Below, piece by piece: positions 1-64,000 of a stretch of 64,000 bases of DNA (position 1 is its first letter; every line of letters starts with the position of its first letter). The notes below the pieces were generated by a model. The model was not told where the DNA came from and made no database searches. It was given only the letters and a program-made list of their open reading frames with translations. Both the position numbers and the translations under genes were made by a program. This DNA comes from Methanobrevibacter sp. (GTDB taxonomy: Archaea > Methanobacteriota > Methanobacteria > Methanobacteriales > Methanobacteriaceae). The stretch spans positions 1 through 64,000 of the forward strand of contig NZ_JAFRSC010000019.1 in assembly GCF_017427765.1 (NCBI RefSeq). Reading direction: 5' to 3'.

Positions 1-141
1 AACATCACGAGAATCAAAATCATCATCTACATTAACATTAACATCACGAGAATCAAAATCATCATCTACATTAACATTAACATCACGAGAATCAAAATCA
101 TCATCTACATTAACATTAACATCACGAGAATCAAAATCATC
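1..141 (-). repeat. 39-bp tandem repeat coding a 13-residue acidic unit
   Basis: Four copies start at 1, 40, 79 and 118. The last diverges after about 141, and the array continues past the window start. Each 39-bp unit codes VDDDFDSRDVNVN in the tail of the helicase gene. The first three copies are identical at DNA level, which suggests recent slippage or strong homogenisation. Confidence 0.95.
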
Positions 142-3100
142 TTCAACTTTCTTATCATAATCAATGTCAACTTCTGATTTAAAGCTGACTTTATCTTTGA
201 AAATTGGTTTTTTAGTTTCTTTATTTTCAACTACTTCTTCAGGAACATCATCAAAATCGTCATTTATTTCATTATCATGAGTTATTTCCTCATGAGAGAC
301 ATAATCTTCAACATCAAAGTCGTCTTCTTCGATATCAGCAGTAGTTTCATCATTATTGTGGTCTACATAAATATAATCGTCATCTGAACCTAAATCAACA
401 ACAGTTTCTTCAGCTTTTACATCAGTCTCTTTTTTAGAATCCTCTTCTTTGATATCTTTAATAATATCTTCATTTAAATCCTCATTTTGACCTAAATCCT
501 TACCGAATTTAAGTGCTGATGATAATGAACTTTTAATTGAAACATCATCGTCATGCTGGAAATGAGATTTAATTCTTTGTGTGAATGACATTGAGTCTGA
601 ATCGTCATCATCATCTGAATAATCCTTGTCGTTTTCCCAAACTTCAGCATTATCTTCAGGAGAGACGTCATCATCTGATTCCCATACTTCAGCATCGTCA
701 TCCTGATTGGAATTTTCTTCCTGTGATTCCCATACCTCCATGTCATCTGAAGTATCCTCAGATTTAACATCAACATCTTCACTTACATCATCAACTGTAT
801 CTTCAGAGATTACTTCCTCGGTTATTGGTACTTCAGCGCTAGTTTCACTGTCGACTTTATCAGAATTAATTATATCATCTTCAGCTTCATCAAGAGAATC
901 TTCACCGACAAATTCTGAAGGGTCTTCTTTAAATTCTGGCTTTTCATCGTTTTCCTCTACGCTGACAAATTCTGAAGGAGCTTGTTTTTGAGTACTTTCC
1001 TCATTTGCAACTGTTTTGTCATCATCTTCAAAGAATTCTGACGGGTCGATTTCACTTACATCAATCGGTTTTTCTAAAACATCCCCATCATCAACTTTTT
1101 CGACTTCAACAAAATCACTTGGACCAATGTCTTCCGGATTTATCTCATCTTCTGCTTCTTCTTGGGCTTTTCTTTCAGCTTCCTCTTTTTCACGGGCCAA
1201 ACGCAATTCTTCAGCTTTCTTTTCAGCTTCAATTCTTCTTTTCTCAGCTAATTTTTTCTCTTCTTCGGACCTGCGTTTTTCTTCTTCACGGGTTTGGAGA
1301 ATGGATTTTTCAACATATTCCAATAGCTTTTTACGGCCTAAATCCCTGTTTCTGTACCAGTCAGTAGACCATAAATGATAAAGTTTCCAGCCAAGACCTG
1401 TAAGGACCTGTTCACGAAGCCTGTCTCTGTCACGTGCCACTTTGCTTGAAGAATACATTTTTCCATCAGTTGTGATTCCTAAAATATATTTTCCAGGGTT
1501 TTCATCATCAACAATAGCCAAATCCACCCTGAATCCGGCACAACCGATTTGTCTGTCTACCTGATAGCCGTTTTCTTCCAAAAAGCTGGCTATCGCATCT
1601 TCAAATGGTTCTTTAGTATGAGCCTCTGCATGCTGAGTGCCCAATGTAAGGTTTTCTGCATATTCTAAAAACTCTTTTAAAGATTTTACCCCATAAGGAG
1701 GATTTGCGGTCAGATTCATGTCATAAGCTTTAAAGTTTGAAAATACAACACATTTCTCTCTTGCACGAGTAATCAGTACGTTTAACCTTCTTTCACCACC
1801 GTCCTGGTTAAGAGGACCGAAGTTTAAAGACATTTTACCGTCCTGGTCATAACCATAACCTACACTGATAAGAATAACATCCCTTTCATCACCCTGAATT
1901 GTTTCAAGGTTTTTAACAAAGAAACGTTCTTCCTTACTGTCTGAGAATAACGGTTCAAATTCAGGTCTTTCCTTACGTTTTACCTCGAGGGCTTCCAGAA
2001 TTGCGTTTTTCTGTGCAACGGAAAATGTTCCCACACCCAAACTTTTTGTATCTCCGTATTTTTCAAAGTGATTGAATATTTCTTCTGCAACGTCTTCAGC
2101 TTCAAGAGGGTTTGCAGAAGATGATCCTCTGTGATATGCAGTGTTAGGATTATATCTGAATTTCAATCCCAATTCAGGATCTGAGTGTGAAGGTGAAGGA
2201 TAAACCAACAAATCATCGTCATAAAATTCCCTGTTTGAAACTGTAATCAATGATTCATGGCGTGAACGGTAATGCCATTTTAGCATTTTAACCGGGAATG
2301 ACAGTTTACACAGATGCAGAATACTTTCCATGTCAAGTGATGTCGCTTCTTCCTCATCACTGTCTGCATCAGACATCTGGTCAAAGAATGATGTTGGAGG
2401 CAATTGCTGAGTATCTCCCATTACAACAGCTGTTTTTCCTCTCATGAACGCTCCAAGAGCATCTTCAGGTTTTACCTGACTTGCTTCGTCAAAAATAACT
2501 ACATCAAACTGCAATTCCTCATTTGTAGGATCCAAATATTGTGCAATGGATAGTGGACTCATCATAAAACAAGGTTTAATCTGTTTTATCATACCTCCCG
2601 CTTTTTCCAAAAGCTTTCTAACAGGCATGTGTCCGCTTTTTCTTGTAAATTCCCCTGCAAGTATTTTTGCCTGAGGGTTTTCGGTTCCTCCGAATATCTT
2701 TGGAATATTGCTGTTCAATTTGTGGAAGATTCTTTTTCTGTTTAAAGTTAAAATCTTTTTGTCCAAATCCTTGAATTCACGGATTCTGTTTTCATGCAGT
2801 TCTCCGACAAATGTTGCCAGTTCCTGATTTTCTACAAATAATATATTTAAAAGTGAATCTGCAAAGTTTCCTTCAATCAATGCTTCAATGTCATATTTAT
2901 TAATATTTCTCTTTTCAATGGAATCCACAAACATTTTTGCATTGGATGATTTAAGTGCATTTTTGGTATTAAGGTATTGTGACCATAGATGAAGGCTTGA
3001 AAGCTGACCTCTCCAGGTGTATAACTGCTCCTGCCATGCTTCAAAACTGACATCACCTGTTTCCCTTTTAAAGATTAGTTTGCTTCTTGGGTTCAGTTTA

Positions 3101-5334
3101 TCTTTTAGTCTTGAGAGAACACGTACAAATTCCTCTCCTGCATCGATATACTCCGCAAGGTCTCTTTCAGGTTTAAAGTCGAATAAATCCTTACTCATCA
3201 AGTCGATTGTATTTTGTGAAAATGTTCCTTCACGAACAAGGGCGCTGAACTCGTGCATCCATCTAGCAATAGCTTTAAGGTCATTGATATCTGCATTAAG
3301 ATGCCAGTATCCTCCATAGTATTTCTGGCCTAAAGCATTGTTTGCTTCCAAGGTTTTTCTCATTTTAATTACGGCTTTAGCTTCCTGCAAATCTCTTACG
3401 ATTTCATCAATGCTTCCAGGTACAGGCACTGCATAATACCTTTCGACAAGTTCGATGTGCTGTTTGTTGTTAAAGAATCTGAACTTTTTGTTGGAAATGT
3501 TTCTTAACTCATATATCAGCCTGTCAATATCTGCCTGGAAAATACGTTGGTTAAATTTATTTAAAAGAGGAGCATATTTCTGATACCTTTCAAGCTCCTG
3601 AATTAATTTAAATGCATCGTCATTGTTATTATTCCATGCCCCTGACTTTATGATGTTTGCATCTATAAGTTCGGCATTCTGGGACTTGATAATTTCAAAT
3701 GCTGAAAGTGAATTTTGAAACTCATTTAAAGTGTCAGGCTTTTTGATTCCGTAAATGTCATAAACTCTTCCACGTTCCACCAAAAAGTTGTCCAAACTGT
3801 GAAGGGAATCATTAATCAGCATTTCAATTTCCCTTAAATCCGCCGGAAGCAAACTTTTCGGAGCGCATTTACTCCACGGATTTTCCTTTGAAATTGTCTG
3901 GTATAATTCAGCCAGGTTTTCCAAAGCTATTTTCATATCATCCAAATCTTTTAAAGTGACGCTTTCGGGATTTTCAAACCTCACCAATGGCATTATTTCA
4001 TTTTTTCTTGCAAAATGATCATCGGCAGATTCCTTCATACCGTATAACTGGAATGGGGATAAGTTAACCGCAAAAGCAGGTTTGTGAATAATCTGAGAAT
4101 AGTCGTCCAGCTGACGGCGCAATGTTTCCAGCTTACGGATTGTCTGGTCAATGTTTAATGGCTCCTGAGCACGAACATTGGTTGCTTTCTGCAGGTCTTT
4201 CAGGAACTTTTTACGTCTGGTTTTATGAGAATGAAGCTCCAAAACAAATTTTCCTAAACCTACACCTGTCAGTCTGTCCTTTACAACATCCAGTGCCGCC
4301 ATTTTTTCTGATACAAATAAAACTGATTTGCCTTCGGCTAAAAGCTCAGCTATCAAATTCACAATTGTCTGTGATTTACCGGTTCCAGGCGGTCCTTCCA
4401 CAACAAGATTACGTCCTGCCTTAACGTCCTGAATAGCTGCAATCTGGGATGAATCCGCATCTAAAACCTGATACATGCTTCTGTATTCAAGTTCAGTGTC
4501 GATATCCTCTTCCCTGAAAGCTTCCTGGTCATTTTTTGCAGGATTAAAAATAGCCTGAATGAGTTCATTTTTGGTCAAATCGACATTATCAGCCCATGCT
4601 TCAGGGTTTAAATCATTATACATTACAAATTTTGTAAAACTGAAAAAACCTAAGGCCACATTGCTGTTAACTGTCCAGCCATCCATTCTGCTGACTGCAC
4701 GGCGAACGCTTGCAATATAATGATCGATTACTTCACCATATCTTTTAAACTGGAAATCTGGCAGTTCTATTCCTGCTTCCAGTAATTTGGCCTTAAGTGA
4801 AATGTTAGTCTGAATATCCTCTCCGGTCCATTCAAGATTGAATGATTCTCCAACCTTTTTCCTCTCCATTGAAACCGGAATCAACACTAAAGGAGCCTTG
4901 TTTTTCTGTCTCGGTTTGGATTTGTCCTTCCATTCCAGAAATCCAACAGCCAGATACAAAATGTTGTAACCCTGCTCCTGAAGCATTGTCTTTGCCTGGT
5001 TGTTGATATAATATAATCTTTTCTGGAGCTCTTTTGGAGTCAAATCAGTAGCTAATTTCTTGTCCCCTTCTGAAAACTTTGAAAAGTCAAATGGAATGTG
5101 ATCCCAAACTGATGACTTGTCTTCCTTTTTATCCTTTTTATTGGCTACAAAATACATTTTGTTTTCTTGGAGAACCAATGTTTGAAAAAGATTTATAGGG
5201 GACTGATTTACTATAGTGATAGTTTTAGCTCTTGATTTAAAGTTTAGAAGTTGATTTCTTAAAGTTAAATCCAATAGCTCCTTACGTAGATTTTTAAATT
5301 CCTTTTCGATTATATTTGATGATTTGTTTAACAT
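1..5334 (-). CDS. DUF4011 / superfamily 1 helicase / Vsr-like nuclease, repeat-tailed, cut by window edge
   Basis: Open from the ATG at 5334 to the first base, 1778 residues seen; the stop lies outside. The N-terminus resembles DUF4011. An SF1 helicase core follows: Walker A GPPGTGKSQT near residue 315, DEAS near 948, GDTQQLPPT, QGDERD near 1146 and ITRAREK near 1188. Residues about 1240-1350 form a Vsr/MTES_1575-like nuclease domain (RVDLA, TTDGKMY, ARDRDRLREQVL, STDWYRN). A Lys/Glu-rich helix comes next, then about 400 residues of acidic tail with short repeats. DUF4011-helicase-Vsr proteins are known single-gene antiphage candidates, so a DNA-targeting defence role is inferred. The tail is not part of the family as I know it. 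The start has AAAGGG upstream. Domain call firm, biological role moderate. Confidence 0.85.
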   Translation of the reverse strand, partial: MLNKSSNIIEKEFKNLRKELLDLTLRNQLLNFKSRAKTITIVNQSPINLFQTLVLQENKMYFVANKKDKKEDKSSVWDHIPFDFSKFSEGDKKLATDLTPKELQKRLYYINNQAKTMLQEQGYNILYLAVGFLEWKDKSKPRQKNKAPLVLIPVSMERKKVGESFNLEWTGEDIQTNISLKAKLLEAGIELPDFQFKRYGEVIDHYIASVRRAVSRMDGWTVNSNVALGFFSFTKFVMYNDLNPEAWADNVDLTKNELIQAIFNPAKNDQEAFREEDIDTELEYRSMYQVLDADSSQIAAIQDVKAGRNLVVEGPPGTGKSQTIVNLIAELLAEGKSVLFVSEKMAALDVVKDRLTGVGLGKFVLELHSHKTRRKKFLKDLQKATNVRAQEPLNIDQTIRKLETLRRQLDDYSQIIHKPAFAVNLSPFQLYGMKESADDHFARKNEIMPLVRFENPESVTLKDLDDMKIALENLAELYQTISKENPWSKCAPKSLLPADLREIEMLINDSLHSLDNFLVERGRVYDIYGIKKPDTLNEFQNSLSAFEIIKSQNAELIDANIIKSGAWNNNNDDAFKLIQELERYQKYAPLLNKFNQRIFQADIDRLIYELRNISNKKFRFFNNKQHIELVERYYAVPVPGSIDEIVRDLQEAKAVIKMRKTLEANNALGQKYYGGYWHLNADINDLKAIARWMHEFSALVREGTFSQNTIDLMSKDLFDFKPERDLAEYIDAGEEFVRVLSRLKDKLNPRSKLIFKRETGDVSFEAWQEQLYTWRGQLSSLHLWSQYLNTKNALKSSNAKMFVDSIEKRNINKYDIEALIEGNFADSLLNILFVENQELATFVGELHENRIREFKDLDKKILTLNRKRIFHKLNSNIPKIFGGTENPQAKILAGEFTRKSGHMPVRKLLEKAGGMIKQIKPCFMMSPLSIAQYLDPTNEELQFDVVIFDEASQVKPEDALGAFMRGKTAVVMGDTQQLPPTSFFDQMSDADSDEEEATSLDMESILHLCKLSFPVKMLKWHYRSRHESLITVSNREFYDDDLLVYPSPSHSDPELGLKFRYNPNTAYHRGSSSANPLEAEDVAEEIFNHFEKYGDTKSLGVGTFSVAQKNAILEALEVKRKERPEFEPLFSDSKEERFFVKNLETIQGDERDVILISVGYGYDQDGKMSLNFGPLNQDGGERRLNVLITRAREKCVVFSNFKAYDMNLTANPPYGVKSLKEFLEYAENLTLGTQHAEAHTKEPFEDAIASFLEENGYQVDRQIGCAGFRVDLAIVDDENPGKYILGITTDGKMYSSSKVARDRDRLREQVLTGLGWKLYHLWSTDWYRNRDLGRKKLLEYVEKSILQTREEEKRRSEEEKKLAEKRRIEAEKKAEELRLAREKEEAERKAQEEAEDEINPEDIGPSDFVEVEKVDDGDVLEKPIDVSEIDPSEFFEDDDKTVANEESTQKQAPSEFVSVEENDEKPEFKEDPSEFVGEDSLDEAEDDIINSDKVDSETSAEVPITEEVISEDTVDDVSEDVDVKSEDTSDDMEVWESQEENSNQDDDAEVWESDDDVSPEDNAEVWENDKDYSDDDDDSDSMSFTQRIKSHFQHDDDVSIKSSLSSALKFGKDLGQNEDLNEDIIKDIKEEDSKKETDVKAEETVVDLGSDDDYIYVDHNNDETTADIEEDDFDVEDYVSHEEITHDNEINDDFDDVPEEVVENKETKKPIFKDKVSFKSEVDIDYDKKVEDDFDSRDVNVNVDDDFDSRDVNVNVDDDFDSRDVNVNVDDDFDSRDV

Positions 5335-5499
5335 GATGACCCTTTGTAGTGTTTAAAAAATTTAAGATACATATATAATTATAATATATTATATTAATAA
5401 AGTTTTCTAAAAGTTATTAAAAATCAGTATTTTCATAAAAAATTGAGTAAAATAAGTTTATATGAACTTAAATTGAAAATATATGAAATCCTGGAAAAA

Positions 5500-6318
5500 T
5501 CAAAATGATTTATTTGTCTTATAGGGTCCTTTGTAGTGTGTTTTTTCACTGGCTATTTGAGAAGCGAAATTAGCCGCCTGCACGGACGTATAGCCTTCCA
5601 ACTTAAGAATTATATATGTCGCCATGAAAGTATCACCACATCCTGTAGTATCGACAACATTATTTGACGGAATTGCATCAATTTTTATTTCACTTTCGCC
5701 AATAATTCTTGAACCCTTGCTTCCGTTTGTAATTATAATCTCACCTACATCCAGCTCATCTAAAGGCACAAACTGCGCTTCGGTTTCATCCAGAAATACT
5801 GCCTGCACACCACTTACTATTTCTTTTATATGCTTATTTGGCCGCAAACCGGAAGACTTTTTGTTTTTATATCTTAAAAATCCCTGAAGAGACATGTAAA
5901 TAGGTACATCAAATGATTTTAAATATTCAATTGTTTCTAAAGGAAAATCATAGGGATTTAGCGGATTTACAATGAATGCATCAACATTCAGACCTGATAT
6001 GAAACCCTGAATTTGAGGTACTGTTATTGGAATTTTAGGAAAATTCGAGGATTGGATTCTTATGTCGGGATTATCCCTGTCAGGATATTCGTTGGTAAAT
6101 ATGTGGTGAGCTTCAGTTATTACTGAGCATACCCTCATTCCCGCAGGAAATACATTGAAAAAATGCGCCGGCATATGACATACTACCATAAAATCATCAT
6201 AACTCAGCTCCCGGAACACATGAGCCTGATAATAGCTTGGTCCGCCTACTTCAAGTGACTTTTCACCAGCAATAATTATCTCATCACGACAGGGATGGCC
6301 AAGAATAACTACAACCAT
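5500..6318 (-). CDS. PfkB-family sugar/nucleoside kinase
   Basis: 272 residues. The C-terminal DTTGCGDTFMATY is the PfkB signature 2 with the catalytic Asp and anion hole. The start of the protein (ILGHPCRDEII, then EVGGPSYYQA) matches the substrate-binding Gly-rich region of ribokinase-like enzymes. It should phosphorylate a sugar, nucleoside or related alcohol with ATP in the cytosol; the substrate cannot be read from sequence. It is slightly shorter than ribokinase (about 300). The start has GTGAGGTTTT upstream. It begins 20 bases after the cation transporter on the same strand, so the two are probably co-transcribed. Confidence 0.8.
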   Translation of the reverse strand: MVVVILGHPCRDEIIIAGEKSLEVGGPSYYQAHVFRELSYDDFMVVCHMPAHFFNVFPAGMRVCSVITEAHHIFTNEYPDRDNPDIRIQSSNFPKIPITVPQIQGFISGLNVDAFIVNPLNPYDFPLETIEYLKSFDVPIYMSLQGFLRYKNKKSSGLRPNKHIKEIVSGVQAVFLDETEAQFVPLDELDVGEIIITNGSKGSRIIGESEIKIDAIPSNNVVDTTGCGDTFMATYIILKLEGYTSVQAANFASQIASEKTHYKGPYKTNKSF

Positions 6319-6338
6319 AATAAAACCTCACATTTAGT

Positions 6339-7187
6339 TTAATCCAGTTCAATCGTAATATCTACAACATGATATTTGCCTGAAATATCGTAAATCTCCT
6401 TTTTAATCTCTTCAACATTTTTTTCAAAGTCAACATCGACTTTAAGTGTCATTACAGAATCAATGCCGTCAAGCGACCATATATGAAAATCCTCAATTGC
6501 ATTTACACCGTCAATGGATAAAATCAGATTTTTAAACTCACCGACATCAAAATAATCAGGAGTTTTCTGAAGCAATACTTCAACTGACTTGTAGAGGTTT
6601 CTTCCAAGGTTAAATATTAGCCATAAAGCTATTCCTATTGAAACGAAAGGATCCAGATACGGTGCACCGTCCCAAAACATCAGAACAAGACTCAATATTA
6701 ATATTGCAATCCATTCAAAAACATCACCAAGTTGGTGGAAAAGAATCGCCTTCTCATTGAAAGTTTCACCATCGTGAAGCCTGTAAACTGAAATTGATTT
6801 AAATATAATTCCTACAACAGCCACAATAAGCATTCCTTTAGCATCAACGCTTTCAGGAGCAAACAGTCTTGGAATGGCTTCATTAAGTATTACAAAAGCC
6901 ATGATGATTACAAAAACCGATATAATCACAGCTCCAAGAATGGAAAATCTCTGATATCCATATGAATATTTTTCTGTCGAGTCCTTCTGGGCAACCTTTT
7001 CAAGCGCCCATGCGAGAGCTATTGAAATCGTATCGGACAAATCATGAATACAGTCAGCCAAAATTGCCATACTGTTAGTTGCAAGACCCCCAACGATTAC
7101 CAATATATTAAACGCCAAATTCATAAAAAACACAAAAGCCAGGTTTTCACCGGCTTTTTTGTGATGATGATGAGTGTCAATTCTCAT
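6339..7187 (-). CDS. Cation diffusion facilitator (CDF) metal exporter
   Basis: 282 residues, five to six hydrophobic segments in the first 210, then a soluble ferredoxin-like C-terminal domain with the DFHIWSLDG sequence typical of CDF. The HDLSD motif in helix 2 and HQLGD in helix 5 are the paired His/Asp metal-site motifs of Zn/Cd/Co exporters. The N-terminus carries a His cluster (THHHHKK), which may act as a local metal buffer. It probably exports Zn2+ or a similar divalent ion in exchange for protons. First gene of a likely two-gene unit with the PfkB kinase. Confidence 0.88.
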   Translation of the reverse strand: MRIDTHHHHKKAGENLAFVFFMNLAFNILVIVGGLATNSMAILADCIHDLSDTISIALAWALEKVAQKDSTEKYSYGYQRFSILGAVIISVFVIIMAFVILNEAIPRLFAPESVDAKGMLIVAVVGIIFKSISVYRLHDGETFNEKAILFHQLGDVFEWIAILILSLVLMFWDGAPYLDPFVSIGIALWLIFNLGRNLYKSVEVLLQKTPDYFDVGEFKNLILSIDGVNAIEDFHIWSLDGIDSVMTLKVDVDFEKNVEEIKKEIYDISGKYHVVDITIELD

Positions 7188-7296
7188 ACCATTTATTATG
7201 TTTTTTGAATATTAAAAAGATTATTTTTTCTAAAAACATCACTTTTTAAGTTATGTTTAAATAATTTAAGAATTAAAATTATAGTAGTGATTTGAA

Positions 7297-7476
7297 ATGG
7301 CAATAGTTGGAACAACAATTTTTTCACATATTCTTCCAGTAATCTTTGGATTTTTCGGATTATTACTGATTATTTCCGGATCTTTAGATGAAGATAAACC
7401 AAAATTAGGTTTAGGAATTGTATTATTTGTTATAGCTTGCATATTCCCATATGTGGTTTTAAGCGTTTTAGTTTAG
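7297..7476 (+). CDS. Small two-helix membrane protein, unknown
   Basis: 59 residues from ATG at 7297, preceded by AGTGATTTGAA, which fits the local RBS pattern. Two hydrophobic segments (about residues 8-28 and 39-58) flank a short charged turn with DEDKPK. It stands alone and divergent from the CDF gene. No family recognised. Coding is supported by the good RBS, the clear helix-turn-helix membrane pattern and the stop just after the second helix. Confidence 0.6.
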   Translation: MAIVGTTIFSHILPVIFGFFGLLLIISGSLDEDKPKLGLGIVLFVIACIFPYVVLSVLV

Positions 7477-7716
7477 AACACTTATTAAACTGTACTTTTT
7501 TGATATTTGAGTGAATATTTCTATTAATTTTCAGTAACTTTTTTCCAAATAAATATAATATCAATAATATTTCTTGATATCTAATTAATTTTCTGCTTTA
7601 AATATTACATCGAGCCATATTCACTCATTAGGTTTTGAAATCATCAAATAATCCTATTTAAAACCCATAATTAATTTTTTAAATTTCACCAATTACATTT
7701 CATGTGAAAAAATTCT

Positions 7717-8298
7717 TTAATATATTGCAGATATATCTCCTTTTGCATGTAATTTCCACACATGGCAACTTTCAAAGGATTTTGGATTTGCACTGCATGA
7801 ATATTCCATTCCTCCAGCCACACATACTCCATCTTTGTAATATCTGCAAGTAGTTTCTGTATTTTCAGTTTTCTGATTGTTAACAGGAGGTTTATCCAAT
7901 AATGATTTATCTTTAACTTTACTTTTAGCTATTCTAGCAAACTCTGATTCTATATTTGGATTAAGCGCTATATCTGCTAACAGCTTTTCATCTTCCATCA
8001 GCTCAAGATATAATAAACGAAAATCATAATCATACCAGGAGTCAGTTACAACATTATATGCATTTTTTTCATCAAAGTCCTTGAATTTGTTCAGCAGTCT
8101 TTTATTTACAATTTTACTTTCGGCAACCTCTATGATACCATGTTCAAGTTTTCCATTATTTGCTATATCAATCAGTAATTTTTGATCTTTTATTTTTCTG
8201 ACAGTTTCAAGACGTGTTTCATAATTATATCCATCTCTATCAATTACCTTTTCATATAATTTCTTATCATTCCCAAATAGATTATCTAAAAATCCCAT
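7717..8298 (-). CDS. Unknown protein with HEAT-like helices and a C-terminal Cys cluster
   Basis: 193 residues with AAGGTGATTTT just before the ATG. The first 130 residues contain two similar helical units (around DQKLLIDIA and DEKLLADIA, each followed by A.SK(I/V)..(K/R).LL), as in short HEAT-type repeats. After a Pro/Asn/Thr-rich linker the last 45 residues hold four Cys (C-R-Y-Y-K-D-G-V-C, then YSC and ESC), suggesting a small metal or disulfide module. Monocistronic. No function assigned. Confidence 0.7.
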   Translation of the reverse strand: MGFLDNLFGNDKKLYEKVIDRDGYNYETRLETVRKIKDQKLLIDIANNGKLEHGIIEVAESKIVNKRLLNKFKDFDEKNAYNVVTDSWYDYDFRLLYLELMEDEKLLADIALNPNIESEFARIAKSKVKDKSLLDKPPVNNQKTENTETTCRYYKDGVCVAGGMEYSCSANPKSFESCHVWKLHAKGDISAIY

Positions 8299-8446
8299 AA
8301 AATCACCTTAACAATTATAATTAAAATTCTGTCAATGAATAAATAAATATATTACCATGATTTTAGATTAATATCGTCCCAGTTGTTTATAAGTTAATTT
8401 AAAACTGCAGCCAAATGTCTTATAAAACACTTAACGTATTAAACAT

Positions 8447-9136
8447 TCAATCCAAAAGCTTAACTTCCCCGGAATGCAGGCTTGTGCCTATTAAGACTTT
8501 TTTTATTCCCTGTGATTCCAACTCGGCAAGTGAATCCTTGTTTAGACCGCCAGCCATTATTATCTTATCTTTCATGTCCTCAAATTCATTGAGTAACTCT
8601 TCATTGTATCCTTTTTCAGTACCGACACCAGTAATGTCAAGAAGAATTATTTCATTTGGGTCTAAAACCTTCAGGATTTCCTTAAACTCCTTAAGTGTCA
8701 AATCGAAATTCTTAGATAACAGTTCATTGTTTTTAACGTCAACGCTTACGACAATTCTCTCTTTTGGAAACTTTTCAAATATCATTTCCATCTCTTCAAT
8801 GCTTTTGAGGGTTTCAGTGGGAACGATGACCTTGAATGCATATTCAATGAAAAATTCAAAGGATTCCACATCCTTTACTCCGCCGTCAAACATCACAGGC
8901 AAAATTGTGTTGACCATCTTTACATCATTAATATTATGGCCATTTGATTCAATTAAATCCAAATCGGCTATATACATTTCATCTGCACCGTTTAATTTCA
9001 ACCCCTGAGCTATTTCAACAGGATTTGCTGAAGGTGCAAAGACAGTGTTTAATGGTGTGTAAGTATCTCTCATACCGGATTTGCCGCTTACGGCCTGGTG
9101 TTGTTTTAAATCTATGACTGGTATTTTTTTAATCAT
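8447..9136 (-). CDS. HisA/HisF-related TIM-barrel protein (TIGR00734 type)
   Basis: 229 residues. N-terminal PVIDLKQHQAV, central YIADLDLIE and late IIMAGGLN / VLIGTSLH are HisA/HisF barrel and phosphate-binding motifs. It matches the archaeal hisA/hisF-related family rather than true HisA, which is longer and has further conserved catalytic residues. Substrate unknown; a sugar-phosphate isomerase or cofactor-pathway role is possible. No Shine-Dalgarno precedes the ATG, and a TATA-like TTTTTATACTTTG lies only about 20-30 bases upstream, so the mRNA may be leaderless. Confidence 0.78.
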   Translation of the reverse strand: MIKKIPVIDLKQHQAVSGKSGMRDTYTPLNTVFAPSANPVEIAQGLKLNGADEMYIADLDLIESNGHNINDVKMVNTILPVMFDGGVKDVESFEFFIEYAFKVIVPTETLKSIEEMEMIFEKFPKERIVVSVDVKNNELLSKNFDLTLKEFKEILKVLDPNEIILLDITGVGTEKGYNEELLNEFEDMKDKIIMAGGLNKDSLAELESQGIKKVLIGTSLHSGEVKLLD

Positions 9137-9161
9137 GATAATAATTAGAATAACAAAGTAT

Positions 9162-9268
9162 AAAAAAATTTATGGAGGAAAATTAAGCTAAAATGTTTTT
9201 TAGCCTAATTTCGAATAATAAAAATAATGATCAATTTAGAGCAAATAACTTCAGTTATTTAACCTCAC
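9162..9268 (-). ncRNA. Candidate structured small RNA (not a known family)
   Basis: A strong box A (AACATTTATATA) on the minus strand puts a start near 9268. The predicted transcript has GAGG near the 5' end able to pair with CCUC near 9173. It has a perfect hairpin at 9243-9260 (AAATAACT, two bases, AGTTATTT) and a 14-bp hairpin at 9180-9211 with a four-base loop. It ends at a run of seven U. In the second hairpin the single non-Watson-Crick pair is G-U on the minus strand but A-C on the plus strand, which favours minus-strand transcription. No box C/D motif seen. Confidence 0.4.
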
Positions 9269-9284
9269 TTATTATGTTTAGTCA

Positions 9285-9301
9285 CATAGTATATAAATGT
9301 T
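9285..9301 (-). promoter_or_regulatory. Strong archaeal box A promoter, orphan
   Basis: Minus-strand AACATTTATATACTATG matches the box A of methanogen stable-RNA promoters. The identical 17 bases occur at 46836-46852. No protein start lies within 130 bases downstream, which supports a small RNA product. The stretch 9302-9520 holds no gene that I can see. Confidence 0.5.
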
Positions 9302-9520
9302 ACTCTATTTTAGAAAAATTAAAGTAGACTTGAAAAAATAATTTTTAAAAAATACCTCAAAATTATTAACATAATTTAAAAATCTAAAAAAAATATAATA
9401 TTTTGTTTAAAAAAATTCAAAAATTATAAAACTGAAATTTTTAGGACTCCACAAATAAATAAAAATTAATAAAATCTGATTGATAAAGTCAGACTGACAA
9501 AAGTCAGTTAAAATGAACCG

Positions 9521-9805
9521 CTATTCTCTGAAATTGTCATCAATGTATGAGTCAAATTTCTCATATGCTCCGTCAATGGCTTTCATAATCTGTTCCTGAT
9601 TAATTTCTGAAAGTTCATCGAAAGTGACACCGACGTCAACATCTACATCCAGCTGTTCGTCTTCATAGCTGATGATGATATCCAAATCCAAATCTTCAAC
9701 TTCCTTGGTGGAAATGTTTTTGGATACTTCACGTTCCAATATTTCACCGAAATCATCTGAAATAACGGATAAGTCATCCTGAGACAGTTTTTTAAGTTTT
9801 GACAT
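9521..9805 (-). CDS. DUF3194 family protein
   Basis: 94 residues, acidic, no Cys. The C-terminal half with DVDVDVGVTFDEL and a final helix containing GAYEKFDSYIDDNF fits DUF3194, a small archaeal family typically encoded beside prefoldin beta, as here (33 bases downstream of it). Function unknown; context suggests a link to protein folding or translation. No clear Shine-Dalgarno before the ATG. Last gene of the L37Ae-RpoP-Brix-Pcc1-prefoldin run. Confidence 0.72.
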   Translation of the reverse strand: MSKLKKLSQDDLSVISDDFGEILEREVSKNISTKEVEDLDLDIIISYEDEQLDVDVDVGVTFDELSEINQEQIMKAIDGAYEKFDSYIDDNFRE

Positions 9806-9838
9806 GTAAATCTAAAAAAAGAAAAGAAAGTATTAAGC

Positions 9839-10186
9839 CTATTGGCCCATACCTTGCATTGCATTTTGAATGGTAGATTGCATTTCTTCGAGTTTTTTCA
9901 TGACTCTTTCTTCTTGACGGGCCATGGTCTGTTTTCTTAACTCGAGAGTTTCTAATTTGTCTTCCATTTCTGCTAATGCATCAGCATATTCAACTTTAAT
10001 GAGTAAAGTTCCAGCCTGTTTAAATACTTCAGTATTTTCATCGGTTTTTTTAAGTTCTTCTAAAGCTTTTTCAGTTTCTTGAATTTGAATTTCAACATTC
10101 TGAACCTGCATGCTTACAGCTTGAGCTTGTTGTTGTAATTGTTGAAACTGATTTAATTGTTGTTGAATGTTTTCAGGAATATCCAT
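9839..10186 (-). CDS. pfdB: Prefoldin beta subunit
   Basis: 115 residues in two long amphipathic coiled-coil helices separated by a central turn (around EVFKQAGTLLIKVEYADA). This is the layout and length of archaeal prefoldin beta. Four beta and two alpha subunits form a jellyfish-shaped hexamer that captures unfolded proteins and passes them to the thermosome, a subunit of which is encoded at 56455-58104. The start has AAAGGTGATATT upstream. It sits in the usual archaeal order after Pcc1. Confidence 0.93.
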   Translation of the reverse strand: MDIPENIQQQLNQFQQLQQQAQAVSMQVQNVEIQIQETEKALEELKKTDENTEVFKQAGTLLIKVEYADALAEMEDKLETLELRKQTMARQEERVMKKLEEMQSTIQNAMQGMGQ

Positions 10187-10215
10187 AATATCACCTTTTA
10201 ATTATTTTATAAATA

Positions 10216-10485
10216 TTATTCATTTGTTAAATTATTTATTTCCAATGCCAGTTTAATCCATTTGATAGCAGAATTGACAGAAGCCCTGAAAGATGTGGAA
10301 TCCTCAGCATCTATATCAATTATTATATTGGATTCATCCAGCTTTATTGTCATGGATGATCTAAAATCCGGAGCGGTTTCAAACTCCAGAAGAATTGCGT
10401 CATAAATTATCTTTGCCTGAGAGCCGCTTTCAAATTCTACACATATATTGCTTTTGACAGATTCAAGAGGAGTTTCATCAATCAT
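10216..10485 (-). CDS. pcc1: KEOPS complex subunit Pcc1
   Basis: 89 residues, a small alpha/beta fold with the late helix SFRASVNSAIKWIKLALEI typical of Pcc1. KEOPS makes the universal t6A37 modification of ANN-decoding tRNAs; Pcc1 is the dimerising subunit that holds Kae1. Its ATG overlaps the end of the Brix gene by 8 bases, so the pair is translationally coupled. Assignment rests on size, the helix pattern and the conserved neighbourhood with prefoldin beta and RpoP. Confidence 0.8.
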   Translation of the reverse strand: MIDETPLESVKSNICVEFESGSQAKIIYDAILLEFETAPDFRSSMTIKLDESNIIIDIDAEDSTSFRASVNSAIKWIKLALEINNLTNE

Positions 10486-10963
10486 GTGTTGCCTCTAAAA
10501 TCTTTTTGACGTTTATTTGGAAATTGAGTTTATCTCCGAATTTATTGATAAAATTAATTTTAGCTACCAAATCATCGCTGTCAGAGATAAGTATATAGTT
10601 ATCTTCCGCATTGTCCACCAAATCCAAATCCAAAATGTCACTTAAAACATTGAGTCTTTCAATTTTTGATACTACTTTCAATTGGGACGGTGCCATATTA
10701 AGCTTTTCATTTTCCAATACGACACTGATAAGAATGACAAGCAAAACTTCACCCTTATTTGAATAGAATGTTATTTTACTTGGGTTTCCTTTAATCTCAT
10801 TTACAATTGCCAGATTAAATTCGTCAACTTCCAGAGCCTTTAGGAGAAGTTCACGCATGTTCATTTTGCCTCTGTTTACAGAGGTTGAATCGGTTAGACG
10901 TGCTAAATTTTTACAGAATTTTCTAGTTTTTTGAGAAGGTTTTCTAGAAGTTGAAATTAACAT
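10478..10963 (-). CDS. Brix-domain rRNA-processing protein
   Basis: 161 residues beginning MLISTSRKPSQKTRKFCKNL, the characteristic opening of archaeal Brix/Imp4-like proteins, with RGKMNMRELL in the next segment. These small archaeal proteins bind pre-rRNA during ribosome assembly. It lies between RpoP and Pcc1 and overlaps Pcc1 by 8 bases. The Arg/Lys-rich N-terminus fits RNA binding. Confidence 0.85.
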   Translation of the reverse strand: MLISTSRKPSQKTRKFCKNLARLTDSTSVNRGKMNMRELLLKALEVDEFNLAIVNEIKGNPSKITFYSNKGEVLLVILISVVLENEKLNMAPSQLKVVSKIERLNVLSDILDLDLVDNAEDNYILISDSDDLVAKINFINKFGDKLNFQINVKKILEATHD

Positions 10964-11004
10964 TTAAATCAAAAATAGTAAAAAAATATAGTAAAAGCAG
11001 ATAA

Positions 11005-11136
11005 TTATCTTGCTTTTATGATTCTAGTGGTTTCTGGAACATTTTTAAATAAAATCCTATATCTGCATTTAGGACATTTATTTTCCATGTAGCTTTTATG
11101 GTCTACTTCTGCTCCACAACGTGGACATCTATACAA
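11005..11136 (-). CDS. rpoP: DNA-directed RNA polymerase subunit P (Rpo12)
   Basis: 43 residues starting at a TTG (MYRCPRCGAEVDH). CPRC and CPKC form the zinc ribbon and the basic end RYRILFKNVPETTRIIKAR is typical. It is the smallest archaeal RNA polymerase subunit and homologous to eukaryotic Rpb12. GGAGG lies 8 bases before the TTG, inside the end of the L37Ae gene, whose stop is only three bases upstream, so the two are coupled. Confidence 0.95.
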   Translation of the reverse strand: MYRCPRCGAEVDHKSYMENKCPKCRYRILFKNVPETTRIIKAR

Positions 11137-11139
11137 AGT

Positions 11140-11409
11140 CTATTCCTCCACTTTAATGTCTCTGATACTGCGTGCTGCAGATTTTGCCATAGGAGTTTGT
11201 GGAATGTAAGCTCCACCAGTGAAAACTGCACCACATTTTCTGCATTTCCAAATTCCAGCAGCTTGTCTTTTTACATATGGTCTATCACATTTAGGACAAA
11301 CATGATTTTTTTTCATGTTTTCTTCAATGATTTTAACAGATCTTTTTGCTTTTCTTCCGTATCTTGCACCGAACCTACCTGTGATACCTACTTTTTTAGT
11401 TCTTGCCAT
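11140..11409 (-). CDS. rpl37ae: 50S ribosomal protein L37Ae (eL43)
   Basis: 89 residues. The N-terminus [18 protein letters not shown] and the zinc finger CPKC...WKCRKC with 14 residues between the Cys pairs match L37Ae. It is part of the large subunit near the exit side. First gene of a run with rpoP, Brix, pcc1, pfdB and DUF3194. The 262-base upstream gap holds a likely TATA element (CCTTTAAATATT, minus strand, about 11524-11535) and three phased repeats. Confidence 0.96.
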
Positions 11410-11470
11410 TTATATTCTCTCCGTAAATAATAAAATTTAATTAAATGTAAATTAGCTTAATTTACATAGA

Positions 11471-11520
11471 TTATCTAAAATAATCATAAAATTATCTAAT
11501 ATGATAATATAGTATTATCT
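11471..11520 (-). repeat. Three phased TTATCT direct repeats in the L37Ae operon leader/promoter
   Basis: TTATCT(A) occurs at 11471, 11492 and 11515, spaced 21 and 23 bases, or about two helical turns. On the coding strand these read TTAGATAAT and lie between the likely TATA element and the gene start. They could bind a regulator or act in the leader RNA; chance in AT-rich DNA is not excluded. Confidence 0.35.
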
Positions 11521-11589
11521 AATATTTAAAGGTTTGCTTAAAATCAGTTAATTCAAGAAAAACATAATTTTTTCTATAAAATATAAATA

Positions 11590-11650
11590 ATTTTGATGAG
11601 AACACACTTCCCCCTATAAATCAACTATTTTATTGGATTCCCATCAAAAT
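11590..11650 (-). terminator. Long-range stem after guaB
   Basis: Perfect 9-bp arms ATTTTGATG (11590-11598) and CATCAAAAT (11642-11650) enclose a 43-base loop with an unusual C5/G5 run. A smaller hairpin with CCAACT/AGTTGG arms overlaps the end of guaB. Probably the guaB 3' end or terminator. Confidence 0.35.
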
Positions 11651-11671
11651 ATAATAATGAATAATACCCAA

Positions 11672-13156
11672 CTATTCAAGAGTTGGATAATTTGGACTTT
11701 CATTAGTAATTAACAAGTCGTGAGGGTGGGATTCTTTAATACCACTGCTTGTAATTCTAACAAAGTTTGCTTTTTCTTTCATTGCAGCAATGTCCTTTGC
11801 ACCACAATATCCCATGGAGGATTTCAATCCGCCGACCAACTGGAAGAGGATTTCTGCAATTGTTCCTCTGTATGGTACTGCACCTTCGATTCCTTCAGGA
11901 ACATATTTTGTGTGGTTCATTTTACTTTTGTTGCCTTGGAAGTATCTGTCGGATCCGCCATCAAACTCACTGGTCATTGCACCCATGGATCCCATTCCAC
12001 GGTATTTTTTATACTGTTTACCGTTCATTACAACAATATCTCCTGGAGCTTCAAGGGAAGCTGCAAGTAAGTTTCCAAGCATTACCGCATCTGCACCTGC
12101 ACCGATAGCTTTTGCAACATCACCTGAGTATCTGATACCACCATCTGCAATTACAGGAACACCTGTGTCGGCTGCAGCATCAGCAACATCGGAAATAGCA
12201 GTAAGTTGAGGTACTCCTACACCTGCAACAATACGGGTGGTACACATTGAACCCGGACCGATACCTACTTTAAGTGCATCGACACCCATGGAAATGAGGT
12301 CTTCTGCAGCCTGGGCTGTTGCAATATTACCTACACATAATTCAGCATCAATATTATCTTTAATGGTTTCAGTGAATTTGACCACATTCATGTTATGCGC
12401 ATGAGCACAGTCAATTGAAATGATATCCGCACCGGCCTGGTCAAGTGCCATTGCCCTGTCCAAATCAAACGGACCGCAAGCAGCAGCAACCAAAAAGTCA
12501 CCGTTTTTATCACGTGCTGCATTCGGAAATTGATCCTGGTTTAAAATATCCTTGATAGTAATGATTCCAACCAATTTGCCGTCAGAAACAACAGGAAGTC
12601 TTTCAACCTTATTTTCATAAGCAACATTTAATGCCTCTTCAGCACTGACTCCTTCTTCAACGGTAACTACATCGGAAGTCATTATATCCTTGATTGCTGT
12701 GGACGGTTCGGATTTTAATACTGGTCTTATATCCCTTTTTGAGATAATTCCCATAATCTTATCACCATCAACAACAGGCAATCCACTAATGAGTTCGTTG
12801 CGCATTAATGCTTGAGCTTCAGCAACAGTGGAATCCGGAGAAATAGTTATAACATCACGGATTGTTAAATCTTCAGCATTCTTAACTTTTTTAACTTCTT
12901 CAACTTGTCTTTCCAGTGACATGTTTCTGTGAAGAACTCCTACACCACCTTGTTGTGCCATTGCAATTGCAAGGTCAGCTTCAGTTACAGTATCCATAGC
13001 TGCACTTAAAACTGGAATGTTTAATTTAATTCCTTTACCCAATTCAATTTTAGTATCAATGTCTTTAGGTTCCACATAACTTGCATTAGGAGTTAAAAGA
13101 AAATCATCAAAAGTGAAAGACATTCTTGCTTCTTGAACTTTTTTTGAATATGACAT
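11672..13156 (-). CDS. guaB: Inosine-5'-monophosphate dehydrogenase
   Basis: 494 residues, full length. It oxidises IMP to XMP with NAD+, the committed step of GMP synthesis. The catalytic loop [11 protein letters not shown] holds the active Cys near residue 304. Two CBS domains (about residues 95-215) are inserted in the TIM barrel as usual and probably sense nucleotides. [20 protein letters not shown] and the GMGSMGAM phosphate loop are present. It starts 13 bases after mfnB on the same strand, so the two are probably co-transcribed. Confidence 0.97.
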
Positions 13157-13169
13157 AAATTACACCCGA

Positions 13170-13883
<714 letters not shown>

Positions 13884-13972
13884 GTATTTCCTCCAATAAA
13901 ATATAATTTTATAATATAATAATATTACTTCTTTATTATTTATAATAGTATTGGTTTTTTTAAAAAAATTAG

Positions 13973-15175
13973 CTAATATGGTGAATCATTTTGAGAAACA
14001 TTGTCTTTAATTATTCCATGAGCCTTCGGATAAAATCCTACATCGGCTGATAATTTTCTCATGTTTTCAATGATTTCATTTGTTGGAATGGCTACAGGAC
14101 AGTTTAAGGTGCACAAACCACATAATGTGCACATGTAAAGGCCTGAATTATAGCAGGTCTCATCATCTTCAATGAATTTGGACATTGCAACACCACGACC
14201 ACCCAGATAGTTATTGAATCCGAATTCATTGCCGACAGCATTGTATACAGGACAGTGGACCACACAGTTTCCACAGCCTATGCAATAAAGACATTCCGGT
14301 GTTGCATCGCTTCTGCCATTATCCAGGAGAATCACAACAACCTTTTCAGCCCCGTACATATTTTTCAGGAGTTTTTTCTCAATATCTGCTGTTTTTGAGG
14401 GACCGGATATTACATTCATATATGAAGTGACATAGTTTCCTGTGGCGAAAATGGTTTCAAGCTTTACAAGAGAGATTGCGTCTTCCAGAGAAGGTACAAT
14501 TTTATCAATTCCAGCTACAATTATATGCAAGTCTTTGAGTGAAACTATTGAAATATTGCCCTCATTGTGAACCATTACAAGGGACCCTTCTTCGGCAGCT
14601 ATAGCATTGGCTCCACTTATACCTACATTGGCATTTTTTAGTCGGTTTAGTACATCTTGCCTTACGGTTTGCATGATTTCCTGGGCTTCCGGATTGACAT
14701 TAACATCCAAAGATTCATTGACAATGTCTGTGATTTTTGAAATATTCAAATGAGAAGCAGGACCTGTCGGATGAACCGGCCTGTTGTCAGTCTTTTTAAG
14801 CTGCAATATTCTATCACCCAAATCCGTTTCAACAACATCAATGTTTTTGGCTGCCAAATGCTTTTTTAAGTTTATTTCACCAAGCGTGTTTGATTTTGCT
14901 TTGGCTATTGTAGTGGCATCATATTCAAAAAGCAGTTCATCAATGATATCCAATGCATCTGAAGATGTCTTGGCAATTTTAACGTCAATGTCATTGCGTT
15001 TGAATGACTCCAAAGCCTGATTCAATAACTCCTGATTATTTTCAATAGAATATTCTTTAATCTCACGAACCCTTGTTACAAGCCTTTTGGTTGATGGTGA
15101 TTCCTTAATGGTGTTTGATCTTTTCTTGACAGTATTGAATGATTTTCTCATTGTTTCAAGTTCGCTAGATTTCAT
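13973..15175 (-). CDS. LUD-domain iron-sulfur protein (LutB-like)
   Basis: 400 residues from the ATG at 15175, preceded by GGTGATATTG; an earlier in-frame start at 15187 would remove the RBS. The N-terminal two thirds is an LUD (LutB/C) domain, with [10 protein letters not shown] and [14 protein letters not shown]. Two ferredoxin clusters follow: [15 protein letters not shown] and [12 protein letters not shown]. It overlaps the CCG-domain gene by 11 bases. In bacteria LutA-LutB oxidise L-lactate; a separate LutC is not seen here, so the substrate in this methanogen is uncertain. Confidence 0.82.
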
Positions 15176-15833
15176 CAATATCACCATATTCCACTAAAAA
15201 TTCAGTCAAGTCAAGAACTTCCAAATCATCGTTTTCCAGGTTAAGCTTACAAAAAGGACATGGAGTTACTAATATTTCACAACCGGTTTCTTTTGCCTGA
15301 GCAATTCTTGCTTTGGCCATTTCGCCAGCAATTTCTGGATAGGCAGACTTTACGCCACCACCGGCACCGCAGCATAAGCTGTTTTCACGAATGTTTTCCA
15401 TTTCAACCAGATTTGCAACAGATTCAATAACATCACGGGGCTCATCAAAAACATTGCAGTGACGACCCAAATGACATGAATCATGATAAGTTACATCCAA
15501 ATCATTTCGAGAAAAATTAAGTTTTCCTGTTTTAATCAAATCATCCAATAGCTGGGAGATGTGAATAACATCCAAACCTTCATAGTCATCCTTTAGAGTT
15601 TTATAGCAACCTGCACAGGAAGTTAATATCTTTTGACCTTTAAAAATATCAGTATTCTTTTTAATCTGTTCGGACGCTTCATCTATAAAACCTGTTCTAA
15701 GTAAGACTGATCCACAGCATTTTTCATCTTTCAAAATATGATAATCCACACCAGCCTTATTTAAAAGCATTTCAGTTGCTTTAGAAATATCGGTTTGCTT
15801 TTCCCGGGCAGTGCATCCCCTAAAATACAACAT
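15165..15833 (-). CDS. CCG-domain iron-sulfur protein (LutA / HdrB-like)
   Basis: 222 residues with two CCG domains: FRGCTAR...KCCGS...SCAGC and HDSCHLGRHC...LCCGAGGG...CPFC. Such repeats bind noncubane or [4Fe-4S] clusters in HdrB, GlpC and LutA. It probably works as a complex with the following LUD protein, accepting electrons from a 2-hydroxyacid. The preceding DUF2304 gene ends close by (3 bases between 15833 and 15837), so the transcript may extend from the glycosyltransferase genes. Confidence 0.82.
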   Translation of the reverse strand: MLYFRGCTAREKQTDISKATEMLLNKAGVDYHILKDEKCCGSVLLRTGFIDEASEQIKKNTDIFKGQKILTSCAGCYKTLKDDYEGLDVIHISQLLDDLIKTGKLNFSRNDLDVTYHDSCHLGRHCNVFDEPRDVIESVANLVEMENIRENSLCCGAGGGVKSAYPEIAGEMAKARIAQAKETGCEILVTPCPFCKLNLENDDLEVLDLTEFLVEYGDIDEI

Positions 15834-15836
15834 AGA

Positions 15837-16184
15837 TTATTCCTCTTCATCATCAAGAGTAATTTCATTTTTCAATGCAACTTCCTTTACAATTTTATTT
15901 AAGTCATTCTGCATTTTATCAACAATGAAATATAACTTTAATACAGTATAAAACAGTATAACAAACACTAAAATAATTACAAAGTCCAGACCCCTTGTTA
16001 TACCAAACATACTAGCAAATCTGGTACTGACCTCAGGGAAGATGGCAAATATACTGACAAAAATCCAAAATATTGTCCATAAAACAACAGTGGTAAGGGA
16101 ATTTTTTCCTTTGAGATATCTTGCAACAAACCATACAATGGCTATGATGGATATGATTGGAAATATAAAAGCATATAAAAACAT
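15837..16184 (-). CDS. DUF2304 membrane protein
   Basis: 115 residues with three hydrophobic helices (about 1-20, 32-50 and 67-92) and a charged C-terminal tail ending LDDEEE. DUF2304 proteins are commonly encoded next to polyprenyl-phosphate-type GT2 enzymes, as here with the gene 9 bases upstream. A role as membrane partner of that enzyme in lipid-linked sugar transfer is inferred from context only. Confidence 0.8.
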   Translation of the reverse strand: MFLYAFIFPIISIIAIVWFVARYLKGKNSLTTVVLWTIFWIFVSIFAIFPEVSTRFASMFGITRGLDFVIILVFVILFYTVLKLYFIVDKMQNDLNKIVKEVALKNEITLDDEEE

Positions 16185-16193
16185 ATTATCACC

Positions 16194-16898
16194 TTAAAAT
16201 TGATGTTTAATCATCTGAAGTAAAATCTTAAATGCAACAACAACATTTGTTCCTTTTGCCTGAGTTTCTGGAGTGTAAATTGTTTCGATTGGAACTTCAG
16301 CAAAAGGGATGTCATTATCATTTATTTCACGTATGAATTCTGAAGAAATCAGATATCCTGTAGCATTGATGCTAATCTTGTTTAAAGCATCAAGAGTCAA
16401 TGCCCTGAAACCTGTTTGCGAATCGCTTACATCTACCCTATAAAATATTCGGGTTAAAAGATTCATGATTGCATTTGCAAAATTACGGGTAAACGGCATA
16501 TCCTTAAGAGGCCTTACACCAATGACCGCCTGAGCCTCACCTGTAACCAGCGGTTTGATTACATTATCCAAATCATCTGCGGAATGCTGTCCGTCAGAGT
16601 CCATACTCACAATATATTTGGGATTGAATTTTAAAACAGCGTCAAAACCTGTTTGTGTTGCAACACCAACACCACGATTAATCAGTAAAGAAAAAACATG
16701 AATCCTGTCTGGATATTTCTTTTTGGACTGCATAATAACATCCAAAGTATTATCTGAAGAACCGTCATTGACAATAACCATATTATATCCTTTCTCAGCA
16801 ATAGCTTCAATTACCGGCTGGATTCTTGTTGCCTCATTATATGCCGGAAGAACGACATATGTGGCATCCTTATCTTCTGCTGTTATTTCGTATCCCAT
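16194..16898 (-). CDS. Family 2 glycosyltransferase (dolichol-phosphate sugar synthase-like)
   Basis: 234 residues with a GT-A fold: VLPAYNEATRI opens the nucleotide-sugar site, VNDGSSDNT and SMDSDGQH carry the metal-binding Asp residues, and DSQTGFRALT is the acceptor-side motif typical of DPM1/DPG-synthase-like enzymes. It likely charges a polyprenyl phosphate with a sugar for surface glycans. No clear membrane helices, so membrane attachment may come from the DUF2304 partner encoded next to it. Confidence 0.87.
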   Translation of the reverse strand: MGYEITAEDKDATYVVLPAYNEATRIQPVIEAIAEKGYNMVIVNDGSSDNTLDVIMQSKKKYPDRIHVFSLLINRGVGVATQTGFDAVLKFNPKYIVSMDSDGQHSADDLDNVIKPLVTGEAQAVIGVRPLKDMPFTRNFANAIMNLLTRIFYRVDVSDSQTGFRALTLDALNKISINATGYLISSEFIREINDNDIPFAEVPIETIYTPETQAKGTNVVVAFKILLQMIKHQF

Positions 16899-16910
16899 GT
16901 TCCACCTTAA

Positions 16911-17375
<465 letters not shown>

Positions 17376-17428
17376 TCACCTTATAAAAAATTATGTTTAT
17401 TGTAATATAAATGTTTAATCAAAATAAG

Positions 17429-17463
17429 AAAGTATTATCAATTCTGACTGAGAGTAATACTTT
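17429..17463. repeat. Inverted repeat upstream of ribC
   Basis: Perfect 9-bp arms AAAGTATTA and TAATACTTT separated by 17 bases, between the end of cbiO and the ribC promoter. It could be an operator for ribC or part of the cbiO 3' end. The right arm contains AGTAATACT, the same 9-mer (reverse strand) as the four sites at 26899-27013; one copy is expected by chance. Confidence 0.4.
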
Positions 17464-17468
17464 GTCAA

Positions 17469-17489
17469 ACAAATTTATGAAAAATTTGT
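17469..17489 (-). terminator. Hairpin after cbiO
   Basis: ACAAATTT and AAATTTGT arms of 8 bp with a five-base loop, just downstream of the cbiO stop on the minus strand. Likely the end of the cbiMNQO transcript. Confidence 0.45.
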
Positions 17490-17506
17490 GATTTAAAAAA
17501 AAATAT

Positions 17507-18340
17507 TTATTTTGAATGCAATTCATTTGCTAATTTTCTGGCTTCAGAAATTGTTAACGGATAATCCCCATTCAATTCAAAACCATCTTTTTTATCCAAG
17601 ATTTCAAATAAATGAGCAACCCTCGGAAGTCTCAAATTAGCATTCCTAATTAATTCAATATCTCCAAACACTTCTTTTGGAGTTCCTGATTTAATTATTT
17701 CCCCTGAACTAATCACATAAACTTTACTTGAATAAATAGGCACTAAATCAACATCATGTGTTGAAATAATGATGGTCATACCTTCATCATTTAATTCATA
17801 TAAAAGTTTTAAAATATCTGATGCTCCTTTTGGATCAAGACCAGATGTAGGTTCATCTAATACCATAATCTGAGGTTGCATAGCCAATATTCCTGCAATT
17901 GCAACTCTTTTCTTTTGACCTCCACTTAAATGATGAGGAGCTTTTCTTTCAAAACCTTCCATATCAACTCTTCTTAAAGCATCAGTGACCCTTTTTTGTG
18001 TTTCTTCCTGAGATAATCCTAGATTTAAAGGTCCGAAAGCAACATCCTCTTCTACAGTAGGGGCAAAAAGTTGATCATCTGGATTTTGAAAAACAATTCC
18101 AATCTTTTGTCTAAAATGTATTAAACTTTTCTTATCGTGTTTTAATTCTTCGCCATCAATGAAAATTTTACCACTGTCAGCTTTATAAATTCCATTAAAA
18201 TGTAAAAATAATGTGGATTTTCCAGCACCATTTTTTCCAAGAAGAGAAACCATCTCTCCTTTTTCAACATTTAAATTAACATTTTTTAAAGCTTGTGTTC
18301 CATCATCATATGAATAAGATATATTTTCTGCATTTAACAT
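17507..18340 (-). CDS. cbiO: Cobalt ECF transporter ATPase CbiO
   Basis: 277 residues. Walker A GKNGAGKST near residue 36, Q-loop FQNPDDQLF, signature LSGGQKKRVAIAG, Walker B MVLDEPTSGLD and the switch His in STHDVD are all intact. It powers Co2+ uptake with CbiM, CbiN and CbiQ at the membrane; cobalt is needed for the corrinoid of the methyltransferase Mtr. It lies two bases after cbiQ. The C-terminal extension after residue 235 is typical of CbiO. Confidence 0.95.
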   Translation of the reverse strand: MLNAENISYSYDDGTQALKNVNLNVEKGEMVSLLGKNGAGKSTLFLHFNGIYKADSGKIFIDGEELKHDKKSLIHFRQKIGIVFQNPDDQLFAPTVEEDVAFGPLNLGLSQEETQKRVTDALRRVDMEGFERKAPHHLSGGQKKRVAIAGILAMQPQIMVLDEPTSGLDPKGASDILKLLYELNDEGMTIIISTHDVDLVPIYSSKVYVISSGEIIKSGTPKEVFGDIELIRNANLRLPRVAHLFEILDKKDGFELNGDYPLTISEARKLANELHSK

Positions 18341-18342
18341 AT

Positions 18343-19035
18343 TTATTTCCTCCGGTTAGGCTTATAAACTGGTAAATAACCTTGATAACATCTTGAATCT
18401 AAAGAACATTGCAATGTTTCAGATTTGTCAAGAGACCTAAAAAATAAATTACTAAATAACATCCCCAAAGACTTATAGGTACTTTTTGAACCCATATAAC
18501 CTAATCTTGTTTCCTGGGCATTTCTCATAGTGTTTAACTGGTCTAAAAATATAAATATTGTATTATACATCAACAAAGCAATATCAATGAAAATTACAGG
18601 AACTTTAATCATATGTAAGCATTGAAGAATATCTGCAATTGGTGTTGTTAATGTTAAAAATCCCAAACATGAGAAACATGCGAAACAACGGCAAAATGTT
18701 TTAACTGCCAAATCAAGAGAAGATTGAGTTATTCCTATACCCCATAGTCCAGTGTCATAAATTAGCTCACCATGTCCGAAGAAAAATAATAAAAATAAAC
18801 ATGTAATAACGGCAAAAACAATCGGAATTGTTAGAAACTTAATATATGATTTTAAAGAGATTCTAGCTACACCCAAAACTAGTATAGCCATTAAAACAAA
18901 TACTGCTATATCAAGTGTTAAATTATCCAATATTAATGTAGCAACCATTAAACCAATGGCAACGATTACTTTAACATACAGGTTAAAATCAGATAATCTG
19001 TTATTATGTGCAATGTAATCAATATCAAATTTCAA
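18343..19035 (-). CDS. cbiQ: Cobalt ECF transporter transmembrane protein CbiQ
   Basis: 230 residues with about five to six hydrophobic segments and a late Ala/Arg motif region (RNAQETRLGYMGS) that couples to the ATPase, followed by FFRSLDKSETLQCSLDSR as in CbiQ. It is the energy-coupling T component. The N-terminus KFDIDYIAHNNRLSDFN is typical. It sits in the conserved order cbiM-cbiN-cbiQ-cbiO. Confidence 0.93.
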   Translation of the reverse strand: MKFDIDYIAHNNRLSDFNLYVKVIVAIGLMVATLILDNLTLDIAVFVLMAILVLGVARISLKSYIKFLTIPIVFAVITCLFLLFFFGHGELIYDTGLWGIGITQSSLDLAVKTFCRCFACFSCLGFLTLTTPIADILQCLHMIKVPVIFIDIALLMYNTIFIFLDQLNTMRNAQETRLGYMGSKSTYKSLGMLFSNLFFRSLDKSETLQCSLDSRCYQGYLPVYKPNRRK

Positions 19036-19080
19036 TTAAATAACCTTCTTTTAAAAAAAAAGAAAAAAAGAATAATAAAA

Positions 19081-19365
19081 TTATTCTTCTTTACCTTGTC
19101 CTCTCCAGTAACCAAAGAAGTAACCAATAATGATTGCTCCGATAGCTGCCTGAACAGCGAATAATAAACTTTCTATTTCACCACTTGGTGGTTCCCAAAA
19201 TGAATTAAACCAAGGTTCATATCCAGTTTCTGAAACACCATCAGATCCTTGATCGTCAGATCCTCCGAAGTATCCTTGGTCTTCACCGAGACCGGAATAC
19301 ATTGCTAAAGGAATGACTAAAATTGCAATAACAATGATTGCTAAAATAATGTTTTCGTATTTCAT
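19081..19365 (-). CDS. cbiN: Cobalt transporter accessory protein CbiN
   Basis: 94 residues from the ATG at 19365 (MKYENIILAI), one base after the cbiM stop; AAAGGTGAATAG at the end of cbiM provides its RBS. A longer in-frame start at 19404 would overlap cbiM and lacks such a site. Two membrane helices enclose an extracellular loop with a GYEPWF segment near the second helix, as in CbiN. It assists metal loading of CbiM. Confidence 0.93.
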   Translation of the reverse strand: MKYENIILAIIVIAILVIPLAMYSGLGEDQGYFGGSDDQGSDGVSETGYEPWFNSFWEPPSGEIESLLFAVQAAIGAIIIGYFFGYWRGQGKEE

Positions 19366-19366
19366 T

Positions 19367-20044
19367 CTATTCACCTTTAGATAATTCATTGTCTGAAATT
19401 GCACCTAATTTGTTTAATAATTTAGGTTTGTAACTCATTAATCCGTTCCAAATAATTACAGTTAATAAACCTTCAGCAATAGCTAATGGTAATTGAGTTG
19501 GAGCGAAGATTAAGAAGAATTTTGTAATTGCTGCCATAGTAGTAGGTTCAGGGAATGCTAAACCTAATTGGATTGCAGTTACAATGTAAGTTACGATATC
19601 TGCAATGAAAGCAATTAAGAAAATATTAATTTTAGATGGAACTCCAGCTTTAGTTAATAGTTTGTATACAATCCAACCGACAAATGGTCCTACAATACCC
19701 ATAGATACACAGTTAGCTCCTAAAGTGGTTAATCCTCCGTGAGCGAGTAAAACAGCTTGGAAAATTAATACAATAGTTGCTAAAACACCAGTAACAGCAG
19801 GTCCAAATAAAGCTGCACCTAATCCGTTACCAGTTGGGTGAGAACAACTTCCGGTTACAGAAGGTAACTTTAAAGATGAAATAACGAACATAAATGCTCC
19901 ACTTACAGCAAGTAAAGCTTTAGATTCAGGGGTTTCATCTACTACCTTTTTAATTTCATAGAGTCCGTATGCCACAACAATGATTGCTATTACATACCAA
20001 ACAGCACACCAAAATGGTGGTAAGAACCCTTCCATAATATGCAT
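19367..20044 (-). CDS. cbiM: Cobalt ECF transporter substrate-binding protein CbiM
   Basis: 225 residues. The N-terminal MHIMEGFLP provides the metal ligands (amino group, His2 and a later His), the hallmark of CbiM/NikM. SVTGSCSHPTGNGLGAALFGP is the second conserved stretch. Six to seven hydrophobic segments. First gene of the cbiMNQO operon. The 199-base gap to pyrF must hold both divergent promoters; no cobalamin riboswitch-like sequence is visible there. Confidence 0.95.
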   Translation of the reverse strand: MHIMEGFLPPFWCAVWYVIAIIVVAYGLYEIKKVVDETPESKALLAVSGAFMFVISSLKLPSVTGSCSHPTGNGLGAALFGPAVTGVLATIVLIFQAVLLAHGGLTTLGANCVSMGIVGPFVGWIVYKLLTKAGVPSKINIFLIAFIADIVTYIVTAIQLGLAFPEPTTMAAITKFFLIFAPTQLPLAIAEGLLTVIIWNGLMSYKPKLLNKLGAISDNELSKGE

Positions 20045-20243
20045 AAATAAATTCCTCCAAATAACCTATCAATATAAATTGACATATTACTCAATAAAAA
20101 TTTAAATTATAATTAAATATTATTAAAGTTTTATTGATAATGATATTATATACCTTATTATATATAAATATTATTAGTAATACACTAAACAAAATTTAGT
20201 CAAACCTAAATTATTTAATTAAAAAATAAAAAAAGATGATACC

Positions 20244-20891
20244 ATGGATATTAAAAATAACCTAATTTTGGCACTTGATGTGATGAGTGAATCGGAAGCT
20301 ATTGAAATTTGTGATTCTGTAAAAGATTATATTGACACAATAAAAATAGGCTACCCTTTAGCACTGGCCGAAGGCCTTGAGATAATTAACAAATTAAAAG
20401 ATCAGTTCGGATTTAAAGTAATCTGTGACTTTAAGGTAGCCGATATTGACGCTACCAATGAAAAAATCTGTGATGAAACATTCAAAGCAGGAGCCGACGC
20501 GATAATATGCCACGGTTTTGTAGGCCAGGACAGTGTTCAGGCCTGTCTTGATATGGCAAACAAACACGAAAAGGAACTGTTTTTGCTTACTGAAATGTCT
20601 CATCCCGGAGCTAAAATGTTTTTACAGGAAAATGCTGATGCAATTGCTCAGATGGGAGTCGATATGAACATTACTAACTTCGTTGCACCGGCAACAAGAC
20701 TTGACAGATTATCAGATATTCGCCAAATAGTTGGCGAAGATGCGTTCATTATATCACCTGGTGTTGGAAAGCAGGGTGGTGACGGTAAAAAAACTCTCCA
20801 ATATTCCAATGCAATTATCGTTGGACGTAGTATTTATGAATCTGAAAATCCTCAAAAATCATGTGAAGAATTGATAAAATCACTAAAATAA
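20244..20891 (+). CDS. pyrF: Orotidine 5'-phosphate decarboxylase
   Basis: 215 residues. It decarboxylates OMP to UMP, the last step of pyrimidine synthesis. LALDVMSESEA opens the barrel. DFKVADIDATNEK holds the catalytic Asp-Lys-Asp set and ISPGVGKQGGD and AIIVGRSIY are the phosphate-binding loops. Single gene on the plus strand, divergent from cbiM. AAGATGATACC precedes the ATG. Confidence 0.95.
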   Translation: MDIKNNLILALDVMSESEAIEICDSVKDYIDTIKIGYPLALAEGLEIINKLKDQFGFKVICDFKVADIDATNEKICDETFKAGADAIICHGFVGQDSVQACLDMANKHEKELFLLTEMSHPGAKMFLQENADAIAQMGVDMNITNFVAPATRLDRLSDIRQIVGEDAFIISPGVGKQGGDGKKTLQYSNAIIVGRSIYESENPQKSCEELIKSLK

Positions 20892-20976
20892 AGCTAAACT
20901 ATTTTAATTAAAAAAAATAAAAATATAATTGTTCTTATTATCCTTGAACATACTGGGTTAAATGGAGGTGAAAAGT

Positions 20977-21222
20977 ATGGCATCTGAAGTAACAAAATTA
21001 ATCATGGAAACCATTTTAGGATTAATTACAACTGCATTCGCATTCGTTGCAGGTTTAGCATGGAATGACGCAATCCAAAAATTAATTGAACAATTCATCG
21101 GAACCGGAGACGCTCTTCCAAGTTTATTCATATACGCTATTGTTGTAACTATTGTAGCAGTAATCGTTACCGTATTACTTGCAAGAGTAGCAGGTAAAAT
21201 GGGTGTTGAACTCGGAGAATAG
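20977..21222 (+). CDS. DUF5654 small membrane protein
   Basis: 81 residues from the ATG at 20977, which has a near-ideal GGAGGTGA six bases upstream; an upstream in-frame start at 20962 would bury this site. Two hydrophobic segments (about 11-29 and 47-67) surround an acidic loop. It matches DUF5654, small archaeal membrane proteins of unknown function. The strong RBS suggests high expression. Confidence 0.75.
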   Translation: MASEVTKLIMETILGLITTAFAFVAGLAWNDAIQKLIEQFIGTGDALPSLFIYAIVVTIVAVIVTVLLARVAGKMGVELGE

Positions 21223-21255
21223 GAATTTTATATTCCTTTTCTTAATTTCTTTTTT

Positions 21256-21783
21256 TTAATTCAAACTTTCGAATACAATTCCACCACATACATAAGATAT
21301 TTCAAATATTATAAAACAGACAAATAGCCAAATGTTGAAAACACCACATACAGCCAGCAGAAATATCACAATTTTCATTACAAAGCGATATTCAAAAAAC
21401 AGATTTAAAAATTTGTTTTGTGTAATATTTCCTATCAGTTCATGACCTACTTCATCTGAAATTGCGGCTAAAATACATATCAGGAGAATTACAAGACTCA
21501 ACTCAGGAATTCCACTAATCAGCAATATGGCTATAAATATTATCAATGTAATTAAATGGTGAATTCCATCAACCTTCATTACAATGAAATTACCTATCGG
21601 AATAGCTATAAAAATATATGCTGCTTCAACACTGTAAACTGCAGCCAATCCTGATGCAACACCACATATTACTCCAAAAACACTTGCAGAAGATATATCA
21701 TGCTTTTCATCGAATAAGTCATCAGAATATTTCATGAAAAATCCTGACAGTAAAAATAATATTGCTAAAATAATGTAACTCAT
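21256..21783 (-). CDS. Polytopic membrane protein, unknown
   Basis: 175 residues, about six hydrophobic helices covering most of the chain. Short polar motifs sit at helix ends: YSDDLFDEKHDIS near residue 20, DGIHH near 72 and DEVGHELIG near 112. The Asp/Glu/His placement is reminiscent of metal-dependent membrane enzymes, but no family is recognised. It follows deoxyhypusine synthase directly (stop and ATG abut), so it is probably translated from the same mRNA. Confidence 0.75.
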   Translation of the reverse strand: MSYIILAILFLLSGFFMKYSDDLFDEKHDISSASVFGVICGVASGLAAVYSVEAAYIFIAIPIGNFIVMKVDGIHHLITLIIFIAILLISGIPELSLVILLICILAAISDEVGHELIGNITQNKFLNLFFEYRFVMKIVIFLLAVCGVFNIWLFVCFIIFEISYVCGGIVFESLN

Positions 21784-22707
21784 TTAATTATCTCCAAGTT
21801 TATCCAAGGCAGCTGCATAGATTAATGGGAAAATAACAGTAACATCACCAACGACACTTGCAAGACTGGATCCGCATCTTGCCTTTGACCAGGATTTTGC
21901 CTCTTCCAGTGGAGCACCGCCCAAACTACCTGCTTCAGGCCGGTCCATCGTAATCTGAATAGCTGCATCAAGACCTCCCTTAATGACATTGGACGCTAGA
22001 GTATAATGTTTTGTAAGGCCTCCACCCAGAAGTACAGCACCAACCTTTTCGGATTCAAAAACAATATCTGAGAGATATGGCATGTCTCCGGCTGCACTTA
22101 GTGTAAAATCATGATCTTGAGTAAAAATCCACAACTGAAGACCTAACATTGAATCTATTATGCCCGGTGCGAAAATTGGAACATTGTTTCTTGCAGCGGT
22201 TGCAACAAATGAATTTTCATCATCCACTAAAAGGCCGATTTCATATAATAGTTCCTGAATTGAGATGATTTTTTTATCTTGAGAAATTTTTTCAAAAATT
22301 TTAATTATTTCGGTTTCAAAAATAGTAAAATCATCAGATCCAACATTGATATCGGCAATACGTCCGATTCCATCAGCATTCAAATCCTCATCATCTCTTC
22401 CTTCATGGCGATAATGGGATCCTCCAAACGCTTCAACCAAATCATGAGTAATATTTGCTCCGCTTGCAACAATCAAATCCACATGTCCATCTTTAATCAT
22501 TTTGGTTACAATATTTCTCATACCACCTGGGATTAATGGACCTCCAAGACTTAAAAATACGCTCATTTCATCGTCCTGAATCATATCTGCCAAAATATTG
22601 CAAGCTCTTGCAACTCTACCTGCACCTAAAACACCGGATTCATCAAACTGATTTATCAAATCCAATATACTCATATCTTTATCAACGTCAATCTGTGTAA
22701 CTTTCAT
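21784..22707 (-). CDS. dys: Deoxyhypusine synthase
   Basis: 307 residues. It transfers the aminobutyl group of spermidine to a lysine of aIF5A. Recognised by SGANITHDLVEAFGG, the Glu/Asp-rich GRDDEDLN stretch, GLTKHYTLAS and the SWSKAR motif with the Lys that forms the enzyme intermediate. Length fits the archaeal family. AAGTGATTTA precedes the ATG. The aIF5A gene is not in this window. Confidence 0.93.
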   Translation of the reverse strand: MKVTQIDVDKDMSILDLINQFDESGVLGAGRVARACNILADMIQDDEMSVFLSLGGPLIPGGMRNIVTKMIKDGHVDLIVASGANITHDLVEAFGGSHYRHEGRDDEDLNADGIGRIADINVGSDDFTIFETEIIKIFEKISQDKKIISIQELLYEIGLLVDDENSFVATAARNNVPIFAPGIIDSMLGLQLWIFTQDHDFTLSAAGDMPYLSDIVFESEKVGAVLLGGGLTKHYTLASNVIKGGLDAAIQITMDRPEAGSLGGAPLEEAKSWSKARCGSSLASVVGDVTVIFPLIYAAALDKLGDN

Positions 22708-22729
22708 TAAATCACTTAAAAAATAAAAA

Positions 22730-23644
22730 TTAATTAGTAATAATAGGGAATTGCTTTAAATTGGTAATGCTGTCTATTAAATCTGTTCTTGTAACAATTC
22801 CAAGTAAAACATTGTCATTATCAGCGATAATCAATCTGGAAATTGATTTTTTAAGCATTACTTCAATAGCATTGGCTATTTTTAAATCCTCATTTACAAT
22901 AACAACATTTGTAGACATTAACTCGCCAACAGTTTTATCTTCATTTCCTTCCGCCACTGCCTGAACAAGATCTGTTACTGTAAATACTCCTACAACTTTT
23001 CCATCTTTCATTACAGGAGCACCGTCAATTTCATTATCAGTCAATTTTCTGGCCGCTTCTTTAACAGAACAGTCCATCTTAAAAGAAATTACATCACGAC
23101 TTGCAATATCACCGACTGTTTTTTTAGGAATGCTTCTGATTGTAGTCGTGTCTACAAGCAGAATATTGTCCATATCATCACGGCCTACAATTTCACCCAT
23201 AACTCCAAGGTTGTTTACAGGTGTAGGTCCAATTCTTACAGTATCCCCAAGATTTAAATCTTTAATACTGCCCAAAACTTTAATTGCAGCTTCACATTCA
23301 CTAGGTTGTGGAACACTTGTGAATTCAATTTTTGCAACAGAAATATCTTCCAATCTTTTTCCATTTTTATAAATAGGAACTTTTGAGTCATTATCGGAAA
23401 CCTTAATGTTTAAAGAGTGATATGCCTCTATAGTTGGTTTGTATCCACCTCTAGGACCCGGGACTCCCTTAACCAAACCAAGACTTCTTAAAGACTGCAT
23501 CTGGTTACGTATTGTACCGGGGTTTCTGTTCATAACCTCAGCAATGTCTTCACCCTTAATGGACTTTCTATTGGAAGATTGGTATAAGTTAATTAATGTT
23601 TGTAAAATTTCTTTTTGAACAGATGTTAACATGTAAATCGCCAT
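22730..23644 (-). CDS. HTH-CBS domain transcriptional regulator
   Basis: 304 residues. The first 75 form a winged helix-turn-helix (LTSVQKEILQTLINLY, then DIAEVMNRNPGTIRNQMQSL). A middle domain follows, then two CBS domains (about 175-300) with GAPVMKDGKVVGVFTVTDL and RLIIADNDNVLLGIVTRTDL. CBS pairs bind adenine nucleotides, so this is likely a DNA-binding sensor of energy or nucleotide state. Start uncertain: an internal ATG at 23632 has GGCGATTTAC just before it and may be the real one. Target genes unknown. Confidence 0.85.
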   Translation of the reverse strand: MAIYMLTSVQKEILQTLINLYQSSNRKSIKGEDIAEVMNRNPGTIRNQMQSLRSLGLVKGVPGPRGGYKPTIEAYHSLNIKVSDNDSKVPIYKNGKRLEDISVAKIEFTSVPQPSECEAAIKVLGSIKDLNLGDTVRIGPTPVNNLGVMGEIVGRDDMDNILLVDTTTIRSIPKKTVGDIASRDVISFKMDCSVKEAARKLTDNEIDGAPVMKDGKVVGVFTVTDLVQAVAEGNEDKTVGELMSTNVVIVNEDLKIANAIEVMLKKSISRLIIADNDNVLLGIVTRTDLIDSITNLKQFPIITN

Positions 23645-23771
23645 CTAATTATCTAATGTATTAAAGTATGTTTGAAATACCTTATAAATGTTAATGATTT
23701 ATAATGATATTTTAAATCCAAAAAATAAGAAAATTAAACAATGTTTAAAAAAAATAAAGAAAATGAAATGA

Positions 23772-24761
23772 TTATTTAACCAATTGTTTTAAATCATTTC
23801 TAATTATGGAAGTTGCATCGAATCCTTTAATAGCATCAATCATTTCAGGGAATTTTGCTTTAGGAATCAGCACATTGATTTGTGAAAAATCAGAACCAGG
23901 AGTAAGTGTAGGTTCATCAGCGCATAGCTTATTGTCAATCAGATAATTAGACACTTCTTCAATTTTACTGTTGGCAATATTGAACTTGACATCAAAGTAT
24001 TTTTTAGCAGTAATTGCTCCAAATAACTGCTTGTAAATCATTTGAGCTTTTTCCATTTTCTCGCCGGTACAGCTTACACCAGCGTAAAGACCAGCTGATG
24101 AATGCAATATTGTTTCAAGTTCCTTTAGACCTGCTTTTTTCAAACTGCTTCCAGTCTGAGTATTATCAACAATCAAATCGGCGCCTTTTGCAATATAGAC
24201 CTCAGTTGCACCGTCAGAGTTAATGACCTGCACCATTTCATTGTCCCCATCGGTCAAACCTCTAACTTGAACAAACGGTACCGCATCACCATAAATTTCT
24301 TGATAAACTTCATTTTCCATAATATGTTTTCTGGTTAAGTTAGGATATTCAGTAAAACACAATATTGGAGTTTTTCTATCTTTATTTGCTCTGAAGAAAT
24401 CTGAGAGATTTTCATAAGGAGAATCATTTGGAACTGCTACAATCAAACGGGTTTGACCATAATCCAAATCCCCAATTTTAACAGTTTTAGTATCTCTTAA
24501 AACGGATTCCTCTTTAATCCAGTCTTCACCAACAATAGCTATATCAACCATTCCCCTGTTTAACTCTACAGGTGTTGATTGCGGACGGGTTAAAAAAGCT
24601 ATAATATCATCATCATTTAAAATATTAATTTCATAAGATTCATTTCCGGGTTCGTAACCTCTAACTTCATAACCTGCATCAACAAACAATTGATGAGTAT
24701 TTCCTCTGTTAACATTATTTAAACTTCCCTTTGGAAGTCCTAAAATTATTTTTTCATTCAT
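23772..24761 (-). CDS. hisG: ATP phosphoribosyltransferase (long form)
   Basis: 329 residues from ATG 24761 ([14 protein letters not shown]), with TTAGGTATT upstream; a longer reading from 24788 lacks a site. First enzyme of histidine synthesis, joining ATP and PRPP. LPKGSLN and the PRPP loop region [18 protein letters not shown] are clear. The extra C-terminal domain of about 80 residues makes it a long-form enzyme, usually feedback-inhibited by histidine. Monocistronic. Confidence 0.92.
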
Positions 24762-24826
24762 AATAATACCTAAAATAAGATTATTCAATTTAATATATAA
24801 TATTTATGCTAAAAAAAGAAAAAAAA

Positions 24827-26881
24827 TTAGTTGTGATATGCTTCACAACTTTGTCTTGATAATGCATGTTTGTGGGCATGCATATGTTTTATACCACTTT
24901 CAGTTTCGATTTCATCAATGATTTCAACACCATCATGTGAATGAGTGTGTTCTCCGTCATTGTGGAAATGATAATGTGAGTGCTCCACATTTTCAGAATC
25001 GATTTTTTTGATAGAATCATCGAATTTTCTGTCATACAATAAAGCAGCATTTAAAACTACCAAACATGATCCTGCATTGTGAACAATAGCTCCGGTAACC
25101 GGATTTAACCATCCTAAAACGGAACATACTATAGCCAATGCGTTAATTGTCATTGAAATTATGATGTTAGCTTTGATTGTAAACAATGTAGAGTTTGAAA
25201 GTTTTTTAAGATATGGTATTTTTCCGATGTCGTCACCAAGAAGTGCTATGTCTGCAGCTTCAATTGCCACATCACTTCCAACAGAACCCATTGCAACACT
25301 TACATCAGCTGTTTTAAGTGCAGGTGCGTCATTTACACCATCTCCAATCATACAAACTTTCTTGCCTTCACTTTTGAGTTTTTCAATCCATGAAAGTTTT
25401 TCTTCTGGAAGCAGATTTCCATGAACTTTACCAATTCCAACCTGTGATGCAAAGTAATTTGCAGTTTCAGTATTATCTCCTGTAAGCAGTATAGTTTCAG
25501 TATCCAAATCATGCAAACTTTTTATCATGCTTGCAGAATCTTCACGAATCACATCAGATAAACCGACAAAACCGGCAACAGCATCATTTATTGCAACGAT
25601 TATTGCAGCTTTTCCTTCACTTCTGAGTTTGTCCAGATAACTTTCATCAACGTCAATATTATTTTCAGCTAAAAATTTGGCATTTCCAGCATAAACAGTA
25701 CCATATGAAATATTACAGTTTACACCTTTTCCAGGATACATTTTAAAGTCCTGAGGTTCTTCAAGATCCATTTCCAATTCTTTAGCTTTACTTACAATAG
25801 CTTTAGCTAATGGGTGTTCACTTAATGTTTCACAGGATGCAACGGCCCTAAGTAAATCAGTTTCTGATAAATCTGAATTAACAGGAATTACATCAGATAC
25901 CTGTAAATTACCGTATGTTAATGTTCCAGTCTTATCGAATACCAAAGTATTCAATGCACCTAATGTTTCAAGTGCCTCACCGGATTTAATCAATACACCA
26001 TATTTGGTTGCCTGACCGATAGCTGCCATAATGGCAGTTGGTGTTGCAAGTATCAATGCACATGGACAGAATACAACTAAAACTGTTACTCCTCTTTCAA
26101 TATCGCCTGTTGCAAGCCAAGCCACAATAGCTATTATTAATGCTACAGGAACAAGCCAGGTTGCCCATTTATCGGCAATTCTTTGAGTAGGAGCCTGTTT
26201 TTCATCAGCCGCTTTTACAAGATCAATCAATTTTTGAAGTGATGAATTTTCACCCAAACTGGTTGCTTTAATATCAATTGCACCATACATATTCATGGTA
26301 CCGCAAAATACTTCATCACCGACTTCCTTATCGATTGGAAGAGACTCACCAGTCATGATTGATTGGTCAAGTGAACTGGTTCCTGATATAATCTCACCGT
26401 CAACAGGAACGCTTTCACCTGGAAGAATTCTTAAAGTATCTCCAATTTTTATCTCATCGACAGATACCTCTTCTTCAACACCATCAACAATTCTTCTACC
26501 GGTTTGCGGAGTTAAATTGATAAGATTTCTCAAACCTTTTTTAGCTCTTTCAACTGTCCAATCTTCAAGAAGTGCACCTAATGCCATAATCCATGCAACT
26601 TCACCTGCTGCAAAGATTTCACCAATTAAAAGTGATGCAACCATAGCTATAGCAATTAAAAGTGCAGATGAAATCCATCTTTCACGAATCAGTCTTGTCA
26701 TTGCCAGAAGCAACATTGGAATACCACTGATTATTACTGCACCCCATGCAGGGTTTAAGTAAATTGGAGTGTCAATTCCAAATATCATGAAAATTACTGC
26801 GATTACAAGAAATATAGCAGAGATGATAGTCATTTTCAAGCCAAATAAAAAATCTATAATCTCATCAATCACATTTTTCAC
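24827..26881 (-). CDS. Heavy-metal P1B-type ATPase with His-rich C-terminus
   Basis: 684 residues. CPCALILATP near residue 272 is the metal-selecting membrane motif, DKTGTLT near 315 the phosphorylation site, SEHPLAKA near 353 the HP motif and GDGVNDAPAL near 515 the hinge. No N-terminal Cys metal-binding domain is present. Instead the last 55 residues are His-rich (HSHYHFHNDGEHTHSHD, HMHAHKHA) and end with a Cys. CPC occurs in Cu+ and Zn/Cd pumps; the His tail and absence of CxxC favour zinc-like export, which is inference. AAGGTGAAAA precedes the ATG. It shares a four-palindrome control region with the divergent methyltransferase. Confidence 0.93.
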   Translation of the reverse strand: MKNVIDEIIDFLFGLKMTIISAIFLVIAVIFMIFGIDTPIYLNPAWGAVIISGIPMLLLAMTRLIRERWISSALLIAIAMVASLLIGEIFAAGEVAWIMALGALLEDWTVERAKKGLRNLINLTPQTGRRIVDGVEEEVSVDEIKIGDTLRILPGESVPVDGEIISGTSSLDQSIMTGESLPIDKEVGDEVFCGTMNMYGAIDIKATSLGENSSLQKLIDLVKAADEKQAPTQRIADKWATWLVPVALIIAIVAWLATGDIERGVTVLVVFCPCALILATPTAIMAAIGQATKYGVLIKSGEALETLGALNTLVFDKTGTLTYGNLQVSDVIPVNSDLSETDLLRAVASCETLSEHPLAKAIVSKAKELEMDLEEPQDFKMYPGKGVNCNISYGTVYAGNAKFLAENNIDVDESYLDKLRSEGKAAIIVAINDAVAGFVGLSDVIREDSASMIKSLHDLDTETILLTGDNTETANYFASQVGIGKVHGNLLPEEKLSWIEKLKSEGKKVCMIGDGVNDAPALKTADVSVAMGSVGSDVAIEAADIALLGDDIGKIPYLKKLSNSTLFTIKANIIISMTINALAIVCSVLGWLNPVTGAIVHNAGSCLVVLNAALLYDRKFDDSIKKIDSENVEHSHYHFHNDGEHTHSHDGVEIIDEIETESGIKHMHAHKHALSRQSCEAYHN

Positions 26882-26896
26882 CTTCTTAAATTTTAT

Positions 26897-27013
26897 AAAG
26901 TATTACTTTTTTTGGATTCATTTATATATGCAGTATTACTATATCATAATTTGGACCTCATATTATATAAAAGTATTACTTTTTTTAAATTCATTTATAT
27001 AGTGAGTATTACT
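26897..27013. promoter_or_regulatory. Divergent control region with four AGTATTACT palindromes
   Basis: AGTATTACT (AGTA-N-TACT, self-complementary) occurs at 26899, 26932, 26972 and 27005. These sit in two 44-bp direct copies 73 bases apart. Each copy contains a TATA box: on the minus strand TATATAAAT (about 26920-26928) for the ATPase, on the plus strand TTTATATA (26994-27001) for the methyltransferase. Each promoter is thus bracketed by two operators 33 bases apart, as expected for one repressor controlling both genes. Confidence 0.75.
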
Positions 27014-27057
27014 CAATGTCAAAAATAATTTAAATATATGAGAAAAAATTATTATCA

Positions 27058-27732
27058 ATGACAAAAAATTCCAAAAAAACAAAAATAATAGAAGACCCAG
27101 AATTACTGATTAATGCCGGAAATCCTCAAGGTAAATTAGGTGAAAAACTGATTAACAATATGAATATAAACCATGAAAACCTCGCCCAATGGGGAGTAAA
27201 TCATTTAAATATATCTAAAGATTCCATTATTTTGGATATTGGCTGTGGAGGCGGCGTTAATGTCAAAAGATTCTTGAAAATTACTGAAAATAAAGTTTAT
27301 GGAATTGATTATTCGCAATTGTCTGTTAAAAAATCAACTGAATTGAACCAAAAAGAAATTGATAAAAAACGATGCGAGATAAAGCAGGATTCTGTATCTG
27401 AAATGTCATTTGAAGATAACTCATTTGACATTGTTACAGCATTTGAAACCATCTATTTTTGGCCGGACATTGGAAATGACTTTAAGCAAGTCAATAGAGT
27501 CTTAAAAGAAGACGGAATTTTTCTAATATGCAATGAGGCCCTTCCAAAAGAAAACGACGAAAGACAAAAGGAATTCATAGAACTTTTAGACTGCAACATC
27601 TATTCTGAAGAAGAATTAATCAGATATTTAAAAAATAGTGGTTTTTCAGAAGTTAAAACTGAAATCAAGGAATCTACAGATTCATTTACAGGTGAAGACG
27701 CAAGCTGGATTTGCGCAATAGCCAAAAAATAG
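27058..27732 (+). CDS. Class I SAM-dependent methyltransferase
   Basis: 224 residues. ILDIGCGGGVNVKRF is the SAM-binding motif I, VYGIDYSQLSV motif II and SFDIVTAFETIYFWPD motif IV. The N-terminal NPQGKLGEKLINNMNINH is shared with a family of small-molecule methyltransferases. Substrate unknown. Its promoter carries the same operators as the metal ATPase, so a role in metal or metalloid response (for example a methylated metalloid) is possible but unproven. No strong Shine-Dalgarno is seen. Confidence 0.85.
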   Translation: MTKNSKKTKIIEDPELLINAGNPQGKLGEKLINNMNINHENLAQWGVNHLNISKDSIILDIGCGGGVNVKRFLKITENKVYGIDYSQLSVKKSTELNQKEIDKKRCEIKQDSVSEMSFEDNSFDIVTAFETIYFWPDIGNDFKQVNRVLKEDGIFLICNEALPKENDERQKEFIELLDCNIYSEEELIRYLKNSGFSEVKTEIKESTDSFTGEDASWICAIAKK

Positions 27733-27758
27733 AAATAACTTAGAGAAAAATCTCCAAA

Positions 27759-27884
27759 TTATTCATCTTCAATTTTTTCAAAATTCATGCACTGTTTAAC
27801 ATCCAATAGCTGATGTTCATTAAGTCTGCAGACAATTTTGTACTTGTCTCTAACTACAAGGTATTTGCATTCATCACAAATCAT
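27759..27884 (-). CDS. Cys-rich mini-protein downstream of radical SAM enzyme
   Basis: 41 residues, start MICDECKYLVV, with Cys at 3, 6, 19 and 32; CxxC plus two spaced Cys suits a metal site. GGTTGAT precedes the ATG, which lies 9 bases after the radical SAM stop, so it is in the same transcript. No family recognised. It could be a second substrate or a small partner of the radical SAM enzyme, or an independent zinc protein. Confidence 0.65.
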   Translation of the reverse strand: MICDECKYLVVRDKYKIVCRLNEHQLLDVKQCMNFEKIEDE

Positions 27885-27893
27885 ATTATCAAC

Positions 27894-29021
27894 CTAAGGT
27901 TTCATTGCAAGGTCCATAATGCTATAAGGATCGCCTTCTTTTCTCTCAGCAGGAGCTCCTAATCCAAAAGCAGATTTTGCAAATTCTTTATTCATTCTTT
28001 TTGAAACTTCACCAAAAATTATTTTATATGCATCACATTGAGGGTCAACTGCCTGAGGAGTTTTATGTGCAACAATTGCATTGTAAGGGCATCCTCCTTC
28101 GCAGTATTTTACAAATTTGCACTTTTTGCAGTTTTCATCCACATAGTCTCTGAATTCCTGAAGTTTCGCCCAGGCATCTGAAGTTTTCAAATCATCGAAA
28201 CTTGGATTATCGGCGACATTGCCCAAAACATATTCCGGCATGCCGACAAATCTGTAACACGGATAGATTGAACCGTCAGAACCTACAGCAAGTGTTGTTC
28301 CGATACAGTCCGCAAAGGTGCATAAAGTTCCTCTTCTTCTCAAAGCGCTTTTACAGATATGATCCAAATCCATAATTGAGAATTTATCCAAATCATAGAG
28401 ATATTTATCCAACCAGTCAACTAGAAGTTTTCCATGTTCTTCCTGATTAAGCGCCCAAGGATCTGCATTATCTCCCCTTAAGGAAGGAAGTGCAGCATGT
28501 ATTTTTAGACTCATCTGTTCATTTTTAAAGAAGTCATACAGCTCATCTGAGAAATCTTTAGAATAGTCAGTTACTGTTAAAACAAAGTTAATTACAAGTC
28601 CTTTGGATTTGGCAAGTTCATATTTGGACATTGTTTTGTCAAAGTAACCTTCACCTCTTTGATAATCGTTGATTTCCTTTGGACCGTCAATACTTGTACT
28701 TACAACAACATTATATTTTACAAATAAATCTATAAGCTCATCAGTTAAAAGCCATATATTGCTTTGAAGGGAAAACCCATCCAAATTTTCAATTTTAGAT
28801 AATTTTTCCAAAGCAGTTTCATAAAAATCATAACCTGCTAAAAGCGGTTCTCCTCCATGGAAAGTGAAATGAACTTTATCATCTCTAAAATCCTCTAACC
28901 AAGTTACAATTTGGTCTATAATACCAATATCCATCATTTCTTTTGTATTTTCTGAACCCCAACAGTATTTGCAGTTTGATGGACAGTTTAGGGTTGGTAT
29001 AATCATTACATGAAATGTCAT
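27894..29021 (-). CDS. Radical SAM/SPASM peptide-modifying enzyme (TIGR04083-like)
   Basis: 375 residues. C13-P-S-N-C-K-Y-C binds the radical [4Fe-4S] cluster, and FHGGEPLLAG is the SAM-binding GGE motif. The C-terminal half has SPASM-type Cys groups (CTFADC, PCYRF, CKKCKFVKYCEGGC and a final Cys) for two auxiliary clusters. It resembles anaerobic sulfatase-maturase and the methanogen peptide-modifying family I recall as TIGR04083. It starts one base after the 69-residue Cys-rich gene, its probable substrate. No sulfatase is in the window. Confidence 0.82.
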   Translation of the reverse strand: MTFHVMIIPTLNCPSNCKYCWGSENTKEMMDIGIIDQIVTWLEDFRDDKVHFTFHGGEPLLAGYDFYETALEKLSKIENLDGFSLQSNIWLLTDELIDLFVKYNVVVSTSIDGPKEINDYQRGEGYFDKTMSKYELAKSKGLVINFVLTVTDYSKDFSDELYDFFKNEQMSLKIHAALPSLRGDNADPWALNQEEHGKLLVDWLDKYLYDLDKFSIMDLDHICKSALRRRGTLCTFADCIGTTLAVGSDGSIYPCYRFVGMPEYVLGNVADNPSFDDLKTSDAWAKLQEFRDYVDENCKKCKFVKYCEGGCPYNAIVAHKTPQAVDPQCDAYKIIFGEVSKRMNKEFAKSAFGLGAPAERKEGDPYSIMDLAMKP

Positions 29022-29022
29022 T

Positions 29023-29232
29023 TTAACCGTGGATTTTATTTAATTCATTCAATAATTGTTTCTTCTCATCAGGGTCCATATCTTCATTTACAAAGAATAC
29101 ATACCCGCATTCTTCACATTTAACCGCATTCATCTCTGCATGAGCTCTATGATTATCCAATAATCTTCTAAGAGCTACTTTATCTTTTGAACCACATTCA
29201 GGACATGGTGCTAAAAGTTCTTCGAGTTTCAT
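29023..29232 (-). CDS. Cys-rich small protein, probable radical SAM substrate (TIGR04165-like)
   Basis: 69 residues with ATAGGTGAAAAT before the ATG. CPECGSKD and CEECGYVFF form two CxxC pairs 27 residues apart, followed by an acidic end. Family recall suggests the methanogen Cys-rich peptide family TIGR04165, which occurs beside TIGR04083 enzymes. A plain zinc-ribbon protein is the alternative. One base separates it from the enzyme gene. Confidence 0.7.
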   Translation of the reverse strand: MKLEELLAPCPECGSKDKVALRRLLDNHRAHAEMNAVKCEECGYVFFVNEDMDPDEKKQLLNELNKIHG

Positions 29233-29267
29233 ATTTTCACCTATTTATTATTTATCAACATTAACTA

Positions 29268-32200
29268 TTAAAAATTTTCAAAACTAAAGAATCTGACATT
29301 ACCTAAAGTATCTCCAACCACTAATTTATCATCCCGAACATTGACGGAAGTTGCATAAATATCCAGGAAATATGTGTAGGTAGACTCGCCACTTCCAATA
29401 TTCCAGAATTTTAAAGTACCGTCTTCACAAACACTTATAAATTCTTCACCATTAAGTGAAGCGAAGTTAGTTATAGCTTTTTCATTTTCTTTTAAATTAG
29501 TAATATGAGTTCCATCCAAGCCAAATACTCCAATTGTTCCATCATTATAACCTGCAATTAGCTTATCGGATATTACATCCATTTTAGTAATCGGAGATTG
29601 TGAGGATTTTGCAAAATCACTAAGACCATTAGAGTATTTTTGTATTTTTCCATCTTCAAAACCTATGAATACATCAGATGAATTGATTTGACTGCATAAT
29701 GAAGTTGCATTTCCATCCAAATCTTCTTCGCTATTTTCTGTGACTAATTTATTTTTCTCAATGAAAACAGTTCCCAAACTGTTTTGAGTTATATCTACGA
29801 TAGGATCAGGATTTGTTTTATAATCTTTAGCTTCACCGTCACCAATTTGCCAAGTGGATATTTTATTTATTTTCCTACCATCTTTTTCATGCCTTACACC
29901 TGCTGAGAATAATTTTTTATCAGATTCGTCAAATGCAACGCATTCATTACGGAAGTCATTTGAAAACTGGTTATTTTCATCACAGGATTCGTTAGCAAAA
30001 CTCCAGTTATAAAATTCTCCATCCTCTGAAGCAGTAATCATGTTATCGTCTGAAAGAATAATTGATAATACTGATCCCCCATGTTTCATATGGTCGCTGT
30101 CTTCAACTTTTTTATTCAAATCAATGACGTTAATGTCATTGTTTTTATTTCCAATTACTACCCATCTGTCACTGCCATTAGTGAAATATTCAATTGACTG
30201 TGAAGATTTGATACCTGTCTGAATTTCAGTTGCTTTTGTAAAATTAGGTTTTTTAGGATTTGGAATATCCCATTCATTCAATACGCCCATTTCAGACATT
30301 GTGATTATTTTATCTTCTTTTTCAATAGTAATTGCATTGGCAAATTTATCATTTAAACTTGAAGTGAAAACTTCATCTATACTCTGTCCGCTTTCGGAGT
30401 TTTTAAGAGTATTCCAGAATTTCATCTGACCGTTTTCAGAAATCAAAGTTAAAAATCTTTTATTCAATCCCATGAATTTGATATCTCCGCTGGAATCCAT
30501 CTGGGTTGCAAAGCTTTTATCATCACTTTCATCACCACCGATTTCATGCTGGTGATGCTGGTTGTATGCTTTTCTCTTTTCATATACATCCCAGCCGTCA
30601 ACCTCTTTTTCATCACAAACCAGAATGGCTTCGTTACGTCTTGGAACCAGAATTTGATTATAATCTTTTGCATCAATAGGTTCTGTTTTGATTTGTTCTG
30701 ATTTTATATCAATGGAAAATACTCCATTATGGGAAGATGCATAAATTTTTCCATATGTTTTGGAAATGTAAATATCAGTGATTTCTGATTTAATGTCATA
30801 TGTATTGATAACCTTTTTATCGGCGATATTCCACCGTTTTACAATACCCTCTTTTGATGCTACAACCATTTCCTTATCATCATTGTCCAGAATGATTTTA
30901 ATTATTTCGGAGTTTTCTTTACCAATAACATCGAGATAATTATCATTTAACCTGTAAAGGTTGAGTTTACCGTCATCAGTTCCAATGATCAATTTATTAT
31001 CTGAAGTCAAAACGATTGCAGTTGCACTTCTACCATCAGCTTTAATTCTTTTGATAATGGAACTTTTTGGTGAATAAAGTGCATTGGTTGTTGATTTTAA
31101 CCATTTATCCTGAGTTTTATTTTCCAACTCATCAAGCAGTCCCTGAACAACTTCGTCATCAATTTCACACATCCTTGCCTGCAATTGAGGTGGAAGCTGG
31201 TTTTTATTATCTTTAAGTACAGGTGAAGACAGCTCCAATGCTCTGCCAATCAACTCAATTGAGGAATCCTCCTCTTCAGAGGTGTTATACTGATAATCAG
31301 AAACCAAATTATAAACGTCTGATAAATCAAGCTTATTTTTTATAAATGAATAAGATGAAAGTGTTTTATCCAATGTGTCTGACTGTCCGCACTCAAACAA
31401 GTGATATGGAAGTTCATTATAAGGTCTAAGCTCATTTCCTTTAAATGAATAATTTTCATCAGGGTCTGCCTGTTTTTTAAAGTAATCAGCCAATAATTTA
31501 TTGATTTCAATGTTTGAAATGCCATATCTGTTTTTTGTAGCCAAATCAAAACTTTCATAGAAAAAGTCATGTCTTGCCTCTTTAATAGCCATGAATGGAC
31601 GGACTTGCCTTATAAATATCCTGATTGAATCCTGAATCTCCTTTTCATTAAGTGTGGTTTCATTTTTAATTATGCTTACAAGCTCCTCTTCGGATAATCC
31701 ATATCTTGAATAAGCCATTAATGCAAATAGTAACGGAACAATATTGTCTCCCTTAATCAGTTTTTCATCATTTTCAAGTCTTTCTAAAACCTGGTCAAAT
31801 GCGGACAATGGTGAATCACCAAAACTTCCGATTTTCTCTTTTAACTGGTCAAATGAACCGAATACTCTCAGTTCGGCAAGCAAAATCTTTAGGAATAATG
31901 GGTTTTTTGATCCTTCGAATTTGCAGATTTCATTAATTTGAGTTTCATCAAGTTCTTTTAGGTAGTTTTTGAGATATGCTCTGATTAATTCTTTTTTACC
32001 GTTATCATCAAGCTTTTCAATCTCAAAACTATATTTATCAGAGATATAACTTCTGTTTTTAATCTTATCCAATTCAAAAGTGTAATTCTCATCATTCTTA
32101 TCTTCTTTAATACTTGCAATGATTTTTAAATTGTCTGGAAGTTCATCGAACCATTTCAGCATATCCATTCCATTTTCCATCTGATTTACAGCGTCGATAA

Positions 32201-33437
32201 TGATGAGTGATTCATCTTTAGCTATTTCCTTTAGAATTTCAGACATGTTTCTTTTTAAATCATCAATATTGGATAATTCCAAATCTTCAGGCAGTTCAAT
32301 TTTGGATTCTTCGATGATTGATTTCCATAAAGAATAAGGGTTTGAACTTAAATTTGAAGCTCCACAGAATCTTTTATACAATTTTACATCACTATTTTTT
32401 TCTTCAAAATCAGTGACAAATTTTGCAAGAAGCATTGTTTTACCGTAACCTGCCTCTGCACTAACCAAACAAATTTTATTTTCGCCAGAATCATTTATAT
32501 AATCAGTTAATTTATTTGAGTAAGTAGGACGTGCGATATAACCTTCACTGTTCAAGTAACAGAAAATTTCCTGCTGATTTAAATCTTTTTCAAATTCTGT
32601 TTCATCCTGAATTTCAATGTTGTCAGGAAAAGCCTCAGTCAATTGTTTTTTAAGCTGATTGATTAAAACATCTTTTAAAGATTCCTCACCACATTTAAAA
32701 TTGGTTAATCTTCCCATACCTTCGCCGTTTTCAAAATGAGAAAGTTCAGGAAGTTCCAATGTTTCATCCCACTCTCCTTTATAATAGGTTAAATCAACAT
32801 GAATCCTGTCTTCAGCACTTCTGGATTCATTTAGTTTAGCTTCCTCTTCTGCTCTTTTAATAATTTTTTCTTTAATTTCTTCTAGCTTTTCATCAGCATG
32901 AGCAGGATCATCGGCAGAATTATTAGTGTAAATTTCTTTTTGAGCAGGAGTTAATTTTGACAGATAGTCATCATCTCTAAAGAAAAATAAAGTATGCTGA
33001 GTTGGAGGACATGTATTTTCGCTTCCTTCAACAATTCTATACATTGGAGATAAAAGAGAATGTTCTATTTCCATTTCGGTTACTGATCTGTCAGTATCCT
33101 CCTTTTTAATCAAATCATCGATTGCAGGATAAATTTCCTTTGTTTCATCATTAATATCTTCATTGAAATCAGGAACCCATCCTCTACGCTGACCTAAGAA
33201 ACATAAGAAAAATGGACGACTTTTATCGATGTGTCTAAGACATGTTCCGACAGTCGCTTTGTTTTCTGTGTCTTCTTCTTTTACACCCCATCTTAAATCG
33301 ACATCAGATAAGCGAATTTTTCGTCGTTCACACCACTCATTTAATTCAGGAAATACCTCTTTAATAAGGTAATCCCTTTCAGCATGCATATCATTAAAAG
33401 TACTACTGATAAATATTGTTGCCTTTTGCCATTCCAT
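29268..33437 (-). CDS. Large STAND protein: DUF4062 - NACHT-like ATPase - WD40-type propeller
   Basis: 1389 residues. The start (ATIFISSTFNDMHAERDYL, then DVDLRWGV) is DUF4062, also found at the head of animal TEP1 and NWD1. A P-loop ATPase follows with AEAGYGKT (GYGKT 330-334) and Walker B SLIIIDAVNQ near 412, then helical regions to about 780. From about 800 to the end are beta-propeller-like repeats (for example LIIGTDDGKLNLYRL, FISVCEDGTLKFWNI). This is the layout of signal-sensing STAND NTPases, many of which act in antiviral immunity. It likely oligomerises after ligand binding by the propeller. No known nuclease or protease effector is visible. 35 bases separate it from the Cys-rich gene, so they may share a transcript. 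Confidence 0.85.
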   Translation of the reverse strand: MEWQKATIFISSTFNDMHAERDYLIKEVFPELNEWCERRKIRLSDVDLRWGVKEEDTENKATVGTCLRHIDKSRPFFLCFLGQRRGWVPDFNEDINDETKEIYPAIDDLIKKEDTDRSVTEMEIEHSLLSPMYRIVEGSENTCPPTQHTLFFFRDDDYLSKLTPAQKEIYTNNSADDPAHADEKLEEIKEKIIKRAEEEAKLNESRSAEDRIHVDLTYYKGEWDETLELPELSHFENGEGMGRLTNFKCGEESLKDVLINQLKKQLTEAFPDNIEIQDETEFEKDLNQQEIFCYLNSEGYIARPTYSNKLTDYINDSGENKICLVSAEAGYGKTMLLAKFVTDFEEKNSDVKLYKRFCGASNLSSNPYSLWKSIIEESKIELPEDLELSNIDDLKRNMSEILKEIAKDESLIIIDAVNQMENGMDMLKWFDELPDNLKIIASIKEDKNDENYTFELDKIKNRSYISDKYSFEIEKLDDNGKKELIRAYLKNYLKELDETQINEICKFEGSKNPLFLKILLAELRVFGSFDQLKEKIGSFGDSPLSAFDQVLERLENDEKLIKGDNIVPLLFALMAYSRYGLSEEELVSIIKNETTLNEKEIQDSIRIFIRQVRPFMAIKEARHDFFYESFDLATKNRYGISNIEINKLLADYFKKQADPDENYSFKGNELRPYNELPYHLFECGQSDTLDKTLSSYSFIKNKLDLSDVYNLVSDYQYNTSEEEDSSIELIGRALELSSPVLKDNKNQLPPQLQARMCEIDDEVVQGLLDELENKTQDKWLKSTTNALYSPKSSIIKRIKADGRSATAIVLTSDNKLIIGTDDGKLNLYRLNDNYLDVIGKENSEIIKIILDNDDKEMVVASKEGIVKRWNIADKKVINTYDIKSEITDIYISKTYGKIYASSHNGVFSIDIKSEQIKTEPIDAKDYNQILVPRRNEAILVCDEKEVDGWDVYEKRKAYNQHHQHEIGGDESDDKSFATQMDSSGDIKFMGLNKRFLTLISENGQMKFWNTLKNSESGQSIDEVFTSSLNDKFANAITIEKEDKIITMSEMGVLNEWDIPNPKKPNFTKATEIQTGIKSSQSIEYFTNGSDRWVVIGNKNNDINVIDLNKKVEDSDHMKHGGSVLSIILSDDNMITASEDGEFYNWSFANESCDENNQFSNDFRNECVAFDESDKKLFSAGVRHEKDGRKINKISTWQIGDGEAKDYKTNPDPIVDITQNSLGTVFIEKNKLVTENSEEDLDGNATSLCSQINSSDVFIGFEDGKIQKYSNGLSDFAKSSQSPITKMDVISDKLIAGYNDGTIGVFGLDGTHITNLKENEKAITNFASLNGEEFISVCEDGTLKFWNIGSGESTYTYFLDIYATSVNVRDDKLVVGDTLGNVRFFSFENF

Positions 33438-33622
33438 GAAAATCCCAACTAATAATTCAAATTTAATAAAATATATGCCTTCAAAAATATTTAAGCAATA
33501 TAAATTATTTTATTTGAAAATATTTATTTAAATAATTCTTTAAATAGTTTTATTATACTCATTAAACATAGAAAAAAATAATTTAATTAAATAAAAAAAG
33601 GGAAGTAAAAAATAACTTCAAA

Positions 33623-34909
33623 TTAAACTTTATCCAATGCCTGATCAACGTCGGCCAGAATATCTTCAATATCCTCAATACCTACTGAAAATCTTATCAA
33701 ATCAGGAGTAACACCTGTAGATAATTGCTGTTCTTCAGATAACTGAGAATGAGTAGTTGAAGCAGGATGGGTTACTAATGATTTTGCATCACCAATATTG
33801 GCTAAAAATGAGATTAATTCGACATTTTCAATGAATTTTAAAGCTCCATCATAACCTGCTTTAAGACCGAATGAAACAATTCCGCCGTAACCTTTTTCAG
33901 CATATTTTTTAGCCACTTCATGGTTTGGGGAAGATTCAAGACCAGAATAGGTAACCCAGGCAACTTTAGGATGAGCTTCCAAATGACGGGCAACAGCCAT
34001 CGCATTTGAAGCATGCCTTTCAATTCTTAAGCCTAATGTTTCAAGACCCTGCATGAGTAAAAATGATCCGAATGGAGATGGAACAGCACCAGTATCTCTT
34101 CCGACAACTGCTCTGATTCTTGTTGTAAATGCAGATTCGCCGAAAGTTTCTGCAAATATAAGTCCATTGTAAGTTTCATCAGGTTCTGACAATGTTGGAA
34201 ATTTGCCGTTCATCCAGTCAAAATCGCCTTTTTCAATAATTATCCCGCCTAAAGTAGTACCATGACCGCCAATATATTTTGTTGCTGATGAAGCAATGAT
34301 ATCTGCCCCATGGTCAAATGGTCTTACAGAACCGATACCTACAGTATTATCAGCAATTAATGGAATTCCATGTGAATGTGCAATTTCAGATATTTTATCA
34401 AAATCAGGAATATCCAATTTAGGATTTCCGATTGATTCAACATAAACAGCTTTTGTTTTATCATCAATAGCCTGTTCAAACTCTTCAGGAGATTGTGAAT
34501 CAACAAATGTTACGCTACGGCCTAATTCTTCAAGAGTATTTTCAAACAGCTCATAAGTTCCGCCATACAGGTTATCGGCAGATACAATATTATCCCCAAC
34601 TTTAGTCAAATTAATGATTGCATAAAAAATAGCTGCCATACCAGAAGCAGTAGCATACGCTGCAGTTCCACCTTCAATAGCTGCCATTCTCTTCTCAAAT
34701 GCCTGAGTAGTTGGATTTGTCAATCTTGTATAAATGTTTCCCCCTTCGGCAAGGGCAAACCTATTAGCTGCCTGTTCAGGTGTGTCAAATACATAAGAAG
34801 TTGTCTGATAAATAGGAGTTACTCTTGAACCGGTTTCATCCACCTCTTCCTGACCGGCATGCACACCAATTGTTGAAATATTTTTTTTGTTTTTAAATTC
34901 ATATGCCAT
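33623..34909 (-). CDS. metY: O-acetylhomoserine sulfhydrylase
   Basis: 428 residues from ATG 34909, preceded by TTGGTGATTATT; a TTG start at 34921 would include the RBS. A PLP enzyme of the Cys/Met metabolism family. SSATKYIGGHG holds the PLP lysine; TRLTNPTTQAFE and the active loop TRIRAVVGRDTGAVPSPFG match MetY. It makes homocysteine from O-acetylhomoserine and sulfide. Cystathionine gamma-synthase is a less likely alternative given the length. Lies 33 bases downstream of the aldo/keto reductase on the same strand. Confidence 0.9.
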   Translation of the reverse strand: MAYEFKNKKNISTIGVHAGQEEVDETGSRVTPIYQTTSYVFDTPEQAANRFALAEGGNIYTRLTNPTTQAFEKRMAAIEGGTAAYATASGMAAIFYAIINLTKVGDNIVSADNLYGGTYELFENTLEELGRSVTFVDSQSPEEFEQAIDDKTKAVYVESIGNPKLDIPDFDKISEIAHSHGIPLIADNTVGIGSVRPFDHGADIIASSATKYIGGHGTTLGGIIIEKGDFDWMNGKFPTLSEPDETYNGLIFAETFGESAFTTRIRAVVGRDTGAVPSPFGSFLLMQGLETLGLRIERHASNAMAVARHLEAHPKVAWVTYSGLESSPNHEVAKKYAEKGYGGIVSFGLKAGYDGALKFIENVELISFLANIGDAKSLVTHPASTTHSQLSEEQQLSTGVTPDLIRFSVGIEDIEDILADVDQALDKV

Positions 34910-34942
34910 AATAATCACCAATATTTTTATAAATTATAATAT

Positions 34943-36091
34943 TTAAAATCCAAATAAATCCTGCGCGTCAAGCATTACATCCACAATATGAACCTCAAAC
35001 GGACATCTAAGCTCACAGTCACCACAAGCAATGCAGTCAGTTGCATTATATTTCAGGTTATTGTAATGCTCCTGTACACTTGCAGGAACCTCATCATGAT
35101 TTTTTGCAAGGTCAAATAATTTATTTACCATTGCTATATCAATTCCAGAACTGCATGGCTGACAATGACCGCAATATGTGCATTGGCCTTTAAATGAATG
35201 TTTAGGAGCATTTTTTAATGTTTTGGAATAATCCTTTTCAGATTCGCCGGCATCACAGTATTTTAGGGATTCCAATAATTCATCAACGGTTTTTACACCA
35301 ACAAAAATGCTTGATACTCCTTTCTGTTCCAGTGCATAATGGATACATTGAATCGGAGTCAAAGCAACACCAAACGGTGAAGTCTCATCAGATAATAAAT
35401 TACCTCCTGCAAATCCTTTCATGACTGTTAATGCAGTGCCGTTTTCAGCACATAAACTATACAGTTCTGCCCTTTTAGGATTTAAACTTGAAAATTCCTT
35501 ATCATATGCATCTTCACGCCTATATTCTTCAATATCATCCATTGCGCCGAACATGTCAAATGCAGGATTGATTGAAAACATCAAAAGTTCAATTTCAGGA
35601 TTTTTTGCAGCCAGAAGACCAATGTCAGGATTGTGAGTACTTAATCCGATATGTGAAATTGTTCCCTCATCTTTGAGTTTTCTGACATATTCGATGAACG
35701 GTCCGTTCATGATTTCATTATAATCATCCAGCTGGTCAACGTAGTGAATCATACCAAAATCAAGAGTGTCAATTTGAAATCTTTCCATAAAGTCTTCAAA
35801 AGCAGGAATGACCTTATCCATTTCACGGGTTCTCACATACTGTTCATTTTGCCATGTTGACCCAATATGTCCCTGAATAACCCAATTTTCACGATTATCC
35901 TTGATTGCACGTCCCAAATGTGAACGAACATCCGGTTCACTCATCCAGCAGTCCACGAAGTTAATTCCATTTTCTTCGCATGCTTTTATTAATTCATGAG
36001 TGTCCTCATATGGTCTTTCCACTAAAAATTCAGCACCGAAAGCTATTTCAGATACTTCAATTCCCGTGTTACCTAATTTTCTGTATTTCAT
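34943..36091 (-). CDS. Aldo/keto reductase with C-terminal ferredoxin domain
   Basis: 382 residues. The N-terminal MKYRKLGNTGIEVSEIAFG and barrel segments such as THNPDIGLLA and SIFVGVKT are the AKR fold. The C-terminal part adds CTYCGHCQPC and CIACGDCELRCPF for iron-sulfur clusters. In this subfamily the canonical AKR tetrad is partly altered, and the electron donor may be ferredoxin. Substrate unknown. Possibly co-transcribed with metY. Confidence 0.88.
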   Translation of the reverse strand: MKYRKLGNTGIEVSEIAFGAEFLVERPYEDTHELIKACEENGINFVDCWMSEPDVRSHLGRAIKDNRENWVIQGHIGSTWQNEQYVRTREMDKVIPAFEDFMERFQIDTLDFGMIHYVDQLDDYNEIMNGPFIEYVRKLKDEGTISHIGLSTHNPDIGLLAAKNPEIELLMFSINPAFDMFGAMDDIEEYRREDAYDKEFSSLNPKRAELYSLCAENGTALTVMKGFAGGNLLSDETSPFGVALTPIQCIHYALEQKGVSSIFVGVKTVDELLESLKYCDAGESEKDYSKTLKNAPKHSFKGQCTYCGHCQPCSSGIDIAMVNKLFDLAKNHDEVPASVQEHYNNLKYNATDCIACGDCELRCPFEVHIVDVMLDAQDLFGF

Positions 36092-36175
36092 AAGCTACCT
36101 CAATTATAATATTTGATTAAACAATTACTAATATTTATACTAAAAAATTTAAAAATAATACTTAAAGGTGAAATA

Positions 36176-36772
36176 ATGAATATTGCAATTATAGGAGCAA
36201 CGGGAAATTTCGGAAGATTATTTACAGCCAAATTACTTACAAACCCAAATTATCAGCTTACAGTAATCTCAAAATCAGCTCAAAACATTTACGAAAACAG
36301 TCATAGAGTCCAGGCAAAAAGCCTTGATGCAACCAACAAAAAAGACCTCGAAAAAGCTCTGGAAGGACATGATTTAATTTATTGTGCAGTTTCAGGTCCC
36401 GATCAGGCAGTTATTGCACGTAATCTCGCAGAATTAAATGTTAAAAGATTAGTTTATATGACTGTTGTCGGGATTTACAATGAACTTGCCGAAGACAATG
36501 GCGGAGAATATAACGTGGATAACGAAAAGGAGCAGATTCCAAACAGAAATGCCGTTGATATTATTGAAGAAAGTGATTTGGACTACACAATACTTAGATG
36601 CGGCTATCTGATTCCTGGAGATGAAAACGAATATGTAATCACACAAAAAGGTGAAACACCTAAAGGATACATTACCACATCCGCATCTGTTGAAAAAGTA
36701 GCCTTAGAGATTATCGAAGATAATGCAAAATATTCACGTGAAAGTATTTCAATTACAAAAGATATGAGTTAG
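36176..36772 (+). CDS. NAD(P)-binding Rossmann protein (NmrA / atypical SDR)
   Basis: 198 residues from ATG 36176 (MNIAIIGATGNFGRLF), with AAAGGTGAAATA just before it; a TTG at 36113 would add an unlikely leader. GATGNFG is the dinucleotide-binding loop. No YxxxK catalytic pair is evident, as in NmrA-like sensors and reductases. Its stop touches the start codon of the PP-loop gene, so the two are one operon. Confidence 0.85.
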   Translation: MNIAIIGATGNFGRLFTAKLLTNPNYQLTVISKSAQNIYENSHRVQAKSLDATNKKDLEKALEGHDLIYCAVSGPDQAVIARNLAELNVKRLVYMTVVGIYNELAEDNGGEYNVDNEKEQIPNRNAVDIIEESDLDYTILRCGYLIPGDENEYVITQKGETPKGYITTSASVEKVALEIIEDNAKYSRESISITKDMS

Positions 36773-37786
36773 ATGTTTACTAAAGAATTCATTCTGGATG
36801 AGGTTAATGCCATAAGAGATGAAATTGGCCATGAAAAAGTAAATATTTCTATTGAAAATATTTATTTTGAAAAAAATGAGTTATGGATCATTACAGAAGA
36901 CCGGCCGGATAAATCCGCAATTATCGGAAAAGGAGGTTGGGTAGTCGGCAAACTCAAAGAAAAATTAAATCTTGACAGCATCCATGTCGAATCATATGGT
37001 GACTTTTTAAACAAGGAATATAAATTAAGACTGTCTAAAAAAACCGTTTCCAATCTAAATTTGGATTTTGTCGGTATAAAAAACTTAGAAAAAATAATTG
37101 AAAACAAATTAGATAATATTTACAGTTTTAACTTTGACAACTACTTTAGTGAAAATGAATTTGAAGAATCCGAAAATACAGAAGCAGTTGTTGCCCTTTC
37201 AGGAGGAGTTGACAGTAGCTTTTCTTTAATTTTGGCAAAAAAATTAGGGTTTAATCCAATTGCCGTAACCATTGATCCAGGAACAATAATCCTTCCAAAT
37301 CAGTTTAAGAAAAATATCAGACTCATAACCGAATCATTAGATGTAAATCATGAATACATCAAAACCGACTATTCAGATATTGTAAGCGAATCATTTACAG
37401 GAAATGTTCATCCATGCGGAAGATGTTCCAAAAATACTTCCCAACTGGTAAAGCAATATGCAAAAGACAACGAAATACCCATAATTGTCTTTGGTGATAT
37501 GCTTGCAACCGGCAGTCAATGCATAAATTTACAGGACGATTCATTATATCGACTGAACCTTCCGGCAAGTTTAAGTGTCGGCAAACAAGAGATAAAATCA
37601 TTGATTGCAAACTATGATTTGCAGACATTCAAAGGATTTGGTTGTCCGCTACTTTATGAAGTTCACAGAAAATTCCCTCATATGAAGAAATTTTCAATAC
37701 AAAGAATATTGCGAGAAACCCGTTCAGGTGCACTTGAACCTGGTGAAGCACTTGATTTGATTTGGAGTTTCTACAAGACAAAATAG
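36773..37786 (+). CDS. KH-domain PP-loop ATP pyrophosphatase
   Basis: 337 residues. Residues about 45-70 (AIIGKGGWVVGKLKEKL) form a KH-type RNA-binding motif. AVVALSGGVDSSFSLILAKK near 138-157 is the PP-loop that adenylates a substrate. HPCGRCSKN and GFGCPL supply Cys for a cluster or zinc. KH plus PP-loop suggests an RNA-modifying, possibly thiolating, enzyme; it also resembles conserved methanogen proteins of unknown role. Overlapping expression with the Rossmann protein is expected. Confidence 0.78.
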   Translation: MFTKEFILDEVNAIRDEIGHEKVNISIENIYFEKNELWIITEDRPDKSAIIGKGGWVVGKLKEKLNLDSIHVESYGDFLNKEYKLRLSKKTVSNLNLDFVGIKNLEKIIENKLDNIYSFNFDNYFSENEFEESENTEAVVALSGGVDSSFSLILAKKLGFNPIAVTIDPGTIILPNQFKKNIRLITESLDVNHEYIKTDYSDIVSESFTGNVHPCGRCSKNTSQLVKQYAKDNEIPIIVFGDMLATGSQCINLQDDSLYRLNLPASLSVGKQEIKSLIANYDLQTFKGFGCPLLYEVHRKFPHMKKFSIQRILRETRSGALEPGEALDLIWSFYKTK

Positions 37787-37823
37787 TTTATATTAACTTT
37801 TTTACTAAAAGAAGTTAAGGATT

Positions 37824-37976
37824 GGACTTGAGATATACAATAGGAGCTGAGCATTACTTATTGAATTCATTGAGGAACAATTATTTAATAAGTTTCCTAT
37901 AATATCTCATGCCAATCATGCTTCAATAATCAAAAGATTATTTCCGCAATATAATATTTGTTTTAAAAGTATATAA
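37824..37976 (+). pseudogene. Possible gene remnant with internal stop
   Basis: A plus-strand frame reads GLEIYNRS, a TGA at 37848, then 41 further residues (ALLIEFIEEQLFNKF... to KSI) before a TAA. No start or RBS fits. Amino-acid composition is protein-like but no family is recognised, and the last codons overlap a TATA box, so it may be chance. The rest of 37787-38026 holds the operator below and nothing else visible. Confidence 0.2.
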
Positions 37977-37978
37977 AG

Positions 37979-37994
37979 TTTAGGTATACCTAAA
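37979..37994. promoter_or_regulatory. DtxR-like palindromic box, orphan
   Basis: TTTAGGTATACCTAAA is a perfect 16-base palindrome, directly after a TATATAAA element (37970-37977). A similar box (13 of 16 bases) stands before the DtxR gene at 51893-51908. The only genes nearby end here (PP-loop gene on plus, argH on minus), so its target is unclear. Confidence 0.5.
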
Positions 37995-38026
37995 TAAAAT
38001 TTTGAAGAAAAAAATATAAGGAATAT

Positions 38027-39448
38027 TTAAATTCCTTTCTTTTCGAATTCTTCATTCAAGAACTCTTTAATATTATCACGAGCAATTTCAACCATTTCAG
38101 GTGCAGGACCGCCCGGAACAGCCCTAATTCTAACATTTTCAGCAGGACTTAAAGCTTTTTGAATCAAATCATCAGATAAATTTAATTCATCAAAACCCAG
38201 TTCCACTGCTATATCATCAATGAATTTGGAGGTAATGTCCTCTTCTGCCATGCTGTTTGCAGTTGCCTCATTGACAATCCTTCCGACGATTTTATGAGCT
38301 GTTCTAAATGGAATCTGTTTTTCACGAACCATAATGTCTGCCAAATCGGTTGCTGTTGCAAAGTTTTTACCCGCAAGCTCTGCACATCTGTCAACTTTAA
38401 ATTCAACTGACAGCATCATTTTTGTAACAATTGATAATGTTTCCCTAGTTACTTTAACAGCATTCCATAAATGAGGAGTTATTTCCTGTAAATCCCTATT
38501 GTATGTGTATGGAATAGCTTTCAGGATTGTTAAAATAGTAATCAGTTCACCTGTAGCGATACTTGTTTTACCTCTTGCAAGCTCGGCCACATCAGGGTTT
38601 TTCTTTTGAGGCATAATAGAAGAAGTTGATGAATATTCATCGGCCATTTCAATAACGCCAAACTCATAAGTACTCCACAAGACCAGTTCTTCACAGATTT
38701 TAGCCAGTGTTGAAGATAATGCCACTAAATCAAAAACTGTTTCAGAAATAAAATCTCTTGCTGAAACACCATCCATTGAATTTTCCAGATATGCGTCAAA
38801 ACCTAACAAATCAGTAGTTAATTGCCTGTTGATTGGAAAACTTGTGGTTGCCATTGCGGCTGAACCCAATGGATTTAAATTTACACGTTTATATGTATCG
38901 GCCAAACGTTCGTAGTCCCTTTTAAGAGCCTGTACATGAGCCATCAGATGATGAGCAATAGTAATTGGTTGGGCGTGCTGCAAATGTGTAAATCCTATGA
39001 AGACATCTTCCAGATGTTCTCCAGCCATTTCAACTAAACCTTCCATAAACTCCAAAATACCAATCTGAATCTCTTCAATCATTTCCCTTAAAACTAATCT
39101 AACATCACATGCAACCTGGTCATTACGTGATTTTGCAGTATGCATAAAACCTGCTTCAGGACCAATTTTTGAAGTTACATAATTTTCGATTGCCATGTGA
39201 ACGTCTTCAATAGTTGCATCAAAAACTAAAGCTTCATAACCTTCTTCTTTAAGACTGTCAAGAGCACATAAAATTTTATCAGCAATTTCTTCATCAATGA
39301 TTCCTTCATGTTTCAGCATGGAGGTATGTGCAAAATTAGTTTTAATATCTGCTTCGAAAAGAAGCATGTCAGCTTCAAGTGATGAAGTATATTCAGCTGC
39401 TTCATCAGTCATTCCGGTCTTAAAACGACCATTTCTAATATTATCCAA
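38027..39448 (-). CDS. argH: Argininosuccinate lyase
   Basis: 473 residues. It splits argininosuccinate to arginine and fumarate. [11 protein letters not shown] is the family signature with the mobile catalytic Ser loop. [13 protein letters not shown] and [16 protein letters not shown] are the other two conserved regions. Full length, all three regions intact. Monocistronic. Confidence 0.96.
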
Positions 39449-39516
39449 AGAAATCCCTTCTTAAAAATAATTCACGTTAAAAATAATAAAAAAAGAAATT
39501 AAGATTTAAAAAAATC

Positions 39517-39669
39517 TTATTTTTTCATTTCAGTGTATCCGCATTTACCACAGGCAAATCTGTCACCATGGTCAGCCATGAATACACCTTCACCACAACG
39601 AGGACAAATTGGGTTTGTTCTTTCAATTTTGTCTCCATCTACTTTGTATAAATCAGATTTTCTTACCAT
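39517..39669 (-). CDS. rps27ae: 30S ribosomal protein S27Ae (eS31)
   Basis: 50 residues ([13 protein letters not shown]...). [13 protein letters not shown] and [11 protein letters not shown] form the zinc ribbon of S27Ae without the ubiquitin fusion seen in eukaryotes. GGTGATTTGT precedes the ATG. It follows S24e by 9 bases, the conserved archaeal pairing. Confidence 0.94.
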
Positions 39670-39678
39670 ACAAATCAC

Positions 39679-39999
39679 CTATTCTTCTGCATCTGCTTCT
39701 TCTTCAGCAGGTTCTTCTTCAGGTTCTGCATTTTTAGCTAAAACATGTTCAGCTTCAATGTATTTTAAGTCATCTACAGTATCATATACTTTAGCATAAC
39801 CTAATGCTTTAGGTTCGCCGTAGTGTGGATGTACGTTGTCGACTACGATTAAATCTTTTTTAGTGTTTAATAAAGCAACTAATTTAGATTTGATGTCTAA
39901 AACTTTAGGAGTTGCTTCACCATCATAATCAACATAAAATTTAATTTCTTTTCTGTTAAACAATTTATTTTCTTTTTCTTCAATAAATTCGATTTCCAT
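39679..39999 (-). CDS. rps24e: 30S ribosomal protein S24e
   Basis: 106 residues. EKENKLFNRKEIKFYVDYDG and the following ...TKKDLIVVDNVHPHYG / GYAKVYD segments are the S24e core. The C-terminus ends in a Glu/Ala-rich acidic tail (EPEEEPAEEEADAEE), longer than strictly needed. Lies between the dephospho-CoA kinase and S27Ae genes. Confidence 0.94.
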   Translation of the reverse strand: MEIEFIEEKENKLFNRKEIKFYVDYDGEATPKVLDIKSKLVALLNTKKDLIVVDNVHPHYGEPKALGYAKVYDTVDDLKYIEAEHVLAKNAEPEEEPAEEEADAEE

Positions 40000-40018
40000 G
40001 ATTAAACCTCAGTTCAAT

Positions 40019-40528
40019 TTATTCTTTAATAAATCCGTCAATAAGCTTTTGAGCTTTATCTTTCAAATCACCTGCTTTTAAAAGCACTAAACCTTCGTTT
40101 GGTTGTCCGTATAAGATTGTAGTTTCGGGATTTGTCATGATGATGCAAGGAAGAACTGCAAGATCTTCTTCCCCCGCTACTTCAATTACATAACATTCGC
40201 CACTGTTAGATAATTCAAGAGCATGGCCTATGGTTTCCCATAGATCATCTGTAATATACCCTGCGGGATTTTCTGCTTTTAAAATATGATTTGCACGTAT
40301 AATATCATGAGTATGATTTTTTCTTTGAATTAAATTATCAATTATACCTATATTGGGATATAATTCATATTGGGTAAGATTGGCGAAAGTTTCATCACCT
40401 ACAGAAATTAAAAACTCAGAAGATTTTATATCATCAATAGCATCTTCGAAGTTAGGATATAACTTGCCTAAAGGTTTTTTAAGCTCAATGATTATATCCT
40501 TGTTTAATTCTGCATCTAATTTTAACAC
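40019..40528 (-). CDS. GTP-dependent dephospho-CoA kinase (DUF359)
   Basis: 169 residues from a GTG with AGAGGTTTT upstream. It catalyses the last step of CoA synthesis in archaea with GTP. DUF359 hallmarks: ISVGDETFANL, GIIDNLIQRK, NPAGYITDDLWETI and IVVxGEED-like EVAGEEDLAVLP. Located 10 bases after Spt4 as in many euryarchaea. Confidence 0.88.
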   Translation of the reverse strand: MLKLDAELNKDIIIELKKPLGKLYPNFEDAIDDIKSSEFLISVGDETFANLTQYELYPNIGIIDNLIQRKNHTHDIIRANHILKAENPAGYITDDLWETIGHALELSNSGECYVIEVAGEEDLAVLPCIIMTNPETTILYGQPNEGLVLLKAGDLKDKAQKLIDGFIKE

Positions 40529-40538
40529 TATAAAACCT

Positions 40539-40715
40539 CTATCTTACTCTTAAACAGTATTCGCCGGGAATTTGAATATTTAATTCACGGGCTAATTCAG
40601 ATTCTTCCGGATCTGTAATAATTAAAAGACCACTCCAATTATCAGAAGTAGGGCTTCCGCAACTTGGACAATGATCTTTACTTGAAATCATTTTACAAAC
40701 TGTACATGCTTTCAT
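40539..40715 (-). CDS. spt4: Transcription elongation factor Spt4
   Basis: 58 residues ([21 protein letters not shown]). Two CxxC pairs make the zinc site, [19 protein letters not shown] is the Spt5-binding surface and the [10 protein letters not shown] end is typical. Formerly called RpoE''. Its ATG overlaps the RpoE' stop by four bases. Confidence 0.95.
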
Positions 40716-41296
40716 GCTTGACCCTTCTTACTTTTTTCTTTGGCTTCTTCAATCCATTCAAATCTACCTAAATTGGTTTGTCTCATTGTAAGTGGAATTT
40801 TAGAATTCCTGTTATTTTCAATGTTATTGGTAGATTCATCTTTAATGGATACGCTAACTGCTCTAGCTCTAACTAGGTCACCTTCATCCAATGTCTTGTT
40901 AGATTCTTTTGCGAGTAATGCTCCTCTTTTAGCATCATAGCTAATGTAATCATCAGTTACTTGAGAAACATGTATTAAACCATCCATAGGTCCAATTCTT
41001 ACAAAAGCACCGTAATCAACAATATCGATTACTTCACCATCGAAAATTTCATGTTGTTCCGGTTTGAAGAAAATTGCTTCAAAAACAACATTGTGGTATG
41101 CGGCTCCATCACCCATTATGAGTCTACCTTCACCGATTTCATCAATATCATTAACGCAGATAAGCAAACCTAATTTTTTATCTAAACGACCCTCGTAAGT
41201 TTCGTTTAAAGTTTCAATAGCAACTTCTTTAAGAGGTTTTTCAAACTTGTAAGGTGGAATTCTTACAGTATCCTCAATTTTTGTTTTATAATACAA
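40712..41296 (-). CDS. rpoE1: DNA-directed RNA polymerase subunit E' (Rpo7)
   Basis: 194 residues: an N-terminal RNP-like domain ([18 protein letters not shown]) and a C-terminal S1 domain with [26 protein letters not shown]-type sequence. With Rpo4 it forms the stalk that binds nascent RNA and TFE. Overlaps spt4; downstream of the PIN protein and aIF2-gamma genes in the usual archaeal cluster. Confidence 0.95.
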
Positions 41297-41332
41297 AATA
41301 ATCCCTCATTTAATTAATAAGTTTAATTAATA

Positions 41333-41725
41333 TTATATTTTACCTTCAACAGCAATATATTTTTTTTGCCTCAAATATGCAACAGTTATTCCTCTGTCTT
41401 TTGCACGATTTTTCAATTCAATATCATTTGTAGCTAAAACTTCTGAAACTCTAAGTAACGCATCATCCACAGTTTCATTTTCTAATAATGAAATATCCTT
41501 TATTTCAATTTTTGAAGAATTAGCTAATTTTAAAGCTAAATTTGCATTTAACCTTGTTTTTCCTTTAGTATTTCTTTTCAAACCCTTCAATTCATTGATA
41601 ACAAAGCTTGGAGTAGTTAATTTATAAGAAGGTAATAATTTTTCAAGTTCAGTGATAATATCCACATTGAACTGAAAAGGAACCATAAAAAAATTGGTAT
41701 CTATTACAACTTCTTTAGAGTCCAT
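41333..41725 (-). CDS. PIN-domain protein (Fcf1/Utp24-like)
   Basis: 130 residues from ATG 41725, with GAGGGCGAATA upstream and 10 bases after aIF2-gamma. VVIDTNFFMVPFQF gives the first acidic metal ligand, SFVINELKGL the second and ATNDIELKNRAKDRGI the last two. Placed between aIF2-gamma and RpoE', as in other archaea. A role in rRNA processing is likely; it has no antitoxin partner, arguing against VapC. Confidence 0.85.
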   Translation of the reverse strand: MDSKEVVIDTNFFMVPFQFNVDIITELEKLLPSYKLTTPSFVINELKGLKRNTKGKTRLNANLALKLANSSKIEIKDISLLENETVDDALLRVSEVLATNDIELKNRAKDRGITVAYLRQKKYIAVEGKI

Positions 41726-41735
41726 TATTCGCCCT

Positions 41736-42950
41736 CTATTTAATAATACCGTAACCAATCAATCTCCAACGAGCACCAACCCTACGGCTTAATGCAACTC
41801 TATCACCCGGGCTTGCACAAACAGGCAATTTAAGAGTAACATCAACATCATTTTTCTTAGCTGATGTGACAACACCAATAGTTGTTGTTGTACCACAATT
41901 AATCATTAATGGTTCTTTAATCTTAATTGGAGCGACATCACGTTCTTCTTTAGTACCTACAACACGGTCTAAAAGATTAGCTTCCATACTAAATGAATCC
42001 AATACTTCAGGCAATGTACCTTCTTCACCGGCCACAGTACCGGATAAAGAATCAGATTTGGTCAAAGATGGATCTAATTTGGTTGCAATACCTACAAGTC
42101 CGCCGGGACCTATTTCTTCAACTTGTTCTCCATTTGCTTCAAGGCCGATAATTTCAGATTTTAAAGTAAGTCTTTCTCCATTATTAGTAGGACCAGGTCT
42201 TATTTCAATAGTATCACCTAATTTGAAAGTACCTTGAACTAAGGTTCCACCAATAACTCCTCCTTTAATTTTATCAGCACCTGAACCCGGTTTGTTAATA
42301 TCAAATGATCTTGCTACATGCATTAATGTAGTGTCATCAATATTTCTTTCCGGAGGTTGAATTTGTTTAAGCATTGCTTCAATTAATATGTCTACATTAG
42401 CACCCTGTTGAGCAGATACTGGTATTATTAAAGCATCTTCAGCACAAGTACCTTTTACAAATTCCTTAATTTCATTATAACTTTCAATAGCTCTTTCTTT
42501 TGAAACAATATCAATTTTATTTTGAACTACAATAACATCCTTAACACCGATTACATCAAGTGCCATGAGATGTTCTTTGGTTTGTGGTTGTGGACAAGAC
42601 TCATTTGCAGCAATTACTAACACTGCACCATCCATAATTGCAGCACCAGATAACATAGTTGCCATAAGAGTTTCGTGACCTGGAGCATCAACAAAAGATA
42701 CTTTCCTAATTAATTCAGTTTCACTCCCACAGATTTCACAAGTTTCAGAAGTAGTGTAACATTCAGGTTCTCCGCATTCAGGACATTTTCTAAATTCAAT
42801 GTCTGCATAACCTAAACGAATTGAAATACCTCTTTTTGTTTCTTCACTGTGAGTATCAGTCCATATTCCTGATAATGCTTTGGTAAGAGTAGTCTTACCG
42901 TGGTCTACATGACCAACTAAACCTATGTTAACATCTGACTGTACGTTCAC
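41736..42950 (-). CDS. eif2g: Translation initiation factor aIF2 subunit gamma
   Basis: 404 residues from a GTG with AAAAGGTGGTTATCT upstream. A GTPase that carries initiator Met-tRNA to the small subunit. [12 protein letters not shown] is G1, VDAPGHE G3 and QNKID G4. The Cys4 knuckle CPEC...CEICG lies near residues 57-76. It is distinguished from EF-Tu by this knuckle and its C-terminal [13 protein letters not shown] segment. Confidence 0.96.
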
Positions 42951-43012
42951 AGATAACCACCTTTTTCATAATTTTAATTCAACTTTAAAAGTAAATAAGA
43001 AAAATAGTTAAA

Positions 43013-43396
43013 CTATTCTTCCTCTTCTTCACCAGCACCAAGAATATCAGCTATTGATTTACTTCCAGCTTTAGTAACTACAGTGTTGATTTGTACAATA
43101 TCTTCAGCAATAGTGTTTCCTCTTACGGTTTTTCTTCTTTTAACACCATCTGCTTTAGGATGATAACCGATACCACCAGTTAATAAACTTTTGATTCTTC
43201 TGGTACCAGAAACATCTTTTTTCATAGTAAAACCGTTTTTATCACTACCACCAGTAATTTTTAAAGTGTAACCGTCTAAACCAACAAGCCCACCATCAAA
43301 TTCATCACCGATAACTAATCCGTTAAAAGCTTTAGTTTCATCGACTTCAACTTGATAAGAATCAGCTTTTTCAGACACAACTACTTTGAATGCCAT
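43013..43396 (-). CDS. rps6e: 30S ribosomal protein S6e
   Basis: 127 residues. GDEFDGGLVGLDGYTLKITGG, SDKNGFTMKKDVSG and GYHPKADGVKRRKTVRGN are the conserved S6e blocks. It is the short archaeal form lacking the eukaryotic phosphorylated tail and ends in a Glu run. Good GGAGGAATACC before the ATG. Part of the S6e-aIF2-gamma cluster. Confidence 0.96.
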   Translation of the reverse strand: MAFKVVVSEKADSYQVEVDETKAFNGLVIGDEFDGGLVGLDGYTLKITGGSDKNGFTMKKDVSGTRRIKSLLTGGIGYHPKADGVKRRKTVRGNTIAEDIVQINTVVTKAGSKSIADILGAGEEEEE

Positions 43397-43430
43397 GGTA
43401 TTCCTCCTTAATTTTTATAACCCTTATTTA

Positions 43431-45221
43431 TTATTCAAAAAGACCAAATTTACCCCAATCTGGATCTTGTTTACGTTTAATCTCTAAAAATTCATATAAA
43501 GTTTCAAATTCATCTTCAGTCAATTTATCCTTAAATTCTCTTTCAATGAACTTATAATGCTTTTCAGGCACATCAATATACAATTCATCCCCTTCATCGA
43601 AATGTTTACCAACTACAGCATCTTTGATTGCCATAGCGACCCTTTGACCTCTTGAAATATCAGGTAAAGTTTCGCCTTTATCTTCCATACTGGCTATTAC
43701 CCCAACATATTCGCCATTTTTATTAATTAAAGTCTGACCTTGTTTGATTGTACCACTGATTGATTCAATTCCAACAATTGCCGGTTTACTTTGGCGGAAA
43801 ACAAGTTTTGGTAAAGCCATGAATTTTGCAGGTTTAATAATTGCATCATAAAATGCTTTCTTTTTAGCCTGTTCAATTTCTTCAATCCAAGCTTCATAAT
43901 CTTCAATAATCTGATAAATTACATCGCCTTTAAAGAGCTTAACATCAGAATTATTAAGATCTTCCATAGAGTTAGGATGAACATCTACATTAAATGCAAT
44001 GATTGCACCATGAGTATCATTTTCATTTAAAGCAATAGATGAATTTATAATATCTCTACGATTAACATCACCGATGTTTGCTTCACGAATAGGTATCTCT
44101 AATTCTCTTAATAGCTTGACAATAGCCTCAAGAGAACCTAATGTATCAGCTTTAACTAAAATACCTTCATCTTCAGTAGATATTGTAATATCTTCGATTT
44201 CTTTTAATATTTCCTCTTCAACATTTTCATTTTCACTTAAAACTCTAAGTGGTGAACCTGAAACAACATCATCTAAATTAGGAGCTGCAATCTTAATACC
44301 TGCAGCAGCAACAACTTCATCGAATTTCTGGAATTTCTTTTTGGAATCCCTCATTTCTTCCAATGGAAGCGGTCTTAAAATAGATCTAATCTTAGTTGTT
44401 AACACCTCATTTGAAGAAGTCATTAAAGCAATCTCATCATTAGTTCGTAAAACACCATCATAAATAATACTATCAATTGTAAGACCCAATCCTGTTTCTT
44501 CTTTAATCTCTAAAACAGTACCTTTAGCCGGAGCATCTTCATTAATCTCAAGCTGTTCGGTTAAATATTCTTGAGCCAAACCTAAAAGCATTGCTAAAAC
44601 TTCAATAATCCCTTCACCTGATTTTGCACTAATAGGAATAATAGTAATCTGTGAAGCGAAATTACTTACACGGTCAAATCTTTCAGATTGGAAACCTTCC
44701 TTGTGAAGTGTACCAACAATCTCATAAATCTTTAAATCAACTTCCTGTTGAACACTTGGAGCTTGTTGTGCAAAAGATTCTTTAAATGAAACACCTTCAT
44801 GAGTTTCCCAACCAAAAATCATGTCGATTTTATTAGCTACTACTATAAAAGGAGTTTTATACATTTTAAGAATGTTTAAAGCTTCATAGGTTTGGGGTTT
44901 GAAACCCTCATTAATATCAAGAATCAGTACTGCCAAATCTGCCAAAGCTCCACCACGTTTTCTTAAACTGGTAAAAGCAGCGTGACCAGGAGTATCAATA
45001 AAGAATAAACCAGGTATCAAATCTTTAATGGTTAATCTTGATATAAAATTTCCACAGATTTCTTCAATAGTATCGTTAGGTATTTCTGTAGCACCAATAT
45101 GTTGAGTAATACCTCCAGCTTCTCTATCCGCTATAGTACTGCCTCTAATGTAATCTAACAATGTTGTTTTACCATGGTCTACATGACCTAAAACGGATAC
45201 AATCGGGGATCTGATTTTCAT
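43431..45221 (-). CDS. infB: Translation initiation factor aIF5B (IF2 homologue)
   Basis: 596 residues. A ribosome-dependent GTPase for subunit joining. [18 protein letters not shown] is G1, DTPGHAAF G3 and ANKID G4; [14 protein letters not shown] follows in the G domain, and domains II-IV complete the chain. No intein. It lies 34 bases upstream of S6e on the same strand. Confidence 0.96.
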
Positions 45222-45259
45222 AGTATCTTTTTTGTTATAATAAATTTCAAAATTTAAAT

Positions 45260-45712
45260 CTATTCGTAAATTAAATCATTGTCAACGATTTTATAATCGC
45301 AAATTTCATCTTCGTTAAAGAAAAGAGCAATTTCTCTTTCTGCAGATTCAGGAGCATCTGAAGCATGAATAATGTTTCTACCGGTATCCATACCAAAGTC
45401 TCCTCTAATGGTTCCAAGATCTGCTTCTAAAGGATTAGTTGCACCAACTAATTTCCTAATAGTAGTAATAGCTTCTTCACCTTCAATAACCATAGCTAAT
45501 GATGGGGATGAAGTGATGTATTCTACTAAACTTGGGAAAAATGGTTTTTCAGCATGTTCTCCATAATGAGTTTTTGCTAAATCTTCATCAATTTGAATTA
45601 ATTTACAAGCAACGATTTGAAGACCTTTTTCTTCAAAACGGGATAATATTTTACCCATAAGACGTCTTTGAACAGCGTCTGGTTTCATCATTACAAAACT
45701 TTTTTGAATCAT
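45260..45712 (-). CDS. ndk: Nucleoside diphosphate kinase
   Basis: 150 residues. It balances NTP pools by phosphate transfer through a His. [13 protein letters not shown] opens the chain and [18 protein letters not shown] contains the active-site His. Overlaps the L24e stop by four bases (ATGA). Full length. Confidence 0.96.
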
Positions 45713-45870
45713 TGTTTAACCCATTTAACTTTTCTTGGAACTCTTCCGAGTTTAATCATATTTTTTTCACATTTACTGCTACAAAAGAAATATATTGATC
45801 CATCTTTTTTAACGTACATTTTTCCTGTACCTTCTTCAATTTCTTTATTACAGAATGAACAAGTTCTCAT
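45709..45870 (-). CDS. rpl24e: 50S ribosomal protein L24e
   Basis: 53 residues ([20 protein letters not shown]). CSFC and CSSKC provide the zinc ligands and [14 protein letters not shown] is the conserved basic end. Located between S28e and ndk, the standard archaeal order L7Ae-S28e-L24e-ndk-infB. AAGGTGTAACAAC precedes the ATG. Confidence 0.95.
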
Positions 45871-45884
45871 GTTGTTACACCTTC

Positions 45885-46091
45885 TTATGGAGTCTTAATT
45901 TCCTTAGCTTCTCTAATAGTATCAAGTAACATTAAAATGTCGCCTTCTCTTACAGGTCCCATAATGTTTCTTGTTAAAATTCTTCCTTTGTCTCTACCAT
46001 CGAGGATTCTGCATTTAATTTGCATTACCTCACCAGTCATACCAGTTCTTTTTAAAACTTCAATGACTTCAGCAGGAGTTCCTTCTTCCAT
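45885..46091 (-). CDS. rps28e: 30S ribosomal protein S28e
   Basis: 68 residues. [34 protein letters not shown] and a final ...[17 protein letters not shown] make the S1-like small beta-barrel of S28e. Binds near the mRNA exit channel. Second gene of the L7Ae operon. GGTGATAAA precedes the ATG. Confidence 0.96.
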
Positions 46092-46126
46092 TTTATCACC
46101 GTAAAAATCCTATTAAAAGAATTTAT

Positions 46127-46495
46127 CTATTCTTTTAATTCTGCAACTTTTTCTACGATTTCAGCAACAGCAGCTTCAGCGTCACCAGCATCTACAATAC
46201 ATGCAGAAGCAGTACCAACAGTTAATCCAGCAGCTCCACCAACTTGTTCTTTGGTAGGTAAGTATACGTAAGGAATTTCTTTTTCATCAGCTAAAACAGG
46301 AATGTGTGCAACAATTTCAGCAGGATCAACATCTTCTGCAATAACAACTAATGCTGCGTCTCCTCTTTCGATGAATTTAGTTACTTCGTTAGTACCTTTT
46401 GCTACTTTACCAGTAGCTTGTGCGGTTTCTAATGCTTCTTCAGCTTGTTTAGCTAATTCTTCAGGTGTGTCAAATTTTACATAAATGTTTGCCAT
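46127..46495 (-). CDS. rpl7ae: 50S ribosomal protein L7Ae
   Basis: 122 residues from ATG 46495 (MANIYVKFDTPEEL); AGGAGG lies nine bases upstream, so the in-frame ATG at 46516 is rejected. KGTNEVTKFIERGDAALVVIAEDVDP is the K-turn-binding surface. L7Ae also sits in box C/D and H/ACA RNPs and RNase P, and in some archaea represses its own mRNA. A stem-loop stands just before its RBS here. Confidence 0.96.
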   Translation of the reverse strand: MANIYVKFDTPEELAKQAEEALETAQATGKVAKGTNEVTKFIERGDAALVVIAEDVDPAEIVAHIPVLADEKEIPYVYLPTKEQVGGAAGLTVGTASACIVDAGDAEAAVAEIVEKVAELKE

Positions 46496-46514
46496 AAAAT
46501 ATACCTCCTTTTTC

Positions 46515-46541
46515 ATCTGGCTATGCCATCCATCGGCAGAT
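46515..46541 (-). promoter_or_regulatory. Stem-loop next to the L7Ae ribosome binding site
   Basis: On the minus strand ATCTG and CAGAT pair, with a second possible stem TGCC/GGCA closing a GA-rich loop. The structure ends about five bases before AGGAGG. A likely TATA (minus, near 46574) gives a leader of about 50 bases. L7Ae autoregulation through such a leader is plausible, but I could not fit a canonical K-turn. Confidence 0.35.
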
Positions 46542-46703
46542 ATTATAATTCTTTTGAATCATAATATAATGTAATTATATATAGTTATATTATTTTTTAA
46601 CTATAGAAATTACTCAAATTATTCAAATAAGGAATAATTTAATATAGTTTTAATAATACTAATTCTTGAATAATTCATATATCACTAAATATAATCCCAT
46701 AAT

Positions 46704-46821
46704 AAAAAAACAAGAGGGATTAGACTTTCAATACAAATACTTCTGAATTTCATATAATTTTTAGCAAAACTAAAAATAAAAATTTAGTAATTAATGAAAT
46801 AATTCTAGAGAACTAGACAAT
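46704..46821 (-). ncRNA. Second candidate small RNA behind the shared box A
   Basis: Lies in the 466-base gap between the histone and L7Ae genes. Minus-strand start predicted near 46821 from the box A at 46836-46852. The transcript can form TTTTTAG/CTAAAAA (46758-46776) inside ATTTCAT/ATGAAAT arms (46747-46800) and ends at seven T at 46710-46704. The L7Ae gene has its own TATA further on. No family recognised; a long L7Ae leader is the alternative. Confidence 0.3.
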
Positions 46822-46835
46822 AATAAATTAGTTAG

Positions 46836-46852
46836 CATAGTATATAAATGTT
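46836..46852 (-). promoter_or_regulatory. Strong archaeal box A promoter, orphan
   Basis: Same 17 bases as at 9285-9301 (minus-strand AACATTTATATACTATG). No protein start follows within 300 bases on the minus strand. Confidence 0.45.
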
Positions 46853-46923
46853 TTTAAAAATAGAGTCAAAATAAGTAATATATCAGTTAAAATAAGAAAA
46901 AGATTTTTAAAAAGTGTAAAAGA

Positions 46924-46943
46924 GATAGTAATAAATTACTATC
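46924..46943 (-). terminator. Hairpin after the histone gene
   Basis: Perfect GATAGTAA/TTACTATC arms with a four-base loop, 18 bases beyond the histone stop and followed on the minus strand by several T-rich runs. Confidence 0.55.
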
Positions 46944-46961
46944 TATGAAAAATCAACAAAT

Positions 46962-47162
46962 CTATTTGATTGCTAATTTTACATCTTCTGCTTTTACAGT
47001 TTTTCTACCAGCGTGACGTGCAAATCCTACAGCTTTACCAGCGATTTCGTTACCGTAATCTTCGATAGCTTCGGTTAATGCAATTTTTGCGTCATCACTT
47101 ACTCTTTGTGCACCAGCATTTTTTAAGATTCTGCCTACAGGTGCGATTGGTAATTCACTCAT
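46962..47162 (-). CDS. Archaeal histone
   Basis: 66 residues, a minimal histone fold (HMf type) with three helices. [32 protein letters not shown] and [16 protein letters not shown] are diagnostic. It wraps DNA as dimers and larger multimers. AATGAGGTGAAATA precedes the ATG and a TATA-rich element lies about 40-50 bases upstream. An inverted repeat TAGTGTT/AACACTA at about 47228-47257 sits further upstream, possibly in its promoter or the thrC end. Confidence 0.97.
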
Positions 47163-47418
47163 TATTTCACCTCATTATTTTGTTAATAAATAATTTTAAT
47201 TTGCTTATATATAAATATATTGGTTTAATAGTGTTAAATTTAAAAGATTTCAACACTATAAAGCAAATTGTTATAACCTAAAAGGTGCAAGTATTATCTT
47301 TGAAAATGTTTTTCATACAATACTTTAAATAAAAAAAGTGTTAATTTAGTTTGAAATCATTCGAAATAAAAAGCAAAATTGAAATAAAAAAAATAAAAAT
47401 AAGAAAAAAAATGGAACA

Positions 47419-48615
47419 TTATTTGTTCATGAGCATTTCTCTTAAAGTATCAATGTCTGCATCTACCTGAGTTGGTTGGGTACAAGCATCAATAGCAGTA
47501 TTAGGATCTTTAAGCAAGTGTCCGGTAACCACACAGGTTATTGTTTCACCTTTATCGACAACCCCTTCATCAACAAGTTTTTTAAGACCTGCAATTGAGG
47601 CCGCTGAAGCCGGTTCGACACCAATACCTTCAGTTCTTGCGAGTAACTTCTGAGCGTCAAGAATTTCCTCATCAGTTACAGTTTCTGAATATCCGTTTGA
47701 ATCATAAATAGCATTTAATGCTTTTATATCACTTACAGGAGCACCAATACGGATAGCAGTAGCAATGGTTTCCGGATTTTCAACAGGAACTACTCTTTTA
47801 TCCCCTTTCTTAAATGCATTAGTAACAGGACATGCTCCTTCAGCCTGAATACCAGTCATCATCGGTAAATCCTTAATAAAACCAGCATCATAGAACTCTT
47901 TAACACCTTTCCAAATAGCAGATATATTTCCTGCATTTCCGACAGGCAAGATAATTCTGTCAGGTGCCTGCCAGCCCAAATCACGAACAATCTCATAACC
48001 TATGGTTTTTTGACCTTCCAATCTGTAAGGATTAATTGAATTTAATAAATAAAGATGTTTTTCTAAAGCAAGAGCAGTCATTGCCTCTAAAGCTTCATCA
48101 AAGTTTCCGTTGATTGACATGACTTCAGCACCATGAAACATTGCCTGAGCCAATTTTCCTAAAGCCACTTTTCCGGAAGGTAAAAATACAATACAACGTA
48201 ATCCTGCACGTGCCGCATAAGCAGATAATGACGCAGAAGTATTACCAGTAGAAGCACAACCTACTGTGTGAACTCCCAATTCCATCGCTTTAGTCATTCC
48301 AACAGTCATTCCCCTATCCTTAAAACTGCCAGTCGGATTGGAACCTTCCACTTTAACATATAAATTAACTCCAAGCTCTTCGCCTAATTTATCGCATTTG
48401 CAAAATGGAGTTCCACCTTCATCAAGGGAAACAATTTTACTTTCATCAACTGGAATGCATTCTTTGAATTTCCATAAATTATCTTTTCTACCATCAAATA
48501 TATCTTTAGAAACATCAATTTCGTTAACGAGTTCAAGTACAGAACCACACTTTTCACAAGTGTAAATCACTTCATCGTCATCGTATTCTTGTCCACATGA
48601 AACACATCTTATCAT
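47419..48615 (-). CDS. thrC: Threonine synthase
   Basis: 398 residues. A PLP enzyme converting O-phosphohomoserine to threonine. N-terminal CVSCGQEY...CEKCG is a zinc-ribbon-like extension common in archaeal ThrC. EGSNPTGSFKDRGM holds the PLP Lys, and GCASTGNTSASLSAYAARAG and LPVGNAGNISA bind phosphate. Monocistronic. Confidence 0.93.
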   Translation of the reverse strand: MIRCVSCGQEYDDDEVIYTCEKCGSVLELVNEIDVSKDIFDGRKDNLWKFKECIPVDESKIVSLDEGGTPFCKCDKLGEELGVNLYVKVEGSNPTGSFKDRGMTVGMTKAMELGVHTVGCASTGNTSASLSAYAARAGLRCIVFLPSGKVALGKLAQAMFHGAEVMSINGNFDEALEAMTALALEKHLYLLNSINPYRLEGQKTIGYEIVRDLGWQAPDRIILPVGNAGNISAIWKGVKEFYDAGFIKDLPMMTGIQAEGACPVTNAFKKGDKRVVPVENPETIATAIRIGAPVSDIKALNAIYDSNGYSETVTDEEILDAQKLLARTEGIGVEPASAASIAGLKKLVDEGVVDKGETITCVVTGHLLKDPNTAIDACTQPTQVDADIDTLREMLMNK

Positions 48616-48656
48616 AAAATCACACTAATATTTTTCAAATTGTTAATATATAAAGA

Positions 48657-49274
48657 TTAACTTAAAATCGAAAGTACAAATTTGGCTATTGGAATTGTCA
48701 GATAGACCTCAACAAATCCAGCGATAACCATCAATATTGAAGCTATTATAAATAGAATAATTGCCTGTTTTAATTTATCGAAACTCTCCTCAAATGAACC
48801 GGACAAACATTTTAAAATAGATTCTTCATCCTGATTCCATAATGCCCTTAAAAATTTATAAACAAAGTTAAATAAAACAAATCCTCCGGCACAAGCTAAA
48901 ATGCATGATGGAAACTCAAAAATTGCATGAGGAATGATTAAAAGCAAAGTATACAGGAGGTTATTCGAACATGCCACATAATAGCCTGCAAAAAATCCGT
49001 TGAATGCCAATAGAAAAGCTGAAAAGCAAAATGTAATGCCATATATAAACATCTGAAATATAATTTTAATATTATTAAAAAATATATCTCCAAATTTAAG
49101 TTGAATAACACCTGATTGAACCTTATTGGTTAAATCTTCCACATGAGGATTAAAAAAACCATATAACTGAGGTTGTAAAATGTAGCCTAAAATTAATGAA
49201 ATGAAAAATATAGCTATTGAACAAATAATAGCTATCTTATTTTCACTGAAAGCCGATTTAATTTCTTCAAACAT
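48657..49274 (-). CDS. SpoIIM / DUF95 family membrane protein
   Basis: 205 residues with five to six hydrophobic helices. FAGYYVACSNN and IPHAIFEFPSCILACAGGF are typical of SpoIIM-type proteins, which in archaea have no sporulation role and no known function. Its start codon overlaps the end of trpS by one base. Confidence 0.8.
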   Translation of the reverse strand: MFEEIKSAFSENKIAIICSIAIFFISLILGYILQPQLYGFFNPHVEDLTNKVQSGVIQLKFGDIFFNNIKIIFQMFIYGITFCFSAFLLAFNGFFAGYYVACSNNLLYTLLLIIPHAIFEFPSCILACAGGFVLFNFVYKFLRALWNQDEESILKCLSGSFEESFDKLKQAIILFIIASILMVIAGFVEVYLTIPIAKFVLSILS

Positions 49275-50371
49275 TATATCAATGTTTCTGCAATTTCACG
49301 AGCTTCAATCTGTTTGTCTTTTAAATCTTCAAAGAACTCCTGCATTAACTCAGCGGTTCTAACCTTACAGTCTCCACAGCGTAAAGTTCCGTTTAAACAG
49401 TCAGTTCTGATTTGTTTGAGTTCTTCATCATCATCAATTAAGTGATAAAGCAGCATTTCATAAATTACGCATTTATCTACTTCTCCACCTAATTCCTTTT
49501 GCTCTTTTAGAGTTTCTCTTCCACCTGTTTTTGCAGTTTTAACTTTTTTGGCTGCTTCTTTTGGATCATCATTGAGATAAATTGCAGTTGAAGGTTTTGA
49601 ACTGCTCATTTTATCACCAGTCAATCCTGTTAAAAATCTGTGATATGTTGAAGCAGGAGTTAAAAACCCTAAATCTTCATGAAGCTTTTGAGCAATATCT
49701 CTAGTTAATCTGATATGTGGGTCCTGATCAATACCTACCGGTACAACAACCTTTTTAGGACCTCCAAATTCCTCAATCTGTGGAAGCAAAATATCTGCAA
49801 CCTGAACTAATGGAGCCTGAATATGAGCTATATTAGTTGAAGGTGTAAAACCATAAATTGCCTTTAACTGATTGAAATTGGTTTTGCTGGATGCCTTAAA
49901 TGCCAAATCCTGCAATAATTTATTTTGGGATTGAAGATACACATTGACATTGTCTTTTTCAAGGTCAAGTCCCAGTGCAATCCAGTTTGTTAGATATTCC
50001 TCAACAGCAATTTGACGGCCTTTTTCAAAGCTCATTCCACGTGCGGCATAGGATTCCAAATCAGCAATCGGCAGAGATAGCATTGCACCCTTCTGTTGAT
50101 ACCATATTAGCTGGTCAACGACCATCTTATGACCAATATGCATCTGGCCACTTGGCATCATCCCAGTCACGACTGCAAAATCTTTATTTTGGTTGATTAA
50201 ATTATTAATCTCTTTAAATTCCCTGTGACCGAAAATTACTCCTCTCTGCATTAGTCTTTGAGGATTTTTTATCTCATCAATTATATCTGAAACTTTACCA
50301 ATTCCAAACTGATTAACCAATTTATCATAATCCAGGCTAAATGATGCCCATGGATCGATTAACTTTTCCAC
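49274..50371 (-). CDS. trpS: Tryptophanyl-tRNA synthetase
   Basis: 365 residues from GTG 50371 (MEKLIDPWASFSLDYDKL), chosen because GAAGGTGAAAAT stands just before it; an in-frame TTG at 50404 would engulf the RBS. HIGH in GQMHIGHKMVV and KMSSSKPS are the class I signatures. TGMMPSGQ and PVGIDQDPHIRLTRDIA match archaeal/eukaryotic TrpRS. It charges tRNA-Trp. Confidence 0.93.
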   Translation of the reverse strand: MEKLIDPWASFSLDYDKLVNQFGIGKVSDIIDEIKNPQRLMQRGVIFGHREFKEINNLINQNKDFAVVTGMMPSGQMHIGHKMVVDQLIWYQQKGAMLSLPIADLESYAARGMSFEKGRQIAVEEYLTNWIALGLDLEKDNVNVYLQSQNKLLQDLAFKASSKTNFNQLKAIYGFTPSTNIAHIQAPLVQVADILLPQIEEFGGPKKVVVPVGIDQDPHIRLTRDIAQKLHEDLGFLTPASTYHRFLTGLTGDKMSSSKPSTAIYLNDDPKEAAKKVKTAKTGGRETLKEQKELGGEVDKCVIYEMLLYHLIDDDEELKQIRTDCLNGTLRCGDCKVRTAELMQEFFEDLKDKQIEAREIAETLI

Positions 50372-50469
50372 ATTTTCACCTTCAAATACATTATATTCAA
50401 TCAATAATTAATAATTATAACATTAAATAAAAAATCATGTTAAAATATAATAGACTTCTTTAATTAAAA

Positions 50470-50985
50470 TCAAGGCCTTGTCCATTCGATATTATAGTAG
50501 GTTATGTCAAAATCATCATCAACAATAGCCAAAAGGAGCTTTTTGTTGACTCCATGTGAAACTCTGACATAACTTGCAAAATCAAGTGCATTAATCTCAT
50601 AATTTTCAAAAATGATTTTAACTAAATAATCTGAATGCCCTTGACCAGGAGATCGGCCTCTATCATATAATCTAAATTCAGAGCCATATTTAAATCCTGT
50701 TTTTATAACATATCCACGGTCTTTTAAATCGCGGTAAACAATATATTTTGCATAGTTATTCTGTTCTTTTAAAATATCAATCAGATATCCAATGCTGCAT
50801 TCGATATCATCTTCATAAATGTCCAAACGTCCTTTCTCCAATAGATAACACGCCTCAATTAAAGAAAGATTCAGACAATCAGCTTCAATTTTACCGAACT
50901 TACTTTTCTCATGTAGAGCGATTGGTCTTTTACTGCCTTCTTCAATTTTGATAGACACTATTTCATTAGATAAGTTACCACGCAT
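50470..50985 (-). CDS. endA: tRNA-splicing endonuclease (homotetramer type)
   Basis: 171 residues. It excises archaeal tRNA introns at bulge-helix-bulge motifs. GFKYGSEFRLYDRG holds the catalytic Tyr, YVRVSHGVNKKLLLAIVD the catalytic His and Lys. Size fits the short homotetrameric enzyme of euryarchaea. ACGGTGTTTTA precedes the ATG. Confidence 0.94.
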   Translation of the reverse strand: MRGNLSNEIVSIKIEEGSKRPIALHEKSKFGKIEADCLNLSLIEACYLLEKGRLDIYEDDIECSIGYLIDILKEQNNYAKYIVYRDLKDRGYVIKTGFKYGSEFRLYDRGRSPGQGHSDYLVKIIFENYEINALDFASYVRVSHGVNKKLLLAIVDDDFDITYYNIEWTRP

Positions 50986-51121
50986 TAAAACACCGTAAAA
51001 AGAAATACATTATATTTAATGCTATTAATTTTGAAATAAATATTATATAAATATATTTATAAAAAAAGAAAAAATTGGAGTGTTGAAACACACTCAATTC
51101 TAATAAGAATATTTCAAAGCA

Positions 51122-51832
51122 TTAAATCCTAATAAATATATTATTAGCCATTTCTGCTGAAATATTTAGATCTTCATTTTCAATATTGACCAGATAATGA
51201 GTTCCTACTCGATTTTCATTGAATTCATAGCTTAAGTGTTGGCCAACTTTAATATTTCTTTCTGCAATTTCATCCAAAAGTTCCGAACTTCCCCTTATAA
51301 ATGAGATAGTTCCTTCAGCATTGGAAGTTAATTCAGATATTGACAATAAGTTGAATTTTCTGTTTACCACATGGTCAAAATCTTTTAGAGAATAACATTC
51401 ATTGCAGCTTTCAAAATCGAAATTACATGCAGGAATTATATTTTCATCAGGACATAAATCAGGATTGTGCAGCATATTACATAATGCCCTTTCAGCTTCA
51501 TCAGATAAAGTATGTTCCATCTCACATGCCTGATCATGAATATTTTCCTCTTTGATTTTTAAAACATCATTTAAGAATTTTTCTAAAATCCTATGCTTTC
51601 TGGTAATTTTTTGAGCTATCTGCATTCCTTCATCTGTTAAAGTAGCTCCCTTATATGGAGTATAATCAATATATCCTAAATTTTCTAATTTTTTAAGCAT
51701 TTGAGTTACACTTCCAGGAGCGATGCCTAACTCTTTTGAAAGCATTGTTGTGGAAACCTGTTCTCCATTACTTCCATTACGATAGAGAACTTCTAAATAT
51801 TCCTCAATATTTTCACTTATCTTCTCAGCCAT
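51122..51832 (-). CDS. DtxR/MntR-family metal-dependent repressor
   Basis: 236 residues. Winged helix about residues 1-65 (EEYLEVLYRNGSNGEQVSTTMLSKELGI), metal/dimer domain about 70-145 with DQACEMEHTLSDEAERALC, Cys-containing loop NECYSLKDF, and an SH3/FeoA-like C-terminal domain. Senses Fe2+ or Mn2+ and represses uptake genes. CTTATTAATAAGGTGAGTTTTC precedes the ATG. A palindrome like a DtxR box lies in its promoter, suggesting autoregulation. Confidence 0.9.
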   Translation of the reverse strand: MAEKISENIEEYLEVLYRNGSNGEQVSTTMLSKELGIAPGSVTQMLKKLENLGYIDYTPYKGATLTDEGMQIAQKITRKHRILEKFLNDVLKIKEENIHDQACEMEHTLSDEAERALCNMLHNPDLCPDENIIPACNFDFESCNECYSLKDFDHVVNRKFNLLSISELTSNAEGTISFIRGSSELLDEIAERNIKVGQHLSYEFNENRVGTHYLVNIENEDLNISAEMANNIFIRI

Positions 51833-51892
51833 GAAAACTCACCTTATTAATAAATTATCAAGTAAATATTTATAGTTAAGAGTATAAAAAAG

Positions 51893-51908
51893 TTTTGGTA
51901 TGCCTAAA
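51893..51908. promoter_or_regulatory. DtxR-like box in the regulator's own promoter
   Basis: TTTTGGTATGCCTAAA, nearly palindromic, next to a TATA-like TTTTTATACT (minus strand, 51881-51890). Matches the perfect palindrome at 37979-37994 in 13 of 16 bases. Confidence 0.5.
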
Positions 51909-52011
51909 AATTTAAGTGAAAATTTTATTAAAAAAATAAGTTTGTTATTATTTAATTTGTATTTAATGAATATTTAAATGTTTTCTAAAAAAAAGAAAAA
52001 AGAAAAGTTAA

Positions 52012-55000
52012 TTAGAATGAAATACCTGAATAAATTCCGTGAAGTGTGAAGGAATTTGTATTCCAATTAACTATATTTCCAAATGAATTTCTAGTACTTG
52101 TAGCATCTACAACATACCATTGTCCATCAACTAACACCTGAGCCCAAACGTGACCGTAAGTACTTCCGCTTGAGAATCTGCAAGTTCCGTGAACATATCT
52201 AGCTGCAATACCTGCAGTTCTGTACATGGAAACTAACAGATGAGCTTGGTCTACACAGTTACCTGTTTTTGATGATAAAGTTCCAGCAGCACCATATTTG
52301 GTATTATAATAGAAACTGTATGAAACAGCATCTCTAACATAATTATAAATTGCTCTTGCTTTTTCTAAAGTAGTAGATAAACCAGAAGTTATTGAATTTA
52401 CTGTAGACTTAATGTTACTGTTGTCAATAGGACAATTAGTAGAAGCTTTTAAGTAAGCAGATGTATCGGATTCTGTATTTTTCTGATTTAAACCGGAACC
52501 TGAACCTGTTGTAATAGCAGTACTTCCACTACTACTTGATCCATAAGTAACTACAACATAATTAGGTAAATCTCCATTGGTATTATAGTACGCTAAAATA
52601 CGTGAGAAAGAATCCACCAATTCGGAATAAATTATTTTTCCTACTGCAGATGAAGCATAGTTAGGAGCCAATTTATTGGTACTGATGAATTTTGCCACAT
52701 TATTTGCAACAGTTATGTAATTTTCTTTAGTTAACTGTTGGGAACTAATTGTATCACCACTAGGTGATTCTGGAGCGCTGACACCACTGATATAAGCAAT
52801 ATCATTACTGTTTGAGTTACCGATTTGATAAATAGCCTGACTCATCAAATACAAGAATTCAGGCAATTTGAATGTGATGCCTGCTGCTGTAACAGTATTT
52901 GGGAGTTGATTATTATTTGAATAATATGTTTTCAAATTAGTAGCTCCAGTTAAAATATCCTTAATGGAAATTGTTTTAACTGTAGATGTGTCAGGAGTTA
53001 TTGTAGTTTCAGATTTGGTAATTTTACTTATAGATACAGTATTAGGTAATGCGTTATTAGACTTATAGTAAGCTAAAATTCTAGAAAATGCATCAACCAA
53101 GTTTTCATATTTAATATTTCCTAAAGTTGAAGTCGCATAATTAGGAGCCTGTTTATTAGATGAAATAAATGAAGCAACCCTAGTCGCTACATCAACATAA
53201 TCAGCCTTATTTAAATTACCTTCAGATTCTCCAGAAGAACTTGAAGCCGCACTTGCAGATAATACTGAAACTGCAGAAGTCTTACCAGAAGCAAGATTCT
53301 CAATAGATTTTGCCATCATATATAAGAATTGGGAAGTGGAATAAGTTACGCCACCAATACTTACACTGGACGGTACAGCACCGCTTGATGAAATAGTATT
53401 TTTCAAAGTGGTTGCTGCAGTCAAAATATTTGCAAGAGTTACTGATGATCCAGTAGTTGAACTGGAACTGGAAGAACTGGAACTGGATGAACTAGAAGAC
53501 GGATTGACTTTACCAGTTAATGAGTTAAAATTAACTAAGTTAGTTAAACCCCATCTGAATATAATTACTCCAGTTGCTTTAGAATTGACAGCAGTTTGAG
53601 CGTCATTAGTTATTTCACTTGAAGACAATTTTACTACATTATCATCTGAAGCATATCCTTGTAAACCAGCCCAGATTTGAGCTCCTTTAGAATTATCAAC
53701 AAACCATTTTGTTACAGTACCAATCCAGGATGTAGTCTTTTTATAATTTCCCTTATATATCATAGGGACAACAACGTCCATATACTGACTGATTGCTGAT
53801 AAGTCCTGACCGTAATAATAAATATTACTTGTAGTTTCAGGCATGACTGCACATGAAACAATGAGCTTGGAATTTAAAGCGTGAAGAGATTCACTGGCTA
53901 ATTTTGCAAATTGAGAGATTGCTTGAGTACCTCCTGAAGTTTTATAAGCTGTACCCGGATATCTCATATAATCAAAGTGAATACCTGCAACACCTTTAAG
54001 TGCAGCGTATGTTTTTGCTTCGGATATTACTTCATTGAAGTATGCTGTATTTGCAGCTCCGTTTTTAACAGGATTAATCCAGTTACCATCATAGAAAGTC
54101 TGCATCCAAATATGAACTCTCATTCCGTAAGTATTAGCAGAAGCAATCCATGATTCAACAGCAGATTTACCCCATTTAGTAATTGCATAATAGTTTAAAA
54201 ATATATCTGAAGTTCCTTGAGCAGCTAAACCAGTTAAAGAAACACTTTTCATGTCTCCACCGAAAAGCCAATATCCATATCCTCCTAATGTAGTTTTCTT
54301 GGAAATGGTTATGGATTTAGTTAAACTGCTAGGCTCATAATTATCGCCTGTAGCTTCATATTTAAATACTGCAGAGTAATCTCCAGCACCTAAATTTAGA
54401 TTAAATGTTGCATAACCATTTGCAGAAGTGGTTGCAGAATATGTTTTTGAATTAATTGTTAACTTAACGGTCTTACCGGATAATCCTTTATTATTTGAAT
54501 CTTTCAATAGAACTTTCAAAGTTTGTGACCCTTCATTAAGTGTACCGCTACTCCAGACTATAGAAGTTTTTGTTTTATCTTTAACTGTTATAGTTGAAGA
54601 TCCGGTTTTTGCATTGACTTTAGAGTCACCGTTGAATTTATAAGCAATAGTATATTGACCAGCGGCTAAACCAATCGGCAAAGAAGCAATACCCTTACTG
54701 TCAGTAGTTCCAGTATAAGACTTGCTACCTACAGTAAAAATAACAGTTTTCTTTTCTAAAGGAACACTGCCTGATGTTAAAGCGACTTTAAACACAGAGT
54801 CTGCACCATCACCAAAGATAGTGGAACTTTTTACTGTGAATGTAGGAGTCTTAGAAGGAATTATATAAACTTTATTTGATGCACTTGATGCCTTATAGAA
54901 ACTGTTTCCATCAAATGCGTATTTTACAGTGTATACCCCATTATTTAAAGTAGGTAACTTAAGTGAAGCAACACCGTTACTATCAGTTTTTGATGTATAA

Positions 55001-56034
55001 GTTTTACCATTGATTGTAAATTTGATAGTTTTTCCAGAACCTGGTGCATAGCCTAATCCATTAAGTAAAGTAACTTTAATAGTTTTACTTTCACTATTAA
55101 GGAAAGTGTATGAAGTAGTAGTTAATTTAGAAGTAGTAGATCTGACCACTTTAACAGTGTTGGTTAAAGTCAAACCGTCTGTGTTATAAGAAATCATCTT
55201 ATAGCTACCAACACCAAGACTTGTCATTGAAAGACTGGCTACACCATTACTATTAGTTTTTGCAGTATAAGTTTTACCATTAATCCTAAACTTAATATTT
55301 TTGTTAGCTAAAGCTTTACCGTCACTTTTTAAGAATTTTGCGGTAAATTTCTTTCCATCAGTATATACCTTAGTAACATCATTTGCCTGAATAGTTGTCA
55401 ATACCTTACATGAAGTAGTTAATCTATAGTTTGTAACTGTATTTAAAGCAGTGATCTGATAAGTTCCAGGTTTAAGATTAATTGCTAAAGAAGCCACTCC
55501 GTTTGCATTAGTTTTGATTGTATAAGTTTTGCCGACTACAGTTACTTTTACATTTGTATTTTTCAATAGATTTCCTTTTAAATCGGTAAATGTAGCGCTA
55601 TATTGAGTGCTTCCTTTATAATATTTAGTAATATCTTTTGCTTTGATGGTATCTGAAAGTTTTACAGTAGAAGAAACATCACTGGCTGCACCATAGACTT
55701 CAACATCTGAACCTGCAGCTAAACCAGTAACCCCATTTGCACCATCAATCGAATTCATCGTGTTAGTTGATAAAGTATTTGAATTTTCAGATTCTAAAAC
55801 TTCTTCACTTGATAGAGAAACTTTAGATGAATCATTATCAACACTTGAATAACTATATACAGAACTTTCTGATGAATCAGCAGTTTTCTCTAATGGGACT
55901 GAAACATCTGATGTATCATCTACTAAGCTAGTAGTATATGAATCTGTAACATTTACTTCACTTGCTGAAATAGCACTAACTGAAAAAATTACGATAAGCG
56001 CTAAAAAAACAGTGAGTAATAATTGTTTGTTCAA
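52012..56034 (-). CDS. Secreted wall enzyme: Ig-like repeats, glycosidase-like barrel, pseudomurein-binding repeats, C71/transglutaminase peptidase
   Basis: 1340 residues from TTG 56034, GGAGGT upstream. Signal peptide 1-26 (LLLTVFLALIVIFSVSAISA). Ser/Thr-rich linker, then five Ig-like repeats (about 120-580) each with a (G/S)K(T/S)Y(T/S) strand and (A/S)NG(V/Y)A. Residues about 582-838 are a TIM-barrel glycosidase-like domain (GHL10/DUF187-like: GIHFDYMRYPG, VVVPMIY). A poly-Ser linker near 850 leads to four pseudomurein-binding-type repeats (ILTAATTLK...QFLYMMAKSI; VDAFSRILAYYKSN...). The last 150 residues are transglutaminase-like with GNCVDQAH (Cys near 1259), YGHVWAQV (His) and VVDATS (Asp), as in pseudomurein endoisopeptidases of family C71. 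Likely a wall-remodelling autolysin outside the cell. Confidence 0.85.
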   Translation of the reverse strand: MNKQLLLTVFLALIVIFSVSAISASEVNVTDSYTTSLVDDTSDVSVPLEKTADSSESSVYSYSSVDNDSSKVSLSSEEVLESENSNTLSTNTMNSIDGANGVTGLAAGSDVEVYGAASDVSSTVKLSDTIKAKDITKYYKGSTQYSATFTDLKGNLLKNTNVKVTVVGKTYTIKTNANGVASLAINLKPGTYQITALNTVTNYRLTTSCKVLTTIQANDVTKVYTDGKKFTAKFLKSDGKALANKNIKFRINGKTYTAKTNSNGVASLSMTSLGVGSYKMISYNTDGLTLTNTVKVVRSTTSKLTTTSYTFLNSESKTIKVTLLNGLGYAPGSGKTIKFTINGKTYTSKTDSNGVASLKLPTLNNGVYTVKYAFDGNSFYKASSASNKVYIIPSKTPTFTVKSSTIFGDGADSVFKVALTSGSVPLEKKTVIFTVGSKSYTGTTDSKGIASLPIGLAAGQYTIAYKFNGDSKVNAKTGSSTITVKDKTKTSIVWSSGTLNEGSQTLKVLLKDSNNKGLSGKTVKLTINSKTYSATTSANGYATFNLNLGAGDYSAVFKYEATGDNYEPSSLTKSITISKKTTLGGYGYWLFGGDMKSVSLTGLAAQGTSDIFLNYYAITKWGKSAVESWIASANTYGMRVHIWMQTFYDGNWINPVKNGAANTAYFNEVISEAKTYAALKGVAGIHFDYMRYPGTAYKTSGGTQAISQFAKLASESLHALNSKLIVSCAVMPETTSNIYYYGQDLSAISQYMDVVVPMIYKGNYKKTTSWIGTVTKWFVDNSKGAQIWAGLQGYASDDNVVKLSSSEITNDAQTAVNSKATGVIIFRWGLTNLVNFNSLTGKVNPSSSSSSSSSSSSSSTTGSSVTLANILTAATTLKNTISSSGAVPSSVSIGGVTYSTSQFLYMMAKSIENLASGKTSAVSVLSASAASSSSGESEGNLNKADYVDVATRVASFISSNKQAPNYATSTLGNIKYENLVDAFSRILAYYKSNNALPNTVSISKITKSETTITPDTSTVKTISIKDILTGATNLKTYYSNNNQLPNTVTAAGITFKLPEFLYLMSQAIYQIGNSNSNDIAYISGVSAPESPSGDTISSQQLTKENYITVANNVAKFISTNKLAPNYASSAVGKIIYSELVDSFSRILAYYNTNGDLPNYVVVTYGSSSSGSTAITTGSGSGLNQKNTESDTSAYLKASTNCPIDNSNIKSTVNSITSGLSTTLEKARAIYNYVRDAVSYSFYYNTKYGAAGTLSSKTGNCVDQAHLLVSMYRTAGIAARYVHGTCRFSSGSTYGHVWAQVLVDGQWYVVDATSTRNSFGNIVNWNTNSFTLHGIYSGISF

Positions 56035-56070
56035 AATATTTTACCTCCATAACAATTTTTTCAAACATCC

Positions 56071-56130
56071 GCGAGTTAACATTCTCGCTTCAACAATATT
56101 TATTACAAATATGTTATATAAACCTTTTTA
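56071..56130 (-). promoter_or_regulatory. Promoter and leader hairpin of the wall enzyme gene
   Basis: Minus-strand AAAAAGGTTTATATAAC (about 56113-56130) is a good BRE plus TATA box. The predicted leader of about 60 bases carries a hairpin with GCGAG/CTCGC arms (56071-56088), the most GC-rich spot in the gap. The rest of the 420-base gap up to 56454 shows nothing further. Confidence 0.5.
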
Positions 56131-56454
56131 TTTCAAAAAAAGCATTATACTCATTTAATTTTTAAAAATAAAGCTAAAACTTAATGAAAATAAAGAATTA
56201 AGTAACATTATACTTGAATATAGTTCTAAAAGGATTAAATTATATGAATTTATTTTTAAAGTAACTTGACTATACTAAAATGTAAACAATAATGTTAGTA
56301 CTTATCATATAAAATAACATATAATTTAAAACTATTTAAACAAAAAACATAGATTAAAGATTAGTTAGAATAAAAAACAACAAGTTTAATCGAGTATAAA
56401 GAAAAATAAGCAATTATAATAAAAAAAGAAAAAGATGTAAAAAATTTTAAAAAT

Positions 56455-58104
56455 TTACATCATTGGAGGCATTCCACCCATTCCGCCTGCACCAGGCATT
56501 GGTGGCATACCGCTTGCATCATTACCTGACTCATCAGGTCCGGTTGAATTCAATGCATTTCTTGCAGCTATCATATCATCAATACGTAAAATCATTTCAC
56601 AAGCTTCACCAGCTGATTGAAGTGCTTGGATTTTAACTCTTACAGGTTCAATAACTCCAGCTTCTTTCATATCAACTACTTCACCAGTAAAGACGTTTAT
56701 ACCGATGAATTTTGATTCTTCATGAGCTGCTTTTAAATCAGCAATTAAGTTAATGGTATCTAAACCTGCATTTTCAATTAATGTTCTTGGAATAACTTCT
56801 AAAGCTTCAGCATATTTTAAAATAGCTAACTGTTCTCTTCCACTTACAGATTCACCATATTCTCTTAATTGTTTTACTAAATCAATTTCACAAGCTCCTC
56901 CACCGATTAAAACTTTTCCTTCTTTAATAGTGGATGCAACTACACCTAAAGCATCATCAATAGCTCTGGAAATTTGTTCGGTTACATAACGGGTACTTCC
57001 CCTTAAAACAATGGAAGATGCTTTTGGATTTTCACATTCTTCAATGAAAGTCAATTCATGATCAAATAATTTGTCAAGATATACACGGCCGGCAGTACCT
57101 AATTTATCTTCGGATAAATCTTCAATGTCAGTTACAAGTTTTGCACCTGTAGCTTTGGAAATTCTTTCCATATCAGATTTTTTAACCCTTTTGTAAGCCA
57201 TGATTCCTGCTTTTTTTAAGTAGTGTTCTGCCATGTCATCAATACCTTTTTGACAGAAGATTACATTAGCACCGCAATCAAGCACTTTCTCAACTAAATC
57301 CTTAATCATTTGTTCTTCTTGCATTAAGAAAGCTTCAAATTGGTCAGGACTTGTAATATCTATTTTAGCATCAGTGTTGATACTTTTCAATTCAATAGGA
57401 TATTTAACAATAGCAATTTTTGCATTTTCTACTTCTTTAGGCATGCTTTTAGATAAAGGAGCCTTATCGATAACAATACCTTCAGCTAAAAATGAATCTT
57501 CTACAGAACCGCCTGAAACTCTTTGAATATTAATGTTGTCGATTTCAGATTCACCATCTTCTTCAATTCTTAAAGCAGCTTCAACAACCAAATCAGCTAA
57601 ATGTTCTTTTGCATAATCTGAACCTTTACCACTCATAGCAGTAATTGCAACTTTTTTAAGGGTGTCTTCATCATCTGCATCGATAGCAATATCATCTAAA
57701 AGTTCAATAGCTTTTGATGTTGCATTTCTGAATCCTTTTACAACAACGGAAGTTGCAATTCCGTCATCCAATAATTCTTCAGCCTTATTTAATAATTCAC
57801 CTGCAATCACAACAACAGAAGTAGTTCCGTCTCCAACAATATCTTCTTGTTTTTTAGCAGTTTCAACAAGCATTCTAGCTGCAGGTTGGTTAATTTCCAT
57901 TTCTCTCATAATAGTTGCACCATCATTTGTGACAGTGACATCACCTAATGAGTTAACTAACATTTTGTCCATACCTTTAGGACCTAAAGTAGTTCTTACT
58001 ATACCTGCTAATACTTTAGCAGCTGTGATATTCATTCTTAAAGCATCTCTTTTTGAATATCTTTCAGTCCCTTCAGGGAGGATAAATATTGGTTGATTTG
58101 CCAT
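56455..58104 (-). CDS. thsA: Thermosome subunit (group II chaperonin)
   Basis: 549 residues. Equatorial-domain motifs [23 protein letters not shown] and [10 protein letters not shown] bind and hydrolyse ATP. The chain ends in a Gly/Met/Pro-rich tail ([12 protein letters not shown]) projecting into the cavity. Forms double rings that fold proteins delivered by prefoldin. AAAGGTGATTATGAA precedes the ATG. Single gene with its own TATA. Confidence 0.97.
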
Positions 58105-58222
58105 TTCATAATCACCTTTAAATTTTAATAAAACAATATAAAAATAAGTTTTTTATACATATATAATATGGATTAGAAGTTATATAAAAATATTACCCAT
58201 TAAAGTAACTTTAGGTGTGTTA

Positions 58223-59248
58223 ATGTACGAAGAAATAATTGAGGAAATAAAATCTAACTTAGGTCAAAACAGGGATTTGAACAGAAAATATCTATCATCC
58301 CAAATTGAAAAGTATAAAGACCACCCATACAATAAAGAGATTATCAAAGAGATTTCAAGGATGATGTGGGACTGCTTAAGTGAAGATGAAAAAAATGAAT
58401 TCATAGAAATATCCCAAAAAGAAAATCCCATAATGGACATATTAAATGACGTTTCGCAATTCATTGAAACTGGAGACTACAACAAAGCCCTGATTATGTT
58501 GGATGAATTTATGGAAAGCTTTCCAGGCATGTTTGAAGATGATAAGGTAAGCGAATACCACAGTTTTACAAACCCTCTGGAAGAGATAATATTTAGAAAG
58601 TATATTGGTGCAAAAAAGGAAGTCAGATTAATTCCAGACAATCAGCCATTACTTGACCTATATTATATCTACGGATTTTTGCTGTTTGAAAACAAACAGT
58701 ATGATAAAGCCGAAGAAAGTCTTAAGAAAGCTAAAAAAATCAACCCAGTTTCTGCAAGAGTAATCCTGGAATTAAGTGAAATATACAAAATGCACACCCC
58801 TACATTCAATAAATTTTTCATATATACCACTGAAGCTTTAACATATTCATATTACCCTCAAGACATTGCCAGATGTTACAGAAACTTAGGCTATTATTAC
58901 GTTGAGGAAAACCAATTGGATGTTGCTGTCGGATTATACAAATACAGTATGGAATTTGAAATGAGTGTAATGGCTTATAGCGAACTGCAATATATCGAAT
59001 CAAAAGGTCAAAACATTAATCTGACTACTGAAGAATCAGTTGAAATTCTTAAATCAAAAAACATACAAATTGGAGTTAATCCTTTCATTTTAAAAACATT
59101 GGGCGAATTAGCTAGCGAATATGAAGAAAATAAATTATATAACCAGTCCGCATATTTCTATGAACTGATTTACAATATAACAAAAGATGGCAAAATTCAT
59201 GAAAAAATTGAGAATATAACATCAAAAATAAACTTAAATAATATATAA
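58223..59248 (+). CDS. TPR-repeat protein
   Basis: 341 residues from ATG 58223 (MYEEIIEEIKSNLG) with TTAGGTGTGTT upstream. TPR-like helical pairs are visible at about 75-95, 150-185 (YGFLLFENKQYDKAEESLKKAKK), 215-240 (GYYYVEENQLDVAVGLYKYS) and near the end. Acts as a protein-protein scaffold; partner unknown. Divergent from the thermosome gene. Confidence 0.82.
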   Translation: MYEEIIEEIKSNLGQNRDLNRKYLSSQIEKYKDHPYNKEIIKEISRMMWDCLSEDEKNEFIEISQKENPIMDILNDVSQFIETGDYNKALIMLDEFMESFPGMFEDDKVSEYHSFTNPLEEIIFRKYIGAKKEVRLIPDNQPLLDLYYIYGFLLFENKQYDKAEESLKKAKKINPVSARVILELSEIYKMHTPTFNKFFIYTTEALTYSYYPQDIARCYRNLGYYYVEENQLDVAVGLYKYSMEFEMSVMAYSELQYIESKGQNINLTTEESVEILKSKNIQIGVNPFILKTLGELASEYEENKLYNQSAYFYELIYNITKDGKIHEKIENITSKINLNNI

Positions 59249-59275
59249 TATATAATATATTATAGGTGATTTTAA

Positions 59276-59431
59276 ATGTGTTCTAGCGGAGGGCCAATGG
59301 CCGATGTCGATTTAGGAAAATTAAAAACTAAAAAATATCATTGTAAAGACTGTGGAAATAAGTTTAAAGGACTTGGAAAAAAAGTAGTTTGTCCATCTTG
59401 TCAAAGTGACAACGTTGAACTTGCAGAGTAA
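59276..59431 (+). CDS. Small zinc-ribbon protein
   Basis: 51 residues (MCSSGGPMADVDLGKLK) with ATAGGTGATTTTAA before the ATG. CKDCGNKFKGLGKKVVCPSC is a two-CxxC zinc ribbon with a Lys-rich turn; an additional Cys at residue 2. No specific family recognised. First of a tight run with the next two genes. Confidence 0.82.
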   Translation: MCSSGGPMADVDLGKLKTKKYHCKDCGNKFKGLGKKVVCPSCQSDNVELAE

Positions 59432-59468
59432 ATTATTTACTCTATTTTTTTTATTTTTTGTGATTTTT

Positions 59469-59921
59469 ATGAATATTGATTTTAAAAATGATGAAATACT
59501 ATTTCTTGAAGGCGAAACCGGAATGGTTGGTGTCGTGAAAGTGGCTTATGAAAATAAAATGCTTTTTATCGCCACACAGGACAATGAAGAAATAGTTCAG
59601 TTTTTAGAATCAGATGACATTATTGCAGTATCCAACTTCAAAAAGGATAAACGAGCAATACGTTCACAGGCTTATTTAAGCCGTGAAGAATCTTCACCAA
59701 TTGTAATTTTAAATAAGGATCATCCATCAACAAAACGATTAGAAACAGTATTATCAATAGGAGATCAAGTAAACCTAAACTGCAATATAATACCGGGAAC
59801 CCATCCTGAACAAAACGTTTTATGTTCCTGTGACAGTTTATCCGGTCTTGAAATAATCAAAACACCCACAGGAATCCGATTAAATAAAGAATTTGATAAT
59901 TATACTATTGAAAAATTTTAG
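59469..59921 (+). CDS. Unknown conserved-looking protein
   Basis: 150 residues from ATG 59469 (MNIDFKNDEILFLEGETGMVG); a longer reading from 59406 overlaps the zinc-ribbon gene and lacks an RBS, while TTGTGATTTTT precedes 59469. Mostly beta-strand in pattern, no membrane helix; CNIIPG and CSCDS give three Cys. Lies 8 bases before the DUF116 gene, so probably co-transcribed. No function assigned. Confidence 0.7.
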   Translation: MNIDFKNDEILFLEGETGMVGVVKVAYENKMLFIATQDNEEIVQFLESDDIIAVSNFKKDKRAIRSQAYLSREESSPIVILNKDHPSTKRLETVLSIGDQVNLNCNIIPGTHPEQNVLCSCDSLSGLEIIKTPTGIRLNKEFDNYTIEKF

Positions 59922-59929
59922 GTTAAATA

Positions 59930-60568
59930 ATGTTTATCGAATCATTTTACACATTTTTAGGCCAATTGGTAGTCTTTTTGATTATCATCATTGCAATTCT
60001 ATTTATCGCAATTCTAATTTTAGGTTTGTTTATTGCCCGTAAAAACAAAATTAAATTTCCAAGATTCATACTATTTGTTGTGGATTTATTGTATTCTCCA
60101 TTTAAAACCATTTCCAGAGTATTAGGTCTTGATGAGTATTTAATTGATGATATAGCTATAAAAGTTAGGGATGACGTTAACAAAGAAAAGTTTAGAAAAA
60201 TCCCTGCTGATAAAACATTGATATTCCTACCACATTGCCTAAGACACAGAGATTGTCCTGCAACACTTCAAAAAGAAGGTTTAAACTGCACTGAATGTGG
60301 ATTATGCTCAATAGGAGTTATTAAGAAAAAAGCTGAACCATTAGGATACAAACTATACATTGTTCCGGGATCCAGTTTTGTTAAAAAGATAGTTATGGAA
60401 AATAAGTTTCAGGCAGTTATAGGTGTTGCATGTCACGAAGATTTAAATCAAATGATGATGCTTTTGTCTGATTTTTACCCTCAGGGAGTTTTACTTGAAA
60501 AAACAGGTTGTTTTGAGACAAAAGTAAATATTAAAAAAGTATTTGAAAAAATAGACTCCAAATACTAA
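59930..60568 (+). CDS. DUF116 membrane-anchored Cys protein
   Basis: 212 residues. An N-terminal membrane helix (about 10-37) is followed by a soluble DUF116 domain: LPHCLRHRDCPATL, GLNCTECGLCSIG and VACHEDLN. The Cys-rich CxxCxxC set suggests an iron-sulfur cluster. Function unknown; in other archaea and bacteria DUF116 genes occur near radical SAM or lipoate-type genes, not seen here. Last gene of the zinc-ribbon run. Confidence 0.85.
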   Translation: MFIESFYTFLGQLVVFLIIIIAILFIAILILGLFIARKNKIKFPRFILFVVDLLYSPFKTISRVLGLDEYLIDDIAIKVRDDVNKEKFRKIPADKTLIFLPHCLRHRDCPATLQKEGLNCTECGLCSIGVIKKKAEPLGYKLYIVPGSSFVKKIVMENKFQAVIGVACHEDLNQMMMLLSDFYPQGVLLEKTGCFETKVNIKKVFEKIDSKY

Positions 60569-60634
60569 CTATTTACTGTCCATCAATAATGCGAACTTTC
60601 ATTTTCAAAGAACATGATTTGAATAAGAATTGTT

Positions 60635-61000
60635 TCATGCTGTAACTAATTCTGATTCCATAGCAGGAATACCATTTAAATTAGTTGTAATTCTATTCAT
60701 TCCAAATGTTTGTGTTTTGTTATGAATCGGAACAATTAATTGGACTTTTAGATTAATTGCTTCTTCAGTTATATTGGATTGAATAGTGATTTTAGATAAA
60801 TTATTGAAATAAGTTTTATCTAAGTTGAATATTTTTGATGCATTTAAAAATTCAAATGCAACAGGTTTTCCATCCTTATCAATGTCTAGTATTACATCAT
60901 TGTCCAATTCTAGTGAAACTTCATATTCATAATCTTCAACACAATATATGAATAATGAGTCCCCTTGACGATCATAATCATATACTACTTTGTTATTCAT
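60635..61000 (-). CDS. DUF2283 protein (antitoxin-like)
   Basis: 121 residues. The first half (YDYDRQGDSLFIYCVED, then DNDVILDIDKDGKPVAFEFLNASK) is DUF2283, a small domain often paired with DUF4258 or similar toxin-like genes. The second half is an extra beta-rich segment. Overlaps the upstream 103-residue gene by four bases. Confidence 0.75.
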   Translation of the reverse strand: MNNKVVYDYDRQGDSLFIYCVEDYEYEVSLELDNDVILDIDKDGKPVAFEFLNASKIFNLDKTYFNNLSKITIQSNITEEAINLKVQLIVPIHNKTQTFGMNRITTNLNGIPAMESELVTA

Positions 61001-61308
61001 TTTCTCACCCTTTGATTTCTGTAAGTTTCCATGACCGTTAAAAATTTTACATCTCTATTATCATTTATACCTATCACTAATGATATATCTTTTGTGGGCC
61101 TTTGGTTGTGTTCAAAATATAATCTGAATCTATTGTAACTTTGTTTAATTATCCCCATTAATGGATTGTGCAAGAATGTTTCAAATATTAAGCCTAAATC
61201 ACCTATTCTTTGAACATTTCTTATGTCAAAATGTTTAGTGTCAGGCATGAACGATTCATCACATGAATTAATTATTTCAATCGCATCTTCAATAGAATAA
61301 TCTATCAT
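60997..61308 (-). CDS. Partner of DUF2283 gene, possible toxin-like protein
   Basis: 103 residues, GAGGGTTTTAA before the ATG. It contains a helix start SIEDAIEIINSC and a later beta-rich core (RFRLYFEHNQRPTKDISLVIGIN) with a basic end RNQRVRK. The size, four-base overlap and partner fit a RelE/DUF4258-type toxin-antitoxin arrangement, but I cannot confirm the fold. Could equally be an uncharacterised pair. Confidence 0.6.
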   Translation of the reverse strand: MIDYSIEDAIEIINSCDESFMPDTKHFDIRNVQRIGDLGLIFETFLHNPLMGIIKQSYNRFRLYFEHNQRPTKDISLVIGINDNRDVKFLTVMETYRNQRVRK

Positions 61309-61642
61309 TTAAAACCCTCATTTTTAATTAAATCCCCAAATCAGCTATTTTTAATCTATTAAAAATAAAATAATACAATATTTGTCTGATTTTAGTTTAT
61401 CGAATGTTCACAATCAAATTATAGAATGAACATTCCATATTACATAATTTACAACCAAAATTAATAAACATTTATTAAGTGCGACTAGGCACAAAAACAC
61501 AAATATGATTAATTAAAAATAAGCTAGTCATCCTTATTGATGAAATATCATACAATCTATGGATATTTGAAATATTTATATATAAAATATTAAAAAACTA
61601 AAATATTGTAGTATCATGCAAGTTTTCGCATGACTACAAATA
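61309..61642. other. 334-base gap, mostly featureless
   Basis: Very AT-rich. It holds the promoter of the 103-residue gene at its left end and the hairpin at 61606-61639. A small GTGC/GCAC hairpin and GACTAG/CTAGTC arms are visible near 61480-61530 but without clear meaning. Confidence 0.5.
61606..61639 (-). terminator. Terminator-like hairpin after the hmgA transcript
   Basis: TTGTAGT/ACTACAA-type and TCATGC/GCATGA arms form a 12-bp stem with a two-base bulge and an 8-base loop. On the minus strand T-rich runs follow, and the 68-residue gene ends 3 bases before it. Confidence 0.6.
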
Positions 61643-61849
61643 CTAATCATCATAATATCTCATAAAATCATCAGATTCGGGAGTTTCACTAAATTCTTTA
61701 ATAAAATCATTTAAATCCTTGATGAACTCCTCTTTTCTTTTATCAAAATCTTCGATTTTAGAGTAGTCTTTTTTTATAGCCAGAGTCATTATTATATCAT
61801 CAGTTTCAAGAGTCAATTCAGGATATAATTCATCTAAAAAATCATCCAT
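61643..61849 (-). CDS. Small acidic protein, unknown
   Basis: 68 residues from ATG 61849 (MDDFLDELYPELTLETDD), one base after the hmgA stop, with GGAAGAGGATAAC as RBS. Strongly acidic, mainly helical, no Cys. Last gene of the sucD-hmgA run. A longer in-frame reading inside hmgA is a shadow. No family recognised. Confidence 0.65.
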   Translation of the reverse strand: MDDFLDELYPELTLETDDIIMTLAIKKDYSKIEDFDKRKEEFIKDLNDFIKEFSETPESDDFMRYYDD

Positions 61850-61850
61850 G

Positions 61851-63053
61851 TTATCCTCTTCCAAGTTCCTGATGAGCCCTTGCAAGATGTCCTGCAGCCA
61901 ATGCACCGACAAGTGATAATTCACCTGCCAAAACAGTACATGCAACAATTTCTGCAAATTCACGAGCTTTACCAGAACCTGCGACACCCAATATTTCCAG
62001 TCCTTCATGAGCTACTTCAAGGCTTGTTCCTCCACCGACTGTAGCTACCGGAAGGTCAGGCAAGTTAACTGAGAAGTATAAATCTCCATTTCTATTTTCT
62101 GCTGTTGTAATACCGAGTGAACCTTCAACAACATGAGCTGCATCCTGACCAGTTGCCAAAAATATGGCCGCAACCATATTTGCATAATGGGCATTATAAG
62201 CCATACTGCCACTGGCAGCAGATCCGATTAAGTTTTTAGCAATATTAACTTCAACAATTGCTTCTGCAGTGGTTTTAAGTTTCTTTTCTACAATATCTTT
62301 TGGTATTAAAATATCTGCTATAACACTTTTTCCTCTTCCTTCAACAATGTTTATAGCAGCAGGTTTTTTATCAACACAGACATTTCCGCTTAACGCAATA
62401 TGAATAGCGGAAGTGTCTTCTGCAAGTTTTTCTAGGATTTTTTCAGAAGCTATTGTTACCATATTCATTCCCATACTGTCTCCAGTTGAGAAAACAAATC
62501 TTGGATAAACATAACTTCCAACAATTAAGATAGGATCAATTTTTATTAACTTACCATGCGAAGTTGTACTTTCAGCAATTTGTTTTAACTCATCGAAATT
62601 ATCAATAAACCATTGCTTGATTTTTAAAGCATCACCTACACCATCACATTTAATAGCAGGTGCACGTGTCATGATATCTGACACCACTCTGGCATTAGCC
62701 CCACCAGAAGCAGTAATTGTAGAAGCACCCCTGTTTATTGATGCAACAAGCGCACCTTCTGATGTTGCAAGCGGAACGAACACCTCTCTTTGACAGTATT
62801 CACCATTAATCTTTAATGGTCCGGCAATTCCCATCGGAAGCTGTAAGACTCCAATTGAATTTTCAATATTTCTTGCAGATGCACGTTCCATATCTAAAGT
62901 GTAATTTGAGATATTGTGTAAATCAATTGAGTATTTTTGCTCTAAAAATTCTCTTCTAATATCAGTTGCCTCTTTTGCACTGACCTGCTTGTCAACCTGG
63001 TAGAGTTTCATCTCACCATTTAATAATTTATCAATAATTTCCTGATTTGACAT
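61851..63053 (-). CDS. hmgA: HMG-CoA reductase
   Basis: 400 residues, class I. NADPH-dependent reduction of HMG-CoA to mevalonate, the route to archaeal isoprenoid lipids. ATSEGALVASINRG carries the catalytic Glu, DSMGMNMVTIASEK the catalytic region, VGGGTSL a conserved turn and GHLARAHQELGRG the C-terminal His. Start overlaps the sucD stop by one base (TAATG). Confidence 0.96.
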   Translation of the reverse strand: MSNQEIIDKLLNGEMKLYQVDKQVSAKEATDIRREFLEQKYSIDLHNISNYTLDMERASARNIENSIGVLQLPMGIAGPLKINGEYCQREVFVPLATSEGALVASINRGASTITASGGANARVVSDIMTRAPAIKCDGVGDALKIKQWFIDNFDELKQIAESTTSHGKLIKIDPILIVGSYVYPRFVFSTGDSMGMNMVTIASEKILEKLAEDTSAIHIALSGNVCVDKKPAAINIVEGRGKSVIADILIPKDIVEKKLKTTAEAIVEVNIAKNLIGSAASGSMAYNAHYANMVAAIFLATGQDAAHVVEGSLGITTAENRNGDLYFSVNLPDLPVATVGGGTSLEVAHEGLEILGVAGSGKAREFAEIVACTVLAGELSLVGALAAGHLARAHQELGRG

Positions 63054-63916
63054 TACATAACCTTTTTAAGTAAATCTACAATTTCAGATGGTTTAATTGC
63101 TACTTCAACACCAGCTTCATTTAAAGCTTTTGTTTTACTTTCAACTGTACCGGAAGATCCTTGAATAATAGCTCCGGCATGTCCCATTCTTTTGCCTGGA
63201 GGTGCAGTTCTTCCTGCAATGTATGATACAACCGGTTTTTCCATTTCTTCTGCAATATATTTTCCTGCTCTTTCTTCTGCAGTTCCACCAATTTCACCAA
63301 TTAAAACAACCGCATCAGTATCATCATCTTTATCGAATCTTTTTAAGATATCCACATAGTTATCTCCAGTAACTGGGTCTCCACCAATACCTACACAGGT
63401 ACTCTGACCGATTCCGGCATTTGTAAGTTCACTTGCAATCTCATAAGTTAAAGTACCACTTCTTGAGATAACACCGACATTACCTTCAGAAAAGATATGA
63501 GTAGGCATGATACCTAATTTACCAACTCCTGGAGAGATAATACCCGGAGTGTTTGGACCAATTATTGTTGTTCCCATTTCTTTTGCATATGCCATTATTT
63601 TCATACTGTCATGGACAGGAATGTGTTCAGATATGATAACAACTAAATCCAAATGTCTTATAGCTTCAAAAGCAGCATCCTTTGCAAATCTTGCAGGTAC
63701 AAAAATAATTGAAGAATTAATGTCTACTTCTTCGGTTGCTTCTTCAATTGAGTTGAAAATCGGAACTTGATCTAAGAATTTTTGACCACCTTTTCCAGGA
63801 GTAAGACCTGCAACAATATTTGTATTATATTTTAACATTTGTTCTGTATGAAAGGAACCTTGTTTACCGGTAATTCCTTGAACTAAACATTTTGTATCTT
63901 CATTTAACAAAATCAT
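63053..63916 (-). CDS. sucD: Succinate-CoA ligase alpha subunit
   Basis: 287 residues. [14 protein letters not shown] is the CoA-binding start, [11 protein letters not shown] a conserved loop and [13 protein letters not shown] holds the phosphorylated His. It works with the beta subunit SucC, not present in this window. In methanogens the enzyme serves an incomplete reductive TCA branch to 2-oxoglutarate. ATAGGAGTTATAAATT precedes the ATG. Confidence 0.95.
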
Positions 63917-63928
63917 AATTTATAACTC

Positions 63929-64000
63929 CTATCTTAATATTCTTGTTTTATTTTCAAATGGAACAGCCAAATCAATTACATTACCATTCATAAATGCAGT
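63929..64000 (-). CDS. C-terminal end of an upstream gene, cut by window edge
   Basis: Last 23 residues (ends FENKTRILR) in frame to a TAG, 12 bases before the sucD ATG and therefore in the same operon. Too short to identify. Confidence 0.6.
   Translation of the reverse strand, partial: TAFMNGNVIDLAVPFENKTRILR

Follow-up and report, generated by a model that had tools for sequence, protein, structure and literature searches.

Nearly all methanogens of the order Methanobacteriales carry a secreted or cell-wall protein with a glycosidase-like barrel, to which wall-binding repeats and a wall peptidase are often joined. Of the candidates so far for an enzyme that cuts the sugar chain of pseudomurein, a beta-1,3 glycan of GlcNAc and TalNAcA, this barrel is the best. 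In the window (the whole stretch of 64,000 nucleotides of Methanobrevibacter DNA that was analysed), such a barrel shares one polypeptide with four pseudomurein-binding repeats (PMBR) and a transglutaminase-fold domain. The protein is probably a secreted, two-headed wall-remodelling autolysin, in which the barrel would hydrolyse the pseudomurein glycan and the C-terminal domain would act on the cross-bridge. If the reading is true, an enzyme cutting this glycan would fill a gap as the archaeal equivalent of lysozyme and autolysins. It would offer tools for lysing lysozyme-resistant methanogens (for DNA extraction, FISH and genetics) and a lead towards mitigating methane, and would help to show how pseudomurein walls grow and divide. 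A first reading of the DNA, made from the sequence only, had stated that the known pseudomurein hydrolases PeiW and PeiP cleave only the peptide link and that activity on the glycan is poorly described. Both statements agree with the papers searched: PeiW and PeiP cut the peptide bond only, pseudomurein is lysozyme-resistant (PMC2989375), and the literature searched, which left most subscription journals outside reach so that an earlier report is possible, yielded the peptide-cutting PeiW, PeiP and PeiR and no pseudomurein glycan hydrolase.

Domain architecture and gene order

The protein is encoded on the reverse strand, with a Shine-Dalgarno-like GGAGGT upstream of the open reading frame. 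Its features are as follows.

52012..56034 (-): whole open reading frame, 1340 aa, TTG start (sequence and Pfam)
55960..56034 (-): signal peptide, aa 1-25, LNKQLLLTVFLALIVIFSVSAISAS (sequence, judged by eye)
54289..55692 (-): Ig-like repeats of Big_3_5/Big_1/MG4 type, about aa 115-582 (Pfam)
53512..54288 (-): TIM barrel, DUF4015-type and glycosidase-like, aa 583-841 (PF13200, AlphaFold2, Foldseek)
53971..53973 (-): D688, candidate catalytic Asp at the C-terminal end of strand 4 (AlphaFold2 and conservation)
53836..53838 (-): E733, candidate second acid, in an MPE motif just past strand 5 (AlphaFold2 and conservation)
53449..53508 (-): Ser-rich linker, about aa 843-862 (sequence)
53302..53430 (-): PMBR unit 1, aa 869-911 (Pfam, model, local HMM)
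53068..53202 (-): PMBR unit 2, aa 945-989 (Pfam, model, local HMM)
52828..52959 (-): PMBR unit 3, aa 1026-1069 (Pfam, model, local HMM)
52588..52722 (-): PMBR unit 4, aa 1105-1149 (Pfam, model, local HMM)
52102..52407 (-): transglutaminase-fold domain (Transglut_core; PeiP/PeiW-like fold), aa 1210-1311 (Pfam, sequence and fold searches)
52255..52257 (-): C1260, candidate nucleophile (sequence alignment)
52150..52152 (-): H1295 (sequence alignment)
52105..52107 (-): D1310, at the transglutaminase position, where the PeiW column holds Ser (sequence alignment)

From the N-terminus to the C-terminus the chain therefore runs through signal peptide, Ig-like repeats, TIM barrel, Ser-rich linker, four PMBR and transglutaminase-fold domain. 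Pfam finds PMBR in the 1340-aa protein at 105 bits (in five stretches), Transglut_core at 88.4 bits and several Ig-like families. The model and the local HMM resolve four PMBR units, each of about 45 aa and of helix-strand-strand-helix form; for pseudomurein-binding proteins PMC3124540 gives at least three such units, and four are present here. The sequence-only reading is borne out on these points: all the domains it named lie on a single chain with an N-terminal signal peptide (judged by eye), its GIHFDYMRYPG motif occupies aa 684-694, its four pseudomurein-binding repeats are seen in the model and the local HMM, and its transglutaminase-type Cys/His/Asp triad corresponds to C1260/H1295/D1310.

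The gene lies between a thermosome gene and genes for a DtxR-like regulator, a tRNA endonuclease, TrpRS, a membrane protein and threonine synthase, in that order. Orthologues hold the same order, from thermosome to threonine synthase, in more than 30 Methanobrevibacter loci, so the domain combination is no chance pattern, and the gene is an old, vertically inherited one and not a recent cassette. The host contig measures 95.6 kb, and the same genome holds two further barrel genes and two PMBR-transglutaminase genes without a barrel. An Ig-barrel gene elsewhere in this genome adjoins a PGA_cap capsule-type gene.

The two candidate catalytic domains

The AlphaFold2 model of the barrel, built with 49 relatives, has eight strands and is confident (mean pLDDT 93.4, pTM 0.91). 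The leading Foldseek matches are PgaB, Cwp19 and SleL, with E between 6e-9 and 1e-8; at a TM-score of about 0.67 and about 10% identity, the structural likeness is distant. The nearest solved folds thus include enzymes of wall glycans, and GH18 chitinases are among them too. A direct phmmer search of the PDB gave weak matches only, and a family profile was required to obtain sequence matches among solved structures, namely to the DUF4015 structure 4s1a and to GH18 enzymes, including the cortex-lytic SleL. In Pfam, the barrel passes the cut-off of DUF4015 (PF13200, 'putative glycosyl hydrolase') with 38.8 against 27, over 123 of the 313 profile positions. No match of the window protein to GHL10 (PF02638) was found in Pfam at E<=1, and a paralogue scores 21.8, below the cut-off of 27.9. 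An Asp-Tyr pair nevertheless follows strand 4 as in GHL10 (D688-Y689 in the AlphaFold2 model; Foldseek match to 5oq3 at E 1.4e-8). The barrel is thus DUF4015 by sequence and not GHL10 proper, and resembles GHL10 at the level of the fold; the earlier description of a GHL10-like barrel holds for the barrel and its fold, not for the family label. The GH18 motif DxxDxDxE, with its catalytic Glu on strand 4, is absent: where GH18 has DxE the barrel reads DY[MIL]R, as in GIHFDYMRYPG of the window, and the Glu position is taken by M/I/L or R. Catalysis by the barrel is not guaranteed, because this Glu is missing.

The modelled barrel does carry a conserved pair of candidate catalytic acids, contrary to the cleft without an acidic pair that the sequence-only reading had named as its refutation. 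Among 116 non-redundant, divergent homologues, D688 is invariant (116/116), as are Y689, R691, W643 and Y760, and E733 is present in 114 (98%). Both acids sit at C-terminal strand ends, as carboxylates on the catalytic face of the kind expected in a glycoside hydrolase, and invariant residues are enriched on that face (13/21, Fisher p 0.008). A further candidate, D797, was dropped, since two bacterial copies lack it. In Cwp19, the structure paper singles out one Asp past strand 4 and the Tyr next to it as the key residues, and a single Asp can suffice (PMC5765458). With the GH18 catalytic Glu absent, E733 may serve as acid/base.

The C-terminal half (model pLDDT 81) is closest in fold to PeiP (8z4f_A, Foldseek E 1e-9), followed by a Cytophaga transglutaminase-like protein and then by the catalytic domain of PeiW (4.7e-5); sequence searches with the C-terminal domain agree at lower strength and match PeiW too. 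Its score for Transglut_core (PF01841) is 88.4 against a cut-off of 23, and the Cys, His and Asp columns are invariant in 23 relatives, whereas its score for Peptidase C71 (PF12386), 17.7, is below the cut-off of 22, a value which one homologue (L073) exceeds with 24.6. D1310 aligns with a Ser of PeiW, whose Asp stands three columns earlier. Of the 'C71-type peptidase' of the sequence-only reading, what survives is the combination of PMBR with a Cys-His-Asp domain in the Pei fold, nearest to PeiP; the C71 assignment itself does not reach threshold, and the domain is a transglutaminase-fold sister of C71.

Because the best fold match is PeiP, cleavage of the cross-link by this half would rank slightly ahead of its formation. 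It is nevertheless a serious possibility that the transglutaminase half forms a Glu-Lys cross-link, coupling the opening of the glycan to new cross-linking in synthesis or remodelling. Exported transglutaminases have been proposed to close pseudomurein cross-links, i.e. to be cross-linkers and not hydrolases (PMC11915815), and a second group proposed cross-link formation by such enzymes in the legend of a Figure S6 (PMC2812497). The large difference between the Transglut_core and C71 scores (88 against 17.7 bits), the Asp of transglutaminase type and the occurrence of a transglutaminase in 144 of 151 genomes, complete barrel-less genomes included, speak in the same direction. They have to be set against a hydrolase, PeiP, as top fold match of the PMBR and catalytic half, against the match to PeiW by sequence as well, and against the one homologue above the C71 cut-off.

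Occurrence in methanogens, their viruses and rumen bacteria

Within the order, a single-sequence search detects the barrel in 133 of 151 genomes; a profile search of the phylum detects it in 134 of 152 genomes and in all 20 of the 20 genera. Five near-complete genomes lack the barrel, all five with a transglutaminase, and the barrel is therefore common but dispensable, not essential everywhere. The combination of barrel, PMBR and transglutaminase extends from family f3 through Methanobrevibacter. Among 119 complete archaeal open reading frames, 41 combine the three, 10 join the barrel to PMBR without a transglutaminase, and in 68 the barrel comes with neither PMBR nor transglutaminase, counts drawn from a sample that is skewed to Methanobrevibacter and with a local PMBR model that misses some PMBR detected by Pfam.

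Viruses carry the barrel as well. It occurs on eight IMG/VR contigs. In viral contigs it is fused to PMBR alone, joined in the same chain to a C39 peptidase also, or accompanied by a C39 peptidase in an overlapping gene. On contig L095, which has terminase and portal genes, a 334-aa PMBR-barrel gene directly follows the portal gene, and the pseudomurein endoisopeptidase PHROG matches the first 80 aa of its product, so that the barrel occupies the place of the peptidase. Contig L096, also with terminase and portal, holds a PMBR-C39 gene (L096:768-1829) that overlaps a PMBR-barrel gene by 10 bases, and on L089 and L094 barrel-PMBR proteins stand immediately before an integrase. The genome studied here has a provirus-like barrel-PMBR-C39 protein of its own (L070:12271-14100), without signal peptide, whose gene adjoins a fibre-like gene at the contig end. 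The barrel is the sole recognisable catalytic domain of the endolysin-like proteins in L095 and L096. PeiR, a C39-class peptidase, is experimentally lytic (PMC6189367). The strongest indication that the barrel targets the wall which such peptidases attack is its recurrent pairing with unrelated members of this group of enzymes. A tblastn search of phage records gave no barrel match, and BFVD returned generic viral glycosidase folds and no methanogen-virus relative.

Bacterial copies were found on ten contigs of metagenome-assembled genomes (57-62% identity to the window), with two more at 50% from a search of the class Kiritimatiellae, where 11 of 346 genomes carry the barrel. The Kiritimatiellae proteins consist of the barrel only; they appear to be secreted, and the catalytic residues are retained. 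In the tree, they fall into one clade (100/100) that groups with window-type barrels (98/97); AU tests of their exact branching gave borderline values (p 0.07 and 0.04). It is accordingly solid that the bacterial copies make up a single clade within the Methanobrevibacter radiation, less so from which branch the donor came; one transfer from a Methanobrevibacter-like donor is the simplest reading. Contamination as the source is ruled out by the GC-rich composition (0.51-0.59 for the barrel genes, 0.55-0.65 for the contigs), by the neighbouring genes for peptide deformylase, Clp ATPase and RtcA/RtcB, by the single clade and by the occurrence in 11 of 346 genomes. A Coriobacteriaceae copy (L139), on a zero-length branch beside the Kiritimatiellae copies, was treated as a mis-binned contig. 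It is suggested, only tentatively, that rumen Kiritimatiellae acquired the barrel of a Methanobrevibacter wall enzyme in one gene transfer, equipped it with a signal peptide of bacterial type and secrete it to break down the pseudomurein glycan of the methanogens around them, for food or antagonism; if true, these would be bacterial enzymes aimed at an archaeal wall.

Proposed function and known systems

Fold, the D688/E733 pair, near-universal presence in Methanobacteria and the viral PMBR-barrel proteins beside or fused to C39 are independent lines which together strengthen the idea, put forward from the sequence, that the barrel is a candidate for an enzyme of the pseudomurein glycan. In the proposed mechanism, the protein would be exported and dock on pseudomurein through its four PMBR units; the barrel would then hydrolyse a glycosidic bond beside an N-acetylated sugar of the GlcNAc/TalNAcA chain, in which D688 would be the catalytic acid, or the acid that stabilises the oxazolinium, and E733 the likely acid/base. 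The peptide cross-bridge would be the target of the C-terminal Cys-His-Asp domain, which would probably cleave it in the manner of PeiP, and both activities together could loosen the wall mesh during growth, division or turnover. Viruses would use the same barrel within their endolysins.

That the barrel is a real glycosidase for another envelope glycan (a wall teichoic-like polymer, a capsule or a protein glycan) and not for the pseudomurein backbone is unlikely, although Ig repeats without PMBR accompany the barrel in many paralogues (68 of the 119 complete reading frames) and the Ig-barrel gene of this genome has a capsule-type neighbour; the wall is favoured by the presence of the barrel in all 20 genera and by its fusions, in cells as in viruses, to PMBR and to wall-linked domains of three kinds. 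A catalytically dead, glycan-binding module of the kind of the chitinase-like lectins would fit the non-acidic residue at the GH18 Glu position and the GH18-fold lectins among the profile's matches, and is made decidedly improbable by the invariance of D688, Y689, R691, W643 and Y760 and the 98% conservation of E733, by the viral endolysin-like proteins with no other recognisable catalytic domain, and by the retention of these residues in the secreted, barrel-only bacterial copies. A weapon against bacterial peptidoglycan is hardly credible: archaea with peptidoglycan hydrolases are reported (PMC12356512) and the fold neighbours cut peptidoglycan, but PMBR would anchor the protein to its own wall, viruses deploy the barrel against methanogens, and it is vertically inherited in genera beyond the gut.

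For the preferred reading, a glycan-cutting barrel within a wall autolysin, several known systems offer partial models. PgaB, whose C-terminal GlcN/GlcNAc glycosidase domain is the top fold match (E 5.6e-9, 8% identity), has as its substrate the partly deacetylated poly-GlcNAc of biofilms and is without PMBR wall anchoring. Among solved structures, the DUF4015 entry 4s1a comes closest in sequence (E 5e-9) and shares GQ and PMxY motifs with the barrel; it is, however, without the MPE motif, and the window protein aligns to profile positions 112-234 of 313 only. In the literature searched, DUF4015 is mentioned in a paper on sporulation genes of Bacillus anthracis, and no function was found for any member. 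Cwp19 of Clostridioides difficile, a proven peptidoglycan lytic transglycosylase (PMC6016235) of GHL10 (PF02638), likewise has a TIM barrel with Asp-Tyr ending strand 4, a Trp on strand 3 and a Tyr on strand 6, is secreted with fused wall-binding repeats and itself cuts the wall glycan (PMC6016235, PMC5765458). The window barrel differs from it in sequence (13% identity, no PF02638 match), in an extra conserved Glu after strand 5 and in its substrate polymer, and lytic transglycosylase chemistry is not assumed for it.

On the peptidase side, PeiW and PeiP (C71) share with the window protein the PMBR repeats and the transglutaminase-fold Cys/His domain, but are viral, have neither barrel nor Ig repeats and place the catalytic Asp elsewhere. 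PeiR, the lysin of phi-mru, resembles L070:12271-14100 and L096:768-1829 in joining PMBR to a C39 peptidase, and was described without a barrel (PMC6189367). The group III adhesin-like proteins of M. smithii and M. stadtmanae have Ig-like repeats, PMBR and a C-terminal transglutaminase; in the accessible text of their description they are classed as adhesins with no wall-enzyme role proposed, and one M. smithii member is listed there with a 'putative glycosyl hydrolase domain' and no role (PMC11532034). The family is by now sharply defined for direct testing, with residues, folds and viral and bacterial copies in hand. Compared with these systems, the class of fold is familiar; novelty, within the sources covered, lies in the target polymer, in the pairing seen in viruses and in the capture by bacteria.

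Barrel and transglutaminase in methanogen genomes

The glycosidase-like barrel was not found in the near-complete genomes G021, G023 and G037 (genus g9) or G143 and G145 (genus g19), and the transglutaminase is present in all five, including G023, a closed genome of 2.9 Mb. In the wall of M. ruminantium, GalNAc is reported to replace GlcNAc. Five of the six genomes of genus g13 searched (G131 and G133-G136) contain barrels, up to seven, and in these same five the window's transglutaminase domain has no match at E<=1e-15.

Barrel genes in viral and other archaeal contexts

Barrels also occur with C39 peptidases, with pseudomurein-binding repeats (PMBR), and in Ig-barrel genes:

L070:12271-14100 (contig C31, 90.8-92.6 kb, the window's own contig), barrel-PMBR-C39 protein
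L096:768-2785, PMBR-C39 peptidase gene and PMBR-barrel gene, overlapping
L071:3403-6262 (contig C59), PGA_cap (capsule-type) gene, then directly an Ig-barrel gene without PMBR

The L070 protein has no signal peptide and is probably the endolysin of a partial provirus; at the end of the contig, its gene has a fibre-like neighbour. The L096 contig also carries terminase and portal, and its overlapping pair is a predicted two-enzyme lysis cassette. Many Methanobrevibacter contigs contain a tandem pair of PMBR-less Ig-barrel genes (about 600 and 500 aa).

Barrels in rumen bacteria

Nine rumen MAG loci of Kiritimatiellae/Verrucomicrobia/Lentisphaerae (L122, L128, L130, L131, L134, L135, L137, L186 and L187), on GC-rich, bacterial contigs, encode apparently secreted barrel-only proteins of ~300 aa. 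The rumen MAG barrels form one clade, grouping with Methanobrevibacter barrels, and probably reflect archaea-to-bacteria gene transfer within the rumen.

A STAND-type NTPase in the window

window 29268-33437, (-), 1389-aa STAND-type NTPase (DUF4062 / AAA-NACHT / WD40)

None of the PADLOC models matches this protein; its architecture is frequent in defence or signalling.
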